Virus record (IMG/VR): IMGVR_UViG_3300028197_000051
Span: 1-39,123 of that record
Length of the DNA stretch: 39,123 nt
Direction: 5' to 3' (one strand)
DNA from: a virus
The translations under genes were made by a program, and so were the position numbers. Below, in pieces: positions 1-39,123 of the stretch. A model generated the notes under the pieces. The model saw nothing but the letters and a program-made list of their open reading frames with translations, had not been told where the DNA came from and made no database searches. The first letter of the stretch is position 1. Each line of letters begins with the position of its first letter.

Positions 1-2
1 CT

Positions 3-1799
3 GATGAAACATTAGATAGTACATCCGATACTTCAATAAAGTTTTTAACAAGAGATTCTAATGGGGTTGTGAAATACCACACATTAGGTTCAAACGCATT
101 TAACTCAAACACATATAACAATTACTCACTTCCATTAGGAACTACATCAGCAAGAGGTGGATTTAAGATTGGTTACTCAGAGAGTGGTAAAAACTATCCT
201 GTAGAATTATCCTCTGAGAAAATGTACGTTAACGTTCCTTGGACTGATAACAATACAACCTACTCCGTAGGAGATGGTGGTTTAACCTCAAATAACTTTA
301 CCGATGCCGACCATACTAAATTAAATGGAATAGCAACTTCTGCAAACAATTATTCTCACCCAACAGGTGCTGGAAATAAACATATACCAACAGGTGGTTC
401 AAGTGGACAGTTCCTAAAGTACTCTTCAAGTGGAACAGCAGTTTGGGCATCTGATAACAACACCACTTACTCCGTAGGTGATGGTGGTTTAACCTCAAAT
501 AACTTTACCGATGCAGACCATACTAAATTAAATGGAATAGCAACTTCTGCAAACAACTATAGTTTCCCTTACACAGTTTCAACAGCTGCTGGTAATAGTA
601 CGGTAGTTCAACGAAATAGTAGTGGTTATATTAATGGTAATTACATAAATATGACCGGCACCTTTGCTACATCAGCTAACAGCTCTGGTATGGCTAGATT
701 TACTGGTACAAATGGTAATGATACTTATGGTCGTTCTTACACTGCGGCCGCTGCAAGAACATTATTAAATGTGGCAGATGGAGCAACTAATGTAACTAAT
801 CTTGAACAACTTGAAAATGGCCCAGGGTACACAACTAATACAGGAACATTAACTGGTAATGGTACATCTACATATATCCCATTCTATAATGGAACTACAT
901 CATTTAGTACTACCAACAAATTAACTTGGGATGGAACGTACTTGTTGGCTCTGGGGCTGAAAATCTTAGACCCACCTGCACAAAATTCTGAAGCAACTTC
1001 ATTAATGATTAATAGTAGTGGAATTGTTGGAGCTAGAGAATTAGGTTCAAACGCATTCAATTCAACATCATTCACAACAAATACAGGAACATTAACTGGT
1101 AATGGTTCAACTAATAGAGTTCCATTCTATAGTGGAACTACATCACTTACTACAGACAGTACTTTTACCTACAACGCCTCATCAGATAGCCTAACTGTTG
1201 GGAAAGTATCATTTGGAGTTGGTTCAGCATCAGCACCTTCAGTATTTTTTGGTGGACAATCAAATACAGGTTTATATTGGACATATTCACCTGAATCAAT
1301 GTATGTTACTGTTAATGGTAGTACTAAAGCACAATGGTATTCAAATGGGTATAAAGTTGTATCTGGTGCATTGGGTGTAAACGTAAACCCATCAGGAACT
1401 GATGGTAGAATTGATGCATCAAATGATATTGTTGCATACTCATCAGATAAAAGATTAAAAGAAAATATTAAACCAATTAAAAATGCATTGGATAAGGTAC
1501 AAAGTTTATCAGGGTTTACTTACAATTGGAATGAAAAGGCAGAAGAAGTTGCAGGATTTGATGGAGATGAATCATTAGTTGGTGTATTTGCACAAGATGT
1601 ACAAAGTATATTACCAGAGGCAGTAAAACCAGCACCATTTGATAACGATGGTGAGAATAATTCAATTTCAGGTGAAAACTATCTAACTGTACAGTATGAT
1701 AAATTAACACCACTATTAATAGAATCAATCAAAGAATTAAAAGCAGAGATTGAAGAATTAAAAAAATGTAAATGTAAATGTAATAAGGGAGAGATATAA
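3..1799 (+). CDS. Tail fibre/spike-type protein with C-terminal S74 intramolecular chaperone (5' end outside window)
   Basis: The reading frame is open to the window edge, so the true start lies upstream; the GTG at 69 is internal. The body is low-complexity, Gly/Ser/Thr/Asn-rich fibre sequence with a HPTGAGNKHIP fibre motif and two internal duplications (246-356 with 453-563; about 837 and 1080, both beginning NTGTLTGNG). The C-terminal 120 residues are a peptidase S74 chaperone of the endosialidase type: SSDKRLKENI with the expected Ser (codon 1443) and Lys (codon 1458) five residues apart, then FTYNWNE, GVFAQDVQ, LPEAV and a final coiled coil. Family knowledge: this domain trimerises the fibre and then cleaves itself off N-terminal to the Ser. 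The protein ends in a CKCKC cluster behind the coiled coil, which is unusual. The host receptor-binding role is inferred. The stop overlaps the next ATG (TAATG). Confidence 0.85.
   Translation, partial: DETLDSTSDTSIKFLTRDSNGVVKYHTLGSNAFNSNTYNNYSLPLGTTSARGGFKIGYSESGKNYPVELSSEKMYVNVPWTDNNTTYSVGDGGLTSNNFTDADHTKLNGIATSANNYSHPTGAGNKHIPTGGSSGQFLKYSSSGTAVWASDNNTTYSVGDGGLTSNNFTDADHTKLNGIATSANNYSFPYTVSTAAGNSTVVQRNSSGYINGNYINMTGTFATSANSSGMARFTGTNGNDTYGRSYTAAAARTLLNVADGATNVTNLEQLENGPGYTTNTGTLTGNGTSTYIPFYNGTTSFSTTNKLTWDGTYLLALGLKILDPPAQNSEATSLMINSSGIVGARELGSNAFNSTSFTTNTGTLTGNGSTNRVPFYSGTTSLTTDSTFTYNASSDSLTVGKVSFGVGSASAPSVFFGGQSNTGLYWTYSPESMYVTVNGSTKAQWYSNGYKVVSGALGVNVNPSGTDGRIDASNDIVAYSSDKRLKENIKPIKNALDKVQSLSGFTYNWNEKAEEVAGFDGDESLVGVFAQDVQSILPEAVKPAPFDNDGENNSISGENYLTVQYDKLTPLLIESIKELKAEIEELKKCKCKCNKGEI
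246..563 (+). repeat. In-frame duplication within the fibre gene
   Basis: A 37-codon unit (246-356) starting DNNTTYSVGDGGLTSNNF recurs 207 bp downstream (453-563) with nearly identical amino acids and many synonymous differences. It encodes a repeated fibre-shaft module, separated by a HPTGAGNKHIPTGG segment. Confidence 0.85.
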
Positions 1800-2497
1800 T
1801 GGCAGTTCCATCATCAGGTGCACTATCAATGAGAGGTATTAGAGCAGAACTCGGTACTAACAATTACAGTAATCTAACTAGTTACTCAAATATTAGTTTA
1901 TCATCAATGTCAGTAGGTAGTAATGGTACTATTAATACCAATAACAGTTCAGCTAATAGACCTAATGGTACAACACCTCACCAAATGAGTGAATTTTATG
2001 CATATAATCACGATGAACCTAGTGCAGTAACATATTCATCTATTACGTTTTCTTATAATGAAGATAGTGCAGCTGGAGCATGTGAAGCAGAACAAACTGC
2101 AACAGTTTACTATGATAACTCAGAAGAATTTGATGTAGATTTACAATTATATGCTGATTCTTCAGGAAATGAAGCAGCCGCAGGTGGATATTACAAATAT
2201 GTATTTGGTACAACTGGCTGGTATGTTGAAGATGGAGAAATTATAGAAAGCTTCTCTTGTGGTCGTTCAGAAAGAAGATTAAAATACAATATAGAATTTA
2301 TTGGTGATTCACCAATGGGTATTCCAATGTATCACTTTAACTATAAAGATGAATCACATGGAAAAGGTAGATTTGTTGGAACAATGGTAGATGATTTACA
2401 AAGATTAGGATTCGAAGATTCTTTATTTGAACAAAACGGTGAGATTTGGGTTAATTATCATAAGCTTGATGTTCCCTTTGAATCTTTAACTATCTGA
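1799..2497 (+). CDS. Small fibre/virion protein with a short S74-type chaperone domain
   Basis: 232 residues. The N-terminus (MAVPSSGALSMRGIRAELG, then an HQMSEFYAY segment near residue 65) is a pattern I associate with short structural proteins of marine myophages; the middle is acidic with several Tyr. The last 80 residues carry SERRLKYNI, with Ser (codon 2267) and Lys (codon 2282) at the S74 spacing, followed by MYHFNYK, RFVGTMVDDLQRLGF and VNYHKLDVP, which match the S74 block order in reduced form. The coiled coil that usually ends S74 domains is missing. It overlaps the preceding S74 gene by one base, so the two are probably co-translated. Likely a second, smaller fibre or collar appendage; whether it self-cleaves cannot be judged. 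Confidence 0.6.
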   Translation: MAVPSSGALSMRGIRAELGTNNYSNLTSYSNISLSSMSVGSNGTINTNNSSANRPNGTTPHQMSEFYAYNHDEPSAVTYSSITFSYNEDSAAGACEAEQTATVYYDNSEEFDVDLQLYADSSGNEAAAGGYYKYVFGTTGWYVEDGEIIESFSCGRSERRLKYNIEFIGDSPMGIPMYHFNYKDESHGKGRFVGTMVDDLQRLGFEDSLFEQNGEIWVNYHKLDVPFESLTI

Positions 2498-2579
2498 TAA
2501 TCAGATAGCTATGATAGTGATAGTGAAAAGTACTGAGTATCAATAAGTTATGAATCTAAGTGATTCTTAAAGATTCTCA

Positions 2580-2587
2580 TATTTATA
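2580..2587 (+). promoter_or_regulatory. Late-promoter-like box TATTTATA
   Basis: CATATTTATAT lies 22 nt before the ATG at 2610, followed by an AGGAG ribosome site. The same box precedes the genes at 5151, 5521 (weaker), 8029, 8659, 9804 and 23941. Confidence 0.5.
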
Positions 2588-2609
2588 TAAAAGAATTAGG
2601 AGATTAGAA

Positions 2610-3764
2610 ATGGCAGTAAACATTCCAATATGGCCAGGTTCATCATCTTTCTCAGCTGGTAGTACACCATTTGGGCATTATGATACTGAGTTAGAGTTCA
2701 CATCATCAGCTGATAAAACAGCAGGTTGGTGTGCAAAACGATTAGGTTATCCTATAGTAGATATAGAACTACAGGATATAAACTTCTATGCTTGTTTCGA
2801 AGAAGCAACTACAGAATACTCATCACAGGTTAACCAATTTAATATTAGAGAAAATCTACTTAATATTAAGGGAAACTCTACATCTTCAAATTTATCTCAA
2901 ACTCAACTAAATGCTAATTTAGGTGGTTTAGTAACTTTAGCTAAAGATTACGGTACTGAAGTTGGTAGTGGTGGTAGTGTAACATATTACACAGGCTCAT
3001 TCTTAGCAAAGGCCGGTCAACAAGTATATGATTTAACAGATACATCTGTAACTGCATTAGAAGAAGGTACTGCAGGTACTGATAAATTTGAAATTAAAAA
3101 AATGTTACATAACGCACCACCGGCAATGGTAAGATACTTTGACCCATTCGTAGGAACTGGATTAGGTTCACAACAAATGATGGATACGTTTGGATGGGGT
3201 AATTACTCACCAGGTGTTTCATTTATGATGCAACCACTTTATGATGATTTATTAAGATTACAGGCCATTGAGTTCAATGATATGGTTCGTAAATCTCAAT
3301 ATGGTTTTGATATTCAAAATAACAGAATTAGAATATTTCCTATACCAACTAATAGCTATCAAGTTCACTTCCACTATGTATTAGAATCAGAACGAAATAA
3401 TTCAGTTGTATCCACATCAGTAGTATCTGATTATTCTAACGCAAAGTATGATAGAATACCATATACAAGTATAAATCACGTCGGTAGAAGATGGATTGAG
3501 AAATATACATTAGCATTAGCAAAAGAAATGTTAGGTGCAGTTAGAGCTAAGTTTAGTTCTATACCAATACCTAATTCAGATATAACATTAGATGGTGCAG
3601 ATTTAAGAAGTGAGGCATCTTCAGAAAAAGAAATCTTAATTTCAGAATTAAGAGAAAACTTAGAAGCTACTTCTAGAAAAGCATTATTACAGGCACAACA
3701 AGAAGAATCAGAAGCAATGGAATCTACTTTAAACAGAGTTCCAAGAGCAATTTATATAGGGTAA
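2610..3764 (+). CDS. 13: Neck protein, gp13-like
   Basis: 384 residues. The N-terminal third holds WCAKRLGYPIVDIELQDINF and an acidic FEEATTEYSSQVNQFNIRE helix, which I recognise as the signature of gp13-type neck proteins in marine T4-like phages. Middle segments include the tract MMDTFGWGNYSPGV, and the C-terminal third ends in a long charged helix (EKEILISELRENLEATSRKA). T4 gp13 is 309 residues, so this version is longer. gp13 joins the portal vertex to the completed tail. The start has a good AGGAG at 9 nt. Followed after 3 nt by the gp14-like gene and then the gp15-like gene, the T4 order, which supports the call. Assignment rests on recalled motifs and context. Confidence 0.65.
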   Translation: MAVNIPIWPGSSSFSAGSTPFGHYDTELEFTSSADKTAGWCAKRLGYPIVDIELQDINFYACFEEATTEYSSQVNQFNIRENLLNIKGNSTSSNLSQTQLNANLGGLVTLAKDYGTEVGSGGSVTYYTGSFLAKAGQQVYDLTDTSVTALEEGTAGTDKFEIKKMLHNAPPAMVRYFDPFVGTGLGSQQMMDTFGWGNYSPGVSFMMQPLYDDLLRLQAIEFNDMVRKSQYGFDIQNNRIRIFPIPTNSYQVHFHYVLESERNNSVVSTSVVSDYSNAKYDRIPYTSINHVGRRWIEKYTLALAKEMLGAVRAKFSSIPIPNSDITLDGADLRSEASSEKEILISELRENLEATSRKALLQAQQEESEAMESTLNRVPRAIYIG

Positions 3765-3767
3765 ACT

Positions 3768-4295
3768 ATGGCATTATTTGGTGGACAGAGAGATGCGGCA
3801 CTTTTTAGAAAGGTCAATAAAGAGTTAATAACTGATATTATTGATACTCAGGTGTATTACTATAAACTAATTATAGATGAAACTAAAGCTAATCTATATG
3901 GTGAGGGTAAGAATAAGAGTTATTATAATCCTGTAAAAATACCTACATTAGTTGATAGAACAAATGCAGAACAAATCTTTGATGAATTTGGTTCATCCTA
4001 TACAAGAAATGTAAGCTTTTATTTCCTAAGAGATATATTAAAGGATAAAAACGTTTATCCTGAAGTGGGTGATGTTATTGAGTGGAATGAAGAACAACAT
4101 ATTGTAGATGTAACATTTACAAATCAGTTTTTTGCAGGAAAGAATCCTGATACTTGGGATGGTGGTGATACACAGGGTTATAATTTATCTGTTATATGTG
4201 AAACTCACGTTGCAAAGAAAAGTCAACTTAATTTAAAAGATGATTTTAGAGTTGGTGTAAATGATAAAAATAACGATTTACCAATAGGAATCTAA
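3768..4295 (+). CDS. 14: Neck protein, gp14-like
   Basis: 175 residues, shorter than T4 gp14 (256). The N-terminus MALFGGQRDAALFRKVNKEL is the start I associate with gp14-like neck proteins of marine T4-like phages. Visible features are a helical N-terminal segment, a VDRTNAEQIFDEFG stretch near residues 62-75, and a beta-rich centre (FYFLRDIL, YPEVGDVIEWNEEQHIVDV) that resembles connector/neck folds. gp14 forms the neck collar with gp13 below the portal. It sits between gp13-like and gp15-like genes with 3 nt and 1 nt gaps, so translational coupling is likely. Identity depends largely on gene order. Confidence 0.6.
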   Translation: MALFGGQRDAALFRKVNKELITDIIDTQVYYYKLIIDETKANLYGEGKNKSYYNPVKIPTLVDRTNAEQIFDEFGSSYTRNVSFYFLRDILKDKNVYPEVGDVIEWNEEQHIVDVTFTNQFFAGKNPDTWDGGDTQGYNLSVICETHVAKKSQLNLKDDFRVGVNDKNNDLPIGI

Positions 4296-4296
4296 A

Positions 4297-5100
4297 ATGG
4301 CATATAAGTATAGAACAAATAGAGATGATAAGGTAGATTTAAAAAGAGTAGATAGTTCTTTTTCAGATACCCCTAAGTTAGATAAATCAAAACAGATTTC
4401 TCGTCGTAATGATGATGTTAAAAACGTAAATATAGGTCTATATGATATAGATTTAGCATTTAAAGATTTTTTAGAGAAAGATGTAAGACCTACTATTGAA
4501 GAAAATGGTAAATATTTAACTGTACCTGTAATGTATGCATCTCCAGAAAACTGGTCATCTGCTCAAAGAGATGGGTTTATGAGAGATGGTAATGGTAAAG
4601 TACAAACACCACTTATCTCATTCAAACGAAACTCATTAGATATTAATACAGAGTACTCTAAACTAAAAGTACTTACTGATGAGAACAGTTCAAAGGCATA
4701 CGAAAAGAAATATAGTAAAAATAATAGATACGATTCATTTTCTCAGTTAACATCAATGTTATCACCTAAGAAGGAACAGTATATTGTTGATGTACCTGAT
4801 TATGTAAATATATCATATGATTTAATCATTTGGTGTGATTATATGGAAGATTTGAATAAGTTAGTAGAACAGGTTGTGTATTTTCAAGGTGGTGCGTTTG
4901 GGGATAGGTTTAAATTCCAAATCAAAGGAGAATCATACACATTCGAAACTACAAATTCAACAGGTGATGAGAGAATTGTAAGAAGTAACGTAACTCTTAC
5001 AGTTAAAGCGTATATTGTACCTGAAGATAGAGGTAAAAAAGTTATAAATACTCAAAAAACCTTCGGTGTATCAAAAATTAGTTGGAAAACTAATCTTTGA
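4297..5100 (+). CDS. 15: Tail terminator / sheath-stabilising protein, gp15-like
   Basis: 267 residues, close to T4 gp15 (272). It contains the gp15 pattern: an acidic LYDIDLAFKDFLEKDVRPTI helix, then KYLTVPVMYASPENW, a PLISFKRNSLDIN segment, and VPDYVNISYDLIIWCDYMEDLNKLVEQ. gp15 caps the tail tube and sheath and provides the attachment site for the neck. It starts one base after the gp14-like stop with no clear ribosome site of its own. The last gene of this neck operon; the next late-type box follows at once. Confidence 0.65.
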   Translation: MAYKYRTNRDDKVDLKRVDSSFSDTPKLDKSKQISRRNDDVKNVNIGLYDIDLAFKDFLEKDVRPTIEENGKYLTVPVMYASPENWSSAQRDGFMRDGNGKVQTPLISFKRNSLDINTEYSKLKVLTDENSSKAYEKKYSKNNRYDSFSQLTSMLSPKKEQYIVDVPDYVNISYDLIIWCDYMEDLNKLVEQVVYFQGGAFGDRFKFQIKGESYTFETTNSTGDERIVRSNVTLTVKAYIVPEDRGKKVINTQKTFGVSKISWKTNL

Positions 5101-5113
5101 AAATAAATTTTCA

Positions 5114-5121
5114 TATTTATA
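5114..5121 (+). promoter_or_regulatory. Late-promoter-like box TATTTATA
   Basis: CATATTTATAT, identical in eleven bases to the box at 2580, lies 29 nt before the ATG at 5151. Confidence 0.5.
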
Positions 5122-5150
5122 TGTATAAGTTAAATTAAAAGACAAAAGTT

Positions 5151-5450
5151 ATGGCAGAAGTTAAAAAAGTAAACGAAACAGAAGTAATAAAATTTACAGC
5201 TGAGGAAATCGGTAAAGTTAATAGTTTTAGAGAAAGTTTTTCACAAATTACAGCTAGATTAGGTGAGATTGAAATAGAGAACATTATTTTAAAAACTCAA
5301 CAATCTAAACTAGAGGATTTAAAAGTTGATGAAGAAACAAAATACAGAAAACTTAGACAAGATGAAATTACTCTAGCAGGTGAATTAAAAGAAAAATATG
5401 GAGATGGTGAATTCGATATAGATAGTGGTATTTTTACACCAGCATCATAA
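5151..5450 (+). CDS. Small coiled-coil protein of the tail module, function unknown
   Basis: 99 residues, highly charged. Residues 15-85 read as a long amphipathic helical hairpin or coiled coil (FRESFSQITARLGEIEIENI, then QQSKLEDLKVDEETKYRKLRQ), ending in a short DIDSGIFTP tail. No Cys, Trp or membrane segment. It lies between the tail-completion gene and the sheath gene, with late-type boxes on both sides. Similar short coiled-coil genes occur in this position in other marine T4-like phages as I recall them, without known function. An assembly chaperone or scaffold role is only a guess. Confidence 0.6.
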   Translation: MAEVKKVNETEVIKFTAEEIGKVNSFRESFSQITARLGEIEIENIILKTQQSKLEDLKVDEETKYRKLRQDEITLAGELKEKYGDGEFDIDSGIFTPAS

Positions 5451-5475
5451 ATTTATCGTTTCATAATTTTCAGAG

Positions 5476-5483
5476 TATTTATT
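5476..5483 (+). promoter_or_regulatory. Weak late-promoter-like box (TATTTATT)
   Basis: GTATTTATTACTATAATA lies 37 nt before the sheath ATG at 5521; one mismatch to TATTTATA. The start has a clear AGGAG. Confidence 0.35.
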
Positions 5484-5520
5484 ACTATAATAAACTAAAA
5501 GAAATTAATAGGAGAATCAA

Positions 5521-7923
5521 ATGGCAGAAAGAATAGTAAGTCCTGGAGTATTTACAAAAGAAAAGGACTTGTCGTTTCTACCTCAAGGGATTGGTGAAAT
5601 TGGAGCAGCATTAGTAGGGTCAACAGTTAAAGGCCCAGCATTCGTTCCAACTCAAGTAGACTCATTTCAAAAGTTTCAACAAGTATTCGGTGGATTGACA
5701 GAAGATTCATACCTACCTTATACCGCACAAACTTATTTGGAAGATGCAGGAACTGCAACAATCGTTAGGGTATTAGGACAAGACGGATATACTCTTGAAA
5801 ACCCAATCGCATTATCAATATCATCATCACATGGTACTAAGGTAGTTGCGGTATTACACCCAACCACAGAAGTAACATCTGATACAGATGTATTTAAGAA
5901 AAGTACTTTAGTTGACCATAAAGGTTCAACTGATATATCTGCATCTATATTTACATTAGGATTATCGGGTTCATCATTCACAAACACTACATATAGTGCA
6001 TCATTAAATCCAACAGATGATAATTATTACACAAAATCATTTGGATTTGCAGCAAGAGGAGCACAAAAAGGATATGTGTTATCGAACTTTAAAACATTCC
6101 AATCAGCTTCATTTGCAACTGGTGAGATACCTGTTGTAACAATAGATGTTGATACTAAAGATGTGGATTACACTAAAGCATATAGTGAATCATCTACACC
6201 TTTCATCACATCACAAAAAGTTGGTGGAAACACTACAAACTTATTTAAGTTTCATACATTATCACATGGTACATCTACTAACTACGAATTCAAAATTGGA
6301 ATTCAGGATGTTAAACCAGCTGGAACTGTTCCTGGTTCTGAATATGGTTCATTTACGGTAGTAGTAAGAAGAGTAGACCAAGATAAGATTGTTGGTTCAC
6401 CATTCGTAGGAGTGGTTGATTCTGATATCAGACCTAACTTAGTTGAACAATTTCAAGGAGTTAACTTAAACCCTGATTCACCAAACTTTATATCAAGAGT
6501 TATCGGTGATAAATATATTACTGTAGATGCAAATGGAAAATTATCAACTAATGGTGATTATCCAAACAACTCAGAGAATATTAGAGTAGAAGTATCAAAC
6601 GCAGTTAAAAACGGTGGTATAGATGAATCATTAGTACCTTTCGGATTCGGAGCATTACAAAATCCTTACGGAACTAAATTCTCAGTACCTAGTCCAACTT
6701 ATGTATCGTTACAACAAATCAACCAATCATATAATCCTAAGAAATTCTACGGATTAGATTTTGATTTCGCAACAACAGATAATAGAAACTTCTTAGCACC
6801 AACACCTGATTCTAATGGAGCATCCGTAGGAACGGCGTTCTACTTAGGAGATAACAACCAAGATGCTGGAGCTAATTACCCAACATCTGCTGGAGCTTAC
6901 ACTGGGAAGATAAACTTAAAAACGGCACAAACATCAATTAATTCTAGAAAGTTCTTAGTACCATTTCAAGGTGGTTTTGATGGATACAAACCAAATAGAG
7001 TAGTTTCTTTAGGTAATGATATTACTGCAGGAAACACACAAGGATATGATTGTTCATCAAACACAGCAACAGGAACAGTAGCATACAGAAAAGCAATTAA
7101 CGCTGTATCTAATCCTGATGAGTTTGATATCAATATGTTAGTATTACCAGGTATCATACACAGATTACATTCTTCAGTATCAACATTCGCTAAAGATATG
7201 TGTGAAGATAGACAAGATTGTTTCTTTATTATGGATGCATCAGCATGGAGTGATTCAATATCTACAGCAGTTAACGCTGTTCAACCATTTGATTCTAACT
7301 ATGTTGCATCTTACTACCCTTGGGTTAAGATACTTAATACAGATAAAAACAAACCTGTTTGGGTTCCGCCATCCGTTGTACTTCCAGGTGTTATAGCATT
7401 TAACGACCAAGTGGCCGCTGAATGGTTCGCACCAGCTGGATTGAACAGAGGTGGATTAACTTCAGTAATTGAAGCTAAGACAAGATTGACTAGAGTTGAG
7501 AGAGATGCACTTTACGAAGGTAGATTGAATCCTATCGCAACGTTCCCTGGTCAAGGTGTAACTGTATTTGGACAGAAAACATTACAAGCAAAACCATCGG
7601 CATTGGATAGAATCAATGTAAGAAGATTGTTAATCGCAGTGAAGAAATTCATCGCATCATCTACTCGTTACTTAATATTTGAAAATAATACAGCAGCAAC
7701 GAGAAACAGATTTTTATCAATCGTTAATCCTTACTTAGAATCAATTCAACAAAGACAAGGTTTATACGCATTTAAAGTGATAATGGATGAAACCAATAAC
7801 ACTCCAGATGTGATAGATAGAAACATTATGGTTGGTGAGATATTTTTACAACCAGCAAAAACAGCAGAATTCATAGTTCTTGATTTCAATGTATTACCAA
7901 CAGGAGCAGCATTTCCTGAATAA
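5521..7923 (+). CDS. 18: Contractile tail sheath protein, gp18
   Basis: 800 residues (T4 gp18 is 659). The N-terminus has the sheath signature SPGVFTKEKDLSF, followed by GAALVGSTVKGPAFVPTQV and a TYLEDAGTATIVRVLG segment. The C-terminal conserved core includes WVPPSVVLPGVIAFND, the stretch ending GLTSVIEAKTRLTR, LYEGRLNPIATFPGQGVTVFGQKT, and RINVRRLLIAVKKFI before LPTGAAFPE. These are the interlocking arms and central domain of phage sheath subunits. The middle (about residues 100-450) is an extra, weakly conserved surface region, accounting for the length. The sheath polymerises around the tube and contracts on infection. AGGAG lies 8 nt before the ATG; a strong terminator follows. Confidence 0.95.
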   Translation: MAERIVSPGVFTKEKDLSFLPQGIGEIGAALVGSTVKGPAFVPTQVDSFQKFQQVFGGLTEDSYLPYTAQTYLEDAGTATIVRVLGQDGYTLENPIALSISSSHGTKVVAVLHPTTEVTSDTDVFKKSTLVDHKGSTDISASIFTLGLSGSSFTNTTYSASLNPTDDNYYTKSFGFAARGAQKGYVLSNFKTFQSASFATGEIPVVTIDVDTKDVDYTKAYSESSTPFITSQKVGGNTTNLFKFHTLSHGTSTNYEFKIGIQDVKPAGTVPGSEYGSFTVVVRRVDQDKIVGSPFVGVVDSDIRPNLVEQFQGVNLNPDSPNFISRVIGDKYITVDANGKLSTNGDYPNNSENIRVEVSNAVKNGGIDESLVPFGFGALQNPYGTKFSVPSPTYVSLQQINQSYNPKKFYGLDFDFATTDNRNFLAPTPDSNGASVGTAFYLGDNNQDAGANYPTSAGAYTGKINLKTAQTSINSRKFLVPFQGGFDGYKPNRVVSLGNDITAGNTQGYDCSSNTATGTVAYRKAINAVSNPDEFDINMLVLPGIIHRLHSSVSTFAKDMCEDRQDCFFIMDASAWSDSISTAVNAVQPFDSNYVASYYPWVKILNTDKNKPVWVPPSVVLPGVIAFNDQVAAEWFAPAGLNRGGLTSVIEAKTRLTRVERDALYEGRLNPIATFPGQGVTVFGQKTLQAKPSALDRINVRRLLIAVKKFIASSTRYLIFENNTAATRNRFLSIVNPYLESIQQRQGLYAFKVIMDETNNTPDVIDRNIMVGEIFLQPAKTAEFIVLDFNVLPTGAAFPE

Positions 7924-7940
7924 TATATAACTAATAATAA

Positions 7941-7980
7941 CAGTTCCTCTAAAATAATTTAGAGGAGCTGATTATTTTTT
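7941..7980 (+). terminator. Rho-independent terminator after the sheath gene
   Basis: Stem 7941-7953 pairs with 7958-7970 (13 bp, one G:T) around a 4-nt loop, followed by ATTATTTTTT. A late-type box starts 12 nt downstream. Confidence 0.8.
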
Positions 7981-7991
7981 CAAAAGAACTA

Positions 7992-7999
7992 TATTTATA
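7992..7999 (+). promoter_or_regulatory. Late-promoter-like box TATTTATA
   Basis: CTATATTTATAT lies 29 nt before the tube ATG at 8029 and directly behind the sheath terminator. Confidence 0.5.
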
Positions 8000-8028
8000 T
8001 TAAAGAAGAAAATAACGGAGAAAACTAA

Positions 8029-8517
8029 ATGGCACAATTATTAGACCCAACAGAAGTAATGTTCACATCATTCGAACCGAAGATGTCGAACAGATTTATT
8101 ATGTATATTGAGGGAATCCCAGCATACTTAATAAAGGCCGCTAACAGACCAGAAATAACAAACGGTAAGGTTACAATTGACCACGTTAACGTTAGAAGAT
8201 ATGTTAAAGGTAGAAGTGAGTGGAGTGATTTAACAATTTCACTATATGACCCGGTAGTTCCATCAGCAGCACAAGCAGCAATGGAATGGGTAAGGTTACA
8301 CCACGAATCAGTAACGGGCCGTGATGGTTACTCTGATTTCTACAAAAAAGATATCACATTTAACAGTTTGGGTCCTGTTGGTGATAAAGTAGAAGAGTGG
8401 ACACTTAAAGGAGCATTTATTCAAACAGCAAAATTCTCAGACATGGATTATACTGGCGAAGATTTAGCAACTGTAGATTTAACACTTACATACGATTACG
8501 CAATACTACAATATTAA
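8029..8517 (+). CDS. 19: Tail tube protein, gp19
   Basis: 162 residues, the same size as T4 gp19 (163). Typical tube-protein pattern: MSNRFIMYIEGIPAYLIKAA, then a VTIDHVNVRRYVKGRSEW strand pair, LTISLYDPVVPSAAQAAMEW, and a closing WTLKGAFIQTAKFSDMDYTG followed by VDLTLTYDYAILQY. gp19 hexamers stack to form the inner tube through which DNA passes. GGAG is 10 nt before the ATG. It stands alone between two terminators with its own late-type box, which fits the need for large amounts. Confidence 0.93.
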   Translation: MAQLLDPTEVMFTSFEPKMSNRFIMYIEGIPAYLIKAANRPEITNGKVTIDHVNVRRYVKGRSEWSDLTISLYDPVVPSAAQAAMEWVRLHHESVTGRDGYSDFYKKDITFNSLGPVGDKVEEWTLKGAFIQTAKFSDMDYTGEDLATVDLTLTYDYAILQY

Positions 8518-8548
8518 TTAATCATTATATTGAAAATTACAAATTTAG

Positions 8549-8580
8549 AAACCCTTACTATTAACTTAGTAGGGGTTTTT
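8549..8580 (+). terminator. Rho-independent terminator after the tube gene
   Basis: AAACCCTTACTA (8549-8560) pairs with TAGTAGGGGTTT (8567-8578, one G:T) around a 6-nt loop and runs into a T tract. Confidence 0.85.
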
Positions 8581-8603
8581 ACGTTTAATTAATTATATTT
8601 ACA

Positions 8604-8611
8604 TATTTATA
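8604..8611 (+). promoter_or_regulatory. Late-promoter-like box TATTTATA
   Basis: ACATATTTATAT, 47 nt before the ATG at 8659 and 24 nt behind the tube terminator. Confidence 0.45.
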
Positions 8612-8658
8612 TACGGTTAACCAATATTAAAATAAAGTTTTAAAACTAGAGAAATGTT

Positions 8659-9546
8659 ATGAGTAAAGAAAAATTAACAGATGAATACCAAAGTAATCTA
8701 TCCAATGATGAAATGGTGGAGCTCGCTAAGCAACAATTCGAAACGAAGCAAGTATCCGATTATAAATTTCCAACTGAAGTAGTAGATTTACCATCTAAGG
8801 GATTAATTTATCCCAAAGATAATCCACTGTCATTCGGTAAAGTAGAAATGAAATATATGACAGCGAAGGAAGAAGATATCCTTACTACACAATCCTATAT
8901 AAAGGATGGTTCAGTATTAGATAGATTATTTCAATCACTAATCATAGGTAATGGAAATGGACAAAACGTTAAATATACCGATTTAACAACAGGTGATAAA
9001 AACTCAATTATGATTGCAGCCAGAGTCTTAGGATATGGTAAAGATTATAAAGTTGAGATTCAAGACCCATTTTCAGATGAAAAGCAAGAAGAAGTTATTG
9101 ATTTAACTCAATTTGAATCAAATGAATACGATGGCTCTAAACAAACCGAACTACATAAGAATGAGTTTGAGTTCGTACTACCCAAATCTAAAAGAAAACT
9201 TACTTTTATGGCGATGACAGAATCGAAAGAAAGAAAAGTAAAACATCAGATAAAGGAGTTGGAACGAAAACAACGAAAAACTAAAGATGCAACATCAAAA
9301 GAATTAACCACAAGGTTAAAGAATATGATTCTTTCAGTAGATGGGGAATCCGATACAGCTACAATAAACAGTTTTGTAGACAACGAATTATTTGCGATGG
9401 ATTCACAGTCCCTCAGAGCGTACATAAACGAAGTTGTTCCTGATATGGATTTGAATTATGAATTTATATCTGAGGAGACAGGGGAAGGGAGAGAAATGTT
9501 ACTACCCATGGATGTAACGTTTTTTTGGCCTTCATCAAAGTTATAG
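8659..9546 (+). CDS. 26: gp26-like baseplate / tail assembly protein (short, zero-frame product)
   Basis: 295 residues. After an acidic leader it has YKFPTEVVDLPSKGLIYP, then FGKVEMKYMTAKEEDILTTQ and IKDGSVLDRLFQSLI, the signature of the T4 gp26 'base plate protein' family. The C-terminal half is lysine-rich and helical, then MLLPMDVTFFWPSSKL. In T4, gp26 is assigned to baseplate hub assembly. Position after the tube gene and before the tape measure is where other tailed phages encode tail assembly chaperones, usually with a frameshifted longer form, and a 7-T run lies at the end of this gene (see 9518). The family call is firm; the assembly-chaperone role is inferred from position. Confidence 0.75.
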   Translation: MSKEKLTDEYQSNLSNDEMVELAKQQFETKQVSDYKFPTEVVDLPSKGLIYPKDNPLSFGKVEMKYMTAKEEDILTTQSYIKDGSVLDRLFQSLIIGNGNGQNVKYTDLTTGDKNSIMIAARVLGYGKDYKVEIQDPFSDEKQEEVIDLTQFESNEYDGSKQTELHKNEFEFVLPKSKRKLTFMAMTESKERKVKHQIKELERKQRKTKDATSKELTTRLKNMILSVDGESDTATINSFVDNELFAMDSQSLRAYINEVVPDMDLNYEFISEETGEGREMLLPMDVTFFWPSSKL

Positions 9547-9736
9547 AAAGCATTTACACTCTCACATTTTTGACCTCATATATCATGGTAATGGTGGTTT
9601 CAACTTTACGGATGTTTATAATATGCCGATATGGGTTCGGACGTTTTACATTGGTAAGATAATCGAATTCAAAGAAGAAGAAAAGAATATGAATGATAAA
9701 GAAATGAGAAAAGCTAAATCAAAATCAAGAAGATAA
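9518..9736 (+). CDS. Frameshift extension of the gp26-like gene (tail assembly chaperone, long form)
   Basis: In the +1 frame relative to the gp26-like gene, codons are open from 9518 (after TAA at 9515-9517) to TAA at 9734-9736. There is no ATG, GTG or TTG before the internal Met at the MPIWVRTFY stretch. The peptide looks like a real protein: HIFDLIYHGNGGFNF, YNMPIWVRTFYIGKIIEFKE, then a basic tail KSKSRR. A +1 (or -2) slip on the T run at 9520-9526 would join it to residue 289, giving about 358 residues. Such patterns are known from lambda gpG/gpGT and phage Mu. Alternatives: a sequencing error in the homopolymer, or a separate gene with a non-standard start. Confidence 0.65.
   Translation, partial: RFFGLHQSYRKHLHSHIFDLIYHGNGGFNFTDVYNMPIWVRTFYIGKIIEFKEEEKNMNDKEMRKAKSKSRR
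9520..9528 (+). other. Probable slippery site for +1/-2 ribosomal frameshift
   Basis: Seven T followed by GG; zero frame reads TTT TTT TGG, the alternative frame TTT TTT GGC. It lies 18 nt before the zero-frame stop and after the last stop in the other frame, the only window where a shift can work. Confidence 0.5.
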
Positions 9737-9742
9737 GTGAAG

Positions 9743-9767
9743 AACCCAACCGAAAGTTGGGTTTTTC
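9743..9767 (+). terminator. Rho-independent terminator after the frameshift gene
   Basis: AACCCAAC (9743-9750) pairs perfectly with GTTGGGTT (9756-9763) around CGAAA, then TTTC. It begins 6 nt after the end of the frameshifted frame, which supports 9736 as the real gene end. Confidence 0.75.
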
Positions 9768-9769
9768 TA

Positions 9770-9777
9770 TATTTATA
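9770..9777 (+). promoter_or_regulatory. Late-promoter-like box TATTTATA
   Basis: CTATATTTATAC lies immediately behind the terminator and 26 nt before the ATG at 9804. Confidence 0.5.
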
Positions 9778-9803
9778 CACAGATAAACTATTAAGGGAAT
9801 ACA

Positions 9804-10001
9804 ATGGCAAAAAATATAATTGAAAAATTAGAAAAACGTGGTATGGATGAGGGTGGTATTAAATCATTCATTGGTTCTATTGTTAAGGCGTATAAAACTA
9901 AACAGTTAGATAAACTAACTAACGACCCAGAGTATCAAAAAATTCTAAAGAAATACAAAATTAAACCTATCAACTACAACGATACTGAACTCAGATATTA
10001 A
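9804..10001 (+). CDS. Small basic protein upstream of the tape measure, unknown
   Basis: 65 residues, strongly basic and helical (IIEKLEKRGMDEGGIKSFIG, then LTNDPEYQKILKKYKIKP). No Cys, no membrane segment. It opens the transcription unit that includes the tape-measure gene, 16 nt upstream of it, under a late-type box and with AGGG near the start. It may be a tail component or tape-measure partner, but I recognise no family. Confidence 0.65.
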   Translation: MAKNIIEKLEKRGMDEGGIKSFIGSIVKAYKTKQLDKLTNDPEYQKILKKYKIKPINYNDTELRY

Positions 10002-10017
10002 AGGTAAACGGGATTAA

Positions 10018-13000
10018 ATGGCTGATTATAATAAAGATACCAAGAAACGGATAGCGGATATTAACGCTGAAAAGGATTTGCAAACAAATCTATCATCCAT
10101 CTTACAAACCAATTTAGATTTAAGAACTAAACAAGGTAAGATTGGTAAGAATATTCTTGCATCTATGACTGCACAAAAAGGTGCTGAAGCCAAACTTATT
10201 GTTCTCATGCAAGAGAAACAGAAAGTTCTTGAAGCTGCCAAAGAATTCGGAAAAGAAAGAACAGAACAGCTAATAGAAATGATTCAACATCAGGAAAAAC
10301 TCTTAGAAACTGAAGCGAAACGTGAAAAGTTAAATGAAGGTATCAGAGATGCTGGAAAAGATTTAGCCAAAGATTTAGGTTCGGCATTAGGAGTATCAAA
10401 TGAGATGGTAACTGCGATAATGACATTATCTGCGGCCGCAATCGGATTGGCAATCTTTAAAGAAATAGCAAGTTTTATTGGTGATGCTGTTAAGAGGATG
10501 AAAGATTTATCCAAAGAAACAGGTGCATCAGCAGCTCAAGCTATGGAATTAGAAGGTTCTATCAAAGGTGCACAATTATCCTTAAATCCATTTTTATATT
10601 CTTTTGAAGAAGTTGCCGAATCCGCAAAAGCACTTAGAGATGCAACAGGTCAAATCAATCCACCTGCATCATTACTTGCAGATATTACAGAAGTAAATGC
10701 ATTATTATCAGACCCTAAAGCGGCAACATCATTAACCAGAACATTACAAAATGCTGGAATTGATGCGGGTGATTTAGCAAACGAAGTAAAAGAAATAGGT
10801 CAAAGTTTAGGACAAGATGCAGGCCCTGCGATGGAATATTTCGCAGATAATCAAGCATTAGTTAGAACTTTAACAAAAGACCAACTTAAACAAAGAGCTA
10901 CCGAAGTAATCCAACTGAAAAAGATGGGTATTGATATGAAGAAGATGAAGGATTTAGCATCTGAATCTTTGGATATCGAAAAATCTATGAAGGATGAAAT
11001 GAAATTGAGAATGATGACCGGTAAAAATATCAGTTTTGCTGGAATTCGACAAGCACAAGTATCTGGTGATGCATTGGCTATGGCTAAAGAACAAAAAGCA
11101 TTAATTGATTCGGTAGGGCCATCATTAGGTAGTAACTTACAACTTCAAAGACAAATTTCAGAAGCAACAGGATTATCTGTTGATGAAATGATGAGTATGC
11201 AAAACGCAACCGCTGAAGCTGTAAATAGTGGGAAAGAATTAGATGCAGGCCCTTCAGATGCATTAGGCACATTAGGAACTGTTGTAACAGTATTAGCTGC
11301 GATTGCAGCAGGTGGTTTAGTTGTATATGGTATTTTATTGTTGATGGGGAAACTACCAACACCTAAATTTCTTCAATCCAAAAAAGGTTCGAATCCTATA
11401 GCAAGCTTTATAGGTAAATTTGGAAGTAGTGATGTTCTTAAAGGGGCCGCGGCGATGTTATTAGTTGCGGCGAGTATGTTTGTTATGGCAATGGCGATTT
11501 CAAAAATGCCAACAGACCCAGCACCATACTTAGGAATGGCGGTTGGATTGGGATTAATGTTAGGAGCACTTTATTTACTCGCTAAATTCCCAACTGCAGA
11601 TTTACTAAAAGGAGCACTCGCATTAGCAGTGGTTGGTGTATCATTAATTCCATTCGCATACGCAATGAATCTAATTGGTGATATCAGTATAGGTGCAATT
11701 TTAGCAGTTGCCGCTGGAATTCTTATATTTACAGGAATCATATTAGGATTAGGTATGATAATGTTTAGTGGTGTGGGAGCACTGATATTCGGAGCTGGTG
11801 TATTGGCATTATTAGCATTGGGTGCAGCAATGATTGTATTAGGTGCAGGAATCGTTATATTCAATAAAGGAGTTAGTGGGTTAGGTGATAACATTTCGAT
11901 ATTCGTTGAATCAATTTCTGAATTACTAAATATAGCTCCAATGTTATTGGGAGCGGTTATTCCGTTAGTTGCCTTTGGATTGGCAATGATTCCATTCGGA
12001 TTTGGATTATTAATGGCAAGTCCTGGTATATTATTATTTGGATTGGCATTAACAACTGTAGCAGCAGCAATGAATCTATTTGGTGTAGGAATCGAAACAT
12101 TCAGTAAAGGAATTAGTGGTATCGGAGAAGGTATTGGTATATTTGCAGAAAAACTCTCATCATTCGTTTTAATAGCTCCATCATTATTAGCTGCATCTAT
12201 CGCTTTGGCGGCATTTGGATTATCAATGATTCCACTTGGTATTGGATTATTATTCGCAACTCCTGGTGTATTATTATTTGGATTAGCTTTGACAACAGTA
12301 GCACTTGCAATGAATCTGTTTGGTGTAGGAATTGATAAATTTAGTAGTGGGATTAGTGGTATTGGGGATAGTATAGGTACATTTACAGAAAAACTTAAAG
12401 ACTTAGTTTCATTGGCACCTATGTTGTTGGTATCAGCAACTTCGTTAGGTATATTTGGATTATCTTTAATACCATTTGGTATAGGATTATTATTCGCAAC
12501 TCCACCAATGTTAATGTTTGGATTAGCAATGATTCCGTTTGCAGCTGGAATAAACCTTTTAAATGGATTATTACCAACCTTTGTAGATAACATAACAAAG
12601 TTAGTAGAACAATCCCCTAACCTAATTGCAATTAGTTCTGCATTTATGATGTTTAGTGGGGCACTTATTACAACAACGGCAGCAATGATTCCATTCTTCC
12701 CAACATTCTCTCTAACAACATTAGGAATGTTAGCTTTAGTACCAGCGATGTTATTATCATCAGTTGCAACAACCACGTGGTCATTATCACTAACAAGTTT
12801 ATCTAATTCAATTGAAAGATTGATGCCAAACCTAACGGCATTTTTAGGAGTGATGCCAATGATGTCCGCGATGATTATGTTAGTTCCAGGATTAATAGCA
12901 TTATCCGCATCATTTATAATGTTATCAGCATCGTTGGTTGCATTAAGTGGTGGATTAGCAATAGTAACTCTATTACTACCAACTCTATTCGCTCTAGCAT

Positions 13001-13227
13001 TTGCATTACCTCTTATTACGGCCGCCTTTGGTGGTGGTGATTCTGGTGGAGATGGTGGTGGTGAATCTTCATCAATGTCAGAAGTAGTAGATGAGATTAA
13101 AGGTTTAAGACAAGATATACAGAATCAACCGATTATGATAAATGTAGATGGAAAAGTAGTTAGTGAAATAACAAAAGTACAATCAAGAAAATTAAGTACC
13201 AGGTCAGCTGGTTATTTTGGGGGATAA
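10018..13227 (+). CDS. Tail tape measure protein
   Basis: 1069 residues. Residues 1-120 are charged coiled coil; a hydrophobic segment follows near 130-155 (MTLSAAAIGLAIFKEIASFI); 160-410 are helical with LSKETGASAAQAMELEGSI, typical of tape-measure proteins; from about 420 to 1010 most of the chain is hydrophobic, including three units of exactly 80 residues. It closes with a Gly-rich linker and VVDEIKGLRQDIQNQPIMIN then VDGKVVSEITK, the usual tape-measure C-terminus. Tape measures set tail length and are ejected, forming a channel in the host membrane; the hydrophobic array fits that. It takes the place of T4 gp29 (590 residues) and is much longer, implying a longer tail if length scales as in other phages. 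Confidence 0.85.
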   Translation: MADYNKDTKKRIADINAEKDLQTNLSSILQTNLDLRTKQGKIGKNILASMTAQKGAEAKLIVLMQEKQKVLEAAKEFGKERTEQLIEMIQHQEKLLETEAKREKLNEGIRDAGKDLAKDLGSALGVSNEMVTAIMTLSAAAIGLAIFKEIASFIGDAVKRMKDLSKETGASAAQAMELEGSIKGAQLSLNPFLYSFEEVAESAKALRDATGQINPPASLLADITEVNALLSDPKAATSLTRTLQNAGIDAGDLANEVKEIGQSLGQDAGPAMEYFADNQALVRTLTKDQLKQRATEVIQLKKMGIDMKKMKDLASESLDIEKSMKDEMKLRMMTGKNISFAGIRQAQVSGDALAMAKEQKALIDSVGPSLGSNLQLQRQISEATGLSVDEMMSMQNATAEAVNSGKELDAGPSDALGTLGTVVTVLAAIAAGGLVVYGILLLMGKLPTPKFLQSKKGSNPIASFIGKFGSSDVLKGAAAMLLVAASMFVMAMAISKMPTDPAPYLGMAVGLGLMLGALYLLAKFPTADLLKGALALAVVGVSLIPFAYAMNLIGDISIGAILAVAAGILIFTGIILGLGMIMFSGVGALIFGAGVLALLALGAAMIVLGAGIVIFNKGVSGLGDNISIFVESISELLNIAPMLLGAVIPLVAFGLAMIPFGFGLLMASPGILLFGLALTTVAAAMNLFGVGIETFSKGISGIGEGIGIFAEKLSSFVLIAPSLLAASIALAAFGLSMIPLGIGLLFATPGVLLFGLALTTVALAMNLFGVGIDKFSSGISGIGDSIGTFTEKLKDLVSLAPMLLVSATSLGIFGLSLIPFGIGLLFATPPMLMFGLAMIPFAAGINLLNGLLPTFVDNITKLVEQSPNLIAISSAFMMFSGALITTTAAMIPFFPTFSLTTLGMLALVPAMLLSSVATTTWSLSLTSLSNSIERLMPNLTAFLGVMPMMSAMIMLVPGLIALSASFIMLSASLVALSGGLAIVTLLLPTLFALAFALPLITAAFGGGDSGGDGGGESSSMSEVVDEIKGLRQDIQNQPIMINVDGKVVSEITKVQSRKLSTRSAGYFGG
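11833..12552 (+). repeat. Three 240-bp units encoding 80-residue hydrophobic repeats in the tape measure
   Basis: The motif NLFGVGI (codons at 12073 and 12313) recurs exactly 240 bp apart, with a diverged earlier copy at about 11833. Each unit has an amphipathic FSKGISGIGEGIG-type stretch, then AAFGLSMIPLGIGLLFATPG-type hydrophobic helices and LLFGLALTTVA. Confidence 0.8.
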
Positions 13228-13231
13228 GTAA

Positions 13232-16200
13232 ATGGCATTAAAAGATATGAAATCAGATTTATCTAAGTTTAGGATGCCGAAGAGAGAGCCTTTGAAATCT
13301 AAAGAGAATCCTGGTATAAACAAAAACTTGAATAAAACTCCTTTGAGTTCTATGGCAGAATCTGCTCCTAAGATTCCACGTTCTACTACTACAGTTAATA
13401 AAGAAGGTGTAAATCCTCAGAAGGTAAGTCAAACTGAAAAGTTTAAAGGTGAAACAACTCCTAAAGTAACTACCAATGTGGAAAAGTTTAAAGGTGAAAC
13501 AACTCCTAAACCAATGAGTTTAGAAGAACGATATTTAGGTCAAACAGACCCTAAGTTGGTAAATCAAACTGAAAAGTTTAAAGGTGAAACCAATCCAACA
13601 TTAGTTAATCAAACTGAAAAATTTAAAGGTGAAACATCACCAACTGAAATGAGTAATAAGGTTCAATTCTTAGGAGAAACTACTCCAAAGGAAACAAACA
13701 ACCAATCTCAGTTCTTAGGAGAAACAAATCCTAAAGAGGCAAACAACCAATCTCAGTTCTTAGGAGAAACAACTCCTAACACTATGGATACTCAGAGTGG
13801 TGAAAAGTTCTTAGGAGAAACTACTCCTAAAACAGCAAACAACTCAGAACAATTCTTAGGAGAAACAAATCCTAAAGAGGCAAACAACCAATCTCAGTTC
13901 TTAGGAGAAACTACTCCTAAAACAGCAAACAACTCAGAACAATACTTAGGTGAAACAACTCCTAATACTATGGATGCTCAGAGTGGTGAAAAGTTTTTAG
14001 GAGAAACAACACCTACTGAGGCAAACAACCAATCTAAGTTCTTAGGTGAAACAACACCCACTTTAGCAAATAATGAATCTAAGTTTTTGGGAGAAACAAC
14101 ACCAAACGAATCAGATACAAATTCTAAGTTCTTAGGTGAAACAACACCTAACGAATCAGATAGAAGTTCTAAGTTCTTAGGTGAAACAACACCAAACGAA
14201 TCAGATAGAAGTTCTAAGTTTTTAGGAGAAACTACTCCACTATCATCAGATAGAAGTTCTAAGTTTTTAGGAGAAACATCACCAACGCCAATGAATATTC
14301 CAAATGGTGAAAACGGATTAGGTGAAACAACACCAAAGCCAATGAGTTTAGAACAAAGATTCTTAGGTGAAACAACACCTAATAAGATGAATATTCCAAA
14401 TGGAGAAAATGGATTGGGTGAAACATCACCAACACCAATGAATATTCCAAATGGTGAAAAAGGATTGGGTGAAACAACACCAACTGATTTTTCATTTAAA
14501 AAGAAATTAGAAAAAGAAGGAAAAGATTTTAAAGAAGTGAACAATCTGTTAGATATTCACTCAAAGGGATTTACCTCTAAGTTTGGTGGTGTTGAAGCAA
14601 CTAAATTTATTGGTGTAAATCCTAATAATAGTGTATTTGATAGTGCAAACTCATTGTACTCTAATATATCTAATAATACATTTACTTTAGGTAAAACATA
14701 TGGTAGTTCATATAATGATGCCGGTGGTATCAATTCAGGAGAAGAAGGATTTGGTATTGGTAAAGGGCAGGCGAAACGACAATCTCCATCTTTCTTAGAT
14801 GAACAATATAATAAGTTTAATCTTAAAGATGATTCATTTAATACAGGATTAGGATTATTCAGACATCCATTGATTTTAAGAGGTATCCAAAGAAGAGGTA
14901 TATCCAAAGGTGAACCACAGAGATGGGGAATTGGTGGATTTGCGTTTGATGATGGATTGATTAGAGGTGGTATAGTTACATCAACTGTAAGAGCTGCAGT
15001 AGATGTTGCAAGAATCGGTGCATGGATGGCATCTGTAGAAGGTTTATTGTGGGGTGTTAAACAATTAGGTTTACAGGCATCAAATCCAAATGTAGAAACT
15101 GGATTACCATTTAACGCACCACCACGACTTACAAAAATATGGACACCTGTAAACTTATTAGCAAATATTCTAACACAACACACAGGTATTAGACATAGAC
15201 GACATGGTATTACTCCATTCGACCCATTCACAGGTGGTTATTCAGAAGTTCAAAATATAAAAAAGGTGGGCCAAATAGATGATACAACCTTAACCAAAGG
15301 CCCTTTTGCAAACCGATTAGGAAAGTTATGGGATAATACATTCTCAACAACTGGTGGTATTATAAAAGGTGTAGATGAGGCAGTAAAAGGACTTGCTAAA
15401 TTGAAAAACGCATTTAGTGGTGGTCCTCAATCATTATATGGATTGGCGGTAGGTTTGGGTGCAAATTCATTAGGAGAAAATACACTAAAATCTAAATTTG
15501 AAGGATATAGTTATAAAAAACAATACAACGATTCTGAAGGACAGGCATTTGATAGAGATAAAACACCATTAGCTGTAGATAATGAAATATCTACTCCATC
15601 TGATGTTGATAAGGCAGATTATTTAGATAAAAAATTACCAAAAGAATTAGAACTTCCAACATCAGATGATGGTAGAGAATATAATACTGAAGAAAAGTAT
15701 TATCAAGGAAGTAGTAGACCAGCTGATTTAAAAGAGTTTGCAGATGGAACTGATTTAGGTCAACTAACTTACACTCCTGGTGAAAAAAATACAGATGGTG
15801 AATCACATCCTTTAGAAAAATTAGACACATCGGATGTTATAAAACACTATGAAACTCTTGCATATGGTAACATACCAGAAAGAGGAGCGGGTGATACTCA
15901 AGTAAATGATTTTAGAAGTTTACTAACTGGAGCGGAATCGGAACGTTCAACAAACTCAAACTATACCGAAAATAATTTAGAATATAATAATAAATTCCCT
16001 AATCCTGGTAAAGTTGCAGCAGATAGAACAGATTATACTCCAATAGATGAAAATGGTGGTAACACAAGATGGGATGTTGTAAATGCATTACGAGGTGTTG
16101 CAACTGAAGATGAAACATTAAATGATTTAGTTAAATTTTATATACAACCAATTGGTACTGAAGAAGGTAAATTTTATCAATTCAGAGGAACAATCTCTGG

Positions 16201-16642
16201 GTTAACAGAAACATTCTCACCATCGTGGGATTCTATTAAATTTAGTGGTAGAGCAGACCAGGGTTACAAATATGGTTCGTTTGAAAGAAGTGTATCATTT
16301 AATTTCCAAATGTGGGCAACTTCTCGTATTGAAATGAAACCAATGTATGAAAAGTTAGAGGCACTTTCAACATTCACAATGCCAGAGTATCATACTAATA
16401 GGGGATATCAGGGAATGTTAATGAAATTTACATTAGGTGATTTATATAAAAATAAATTATCATTTATAGATTCGTTAACATACACATTCTCAGATGATGC
16501 ACCTTGGGATATTAATTTAGATGCATCTGATTTAGGTGTTAGACCTATGGGTATTGATGTGGCAATTGGATTTAAAGTATTAGATACAAAAAGACCTCAA
16601 TATTTGGGTGAAGTTTATGATTTAGGATGGGAAAGAGGATAA
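13232..16642 (+). CDS. Large baseplate/tail structural protein with an N-terminal FLGETTP repeat array
   Basis: 1136 residues. Residues 70-420 hold about 23 tandem units of 14-17 residues with consensus F-L/K-G-E-T-T-P plus a variable polar spacer. The centre (550-760) contains LFRHPLILRGIQRRGISKGE and a moderately hydrophobic VTSTVRAAVDVARIGAWMAS helix. The last 150 residues (IKFSGRADQGYKYGSFERSV, then YEKLEALSTFTMPEY, LTYTFSDDAPWDINLDA, GIDVAIGFKVLD) form a beta-rich domain I associate with baseplate tube-cap or hub-adjacent proteins of marine myophages (gp48/gp54 role). It lies 4 nt after the tape measure and 3 nt before a LysM/gp53-like gene, which supports a baseplate role. The repeats have no assigned function. 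Confidence 0.65.
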   Translation: MALKDMKSDLSKFRMPKREPLKSKENPGINKNLNKTPLSSMAESAPKIPRSTTTVNKEGVNPQKVSQTEKFKGETTPKVTTNVEKFKGETTPKPMSLEERYLGQTDPKLVNQTEKFKGETNPTLVNQTEKFKGETSPTEMSNKVQFLGETTPKETNNQSQFLGETNPKEANNQSQFLGETTPNTMDTQSGEKFLGETTPKTANNSEQFLGETNPKEANNQSQFLGETTPKTANNSEQYLGETTPNTMDAQSGEKFLGETTPTEANNQSKFLGETTPTLANNESKFLGETTPNESDTNSKFLGETTPNESDRSSKFLGETTPNESDRSSKFLGETTPLSSDRSSKFLGETSPTPMNIPNGENGLGETTPKPMSLEQRFLGETTPNKMNIPNGENGLGETSPTPMNIPNGEKGLGETTPTDFSFKKKLEKEGKDFKEVNNLLDIHSKGFTSKFGGVEATKFIGVNPNNSVFDSANSLYSNISNNTFTLGKTYGSSYNDAGGINSGEEGFGIGKGQAKRQSPSFLDEQYNKFNLKDDSFNTGLGLFRHPLILRGIQRRGISKGEPQRWGIGGFAFDDGLIRGGIVTSTVRAAVDVARIGAWMASVEGLLWGVKQLGLQASNPNVETGLPFNAPPRLTKIWTPVNLLANILTQHTGIRHRRHGITPFDPFTGGYSEVQNIKKVGQIDDTTLTKGPFANRLGKLWDNTFSTTGGIIKGVDEAVKGLAKLKNAFSGGPQSLYGLAVGLGANSLGENTLKSKFEGYSYKKQYNDSEGQAFDRDKTPLAVDNEISTPSDVDKADYLDKKLPKELELPTSDDGREYNTEEKYYQGSSRPADLKEFADGTDLGQLTYTPGEKNTDGESHPLEKLDTSDVIKHYETLAYGNIPERGAGDTQVNDFRSLLTGAESERSTNSNYTENNLEYNNKFPNPGKVAADRTDYTPIDENGGNTRWDVVNALRGVATEDETLNDLVKFYIQPIGTEEGKFYQFRGTISGLTETFSPSWDSIKFSGRADQGYKYGSFERSVSFNFQMWATSRIEMKPMYEKLEALSTFTMPEYHTNRGYQGMLMKFTLGDLYKNKLSFIDSLTYTFSDDAPWDINLDASDLGVRPMGIDVAIGFKVLDTKRPQYLGEVYDLGWERG
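13439..14490 (+). repeat. Tandem 42-51 bp protein-coding repeats (FLGETTP array)
   Basis: About 23 in-frame units with core TTCTTAGGAGAAACAACTCC or close variants. Early units read KFKGETTP, middle units FLGETTP, late units GLGETTP; spacers fall into subfamilies (ANNQSQ, ANNSEQ, NESDRSS, MNIPNGE) used more than once, so the array grew by unit duplication. Confidence 0.9.
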
Positions 16643-16645
16643 TAT

Positions 16646-16945
16646 ATGGAAAATAGATATCAGAACATAAAAATATTAAAAACCGAAGAAGGTAAGAGAT
16701 ATAGAAAAACTATAGAATATCCTAAGATGGAAAAAACTGTAGATGATAAGTATATTATCGGTATGCAGGGAGATAGGTTGGATAACCTAGCTCACAAATA
16801 CTATGGGGATGCTAGATTGTGGTGGATACTTGCAAGAGCAAATTATTTAGGTAAGGGTGATTTATCAGTACCAATTGGAAAACAGCTTAGAATACCTAAA
16901 GATTATTTAAGTATAATGGATGAGTATAGAACGTTAAATAAATAA
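16646..16945 (+). CDS. 53: LysM-like baseplate wedge protein, gp53-like
   Basis: 99 residues. After a short leader the protein is a single LysM-like domain: YIIGMQGDRLDNLAHKYYGD, then ARLWWILARANYLGKGDLSV and IGKQLRIPKDY. The D-x-L-x-x-L-A-x-K-Y-Y-G-D-x-x-L-W-W pattern is shared by gp53-type wedge proteins and small LysM proteins of contractile tails. In T4, gp53 clamps the inner baseplate to the hub. Here it lies between a repeat-bearing baseplate protein and a hub protein, with 3-nt and 9-nt gaps. T4 gp53 is longer (196 residues), so this is a minimal form. Confidence 0.7.
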   Translation: MENRYQNIKILKTEEGKRYRKTIEYPKMEKTVDDKYIIGMQGDRLDNLAHKYYGDARLWWILARANYLGKGDLSVPIGKQLRIPKDYLSIMDEYRTLNK

Positions 16946-16954
16946 AGAAAAGTT

Positions 16955-18868
16955 ATGAGTCTAAGTTTTAATTTAAACCCACCGTTCCCAGGTGATGTAG
17001 AAGAGTTACTAAAAACACGTTCTGCCTATATTCAAGGTAGAAGAGTTGGTACACAGTATATGCGTGAAGATGGTGCACTAGATTACAATTATCGTAGATA
17101 TGCATATATTTATCTAACTTCTAAGAAATCAGGTAAAAAAAATGTAGAAGATGATGCCACATCATTATTCGATACATACGATAAGGCTGAAGTTGTAATA
17201 GGAAATGTACCTGATGGTGGGCACATGGATTTGTATGAATCCGAAGGTGGAGTACGAAGATTAAAACCACAAATAACATCTGTAAGTATAAACCAAGATG
17301 GTGGTGGAGATATTTATAATTCCTTCATAAAGGAAGTGGAAGTACAATTTAGTTGTTACTCACTACCTCAGTTAGAACGTATAGAAGAAAACTTTTTTAG
17401 ATTAGGTTCTGAAGTAAGAGTTGATTATGGGTGGTTAGACCCTATAAACTCTGCTGAAACTGGTGGTGGTACAATGTCAGTATATAACTTTGGATTCTCA
17501 ATGGCATCAGATGGGTCATACAACTGTAATATAAAAGGATTAATTGGAGATGCATTCGGTGGTGCAACTAGAATGGGTGGTTTAATGAAACTTTCAGATA
17601 ATGAATCTGAGGCGTTAGGTAAAGAAGGTGCAAATCCTGCAGATATTTCTATGGCACTGATAGCTATGTACAAAGTTGCATTCGGATTAGAGGCCGGTGA
17701 GGATGCTTCTAAATCATCTGTAGATGATGGGGATATTGAACAAAAAAAATCAGAATCAGATTCAAACGTAGATTTGTTTATGGCAGGTATTATGAATTTA
17801 GGTGAATCGGAATCGATAATTCCGTTTGCGGGAGATGACCCAATACGAACCCCATTCACTAATCTTAAATCTATTGTGTATCTTGCAAATAAACTATCAG
17901 GTGCATCTGATAAAGAAACATTCAAATTTACTACCGATGCTAATTTGTTAAAAATATCCCCAAACAGAAAAGATTTGGGCTCTGCAGACCCACGTAAATA
18001 TATTCTACCTGGTGATATGTCAGATTATGGTGAGGGTAATGAGTATCCAAAAACATTAGGTGGATTACCAACAGATATTCCAGAAATATTAATATCAATC
18101 AATGAAATCACTAATATTGTAAAAGCTAAGGGAAGTACAGTAAATGATATATTTCAACCACCTAAAGTGGTAGATATTCTTAATGATTTATCTAAAAGAA
18201 TCGCAAATGTTACAGGTGGGTTAGTTCAGTTAACTGTGCAACCAGAAGGTGGTGTAGATGACCAGAGTGGTATTTATATAATTCAGAATAAAACTCAAAT
18301 GATGAAACAGTTGAAGGCAGCTGATACAACACCATTTGAGTTTACAACATTAGGTGAGACTTCAATGGTAAGGGATATAAGTGTAGATACTGAATTCGAT
18401 GCAGATATAATGATGTTTATGACAGTTGGTAATATTAAAAACGGAAACATTGATTTAGCTACATTACAAACAATATATCCAAATATACCTGAAATAAAAG
18501 TTGACCCTAAAACCGAAGAAGAGGTAAAGGAGGCTGCAAAAAAGAATGAATCTAAACAGAGTGTAGGTAAGGATGGTATTGATGATTCAAAGGCAAATGC
18601 ATTAGCTACTGTTTTACAAAAATTAGTTATGAGGAAAGAAGAACCTGATTCACCTAATGTTATATTACCATTCCAACTAAAATTAGGAGTAACATTAGAT
18701 GGTATCGCTTCAGATTCAATGTTTTTAGCTCCAATTACTGCAGATAGATTACCTGCTAGATTTAGAAGTAATGTTAAATTCTTAGTAACAGGAATGGAAC
18801 ATTCATTTGATGGACAAGGTGGTTGGACCACTAATTTAAAAACTGTAATGACAATGATGAAGGATTAA
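16955..18868 (+). CDS. Baseplate hub protein, gp27/gpD-like
   Basis: 637 residues. The N-terminal half includes LKPQITSVSINQDGGGDIYN, VEVQFSCYSLPQLERIEENF and GSEVRVDYGWLDP, which read as hub beta-barrels. The C-terminal 80 residues follow the hub pattern: LPFQLKLGVTLDGIASDSMF, then RLPARFRSNVKFLVTGMEHS and GWTTNLKTVMTMM (T-L-D-G-I-G, F-x-V-x-x-x-x-H, W-x-T). T4 gp27 (391 residues) and Mu gp44/P2 gpD share this fold and form the trimeric ring at the end of the tube carrying the spike. A polar, low-complexity insertion (about 500-560) and an acidic insertion near 240-265 explain the length. The spike itself is not in the window. Confidence 0.7.
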   Translation: MSLSFNLNPPFPGDVEELLKTRSAYIQGRRVGTQYMREDGALDYNYRRYAYIYLTSKKSGKKNVEDDATSLFDTYDKAEVVIGNVPDGGHMDLYESEGGVRRLKPQITSVSINQDGGGDIYNSFIKEVEVQFSCYSLPQLERIEENFFRLGSEVRVDYGWLDPINSAETGGGTMSVYNFGFSMASDGSYNCNIKGLIGDAFGGATRMGGLMKLSDNESEALGKEGANPADISMALIAMYKVAFGLEAGEDASKSSVDDGDIEQKKSESDSNVDLFMAGIMNLGESESIIPFAGDDPIRTPFTNLKSIVYLANKLSGASDKETFKFTTDANLLKISPNRKDLGSADPRKYILPGDMSDYGEGNEYPKTLGGLPTDIPEILISINEITNIVKAKGSTVNDIFQPPKVVDILNDLSKRIANVTGGLVQLTVQPEGGVDDQSGIYIIQNKTQMMKQLKAADTTPFEFTTLGETSMVRDISVDTEFDADIMMFMTVGNIKNGNIDLATLQTIYPNIPEIKVDPKTEEEVKEAAKKNESKQSVGKDGIDDSKANALATVLQKLVMRKEEPDSPNVILPFQLKLGVTLDGIASDSMFLAPITADRLPARFRSNVKFLVTGMEHSFDGQGGWTTNLKTVMTMMKD

Positions 18869-18869
18869 G

Positions 18870-19526
18870 ATGTCTGAATACACAAGAAAACGAATATATT
18901 ATACGAAGGCACAGATATCCACAGGTCTATACACTACAGGTAGTGAGTGGATGTATATAGATGGTGAGGAATATATAGGTCAGTATCATAAATACACTAC
19001 AAATGAAACATTTACACATAGTAACTTTGTTAAAGATAAATCTCGTCAGTTAGTACCATACATTGCTACCATTTCTATTGAAGATTCATTAGAACAGTTT
19101 GGTGGTATTCCATTAGATACATCAAAAAACTTTATTTATGATAACCTAAAACAGGTCGATTTTAAAAAATCAGCAACTCCCAATGATAGCATAACATCAC
19201 CCACCGATAAGGATTTCAGACGAGGTTATATGGAACGAATATTTGCTAGTAAGGTTAATGATAATATGGTAATCGAACTTAGTAAAGATGCATATGATAA
19301 AAGAGGAGATGATGGTGGGTTGGATTTGGTACTATGGACAGTATTTAAAGTAAGGTGGAAAGTATCAGGCCCTAAGTACGATATCATTGACAAAAAAAAG
19401 GGCATTCGTAAAGAATCAGGTATAATTGATACAAATTTACGAACCGTAACAACACTTGCTGAAAAATACCCTTCCATATTGGATATTCTCTCAAATTTTG
19501 AAGAATTTTCTGGTGATGACTCCTAA
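18870..19526 (+). CDS. Virion structural protein, probable baseplate component, unknown
   Basis: 218 residues. RIYYTKAQISTGLYTTGSEW and MYIDGEEYIGQYHKYTTNE is a pattern (YYTK-Q-GLYT-G-EW-DG-YIG-YH) I recall from unassigned structural proteins beside baseplate genes of marine myophages. The second half is mixed with no clear domain (TTLAEKYPSILDILSNFEEF near the end). It starts one base after the hub stop, so it is co-translated with it. Probably a wedge or fibre-attachment protein; no T4 counterpart can be named. Confidence 0.6.
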   Translation: MSEYTRKRIYYTKAQISTGLYTTGSEWMYIDGEEYIGQYHKYTTNETFTHSNFVKDKSRQLVPYIATISIEDSLEQFGGIPLDTSKNFIYDNLKQVDFKKSATPNDSITSPTDKDFRRGYMERIFASKVNDNMVIELSKDAYDKRGDDGGLDLVLWTVFKVRWKVSGPKYDIIDKKKGIRKESGIIDTNLRTVTTLAEKYPSILDILSNFEEFSGDDS

Positions 19527-19593
19527 AAAAGATATCAGTACACTCCTATACATTATATTAATGGTAGTAGTATTCGCATACGGTATTTCTTAA
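19516..19593 (+). CDS. Possible tiny single-pass membrane peptide (25 residues)
   Basis: ATG at 19516 overlaps the end of the previous gene; the frame encodes MTPKKDIS followed by a hydrophobic run (LLYIILMVVVFAYGI) and stops at 19591-19593. The positive N-terminus and one membrane helix fit a small membrane peptide such as a holin-like or lysis-modulating protein, but nothing beyond topology supports that. It could be chance. Confidence 0.35.
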   Translation: MTPKKDISTLLYIILMVVVFAYGIS

Positions 19594-19620
19594 AAACTTA
19601 ACAATTTCTTAACATTAAAA

Positions 19621-19652
19621 TTTGGTAAATCCAAATAAAAGTCGTATATTAG
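19621..19652 (+). promoter_or_regulatory. Bacteroidota-type promoter (TTTGG, 19 nt, TATATTAG)
   Basis: TTTGG 19621-19625 and TATATTAG 19645-19652 inside GTCGTATATTAGTAGTG. One of eight sites in the window with the same spacing. It serves the genes at 19698 and 19968. Confidence 0.75.
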
Positions 19653-19697
19653 TAGTGTAATAAGGGTTGAGAGTTTAACCCCACTAATAATTAAAAA

Positions 19698-19964
19698 ATG
19701 ACAAAAATAGAAAAGTTCCAAAAATCAATTGAGGGTGTTAAGTTCACTCCAGCTCAAAAAAAGATTGTTGATTTAATCCTTAAAGGATATGAAATCAAAG
19801 TTGTTAACAAACACCGAATGAATGGTGGTGAAATGATGTGGAAATCTCCATATTCAGATTATTTAGAACACGCTGGTAAAGTTTACAAAGCATTTTTCAA
19901 TGTGTTCTATCAGATAAAAAAACAAAAAGGAATCGAAGTTCCTACTAACCTATTTTGTAGTTAA
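19698..19964 (+). CDS. Unknown small basic protein
   Basis: 88 residues. KIEKFQKSIEGVKFTPAQKK is followed by IVDLILKGYEIKVVNKHRMN and MMWKSPYSDYLEHAGKVYKA. The FTPAQKKIVDLILKGYE stretch has the feel of a small helical nucleic-acid-binding or helicase-associated module, but I recognise no family. First gene behind the promoter at 19621, with an A-rich leader and no Shine-Dalgarno. Expressed with the zinc-ribbon protein 3 nt downstream. Confidence 0.65.
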   Translation: MTKIEKFQKSIEGVKFTPAQKKIVDLILKGYEIKVVNKHRMNGGEMMWKSPYSDYLEHAGKVYKAFFNVFYQIKKQKGIEVPTNLFCS

Positions 19965-19967
19965 GAT

Positions 19968-20144
19968 ATGAGTAGTTTAGATAATATGTTTGGGGGAAAC
20001 CCAGTAGAAAAAATAAACACAATTTTAGATGAAATGTTAGTGTTCGCTAAAACCGCAGGTAAGGTTACTGATTGTGGGGTTTGTAAAAACACAAAAGTAC
20101 ATTTAGGAAAAGAATGTACGGTTTGTTTGGATAACTCAAAATAA
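19968..20144 (+). CDS. Small zinc-ribbon protein (58 residues)
   Basis: ATG at 19968, stop at 20142. The N-terminal half is helical (NPVEKINTILDEMLVFAKTA); the C-terminal half holds two knuckles, Cys36-x2-Cys39 (CGVC) and Cys50-x2-Cys53 (CTVC), 10 residues apart, a compact zinc ribbon. Such small ribbons occur as transcription or replication accessory factors; function here is unknown. It follows the 88-residue gene after 3 nt. The promoter of the next gene lies inside its last codons. Confidence 0.6.
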   Translation: MSSLDNMFGGNPVEKINTILDEMLVFAKTAGKVTDCGVCKNTKVHLGKECTVCLDNSK

Positions 20145-20157
20145 ATTCGTATATTTA
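20126..20157 (+). promoter_or_regulatory. Bacteroidota-type promoter (TTTGG, 19 nt, TATATTTA) abutting the start codon
   Basis: TTTGG 20126-20130, TATATTTA 20150-20157, then CAT and the ATG at 20161. If initiation occurs a few bases after the -7 box, the transcript starts at or next to the ATG. Confidence 0.75.
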
Positions 20158-20160
20158 CAT

Positions 20161-21423
20161 ATGGTTAAATTTCTAAGTAGTGGTAACATCACAATGGATA
20201 AGGTATATATTCACCCTATATGGGAAAGTGTATCCGTACATCCCTGCATAGATAGTTTATCTATGGTGTATATATACGATATAACCAACGATACAGAGGT
20301 TGTAATCAACTTAAAAAATATTGATACCCATACAACTACCTTAGATAAGTTTACGTTTAAATTCAATGAATCATATATATACGACAACAAATCGTTCTTA
20401 AACATTCTTCAGATATCAAACTCATTTGATGCAAGTTTAGTAAAATATTTACAATCGAATTCCCCACTTCAATCTAATCTAACACCAACACATCTTTTTT
20501 ATCATCGTAGATTCAATTCTCTCAAAGGTGTTAACAATCTTATTCCTATATCAAAACACATAGAATCAATAAGAGATGTGAAAGATGAATTCCTACAGTA
20601 TTACGATTTGGGTGGGGAAAACTTCGATTGTGTGAAGAAATTTGAAAATTTCTATATAAAGCCGTTAAACTTAGTGGAACGAAATGGGATACATACTACA
20701 AATGGGTTAGAGTGGACTCAATATCATCCATATACCTTAACTTCTCGTCCTTCCAACAATTTTGGTGGTGTAAATTATGCAGCTCTCAATAAAGAAGATG
20801 GAAGTAGGGATAGATTTGTTAGTAGGTTCGATGAGGGTAAATTAGTACAATTCGATTACGATGCTTATCATCCTCGTATCATTGGTAAGATGGTAGGTGA
20901 ACCAATTCCGATGGATGTGAGTGGACACCAAACTTTAGCAGATATGTATGGAGTATCTTATGGAGATTCAAAAGGAATAACGTTTAGACAATTATATGGG
21001 GGAGTGCAAGAGGAATATCTACATATTCCTTTGTTCTCAAAAGTTTCACACAAAATAGATAAGATGTGGATGGAATTTAATCGTAGAGGTTACATAGAAA
21101 CACCATTAGGTAGAAAATTCTCTAAAGAGAACCTAAAAGATATAAATGCAAACAAATTGTTTAACTATGTGTTACAGGCAACTGAAACAGAGTTGAATAT
21201 GAAGATTTTAAATAGGGTAATGGAGTTTTTAGAAGAAAAACAATCAAAAATGGTTTTATATACTTATGATTCATATTTATTGGATGTACACCCTTCTGAA
21301 AATGAACTTTTAAAAAATTTAAAGATACTTATAGAAGGGAATGGTTTCCCTACAAAGGTAGAAATCGGAAATAGATACTCAGAAATGAAATCTATTGATT
21401 TAGAAATAAACGGAATAATATGA
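20161..21423 (+). CDS. Family-A DNA-polymerase-like protein
   Basis: 420 residues. The C-terminal 220 residues carry polymerase-A motifs in order: TSRPSNNFGGVNYAALNK (like T-x-R-L-S-S-x-x-P-N-L-Q), motif A VQFDYDAYHPRI with Asp232 and Arg239, motif B K271-x3-F275-x3-Y279-G280 in KGITFRQLYGG, LQATETELNMKIL, and motif C YTYDSYLL with Asp370 (normally HDE). The usual Arg four residues before the motif-B Lys is absent. Residues 1-170 match nothing I know; a decayed proofreading domain is possible. The genome also encodes gp43, so this is a second polymerase: repair, priming-like or translesion use are options. Its ATG abuts the promoter; Met12 (20194) is an alternative start. The stop overlaps the next ATG. 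Confidence 0.7.
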   Translation: MVKFLSSGNITMDKVYIHPIWESVSVHPCIDSLSMVYIYDITNDTEVVINLKNIDTHTTTLDKFTFKFNESYIYDNKSFLNILQISNSFDASLVKYLQSNSPLQSNLTPTHLFYHRRFNSLKGVNNLIPISKHIESIRDVKDEFLQYYDLGGENFDCVKKFENFYIKPLNLVERNGIHTTNGLEWTQYHPYTLTSRPSNNFGGVNYAALNKEDGSRDRFVSRFDEGKLVQFDYDAYHPRIIGKMVGEPIPMDVSGHQTLADMYGVSYGDSKGITFRQLYGGVQEEYLHIPLFSKVSHKIDKMWMEFNRRGYIETPLGRKFSKENLKDINANKLFNYVLQATETELNMKILNRVMEFLEEKQSKMVLYTYDSYLLDVHPSENELLKNLKILIEGNGFPTKVEIGNRYSEMKSIDLEINGII

Positions 21424-23513
21424 AAAAATTTCTTAACGAAATGGCCAGGTTATGGTGGGTAGAAGTTGGAACACAACTAACAAATCCCTTATCGGAACAA
21501 TCCATAGATGGTTTACGAAAAATACTAAAAGAAGAATATGAGTTCGATTCAGAAGTAATCGAATACATTATAGAATCAGCTGTTAAAACTCCTACTAACT
21601 TTCATTTAGGTGGAAATAGAGAATCAGGAATGCAGGTTGGTTCGAATGATACGGCAGTATCGGCACATTTACATCACGATGGAAACGATGATGAAGATGG
21701 AGCAATAGATTACGATGAACCATTAGAAGAGGATGAAGAAAATGAATTACCTTCAAAAGATAAAGCTGGAGATGATGAAGAAGATGATAAAGAAAAAGTT
21801 ATCAAAGACTTATCAAAAAATGCACTCACTGCTTACGAAAAAGACAAATTAAAAAAAGAAGATGTTTACGTTAAGAATAAGAAATCAGGTTCGGTTTACA
21901 CAGTAAAGAAACCAAATCCTGATACTCATGTAAAACCTTCAAAAGATGATATTGAGAAGGCTAAAGAGGATGATAAATCTGATGATTCTACACCGGATAA
22001 TAATTCATTTGAAACATCAGAACCTAATAGTAAAAAGAATACTGATACGAAAATTCAGATAAATAAAGAATTAGGTGAAAACTTAAACTTTATTGAAGAG
22101 AATTATGATAAAGTTCGTTTAAAAACAGGTGGTGGTTCAAACTCACCATCAATTCAAGATGTAAAAGATTTAAAAGAGTTTACTGAAAAACGTATGGCTC
22201 AAGATGAAAGAAGAAAAGAAGCACTTGAAAAGGGTGAAGAATTCAACGAAGAGGTATATGTACACCCATCAATTAAACAGAGAAAAATAACTGATAAAAC
22301 TGTTGGTAAAACAATGGATTACTTTGAAAATAAATTGGGTGATAAGGAATTTGGTAAATTACTAAAAAAGTTTGCAACAGGTGGTGCAGTACCAAGACAT
22401 CTAACTAAAGTAACTAAACTTAAAAAAGGTGAAGAAGGTTATCCTGGTATTGATAAAAACTCACCAGGATATATTAGGGCCCAAAAGGTTTTAAAATTAT
22501 ATCTAAAAAATGATTGTAAAAGTCCTGTAACAGGTAAACCACTTCCTTTAAGTCATATGGAACCAGACCATAGATTACCATTTACAACTGCCGAATCGGA
22601 TATTGTAGAATCAGGTAAATATAAAGGATTAAGTTTAAAAGCTAAAAAACCAGCTGATGGTAATTCATTACAAGAAATAATGAAAAAACGAAAAACTGAA
22701 CTTACCGATACAGAACAAAATATTGTAAAAGATTTAGAACCATTACAAGCCAAATATGATAATCCAGATACAAATATGGATTTAATGGCCGGTCCTGTTA
22801 ACCAATTTAAGAGTGATTTGATTGATGACAAGTTATTGAATTCAATTAGAAAAAAGTTGGCAGAAAATCCAAAAGAAAAGAAATTACAAAATGAGTATAA
22901 AACTCTTAGAAAAAAATTAATTAGAGAACATCATTCTGATAAAGTTAGTAGAGGTGATAATCCACCATACAATGAGTACGATATCAGAAATGCAGATAGT
23001 ACTGAAACTAATGCAATGATGAAGGCTCATAATTTTTATCATCCTGATGCTAAAACAATTACTGAATTAGAAGGTGGAGACCCATCAAAGGGAATCCCAG
23101 CAGACCCTAAGTATTATGACAAGGTAAAATCATTTTGGAAAGATAAAGGAATTGATTTACCTGAAAGTACGGATGATATTGATTTTGATAAAGAACCGTT
23201 CAATAAAACTATGACCGTATATGTTCAGGCCGGTAGAAGTAGGGGTGGTGCAAAAAGAAGAAGTAAAGATGAGGACCATAGTTATATGATTGATGAATTT
23301 AAGAAACATAATTATTTCGGAAGTTCATTGAAAGATGATAAAGGTCAGGAAAAGGTTATAGATGATGCAAGACGGGGATTGAATAAACAATTGGATAAAA
23401 AAGAAATGGAAATCTTAAAAGTTCAGTTAGATGACCCTAATATAACAGGTCGTAAGAGAGATAATCGACAAAAAGAGTTAGATAGATTAGAAAAACTCTA
23501 CAGTAAAGATTAA
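21420..23513 (+). CDS. Large acidic protein with an HNH-type nuclease-like domain
   Basis: 697 residues, overlapping the polymerase-A-like gene by 4 nt (ATGA). Residues 1-50 form a small helical domain (LSEQSIDGLRKILKEEYEFD); 75-215 are acidic and low complexity with a YVKNKKSGSVYTVKKPNPDT element; 230-300 are charged helix. From about 365 the sequence reads CKSPVTGKPLPLSHMEPDHR with LPFTTAESD, and 80 residues on NMDLMAGPVNQFKSDL: an EPDH active-site block plus distal Asn, the core of an extended HNH domain. The Cys pairs of classic HNH are not visible. The C-terminus is highly charged. A DNA processing role is suggested by the coupling to the polymerase; homing or packaging use is also possible. 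Confidence 0.55.
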   Translation: MKKFLNEMARLWWVEVGTQLTNPLSEQSIDGLRKILKEEYEFDSEVIEYIIESAVKTPTNFHLGGNRESGMQVGSNDTAVSAHLHHDGNDDEDGAIDYDEPLEEDEENELPSKDKAGDDEEDDKEKVIKDLSKNALTAYEKDKLKKEDVYVKNKKSGSVYTVKKPNPDTHVKPSKDDIEKAKEDDKSDDSTPDNNSFETSEPNSKKNTDTKIQINKELGENLNFIEENYDKVRLKTGGGSNSPSIQDVKDLKEFTEKRMAQDERRKEALEKGEEFNEEVYVHPSIKQRKITDKTVGKTMDYFENKLGDKEFGKLLKKFATGGAVPRHLTKVTKLKKGEEGYPGIDKNSPGYIRAQKVLKLYLKNDCKSPVTGKPLPLSHMEPDHRLPFTTAESDIVESGKYKGLSLKAKKPADGNSLQEIMKKRKTELTDTEQNIVKDLEPLQAKYDNPDTNMDLMAGPVNQFKSDLIDDKLLNSIRKKLAENPKEKKLQNEYKTLRKKLIREHHSDKVSRGDNPPYNEYDIRNADSTETNAMMKAHNFYHPDAKTITELEGGDPSKGIPADPKYYDKVKSFWKDKGIDLPESTDDIDFDKEPFNKTMTVYVQAGRSRGGAKRRSKDEDHSYMIDEFKKHNYFGSSLKDDKGQEKVIDDARRGLNKQLDKKEMEILKVQLDDPNITGRKRDNRQKELDRLEKLYSKD

Positions 23514-23528
23514 ATACGGAGAGAATGA

Positions 23529-23918
23529 GTGAGAACACAACTACTATGTACGTTTACATCAGAAGCTTCGTTTGAAGATTTGTTAACTAAGATATTCGAT
23601 GGATATGAATTATTCAGTAGAAAAATATTCATACTGAAATTAGAACCATCCAAAGAATTAGTAATTAGTTACAATATTGTACCAAATAAGGAAAACCGAT
23701 TCTTGCCTAATACCATAATGGTACATAGAAAGAAAGAATCAAACACCATCTATACAATCAACGCTCTGAATCGATTGATTGGTGATTTAAACGGTGGTAA
23801 AGAAGATAAAAGATATCAAGTAAATTGGAATGATTATCGTAATTCAGTTATTCTTACAGAGGGTGAAGGATATAAGATAATGACAACAAAATTGTTCAGA
23901 ATAGTTGATGTTAATTAA
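23529..23918 (+). CDS. Unknown protein with GTG start
   Basis: 129 residues. GTG is the only start available after the in-frame TGA at 23526; GGAGA lies 5 nt before it. The sequence has mixed alpha/beta pattern: LLCTFTSEASFEDLLTKIFD, then IFILKLEPSKELVISYNIVP, RFLPNTIMVHRKKESNTIYT and INALNRLIGDLNG. I recall the NTI-HRK-T-TIYTINALN pattern from unassigned proteins of marine T4-like viruses, not from anything characterised. It lies 15 nt after the HNH-type gene and probably ends that transcription unit. Confidence 0.65.
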   Translation: MRTQLLCTFTSEASFEDLLTKIFDGYELFSRKIFILKLEPSKELVISYNIVPNKENRFLPNTIMVHRKKESNTIYTINALNRLIGDLNGGKEDKRYQVNWNDYRNSVILTEGEGYKIMTTKLFRIVDVN

Positions 23919-23928
23919 AATATTTAGA

Positions 23929-23936
23929 TATTTATA
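23929..23936 (+). promoter_or_regulatory. Late-promoter-like box TATTTATA before the metallothionein-like gene
   Basis: AGATATTTATAGTATATG: the box ends 4 nt before the ATG at 23941. It is the only exact copy outside the structural block. Confidence 0.45.
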
Positions 23937-23940
23937 GTAT

Positions 23941-24036
23941 ATGAAAGAATGTACCTGTAACCAATGTTTATGTGAATCAAAAGAAGAGTGTAACTCATCT
24001 TGCGGTTCAAACAATCAATGTACTTGTTGTAAATAA
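23941..24036 (+). CDS. Metallothionein-like cysteine-rich peptide (31 residues)
   Basis: A complete ATG-to-TAA frame; the codon two before the ATG is a stop, so no longer form exists. Nine of 31 residues are Cys, at positions 4, 6, 9, 11, 17, 21, 27, 29 and 30: two CxC pairs (CTC, CLC), spaced single Cys, and a final CTCC. There is no His or aromatic residue; the rest is Lys, Glu, Ser, Asn and Gln. That composition and spacing are typical of metallothioneins, which bind Zn, Cd or Cu in thiolate clusters; it is not a CxxC zinc finger. It stands alone, with a late-type box before it and a replication promoter behind it. Copper or zinc buffering during infection, or metal supply for phage zinc or RNR proteins, are inferences. 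Confidence 0.6.
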   Translation: MKECTCNQCLCESKEECNSSCGSNNQCTCCK

Positions 24037-24047
24037 ACAACAAAACA

Positions 24048-24079
24048 TTTGGTAGTGTGGAATTTATTTCGTATATTAG
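24048..24079 (+). promoter_or_regulatory. Bacteroidota-type promoter (TTTGG, 19 nt, TATATTAG)
   Basis: TTTGG 24048-24052, TATATTAG 24072-24079 within TTTCGTATATTAGTAGTA. It directs transcription into a gene-free 200-nt stretch before gp32. Confidence 0.8.
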
Positions 24080-24093
24080 TAGTATATTTAATG

Positions 24094-24205
24094 GTTATCT
24101 ATGATTAGCGTAAAGTTCGCTCTTAGTAAAGTAGATACTCGGTGGTTTTAAATCCACTATAAAAAATTAAGACCAAGTCAACGTGTGGGTTTAAATCAAC
24201 GTTGA
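24094..24205 (+). ncRNA. Candidate structured RNA / leader upstream of the gp32 gene
   Basis: No credible reading frame. Helices seen: TATCTA 24096-24101 with TAGATA 24132-24137, enclosing AGCG 24107-24110 with CGCT 24118-24121; GGTGG 24141-24145 with CCACT 24154-24158 (loop TTTTAAAT); and a perfect 7-bp TCAACGT 24178-24184 with ACGTTGA 24199-24205 (14-nt loop containing TTTAAAT). The last two loops share the self-complementary TTTAAA, so loop-loop contact is possible. It lies directly after a strong promoter. T4 gp32 controls its own translation through a structured leader; a similar role, or a separate small RNA, is inferred. Confidence 0.4.
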
Positions 24206-24225
24206 AAAATAAAAAGTAAATATAA

Positions 24226-24257
24226 TTAGGAAGTTACAAATAAATTTCGTATATTTA
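24226..24257 (+). promoter_or_regulatory. Bacteroidota-type promoter (TTAGG, 19 nt, TATATTTA)
   Basis: TTAGG 24226-24230, TATATTTA 24250-24257 in TTTCGTATATTTACAT. Second, gene-proximal promoter for gp32; leader of about 35 nt, A-rich, no Shine-Dalgarno. Confidence 0.75.
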
Positions 24258-24296
24258 CATAAGTAATAATTAATAATAACTAAAAAAAGTAAAATT

Positions 24297-25079
24297 ATGG
24301 CAATTGACTTAAATGCAATCCGAAACCGTTTGGACAGTTTACAAACGAAAACTACAAAAACTGATAATCTGTGGAAACCAAAACCTGGTAAACAACAAGT
24401 AAGAATAGTACCTTACGTTCACAATCCATCAAATCCTTTTATCGAATTATTCTTTCACTACAATTTTGGTGGTAAGAACATTCTTTCACCTCAAACACAT
24501 GGAGAGGCCGACCCTTTAGTAGAGTTCGCTGACCAATTGAAATCGACTGGTGATAGAAACGATTGGAATCTTTCAAAACAACTTACTCCGAAAATGAGAA
24601 CTTATGTTCCTGTTATCGTTAGAGGTGAGGAATCTGAAGGAATCAAATTTTGGGGATTTGGTAAAACTGTGTATCAAGAATTACTAGCATTCTTCGCTGA
24701 CCCAGATTATGGTGATTTAACAGACCCAACGAGTGGTAGAGATATTACTGTTGAGTTTAAAACCGCTAAAGAGTTAGGTAAGAACTATCCTGAAACTTAT
24801 ATCAGAGTTAAACCAAACCAAACTCCAATTACAGAAGATAAAACCGTTTTAGAATCTGTAAAAGACCAAATTGAATTACCAGGTATGTTTAAGAAATATA
24901 CTTATGATGATATGAAAGGTTTATTGGAAACTTGGATGGAACATGGTACGGTAGAAGGTGATTCGAAAGAAGAAGAATCTACACCAACTCAAAACAACAC
25001 TCAATCTGCACCTGCAGCTGTGAGTAATTCAACAAATTCAGATGTAAAAGATGCATTTGAAGATTTATTCAATAATTAA
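24297..25079 (+). CDS. 32: Single-stranded DNA-binding protein, gp32
   Basis: 260 residues (T4 gp32 is 301). N-terminal basic segment LNAIRNRLDSLQ, then WKPKPGKQQVRIVPYVHNPS with FIELFFHYNFG, the gp32 OB-fold start, and later KMRTYVPVIVRGEESEGIKFW with FGKTVYQELLAF, GRDITVEFKT and TYIRVKPNQTPI. It ends in a Ser/Thr/Asn linker and an acidic tail, DVKDAFEDLFNN, the part that recruits partner proteins in T4. There is no Cys in the protein, so the zinc site of T4 gp32 (three Cys and one His) is absent. It coats ssDNA and organises replication and recombination. First gene of the main replication operon, 12 nt before the recombinase gene. Confidence 0.9.
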   Translation: MAIDLNAIRNRLDSLQTKTTKTDNLWKPKPGKQQVRIVPYVHNPSNPFIELFFHYNFGGKNILSPQTHGEADPLVEFADQLKSTGDRNDWNLSKQLTPKMRTYVPVIVRGEESEGIKFWGFGKTVYQELLAFFADPDYGDLTDPTSGRDITVEFKTAKELGKNYPETYIRVKPNQTPITEDKTVLESVKDQIELPGMFKKYTYDDMKGLLETWMEHGTVEGDSKEEESTPTQNNTQSAPAAVSNSTNSDVKDAFEDLFNN

Positions 25080-25091
25080 AATAAGTTATAA

Positions 25092-26216
25092 ATGGCTAAA
25101 ACAAATCGAGATGAATTATCATCGATTTTAGCTGATAACCTAAACAAAAAGTTCAAAGGACAAGCGAAAGTTGCTTATTTCTTAGATGGCTCCGAACAGA
25201 CACCCACCGATTTAACAGAGTGGGTGTCAACTGGAGATGATATGTTAGATTTAGCAATATCAAATCGACCGAATGGTGGATTTCCCGTTGGACGAATTGT
25301 AGAGGTTACAGGACTAGAAGCGAGTGGTAAATCTCTGTTAGCGGCACATACATTAGCAAATACCCAAAAGAAGGGTGGAATGGCAGTGTATATCGATACA
25401 GAGAACGCAATCAATCAAGAATTCTTAGAAGCATTAGGTGTTGATACCAAAAAGTTACTTTATGTACCTTTAGAAGCGGTAGAAGATATCTTTGATGCAA
25501 TGGATTCAATTATCGAATCAATTAGAAAAACTCAAAAAGATAGATTGGTAACTATAGTAGTAGATTCCGTTGCGGCGGCCACTACTAAAGTAGAAATGTC
25601 CGCTGATTATGACCAGGCAGGTTATGCAACTCAAAAAGCAATTATTATATCAAAGGCGATGAGAAAGATTACAAATCTTATCGGTAGAGAGAGAATATTA
25701 GTTGTATTTACAAATCAACTTAGAGTTAGATTAGGAGTATCCTTTGGAGACCCTTATACTACATCAGGTGGGAAAGCATTAGGTTTTCACGCATCTTGTA
25801 GATTGAGAATGAAACAAATGGGTAAACTTAACTCTAAAGTAGGTGGTGTTGAACAAACTGTTGGTATTAAGACCAGAGTACAGGTTATTAAGAATAGAAT
25901 GGGCCCACCACTAAGAGCAGTTGATTTTGAAATCTACTTTGATAGAGGTATTGATAGATATGGTTCGTGGTTGAATACTATGAAAACATATAAGTTAATA
26001 CAGATAAGTGGAGCTTGGTATACTTGGGTTGATGAATCAACAGGAGAAGAAATCAAATTTCAAGCAAAAGGTTTCACAAAAATCTTAGAAGATAGACCAG
26101 AAGTAAAGGAACAAATGTATAAACAAATCTGTACAGCGTATATTTTAGGATATAAAGAAGCAACTGAAAACGCAAATACAGATACAACTGAATTGAATGA
26201 TAGCCACGAAATCTAA
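25092..26216 (+). CDS. uvsX: RecA/UvsX-family recombinase
   Basis: 374 residues. Walker A is GLEASGKS at residues 74-81, Walker B LVTIVVDSVAA around Asp158, and the DNA-binding region reads NQLRVRLGVSFGDPYTTSGG. GPPLRAVDFEIYFDRGIDRY and YKQICTAYILG follow as in bacterial RecA. The E-A-S-G-K-S loop and TSGGKALGFHAS are nearer to bacterial RecA than to T4 UvsX (whose loop is of the FKSN type), but position next to gp32 fits the UvsX role: strand exchange in recombination-dependent replication and repair. The extreme C-terminus is acidic. It starts 12 nt after gp32; its end overlaps the next gene if that one begins at 26197. Confidence 0.9.
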   Translation: MAKTNRDELSSILADNLNKKFKGQAKVAYFLDGSEQTPTDLTEWVSTGDDMLDLAISNRPNGGFPVGRIVEVTGLEASGKSLLAAHTLANTQKKGGMAVYIDTENAINQEFLEALGVDTKKLLYVPLEAVEDIFDAMDSIIESIRKTQKDRLVTIVVDSVAAATTKVEMSADYDQAGYATQKAIIISKAMRKITNLIGRERILVVFTNQLRVRLGVSFGDPYTTSGGKALGFHASCRLRMKQMGKLNSKVGGVEQTVGIKTRVQVIKNRMGPPLRAVDFEIYFDRGIDRYGSWLNTMKTYKLIQISGAWYTWVDESTGEEIKFQAKGFTKILEDRPEVKEQMYKQICTAYILGYKEATENANTDTTELNDSHEI

Positions 26217-27237
26217 TTATAAAGAGATGTTTAATAATTTATCAGAAACCCCTACAAAGGATGTTAATGATAAAGTTATGATTGTAGATGGGTTGAATTT
26301 GTTCATTAGATGTTTTGGAGCAGTTCCAACTCTGAATGATAATGGAGAGCACGTTGGGGGGATAACAGGATGTCTGTTATCTCTCGGCGCTCTTATCCGT
26401 AAAAACAAACCAACAAGAGTGTTGGTAGTTTTCGATGGTAAGGGTGGTTCGACACGTAGGAAGAAAATGTATAAAGGTTATAAGGAAGGTAGAACTGGAT
26501 TAACTAAAGTTAATAGGTTAGTTGGGTACGAAGATTTAGAGGACCAGGCAGAATCTATGAAACGTAACTTTAATGGATTAATTAAATACTTAGAGTTCCT
26601 ACCTGTTGATTTGTGTTACATTGATTATATCGAAGCAGATGATATTATGGCATATGCTGCCAGACATATCTTTAAGAAAGAAGTTTTGATAGTTTCCTCT
26701 GATAAGGATTTCTTACAATTAGTTGATGATAGAATTTCAGTATATCTACCAACTAAAAAGAAGATGATGTATAAAGATGATGTAAAAGAGTTGTATGGAG
26801 TTCCTTCAAAAAACTTAGTGTATTACAGAATCTTTGATGGTGATAAATCCGATAATATTCCTGGTGTAAAAGGAATCGGCCCTAAAACACTAATAAACAA
26901 ATTAGATTTCCTTCAATCAGATGGATTAACATTAGATACCTTATTAGAAAGGGTATCTCAATTGGATGATGATAAACTGAAAACCAAAATATTAGATAAT
27001 ACTGATACTCTGAGATTAAACTATGATTTAATGCAGTTATCAGAACCAATAATGGGTTCGGCGATTACTTCAAATGTAAGAGCAATTATAGAATCACCAA
27101 TTAATCAACTAAACTCATTCGAATTCAAAAAAGAATTTATGGTTGATAAATTATACACCGCTTTTAAGAATGTAGAAACGTGGTTAGTTAACTCTTGGGG
27201 AGATTTGGATAAGTATTCAAAACAAACTAAGAAATAA
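26197..27237 (+). CDS. rnh: 5'-3' exonuclease / RNase H of the FEN-1 family (T4 Rnh-like)
   Basis: 346 residues (T4 Rnh is 305). PIN/FEN motifs in order: KVMIVDGLNLFIRCFG (first Asp), VLVVFDGKGGSTRRKKMYKG, YIEADDIMAYAARH, VLIVSSDKDFLQLV, and the helix-hairpin-helix block FDGDKSDNIPGVKGIGPKT. The acidic cluster for two metal ions is complete. In T4 this enzyme removes RNA primers and adjoining DNA from Okazaki fragments. The first ATG (26197) overlaps the recombinase end by 20 nt; the ATG at 26227, with AAAGAG just before it, is an equally good start. The helicase promoter begins exactly at its stop. Confidence 0.88.
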   Translation: MIATKSNYKEMFNNLSETPTKDVNDKVMIVDGLNLFIRCFGAVPTLNDNGEHVGGITGCLLSLGALIRKNKPTRVLVVFDGKGGSTRRKKMYKGYKEGRTGLTKVNRLVGYEDLEDQAESMKRNFNGLIKYLEFLPVDLCYIDYIEADDIMAYAARHIFKKEVLIVSSDKDFLQLVDDRISVYLPTKKKMMYKDDVKELYGVPSKNLVYYRIFDGDKSDNIPGVKGIGPKTLINKLDFLQSDGLTLDTLLERVSQLDDDKLKTKILDNTDTLRLNYDLMQLSEPIMGSAITSNVRAIIESPINQLNSFEFKKEFMVDKLYTAFKNVETWLVNSWGDLDKYSKQTKK

Positions 27238-27269
27238 TTTGGTAGTTACGATAATAATTCGTATATTAG
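27238..27269 (+). promoter_or_regulatory. Bacteroidota-type promoter (TTTGG, 19 nt, TATATTAG)
   Basis: TTTGG 27238-27242, TATATTAG 27262-27269 in TTCGTATATTAGTACAATA. The leader to the helicase ATG would be about 15 nt. Confidence 0.8.
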
Positions 27270-27287
27270 TACAATAATATATACTCA

Positions 27288-28655
27288 ATGGATAAATTCG
27301 GAAATAAATTTGGTACTTCGTTTCAAATAAAGATAATCTCATCTCTATTATCAGATAGGATATTCTTACAACAGGTCTATGATATTCTTAAACCTGAGAT
27401 GTTTGATTCTGATGCAAATGAATGGATAGTAACGAAAACACTATCTCACTTTGATAACTTTTCACAACTACCAACATTAGATGTGTTTAAAAACGAAGTA
27501 GATAAGGTTGAGAGGGATGTTCTCAAACAATCTATAGTAGATAACCTAAAACAAGTTTGGAACGGTTTAGAATCAGATGATTTAGATTATGTTAAAGAAC
27601 AATCGTTAGGGTTCTGTAAAAACCAAACCTTTAAAAATGCTATATTAGAATCTGTAGACTTACTAAGTGAGGCAGGTGATGATAAGTTCGATGTAATCAA
27701 ATCAAAGATTGATGATGCGATGAAAGCGGGACAAGATACTGATATTGGACATGAGTATAAAGAAGATATAATTGCACGATACGAATCAACTGTAAGAAAT
27801 GTAGTTCCTTGTGGATGGCCTGCAATTGATGAATTAGTAGATGGTGGTTTTGGTAAAGGTGAATTAATAATATTCGCCGCTCCTCCTGGTATTGGTAAAT
27901 CTTGGGCATTAACAAATGTTGGTATGGCCGCTGCTAAGGCAGGTAAAACCGTAATTCATTATACGTTAGAACTTAATGAAGGTTATGTTGGACAGAGATA
28001 TGATTCAGTACTTACTGGAATACCTGTACCAAACCTAAAATTTAACATAGATGAAGTAAGAACTCAAGTTGAGAAACTAAGTGGTGATATTGTTGTGAAA
28101 CATTGGCCTACTAAATCTGCAGGATTAAATACTATGAGAGCATCATTAGATAAACTTAAACTACAAGGTAAATCTCCTGATTTGATTATATGTGATTACG
28201 CTGATTTGTTAAAGGGTAATAGTAGAAAAGAAAGACACGAAGAGTTAGAAGAGATTGTTGAGGGATTGAGAGGTATTGCAGGTGAATACGAAGTTCCACT
28301 ATTTACAGCATCTCAGATAAATCGTAGTGGAGCAGATAATGATGTTATTACAGGTACTTCAATAGCTGGTTCATTCTCTAAATTAATGACCGCAGATTTT
28401 GTGGTATCACTAAGTAGAAAGATTGAGGATAAGTTAGCAGGTACAGGTAGATGGCACGTAATAAAAAATAGATTTGGACCAGATGGTATGACTCTACCAT
28501 CAAAAGCCAATATGAGTAACGGTAGGATTGATATATATTCCGATGATTCCATTGATGGTAAAAAAACCCAAAGTGATATGAACAAAGGGGAGAGTTTAGT
28601 AAGAAAGAATTTGTTACAAAAATATAATGAAATGAATAGCGATATTGATTTTTAA
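27288..28655 (+). CDS. 41: DnaB-type replicative helicase, gp41-like
   Basis: 455 residues (T4 gp41 is 475). An N-terminal helical domain (SSLLSDRIFLQQVYDILKPE) is followed by a RecA-type motor: Walker A APPGIGKS at 198-205, VIHYTLELNEGYVGQRYDSV, Walker B LIICDYADLL near 295-304, and FTASQINRSG as the sensor motif, then ADFVVSLSRKIEDK and NRFGPDGMT. It forms a hexamer on the lagging strand, unwinding DNA with the primase. The promoter is immediately upstream and the NrdB gene follows after 50 nt, so the RNR genes may be read from the same promoter. Confidence 0.92.
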   Translation: MDKFGNKFGTSFQIKIISSLLSDRIFLQQVYDILKPEMFDSDANEWIVTKTLSHFDNFSQLPTLDVFKNEVDKVERDVLKQSIVDNLKQVWNGLESDDLDYVKEQSLGFCKNQTFKNAILESVDLLSEAGDDKFDVIKSKIDDAMKAGQDTDIGHEYKEDIIARYESTVRNVVPCGWPAIDELVDGGFGKGELIIFAAPPGIGKSWALTNVGMAAAKAGKTVIHYTLELNEGYVGQRYDSVLTGIPVPNLKFNIDEVRTQVEKLSGDIVVKHWPTKSAGLNTMRASLDKLKLQGKSPDLIICDYADLLKGNSRKERHEELEEIVEGLRGIAGEYEVPLFTASQINRSGADNDVITGTSIAGSFSKLMTADFVVSLSRKIEDKLAGTGRWHVIKNRFGPDGMTLPSKANMSNGRIDIYSDDSIDGKKTQSDMNKGESLVRKNLLQKYNEMNSDIDF

Positions 28656-28705
28656 ACCATATATATTGTAACCCAACCTAAATAAAATTAAACAAAAAGC
28701 AAGAT

Positions 28706-29701
28706 ATGAAACAATTATTTACAGAAAGAATACCATTCAAACCATTTGAATATCCACAATATTATACCGAAGGTTGGTTAAAACAAGCACAGGCATTTTG
28801 GTTACATACTGAGATACCAATGCAGGGTGATATTAAGGACTGGAATGAAAACCTAACATCAGAAGAAAAGAACTTAGTTGGTAATATCCTATTAGGATTT
28901 GCTCAAACTGAATGTGCAGTATCTGATTATTGGACTACTATGGTTACTAAGTGGTTTCCAAAACACGAAATTAAACAAATGTCTATGATGTTCGGTTCGC
29001 AAGAAACAATTCATGCAACTGCATATTCATACCTAAACGAATCTTTGGGATTAGAAGATTTTGAAGCTTTCCTACACGAACCTGCAATCGCACAAAAATT
29101 TGAATTTCTAACATCTACTACTGCTGAATGGACACATACGGATTTACAGAAGAATCCAACAGCAAGAAAAGAAGTAGCTAGGTCATTAGCAATATTCTCA
29201 GCATTTGCAGAAGGTGTATCTTTATATAGTAGTTTTGCTGTATTATATTCTTTTCAGATGAGAAATCTTCTGAAAGGAATTGGACAGCAAATGAAATGGA
29301 GTGTAAGAGATGAATCATTACATTCTAAAATGGGATGTGAATTATTCAGAGAAATGTGTAATGAGTATCCTGAACTTCATAGTGAAGTTAAAGATGATGT
29401 TCATCAGGCAGCAAAGTATATGATTGAAATGGAACATAAGTTCATTGATATGATATTTGAACAAGGTGATTTAGAAAACTTAAAATCATCTGATTTAAAA
29501 GAATTTATCTCTAAGAGAGGTAATGAGAAATTAGAAGAGTTAGGTTACAAACCTACATTTGAATTTAGTGAGAAGAAAGCATCTAATTTAGATTGGTTCT
29601 ATCATTTGACAGGTGGTACTACTCATACAGATTTCTTCGCAGTTAGACCTACTGATTATAGTAAGGCAAACGAAGGTGAAGATTTCAACGATATTTGGTA
29701 A
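28706..29701 (+). CDS. nrdB: Class I ribonucleotide reductase, small (beta) subunit
   Basis: 331 residues. The di-metal ligands are visible at canonical spacing: Glu69, Glu100, His103, Glu169, Glu203, His206 (compare E. coli 84, 115, 118, 204, 238, 241), and the radical Tyr is Tyr107 (E. coli 122). The first ligand is Glu where the usual class Ia enzyme has Asp. The C-terminus (YSKANEGEDFNDIW) is acidic with an aromatic end, as needed to dock on the large subunit. It generates the tyrosyl radical used by NrdA to make dNTPs. A-rich leader without Shine-Dalgarno; MazG-like and nrdA genes follow. Confidence 0.93.
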   Translation: MKQLFTERIPFKPFEYPQYYTEGWLKQAQAFWLHTEIPMQGDIKDWNENLTSEEKNLVGNILLGFAQTECAVSDYWTTMVTKWFPKHEIKQMSMMFGSQETIHATAYSYLNESLGLEDFEAFLHEPAIAQKFEFLTSTTAEWTHTDLQKNPTARKEVARSLAIFSAFAEGVSLYSSFAVLYSFQMRNLLKGIGQQMKWSVRDESLHSKMGCELFREMCNEYPELHSEVKDDVHQAAKYMIEMEHKFIDMIFEQGDLENLKSSDLKEFISKRGNEKLEELGYKPTFEFSEKKASNLDWFYHLTGGTTHTDFFAVRPTDYSKANEGEDFNDIW

Positions 29702-29723
29702 TAATAATAAAAAAAAACAAGTT

Positions 29724-30023
29724 ATGAATTTTGATGAATTGATTACAAACGTAATCGGATGGGCGGATGATAAGAACATCTTAAAAAGTGAAAACGCCCC
29801 AAAACAAATGTTAAAGGTTGTGGAAGAAGTGGGTGAAACTGCAGGAGCTCTCCTTAAAGACGATAGGGATGAATTAGTAGATGGAATCGGAGATTCTTTC
29901 GTTACACTAATCATACTATCAATGCAGTTAGGATTACACCCATCAGAGTGTTTAGAAGCTGCGTGGAACGAAATAAAAGATAGAAAAGGTAAAACGGAAA
30001 ATGGAGTGTTCATAAAACAATGA
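29724..30023 (+). CDS. MazG-like nucleotide pyrophosphohydrolase
   Basis: 99 residues from the ATG at 29724, the first start after the nrdB stop. It has the MazG metal motif EEVGETAGALLKDDRDELVD with GIGDSFVTLIILS (E-x2-E and E-L-x-D-x-I-G-D). The family hydrolyses (d)NTPs to monophosphates; phage versions have been proposed to alter ppGpp or clean the nucleotide pool. It is placed between nrdB and nrdA, overlapping the nrdA start by 4 nt, so all three are co-expressed and nucleotide-pool control is the natural reading. Confidence 0.85.
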   Translation: MNFDELITNVIGWADDKNILKSENAPKQMLKVVEEVGETAGALLKDDRDELVDGIGDSFVTLIILSMQLGLHPSECLEAAWNEIKDRKGKTENGVFIKQ

Positions 30024-31792
30024 AGAATTACGGAGCTGAATTTGATTGGGAAATAGACGTAGATTTTCCATCTTGGGCAAACACAGAAATTTACGTTAAA
30101 ACGATTTCCAAAGGATACTTACTAAGTGGTGAAAAACCAAAAGATGCTTATTGGAGAGTTGCAACAACAGCGGCACGAAGATTGAATAAACCTCAAATGG
30201 CAACAAAGTTCTTTGATTACATTTGGAAGGGTTGGTTAAATCTCGCAACACCAGTATTATCAAACACAGGTACAGATAGAGGATTACCAATCAGTTGTTT
30301 TGGAATCGATGTGGCTGATTCAATTCAGGATATCGGTACTAAGAACTTAGAGATGATGTTACTCGCTAAACATGGTGGTGGAGTAGGTGTTGGTATTAAT
30401 ATGATTAGACCAGCTGGTGCAAACATTACACAAAACGGAACATCCGATGGTGTTGTACCATTCTGTAAAATATACGATTCAACAATTCTCGCAACCAATC
30501 AAGGTTCGGTAAGAAGAGGAGCTGCATCTGTTAACCTAAACATAGAACATGATGATTTTGATGAGTGGATTGAAATCAGAGAACCTAAAGGTGATGTAAA
30601 CCGACAGGCATTAAATCTACACCAATGTGTAGTTGTTGGTGATAAGTTTATGAGAAGATTAGAAGATGGTGATGATGAGGCTAGAAGAAAATGGGGTAAG
30701 GTACTTCAAAAAAGAAAATCAACAGGTGAACCATATGTAATGTATAAAGGTAATGTTAACAAACAGAATCCTGACCAATATAAAAACAATGGATTGAAAG
30801 TTCATATGACAAACATATGTTCTGAGATTACATTACATACAGATGAGAATCATTCATTCGTATGTTGTTTAAGTTCATTGAACCTATCAAAATACGATGA
30901 GTGGAAACACACCGATTTAATCTATACATCAACTTGGTTCTTAGATGGTATTCTATCAGAGTTCTTACAAAGAGCTAAGAATATGAGAGGGTTTGAAAAC
31001 TCAGTACGTTCTGCAGAAAAAGGTAGAGCATTAGGATTAGGTGTATTAGGATGGCATACATACTTACAACAAAAAGGTATTCCATTTGATTCACTTCCAG
31101 CTCAGTTTGAAACGAGAAAGATATTCTCTCAAATGAAAATTGAATCTGAAAGAGCAAGTAGAGATATGGCAACTGAAATGGGTGAACCATTGTGGTGTAG
31201 AGATAGTGGAATGAGAAACACACACCTAAGAGCAGTAGCTCCAACTGTATCCAATTCAAAGTTAGCAGGTAACGTATCACCAGGTATCGAACCTTGGGCA
31301 GCAAACGTATTTACGGAACAAACTTCAAAAGGTACGTTCATTAGAAAAAACAGAGAATTAGAAAAAGTACTTAGAAAAGTAGGTATTAATAATAAAGAAA
31401 CTTGGGATAAGATTTTATCCGATGGCGGTTCTATACAGGATATCAACGAATTAGATAGTTGGGTATTTTGTGATGGAAAACTAATACAACTTAATGATGA
31501 GATTGATACAACAAAATGTGATAAGGTAAAGGATGTATTTAAAACATTCAAAGAAATTAACCAATTAGAGTTAGTTAGACAGGCCGGTGTTAGACAACAG
31601 TACGTCGACCAATCAGTATCGTTGAATTTAGCATTCCCTTCAGAGGCAACTCCAAAGTGGATGAATACAGTACATTTCGAAGCTTGGAAGCAAGGTGTAA
31701 AAACTTTGTACTATACGAGAACCGAATCAGTACTAAGAGGTGATATCGCACAACAAGCGATGGACCCAGATTGTTTAAGTTGTGATGGATAA
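30020..31792 (+). CDS. nrdA: Class I ribonucleotide reductase, large (alpha) subunit
   Basis: 590 residues, much shorter than E. coli NrdA (761). The N-terminal ATP-cone is absent; the chain begins near the alpha-helical domain (WANTEIYVKTISKGYLLSGE). Catalytic elements: LPISCFGIDVADS with Cys93, the radical site TNICSEI with Asn265, Cys267 and Glu269, CCLSSLNL with Cys283, the Tyr pair in TLYYTRTES, and C-terminal CLSC for re-reduction. APTVSNSKLAGNVSPGIEPW is the phosphate-binding loop region. Without the cone it should escape dATP inhibition, which suits a phage. A thioredoxin gene follows 27 nt downstream and is the likely reductant. Confidence 0.95.
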   Translation: MKNYGAEFDWEIDVDFPSWANTEIYVKTISKGYLLSGEKPKDAYWRVATTAARRLNKPQMATKFFDYIWKGWLNLATPVLSNTGTDRGLPISCFGIDVADSIQDIGTKNLEMMLLAKHGGGVGVGINMIRPAGANITQNGTSDGVVPFCKIYDSTILATNQGSVRRGAASVNLNIEHDDFDEWIEIREPKGDVNRQALNLHQCVVVGDKFMRRLEDGDDEARRKWGKVLQKRKSTGEPYVMYKGNVNKQNPDQYKNNGLKVHMTNICSEITLHTDENHSFVCCLSSLNLSKYDEWKHTDLIYTSTWFLDGILSEFLQRAKNMRGFENSVRSAEKGRALGLGVLGWHTYLQQKGIPFDSLPAQFETRKIFSQMKIESERASRDMATEMGEPLWCRDSGMRNTHLRAVAPTVSNSKLAGNVSPGIEPWAANVFTEQTSKGTFIRKNRELEKVLRKVGINNKETWDKILSDGGSIQDINELDSWVFCDGKLIQLNDEIDTTKCDKVKDVFKTFKEINQLELVRQAGVRQQYVDQSVSLNLAFPSEATPKWMNTVHFEAWKQGVKTLYYTRTESVLRGDIAQQAMDPDCLSCDG

Positions 31793-31819
31793 ATTGTTTA
31801 ATTAAAAGAAGGAAAGCAA

Positions 31820-32065
31820 ATGAAGTATTTATATTTTTCAGCAGCATGGTGTGGTCCCTGTAAATCATTATCACCCATTATGAATGAAGTATCATCGCAA
31901 GTAGCGGTTGAGAAGATTGATGTAGATTTAGATTACGAAAGAGCACAACAATATGGAGTTAGGAATATCCCAACTGTAATATTAGTTGATGGAGTTACGG
32001 AAGTTAAACGATTTATCGGAGTACAACCAACTCAAACATATCTCAATGAGGTAAAAAACTCCTAA
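31820..32065 (+). CDS. Thioredoxin-like protein
   Basis: 81 residues, a short thioredoxin. Active site AAWCGPCKSLSP with both Cys, later cis-Pro in NIPTVILVDG and the closing KRFIGVQPTQTYL. About 25 residues shorter than E. coli TrxA because the first beta-alpha unit is missing, as in phage NrdC/NrdH-like proteins. Its place directly after nrdA indicates that it reduces the RNR disulfide. A clear GAAGGA ribosome site precedes the ATG, unusual for this part of the window. Confidence 0.9.
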   Translation: MKYLYFSAAWCGPCKSLSPIMNEVSSQVAVEKIDVDLDYERAQQYGVRNIPTVILVDGVTEVKRFIGVQPTQTYLNEVKNS

Positions 32066-32070
32066 TAAAA

Positions 32071-32102
32071 TTAGGTTATATCAAATTTATTTCGTATATT
32101 AG
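32071..32102 (+). promoter_or_regulatory. Bacteroidota-type promoter (TTAGG, 19 nt, TATATTAG)
   Basis: TTAGG 32071-32075, TATATTAG 32095-32102 in TTTCGTATATTAGTATAATA. The -33 half is the right arm of a 6-bp hairpin (CCTAAT 32061-32066 with ATTAGG 32070-32075) overlapping the thioredoxin stop. Confidence 0.75.
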
Positions 32103-32161
32103 TATAATAAATCGAAGTAAATATACTGCAAAGATAAAAAAGTTATGATTCAAATCAATAT

Positions 32162-32365
32162 ATGAAGGTAAAAAAACACTTTTTCTTTTCAAATAGATTA
32201 AGGGGTGAGAACCATCCACAAGCAAAACTAACGAACAAAGATGTTCTACAGATAAGAGAGTTGTATCAACAAGGATTCTCAACAAATGTTATTGCTCGTA
32301 ACTTTAAAGTTAGTAAATGGAACGTAGAAGAAATAGTAAACAATAAAACATGGACACACTTATAA
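32162..32365 (+). CDS. Small helix-turn-helix protein (homing-endonuclease-type DNA-binding domain)
   Basis: 67 residues. RGENHPQAKLTNKDVLQIRE, LYQQGFSTNVIARNFKVSKW and a final NNKTWTHL make the HTH module normally found at the end of phage HNH homing endonucleases (G-E-N-H-x-x-A-K-L-T ... G-K-T-W-x-H). Here it is alone, with no nuclease part. It may be a remnant or a free-standing regulator. A six-codon frame (32145-32165, MIQINI) ends across its ATG and could couple translation. Its own end overlaps the methyltransferase start by 16 nt. Confidence 0.65.
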   Translation: MKVKKHFFFSNRLRGENHPQAKLTNKDVLQIRELYQQGFSTNVIARNFKVSKWNVEEIVNNKTWTHL

Positions 32366-33594
32366 AAACAACAACTAAAGAGTATTTAGAACAATTTAAA
32401 GATATGGAGCCATACTTCGCAATCAACGAAGAACAATGGACGTATATCAAAGAAACATTTCCGAAGGATGAAGTAAAGGAATGTTTAGCAGATATCCTTA
32501 TGGATTATGAACTACCAACTGCAGAGTTATCTGAGTTGGATGCATACAAAGATTTTATGAAACTTAAAGGTATTAGGTGGAATGAATTACTTAGAGAAGA
32601 TGAGTGGTTTCAGAGAAAGGCAAGTGAATCAACGTATCCATTAACCTTTAGAGGTAAACCACAATATATCCGTAGATTAAATTCAGGTAACAACGCATCA
32701 AATTACTTCCAACAAGAAAATCGTTGGGGTGTTGATGGAACGGTATCACCTGGCCCAAAGAGAACTTGGGAAACTAGAAAGTTTATGGTAACACTTATGG
32801 GTGGATTATACACTCTAAAGTTTCCAAAGATAACGAGAAACGAACTTAGAGTTTGTTTAAGTTTAAGAAAGTATATATGTTCAGCGTTCAAACCGAATGT
32901 AGCAAAAGTGTTCTATGAAATGATGGAATCTGAGAACATATTAGATTTTAGTGCAGGTTGGGGTGATAGATTCGCAGGATTTATGGGAGCATCAAACACT
33001 AAACATTATGTTGGGTTAGACCCACGTAAGGAGAATCACCCATTGTATCAAATGCAGGGTGAGTTCTATGATAAACATTTAGGATTTTTTGAAGAAAAGA
33101 AGAAATGGGAGTTCCATTGTTCACCAGCTGAAGATTTTGATTTTTCTCCATATGAGAATCACTTTGACATGGTATTTACATCACCACCATATTTCTCAGT
33201 AGAGAGGTATTCATATGATGATACTCAGAGTTGGGTTAGATATAAAACAATCGATGAGTGGAATAAGAACTTCTTACACGCGACTTTAGAAAGAATATGG
33301 CCATCAATCAAAAAGGGTGGGTATATGGCAGTAAACATTGCGGATGTGTATGGTTCATCTGGTGGTGAGAGAAAGTATTTAGAAATTACTAACCCAATGA
33401 ATGACTTTATTCAGTCACTTGGTGGTACTTATGAAGGGTGTTTAGGTATGGAAATGGCAAAACGACCTGGTTCTGTGGGTGCAGGGTTGGTTATTGAAGA
33501 AGATAGACACAGATACACCGAAGAAGAACTAAGAAAACACGATGAAAATGTAGGTAAAACTTTTTGTGAACCTGTTTGGATTTGGAGAAAGTAA
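32350..33594 (+). CDS. DNA methyltransferase with SPPY motif (paralogue 1)
   Basis: 414 residues. Residues 1-190 are a specific N-terminal region, ending in KFPKITRNELRVCLSLRKYI. S-adenosylmethionine motif I is ILDFSAGWGDRFAGF near 197-211, a GLDPRKENHPLY acidic strand follows, and the catalytic motif is FTSPPYF with Ser278-Pro-Pro-Tyr281; then WPSIKKGGYMAVNIADVYGS. The S-P-P-Y form is typical of N4-cytosine and some N6-adenine methylases. The D-x-S-A-G-W-G version of motif I is uncommon and is shared with the gene at 37694. It may protect phage DNA or mark it; target base and sequence cannot be read. ATG overlaps the HTH gene. Confidence 0.8.
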   Translation: MDTLIKTTTKEYLEQFKDMEPYFAINEEQWTYIKETFPKDEVKECLADILMDYELPTAELSELDAYKDFMKLKGIRWNELLREDEWFQRKASESTYPLTFRGKPQYIRRLNSGNNASNYFQQENRWGVDGTVSPGPKRTWETRKFMVTLMGGLYTLKFPKITRNELRVCLSLRKYICSAFKPNVAKVFYEMMESENILDFSAGWGDRFAGFMGASNTKHYVGLDPRKENHPLYQMQGEFYDKHLGFFEEKKKWEFHCSPAEDFDFSPYENHFDMVFTSPPYFSVERYSYDDTQSWVRYKTIDEWNKNFLHATLERIWPSIKKGGYMAVNIADVYGSSGGERKYLEITNPMNDFIQSLGGTYEGCLGMEMAKRPGSVGAGLVIEEDRHRYTEEELRKHDENVGKTFCEPVWIWRK

Positions 33595-33606
33595 AGATAT
33601 TGAAAT

Positions 33607-33629
33607 ACATAGAGATTGTTACTCTATGT
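33607..33629 (+). terminator. Possible hairpin terminator after methyltransferase 1
   Basis: ACATAGAG 33607-33614 pairs with CTCTATGT 33622-33629 around a 7-nt loop. Only two more T follow, so termination would be weak. Confidence 0.3.
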
Positions 33630-33677
33630 TTGTGGTGGAATAGTTCTATCACTTAACTTAAAAAAAAAACAAATATT

Positions 33678-34103
33678 ATGAACAAATTAATTTTAAGCTT
33701 AATGTTAGTAGTTGGAATGACAATTTCAATGAACGCTCAAAACGTAAAGGGTGATTGGTACGTTGGTATGAGTGATATCTCAGATGTCGCTTGGACTGAA
33801 TGGTCAGTTTCTCCAACGGTTGGTTACGGAATTTCCGATAAACTAATGGTAGGATTATCTTTAGCTCAAGCAGATTCATCTGAGGATTTATCTATAGACT
33901 TGAACGCAAGATACTTCGTTACGGCAGGTGGACAGGACTTTTTCCTATACGCTGGTTTAACTGATTTTGAAACTGATAACCTTTCATTAGGTTTAGGTAA
34001 AATGTTCACAGTACACAAAGGTGTATTTGTAGAACCAAAGATTGTATATCACACAGGTGAAAAAACAACAAATATGATGTTAGGTTTCGGACTGAAATTC
34101 TAA
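33678..34103 (+). CDS. Secreted outer-membrane beta-barrel-like protein
   Basis: 141 residues. Signal peptide 1-20 (MNKLILSLMLVVGMTISMNA, then Gln21), of flavobacterial style. The mature part is short alternating strands with aromatic girdles: WSVSPTVGYGISDKLMVGLS, DLNARYFVTAG, FFLYAGLTDF, NLSLGLGKMF, VFVEPKIVYHT, and the last strand TNMMLGFGLKF ending in the Phe that marks outer-membrane barrels. About eight strands fit. It is unlike any virion or replication gene nearby and has its own A-rich leader and strong terminator. Likely inserted in the host outer membrane: receptor masking (superinfection exclusion), or an altered envelope. Probably acquired from the host lineage. Confidence 0.75.
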   Translation: MNKLILSLMLVVGMTISMNAQNVKGDWYVGMSDISDVAWTEWSVSPTVGYGISDKLMVGLSLAQADSSEDLSIDLNARYFVTAGGQDFFLYAGLTDFETDNLSLGLGKMFTVHKGVFVEPKIVYHTGEKTTNMMLGFGLKF

Positions 34104-34123
34104 TGATGTATAATAGATTTAGG

Positions 34124-34149
34124 AAAGCCGAGCAACATTGCTCGGTTTT
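34124..34149 (+). terminator. Rho-independent terminator after the outer-membrane protein gene
   Basis: AAAGCCGAGCAA 34124-34135 pairs with TTGCTCGGTTTT 34138-34149 (one G:T), tight loop, then CTTAT. Strongest GC stem in the window. Confidence 0.85.
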
Positions 34150-34159
34150 CTTATATTTA

Positions 34160-34191
34160 CTTGGATATTAAAAAAATAATTCGTATATTGT
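34160..34191 (+). promoter_or_regulatory. Bacteroidota-type promoter (CTTGG, 19 nt, TATATTGT)
   Basis: CTTGG 34160-34164, TATATTGT 34184-34191 in ATTCGTATATTGTGG. Same spacing as the other seven, one mismatch in each half. It drives the polymerase gene and overlaps the GTG at 34190. Confidence 0.65.
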
Positions 34192-34390
34192 GGTAACATT
34201 AAAATTTAAAAGTAAAGAGTATCATATAGTACCTGAACAATCGACAGTAATGTGTCCACCATATCGTTCAGCAGATGCACTACTTAGAGATTTTGAATAT
34301 TGTAAAGAGGTTGGTGATTACCAAACAATAAAGAATAGAATAACAAACGGACTCCGTTGGGGTTGGATTAAAGAACTAAAAAATAATTAA
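34190..34390 (+). CDS. Unknown small protein upstream of the DNA polymerase
   Basis: Up to 66 residues. TLKFKSKEYHIVPEQSTVMC, PPYRSADALLRDFEYCKEVG and the closing ITNGLRWGWIKELKNN read as a real protein. The only standard start before Met21 (34250) is the GTG at 34190, which lies inside the -7 box, so a transcript from this promoter would probably miss it. Either a non-standard start near the 5' end is used, or the message comes from further upstream. The stop overlaps the polymerase ATG by one base, implying coupling. No family recognised. Confidence 0.55.
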   Translation: MVTLKFKSKEYHIVPEQSTVMCPPYRSADALLRDFEYCKEVGDYQTIKNRITNGLRWGWIKELKNN

Positions 34391-36906
34391 TGTATCAAAA
34401 TGTATATTACGAAAAAAACGAAGGTATCCTACATTGTTGGGATGATAGAAAAGGTTATTTTACAAAGAAGTATAGAAATTACGCATATGTAAGAGATGGT
34501 AATGGTTCGTTTGAATCAGTTTACGGTGAGAGGTTAAAGAAGATTTCATTTTGGAAGAAAGAAGATAATCTTAAACTATATGAATCAGATGTAAATGAGA
34601 TGACTCGTTTCTTAATTGATGAGTATGGTGAATCAGATGAAGTATCAGATGGACACGTTACCTTAACATTTGATATTGAGGTAGAAATGAATAGTGGATT
34701 ACCTAATACAGATGAGGCAAAGAATACAATGACCTCTGTGGCATTTCACGATTCAGCAACCAATGATTACTTTGTTTACGTTATCGCTGAAGGTGAAGAG
34801 ATTAACAAAACTATCAAAGGAGCTAAAGTTCGTTCATTTAGAACGGAAGAGGATATGTTAATTGCATTTGTAAATGCATGGGAAGAGATTCGCCCGACTA
34901 TTATAACTGGTTGGAATATTGATTTCTTCGATGTTACATATCTTTACAATAGGTTAAAAAGAGTACTAGGTACTAAACAGGCAAATAGATTATCACCAAT
35001 CGGTAAAGTTCATTGGAACAAATATCGTAAGAGGTATATTATTGCTGGGGTATCTGCATTAGATTACATCGCACTTTATAAGAACTTCACATATACACAA
35101 CTTCCAAACTATCGTTTAGATAGTGTTGCACAAAAAGAATTGGGTAGAGGTAAGATTGAGTATGAGGGAAACTTAGACCAATTATTCAGAGATGATATTG
35201 AGAAGTTTTGTGAATATAATTTAGTTGATGTTGAGTTGGTAGTGGATATGGATAAGAAACTACAGTTTATTGATTTAGCTCGGGCAATATGTCACGTAGG
35301 ACACGTATTTTATGAGGATTTCCTATTCTCATCAAAATGGTTAGAGGGTTCTATTCTAACATTCCTTAGACGAAATGGAAGAGTTGCACCCAATAAACCT
35401 CAACGTCAACAAAGAAACGAAGATGGTACAGAGGGTGAACAGAAGTTCATAGGAGCGTATGTTAAACAACCGAAACCTGGTCTTTATAAATGGGTATATG
35501 ATTTAGATTTAACATCACTATATCCTTCAATAATTATGAGTATCAACATCTCACCTGAAACTAAGATTGGTAAGGTGAAGGGTTACACTGCAGAGAAACA
35601 CCTAAAAAATGAGATGGATTCTTACTCAATCATAGATAATGACGGTGCGGAATCACATCCAATAACTAAAGGGGGGTTTACTGATTTCATAGAAAAAAAC
35701 AAACTATCAATTGCATCAAATGGTGTATTATATACACAAGATAAGATTGGTATTATTCCTGAGATTCTCAATGTTTGGTTTGATAAGAGGGTAGAGTACA
35801 AAGACCTGATGAAAAAGTTTGGTAAGGCAGGTGATGATGAGAAGTATAAATTCTTTGCTCAAAGACAATTGGTACAAAAGATTATGTTGAATTCCCTTTA
35901 CGGAGTATTGGGATTACCAGCATTCAGATTTTACGATATTGATAACGCTGAGGCAGTAACACTTACAGGTCAAACTGTAATTAAAACAACTGAGAAGATT
36001 GCCAATCAATACTATATTAAGAATATTGGTAAAGAGGCAGATTACAATGTGTACACAGATACAGATTCCGTATTCTATCAGGCCGCTCCTTTAGTAAAGG
36101 CAAGGAATCCTGAAATTGATGAAAATGATGATTCACAAATGATTCCAGCAATTTTGGAAGTAGCACAAGAAGTAGAGGCACATATCAATGGGGTGTATGA
36201 TACGATGGCGTTAAAAATGTTTAACATACATACACATCGATTTGATATCAAACAAGAAACTATCGCTAAGGGTGGGTTTTGGGTATCTAAGAAACGTTAC
36301 GCTCAATGGATTATCAATGATAACGATGTGGATTGTGATAAGTTAGATGTAAAAGGTTTGGATGTAAAACGTTCATCATTCCCAACCTACTTTAAAGAGG
36401 TGATGGAAAAGGTATTGATGGATATTCTGAAAGATGAGAATAAGGAAAATATTGATGAGTACATTTTAACTAAGAGAGATGAGATGACTAAGATAAACTT
36501 CATAGATATCGCAAAGAACTCAGCAGTTAAACATATGAGTAAGTACACATTTAAAAAACAAGCAATAGGTGAATTCCAAAAGGGTACACCAGCTCACGTT
36601 AAAGCAGCACTTACTTATAATCAACTATTAAAATATTTCAAAGCAGCTTACAAATATGAACCAATGAAAGATGGTGATAAGATTAAGTGGGTATATTTAA
36701 AAAACAATCCATTGGGACTAGAATCGGTTGGAATGACTGGGTACAACGACCCACCAGAGATTTTAGATTTAGTAAGAGAGTATATTGATTATGAATTAAT
36801 CTGGCAAAAGGAGTTAGAAAATAAGTTAGATGATTTCTACTTAGCAATGAAATGGGAGAAGCCTTCTCCACATTTAAAAAAGGCATCACAATTTTTTGGG
36901 TTTTAA
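34390..36906 (+). CDS. 43: Family-B DNA polymerase, gp43
   Basis: 838 residues (T4 gp43 is 898). Proofreading motifs: Asp95-Ile-Glu97 in LTFDIEVEM, TGWNIDFFDVTYL with Asp181, and Tyr276...Asp280 in YNLVDVEL. Polymerase motifs: A DLTSLYPSII with Asp373, B QKIMLNSLYG (Lys497, Asn501, Tyr504), and C YTDTDS with Asp557 and Asp559. All catalytic residues are present, so it should be active with 3'-5' editing. The C-terminus, KKASQFFGF, resembles the sliding-clamp-binding peptide at the end of T4 gp43. The clamp gene follows directly behind its own promoter. Confidence 0.97.
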   Translation: MYQNVYYEKNEGILHCWDDRKGYFTKKYRNYAYVRDGNGSFESVYGERLKKISFWKKEDNLKLYESDVNEMTRFLIDEYGESDEVSDGHVTLTFDIEVEMNSGLPNTDEAKNTMTSVAFHDSATNDYFVYVIAEGEEINKTIKGAKVRSFRTEEDMLIAFVNAWEEIRPTIITGWNIDFFDVTYLYNRLKRVLGTKQANRLSPIGKVHWNKYRKRYIIAGVSALDYIALYKNFTYTQLPNYRLDSVAQKELGRGKIEYEGNLDQLFRDDIEKFCEYNLVDVELVVDMDKKLQFIDLARAICHVGHVFYEDFLFSSKWLEGSILTFLRRNGRVAPNKPQRQQRNEDGTEGEQKFIGAYVKQPKPGLYKWVYDLDLTSLYPSIIMSINISPETKIGKVKGYTAEKHLKNEMDSYSIIDNDGAESHPITKGGFTDFIEKNKLSIASNGVLYTQDKIGIIPEILNVWFDKRVEYKDLMKKFGKAGDDEKYKFFAQRQLVQKIMLNSLYGVLGLPAFRFYDIDNAEAVTLTGQTVIKTTEKIANQYYIKNIGKEADYNVYTDTDSVFYQAAPLVKARNPEIDENDDSQMIPAILEVAQEVEAHINGVYDTMALKMFNIHTHRFDIKQETIAKGGFWVSKKRYAQWIINDNDVDCDKLDVKGLDVKRSSFPTYFKEVMEKVLMDILKDENKENIDEYILTKRDEMTKINFIDIAKNSAVKHMSKYTFKKQAIGEFQKGTPAHVKAALTYNQLLKYFKAAYKYEPMKDGDKIKWVYLKNNPLGLESVGMTGYNDPPEILDLVREYIDYELIWQKELENKLDDFYLAMKWEKPSPHLKKASQFFGF

Positions 36907-36938
36907 TTAGGATAATTCAAAAAGTTTTTGTATATTAG
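36907..36938 (+). promoter_or_regulatory. Bacteroidota-type promoter (TTAGG, 19 nt, TATATTAG)
   Basis: TTAGG 36907-36911, TATATTAG 36931-36938 in TTTTTGTATATTAGTGTAATA. It starts at the polymerase stop; leader to the clamp about 35 nt. Confidence 0.75.
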
Positions 36939-36977
36939 TGTAATATTAAATTAAAAAAGTAAATTAAAAGTAAAATT

Positions 36978-37691
36978 ATGGAAAAAAACCGTATTAACAA
37001 ATTCGTCCAAAAGTACAATCTTGCAGGACTTATCGAATCAGTAAAGTGGGATGTAGAGGGAACTACCTTAACTACATCTTTTATTTCAGATGACAAATCA
37101 GTATTGGGAACAGTAACAACAACAGATTTTGATTTTGAACAAGGTAGTTATGGTGTATATGACACCACTAAGTTCACCAAAATGTTATCAGTATTGGAAA
37201 ATGATATTAATCTATCAACTACTAAGGTAGAAGGTAAAACAGTATCACTTAACATTTCAGATAAAGGAACATCTGCAACTTATATGTTAGCAGATTTATC
37301 AGTAATACCTGTTGTTCCAGACCTAAAACAATTACCAGCATTTAATGTAAACATTACAGTAGATTCTACATTCATCACAAGATTTAACAAAGCAAAAGGA
37401 GCTTTAGCTGATGAGAAGAACTTTACATTTGAATGTAAAGATGGTAAAGGACAAATCATTATTGGACATTCTAATATTAACACTAATAGAATTTCTATTG
37501 ATGTAGATTGTACCTGTGATGGAGATGTTAAACCTATATCATTCTCAGCAGATTTCTTAAAGGAAATCCTAAACGCAAACAGAGATGCTAAAACTGCTAG
37601 TTTAAAGATTTCAACAGATGGGTTGGCCCACCTTCACTTCGAACTTGATTCTTACATCTCAGATTATTACTTAGTACAAATACAGGCATAA
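36978..37691 (+). CDS. 45: Sliding clamp, gp45
   Basis: 237 residues (T4 gp45 is 228). Two-domain clamp pattern: NLAGLIESVKWDVEGTTLTT with VLGTVTTTDFDFEQGSYGVYD and TKFTKMLSVLENDINL, then a linker with VIPVVPDLKQLPAFNVNITV, and a second copy of the fold ending KPISFSADFLKEILNANRDA and LKISTDGLAHLHFE. It forms a trimeric ring that tethers gp43 and, in T4, also activates late transcription. Leader A-rich, no Shine-Dalgarno. No loader gene (gp44/62) lies in the window. Confidence 0.9.
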   Translation: MEKNRINKFVQKYNLAGLIESVKWDVEGTTLTTSFISDDKSVLGTVTTTDFDFEQGSYGVYDTTKFTKMLSVLENDINLSTTKVEGKTVSLNISDKGTSATYMLADLSVIPVVPDLKQLPAFNVNITVDSTFITRFNKAKGALADEKNFTFECKDGKGQIIIGHSNINTNRISIDVDCTCDGDVKPISFSADFLKEILNANRDAKTASLKISTDGLAHLHFELDSYISDYYLVQIQA

Positions 37692-37693
37692 GA

Positions 37694-39123
37694 ATGAATC
37701 ATTTTTACGAACGGTCACGTTTTTCCAAATTCCAATCAAACACAACTTATCATCAGTTACTACAAATGACTGATGGTGAGTTTAGCGATTGGGCCAGAAC
37801 TTTACGAAAAGAAGTTACTGAGCAGTGGGATGTATTTGGAACACCTCCTGTGATTGGTAGGAATGAAGATGGTATTATAGAAAAGTTTAAGAAACTTAAA
37901 TCTAATCCTGCAGATTATTGGGAGAAGGATTTGAGTGGTGATGAACTATCGTTAGGTATTATCAAAAACTTTAACAAAGATGCATCAGTTGTAAATCAGT
38001 TCTTTCCAACAATGTTAAAAACAAAGATTTCAACAGGTAAATCTGCAGAGGGTGGATTATCTATATACGACCACTTCTCAGACCCAGAGTTAGAGGAAAA
38101 GTTCGTTAAGATTATGAAACGGGCAGTTAAGAGAGATTCTATGTACTCCTGGTCACGTTCTGTTGTTGATAAGAGAGATGAGAATCCATTTTGGAATGGA
38201 CAGGGTGCTATTGATTTTGTTAAAGATGTACATGATGGTAAGGTATTCAATGGTAAGTGGGATGGTTTCGATATTTGGATTTCAAAATCTAAGACAAGAA
38301 CTATTGAGAACTATGGAACGTTCAATAAAGAATTCATTGGTACTAAGAATCTATATCTAACCGCTGAACTCGTTCAAAAACTGAAAGATGATGGTTATCT
38401 AAATAGTACACAATTATCTAATATTGATGTTATAGAAGAATCATCCACATCAGAGGCAGGAACTACTACAGAGTACGTTTACCAAATAAGATGGTATGAG
38501 AAGGATTCAGGTATATTCCCTAAGATACTACAGGTATTCAGATTAAGTTGTGGACAACCAGCAGTAAACTTCCCAGCATTAACTGCGAAGTGGATTTATG
38601 AAAACTATACATCACACATTGATACTGATGAACCGTTACATATTTACGATTCATCTGCAGGTTGGGGTGGTAGAATCATAGGAGCTATGAGTAGTAGAAA
38701 GAAAACTCACTATATCGGTACAGACCCTAATCCTGATAATTTCATTGATGAGTTAGGTATCACAAGATATGAGTATGTTGCTAATTTCTATAATAAGAAT
38801 TGTGTAGATGATTATTCAGATAAACTTACATCATTCTTTGATGTTAAAAAACAATCTAATACATTTGAAGTATTTCAAGATGGTTCGGAGTTAATCCAAA
38901 ACAATCCTGAGTTTCAAAAGTATAAGGGTAAGTTAGATATCTCATTTACATCACCACCTTATTTTAACAGAGAACAATATTCACAAGATGAAACTCAATC
39001 ATTTATTGCATATGGAGAGTATGAGGATTGGAGAGATAACTTCTTAAAACCAACTCTAACTACAATCTATGAGTATATGAAAAACGATAGATATATTCTT
39101 TGGAATATTGCAGATATTAAAAT
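37694..39123 (+). CDS. DNA methyltransferase with SPPY motif (paralogue 2, cut by window end)
   Basis: ATG at 37694, 2 nt after the clamp stop; open to the window end (476 codons), so the C-terminus is missing. A long N-terminal region of about 310 residues (FYERSRFSKFQSNTTYHQLL; VKRDSMYSWSRSVVDKRDEN) precedes IYDSSAGWGGRIIGAMSSRK at 317-336, HYIGTDPNPDNF, and FTSPPYFNREQYSQDETQSF with Ser420-Pro-Pro-Tyr423, then ILWNIADIK. Motif I and the SPPYF block match the gene at 32350 closely, down to the Q-S after the motif, so the two are paralogues with different N-terminal (target-recognition) parts. Confidence 0.82.
   Translation, partial: MNHFYERSRFSKFQSNTTYHQLLQMTDGEFSDWARTLRKEVTEQWDVFGTPPVIGRNEDGIIEKFKKLKSNPADYWEKDLSGDELSLGIIKNFNKDASVVNQFFPTMLKTKISTGKSAEGGLSIYDHFSDPELEEKFVKIMKRAVKRDSMYSWSRSVVDKRDENPFWNGQGAIDFVKDVHDGKVFNGKWDGFDIWISKSKTRTIENYGTFNKEFIGTKNLYLTAELVQKLKDDGYLNSTQLSNIDVIEESSTSEAGTTTEYVYQIRWYEKDSGIFPKILQVFRLSCGQPAVNFPALTAKWIYENYTSHIDTDEPLHIYDSSAGWGGRIIGAMSSRKKTHYIGTDPNPDNFIDELGITRYEYVANFYNKNCVDDYSDKLTSFFDVKKQSNTFEVFQDGSELIQNNPEFQKYKGKLDISFTSPPYFNREQYSQDETQSFIAYGEYEDWRDNFLKPTLTTIYEYMKNDRYILWNIADIK

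Follow-up and report, generated by a model that had tools for sequence, protein, structure and literature searches.

A conserved nine-cysteine, metallothionein-like peptide encoded by T4-like environmental phages

A 31-residue peptide with nine cysteines is encoded in the virus record IMGVR_UViG_3300028197_000051 of IMG/VR, of which positions 1 to 39,123 were analysed (the whole of this stretch is called the window). The open reading frame is a genuine gene on which purifying selection acts; it is kept throughout one phage clade, and a different phage has it at another location. The reading that best accounts for these observations, to which a probability of about two in three was assigned, is that of a late-expressed accessory peptide of metallothionein-like type, which would buffer metal in a T4-like phage by means of one predicted metal-thiolate cluster. 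The features of the window that bear on this reading are:

23529-23918 (+): 129-aa conserved protein, left border of the slot that contains the peptide gene; 131 relatives in IMG/VR, and a homologue that adjoins the single-stranded DNA binding protein (SSB) in Flavobacterium phage immuto
23929-23936 (+): TATTTATA box, late-promoter-like; the same box stands upstream of late genes and is retained in relatives whether or not they encode the peptide
23941-24036 (+): nine-cysteine metallothionein-like peptide, 31 aa; identified by translation, invariant cysteines, dN/dS, 42 IMG/VR contigs and the homologue in L278
24069-24077 (+): TCGTATATT box, early/middle-promoter-like, the first between the peptide and SSB genes; enriched relative to shuffles
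24247-24255 (+): TCGTATATT box, early/middle-promoter-like, the second and nearest to the SSB gene; enriched, and conserved upstream of SSB in relatives
24297-25079 (+): gp32-like SSB, right border of the slot, with no cysteine; PF08804, E 1.3e-12; phrog_1192
28706-31792: ribonucleotide reductase, NrdA/NrdB-like proteins, from ORF translations
31820-32065: thioredoxin-like protein, from ORF translation

A short gene under purifying selection

Translation of 23941-24036 on the plus strand gives MKECTCNQCLCESKEECNSSCGSNNQCTCCK, which contains nine cysteines and no aromatic residue in its 31 amino acids, and the upstream in-frame context (TAG-TAT-ATG) places a stop two codons 5' of the ATG. The sequence-only reading had described the open reading frame in these terms, and each of them agrees with the translation. 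Cysteine makes up 29% of the peptide and is arranged as CxCxxCxC-x5-C-x3-C-x5-CxCC, with three CxC motifs, one CC, no histidine and spacers of 5 residues only. Among window ORFs of 25-80 aa it is the only one with more than 14% cysteine. First-order Markov shuffling of the window (n=200) produced an ORF with at least eight cysteines at 20% or more in one shuffle, and an ORF with nine cysteines in none (0/200).

The reality of the gene is decided by conservation. A strict pattern was run over the whole IMG/VR viral collection and the genomes of 84,980 bacterial and archaeal species; it matched 42 IMG/VR contigs, in all of them in the interval from the 129-aa gene to the gp32-like SSB gene, and had no match in the 84,980 cellular genomes. 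Across 17 distinct DNA versions all nine cysteines were unchanged while many other positions varied, and the cysteine codons varied only between TGT and TGC. Divergence was 0.134 at third codon positions and 0.075 at first and second positions, and the dN/dS of the 17 haplotypes was about 0.29, an approximate value obtained by pooling all pairs, with no tree, over 93 nt. The peptide gene is taken as real because of these invariant cysteines, the synonymous changes within their codons and the low dN/dS. Two checks had been proposed with the original reading, namely cysteine conservation in relatives and a substitution pattern distinct from that of non-coding DNA. Neither refuted it: the nine positions are fixed and a distant homologue keeps their spacing, and substitution is coding-like. 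A CG.NNQC segment is also conserved, and the stop codon has been lost in a single haplotype, L006.

Less specific searches added little. With a pattern of cysteine spacing only, the matches listed in IMG/VR included TGC-rich low-complexity repeats, and this pattern is uninformative outside the clade. A looser pattern recovered chiefly Firmicutes CGCNNGCGC repeat proteins from the 84,980 genomes, and these were judged unrelated to the peptide. A tblastn search of annotated phages with the peptide gave no match, BLAST being a program that masks such sequences.

Cysteine layout and likeness to metallothioneins

No family above noise was found for the peptide in Pfam, NCBIfam or PHROGs, and no sequence in PDB. 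As the gene is shorter than 100 nt and matches no Pfam, NCBIfam or PHROGs profile, similar genes have probably been missed. The peptide has several sequence features of the functional metallothionein class: small size, a cysteine content within 15-35%, few or no aromatic residues, CxC, CC and CxxC motifs, and conserved cysteines. Proteins of this class also bind several d10 metal ions in thiolate clusters, which for the peptide is a prediction.

The bacterial metallothioneins SmtA/BmtA (PF02069, PDB 1jjd) resemble the peptide in being small, soluble and CxC-rich with nine cysteines, and the motif order CxCxxCxC, CxxxC, CxC is common to both (CACEPCLC, CSEAC, C, CNC in SmtA; CTCNQCLC, CNSSC, CTCC in the peptide). 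Shuffling the peptide gave this order in 0.04% of cases, but the motif had been picked only after being seen, and the figure needs discounting accordingly. SmtA is longer, however (56 residues against 31), its 15- and 10-residue zinc-finger-fold loops and His ligands are missing from the peptide, and its last cysteine stands before the CxC rather than after it, as in the CxCC of the peptide. The PF02069 profile (Metallothio_Pro) matched neither the peptide nor its divergent forms at E 10, whereas the positive control, SmtA, scored 75 bits. Since the loops and ligands are missing and the profile fails, the peptide was not placed in PF02069, and its SmtA-like layout may reflect either convergence or extreme reduction. 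The label metallothionein-like, as first proposed, is retained as the best structural reading; it does not extend to membership by profile of the known bacterial metallothionein family, and the binding of metal is a prediction.

The beta domain of vertebrate metallothionein has about 30 residues, nine cysteines, CxC motifs and no aromatic residues. It is similar to the peptide in size, cysteine count and CxC content, but its cysteine spacing is different and no sequence relationship was detected. Short fungal copper metallothioneins such as that of Neurospora crassa (Cu-MT) resemble the peptide in their very short length and CxC pairs, and in the single cluster predicted for it; they differ in having seven cysteines and Gly/Ser-rich spacers.

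Nine cysteines in 31 residues are the make-up of one M3Cys9 cluster, a standard type in the metallothionein domains of animals (PMC10612145). The nine thiolates would wrap a single cluster, either M(II)3Cys9 with Zn/Cd or roughly Cu(I)6Cys9. As hydrophobic residues are scarce and aromatic residues absent, an ordinary folded core is lacking; the empty peptide would most likely be unfolded, with the chain folding only around metal. An AlphaFold model (pLDDT 65, pTM 0.29) was of too poor a quality for a fold search. A disulfide-rich secreted peptide was ruled out, there being no signal sequence.

The layout can also be read as that of a small zinc-finger-like protein- or RNA-binding peptide, in which C6/C9 and C27/C30 would hold one structural zinc and whose role would be in host takeover, for example at RNA polymerase or the ribosome. 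The sequence-only reading had argued against a zinc ribbon from a lack of CxxC-x(n)-CxxC spacing, which was wrong as worded: C6-N-Q-C9 and C27-T-C-C30 are two CxxC knuckles, as in a zinc ribbon or zinc finger, with 17 residues between them. Small zinc-finger regulators are encoded by phages, Mu Com being one (PMC6483171), and the constraint on CG.NNQC exceeds the needs of a pure metal sponge. However, the five other cysteines are equally invariant, hydrophobic and aromatic residues are almost nil, a basic surface for folding or RNA binding is missing, and no zinc-finger relative above noise was found in PDB or Pfam. This reading is considered unlikely.

A full-text search of the open-licence literature returned no paper on a phage or viral metallothionein. 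An ORF of Microcystis phage MaAM05 (MW495066, 111775-111996) is SmtA-like (E 2e-5, 44% to SmtA) and, in contrast to the peptide, of the full-length SmtA type. SmtA-like, FabI and EngB genes lie together at 109640-113665 of this phage-labelled record, a stretch that is probably cyanobacterial chromosome or a chimera. The chances were judged to be even that the peptide represents the first genuinely phage-borne metallothionein family: a minimal nine-thiolate, single-cluster peptide of SmtA-independent origin or reduction, expressed late from a cargo slot for zinc or copper control, and possibly directed against the host. Metal control does not count among the established phage accessory functions. 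If the reading is true, holding thiophilic metals during infection is something on which some phages spend resources, and metallothioneins extend to bacterial viruses in a minimal, single-cluster form.

Distribution of the peptide and the slot that contains it

Searches with the two neighbouring genes yielded about 130 IMG/VR loci for junction comparison, and the peptide was found at the same place in many loci spanning the interval from the 129-aa gene to the SSB gene. Among 61 distinct junctions, a cysteine-rich peptide was present in all 32 whose 129-aa protein is at least 83.7% identical and in none of the 29 that are more distant; nor did a copy turn up elsewhere on large contigs (as long as 169 kb) from relatives of the latter kind. 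The peptide is dispensable for the wider phage group, since it is missing from all of the more distant relatives. Two of the 32 close junctions have a divergent 46-aa form that retains C.C[DE][ST][KR][DE]EC, and another has the standard peptide together with a 49-aa second form containing CNCDSCEC, whose homology is likely but weak. The divergent forms in L032 (MEKCKCSEYDYPAGVTPCSCDTRDECSSKGCECCNHGGKCRCYEDE) and L034 (MEDVICHIGNFTVCNCDSCECGEENKSTYCESPNSTDCECYPDIDTLYE) keep the cysteine-rich, CxC-rich make-up while the rest is altered, and the L032 form has a single His, within CNHGGKCRC.

A broader pattern recovered an extra homologue, MAEGQLCYCDSCDCETRDECRQTCGVNNQCDCCEDQYWLL (L278, 231-353), which is about 55% identical to the peptide and has all nine cysteine spacings identical. 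It is located on another T4-like contig in a different gene neighbourhood, where it overlaps the preceding ORF at TAATG. The presence of the same spacing at another locus indicates that the gene moves and that selection keeps the spacing. Matches in L422 and L423 were chance frames.

The slot also accepts other genes. In some relatives a gene of ~170 aa is inserted ahead of the peptide and overlaps its start. Mutually unrelated slot proteins share an N-terminal leader of ~22 residues, M-A/G/S-N/I-..-NRKLM-EQI-...-LNE, with the end LxE; it occurs in slot genes of L013, L050, L071, L078, L079, L120 and L122 and in immuto35A_3 (L276 1678-2193). One leader-type slot gene overlaps the peptide gene at TAATG. 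Internal proteins of T4 have a similar capsid-targeting leader, which the gp21 protease cuts; by this analogy, cargo that is packaged and injected may occupy the slot. An RNA element in the slot was sought in Rfam and not found.

The contents of the slot bear on whether the peptide might be an anti-host or anti-defence factor, either stripping zinc from host or defence metalloproteins or being itself packaged and injected like slot cargo. That the slot also takes genes with a leader of the T4 capsid-targeting kind is in keeping with such a role, but the peptide itself is without the ~22-residue LxE leader and its injection or target role is conjectural; of the alternatives considered here, this is the least probable. 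T4 gp32 is a zinc protein. Delivery of zinc from the peptide to the neighbouring SSB is unlikely, as that SSB has no cysteine.

Promoter-like boxes, predicted timing and role

TATTTATA occurs nine times on the plus strand of the window and once on the opposite strand. The boxes at 2580, 5114, 7992, 8604 and 9770 precede five late structural genes (at 2610, 5151, 8029, 8659 and 9804, respectively) by 22-47 nt, and the box is common to the peptide and tail genes. On the coding strand the late box reads TATTTATA in this phage and TATAAATA in T4. The box at 23929-23936 had been regarded as the peptide's own; its position was correct, but it is a general late-gene box that is still found 3' of the 129-aa gene in 13 junctions without the peptide, and is also kept in relatives with the ~170-aa gene inserted before the peptide. 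The site was therefore classed as a cargo slot equipped with a promoter-like box, and the box is not a peptide-specific promoter. As the box ends 4 nt 5' of the ATG, a T4-like start would yield a nearly leaderless message.

TCGTATATT was observed eight times in the window against 0.47 expected, a count reached in no shuffle, at positions that include 19642, 20147, 24069, 24247, 27259, 32092 and 34181. It marks replication-type genes, the SSB gene among them, and the two classes of promoter-like box separate late structural from replication genes. The peptide gene is behind a late-type box yet within an early gene cluster, and the box would place its expression late in infection.

Timing is relevant to the possibility that the peptide is a thiol redox buffer, serving as a disposable reductant or as a disulfide relay with the phage thioredoxin and ribonucleotide reductase, with any bound metal being incidental. 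Thioredoxin-like and NrdA/NrdB-like proteins are indeed encoded by the phage, and metallothioneins are themselves redox active (PMC10612145). However, the peptide has a late-type box and not one of the early type that accompanies the replication genes, and an exact nine-cysteine spacing, conserved down to 55% identity, is needless for a redox buffer. A redox role is judged very unlikely.

In the preferred reading, that of a metal-buffering metallothionein-like peptide, a T4-like phage, most likely one that infects Bacteroidota, would carry an accessory ('moron'-like) gene for a cytosolic peptide that buffers or sequesters thiophilic metal freed by host protein destruction as the host cell collapses. 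Counting against this reading are the failed match to every metallothionein profile, the mere 4 nt from the presumed late box to the ATG, the lost stop codon of L006 and the absence of the peptide from more distant relatives. The benefit might alternatively be the shielding of virion assembly from metal and oxidants, with the peptide scavenging oxidants.

Among cultured phages, the flanking genes are most closely related to those of Flavobacterium phage immuto and, in the case of the SSB, of Microcystis phage Mel-JY01; TATATTTG-like boxes occur in relatives. Bacteroidota are the probable hosts of this T4-like environmental phage family, given its kinship with phage immuto and its TATATTTG and TCGTATATT promoter-like boxes; the canonical Bacteroidota promoter TTTG-N-TANNTTTG was not enriched in the window.

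Elsewhere in the window, 69-1799 encodes a tail-fibre protein with an S74-type C-terminal region and the terminus KKCKCKCNKGEI, which contains CxCxC; this tail could bind metal in the trimer. The ORF at 20161-21420 (420 aa) is a fragment-like family A DNA polymerase, and is followed by a 697-aa protein (21420-23513) that starts MKKFLNE and contains an HNH-like stretch, DCKSPVTGKPLPLSHMEPDHRLPF.
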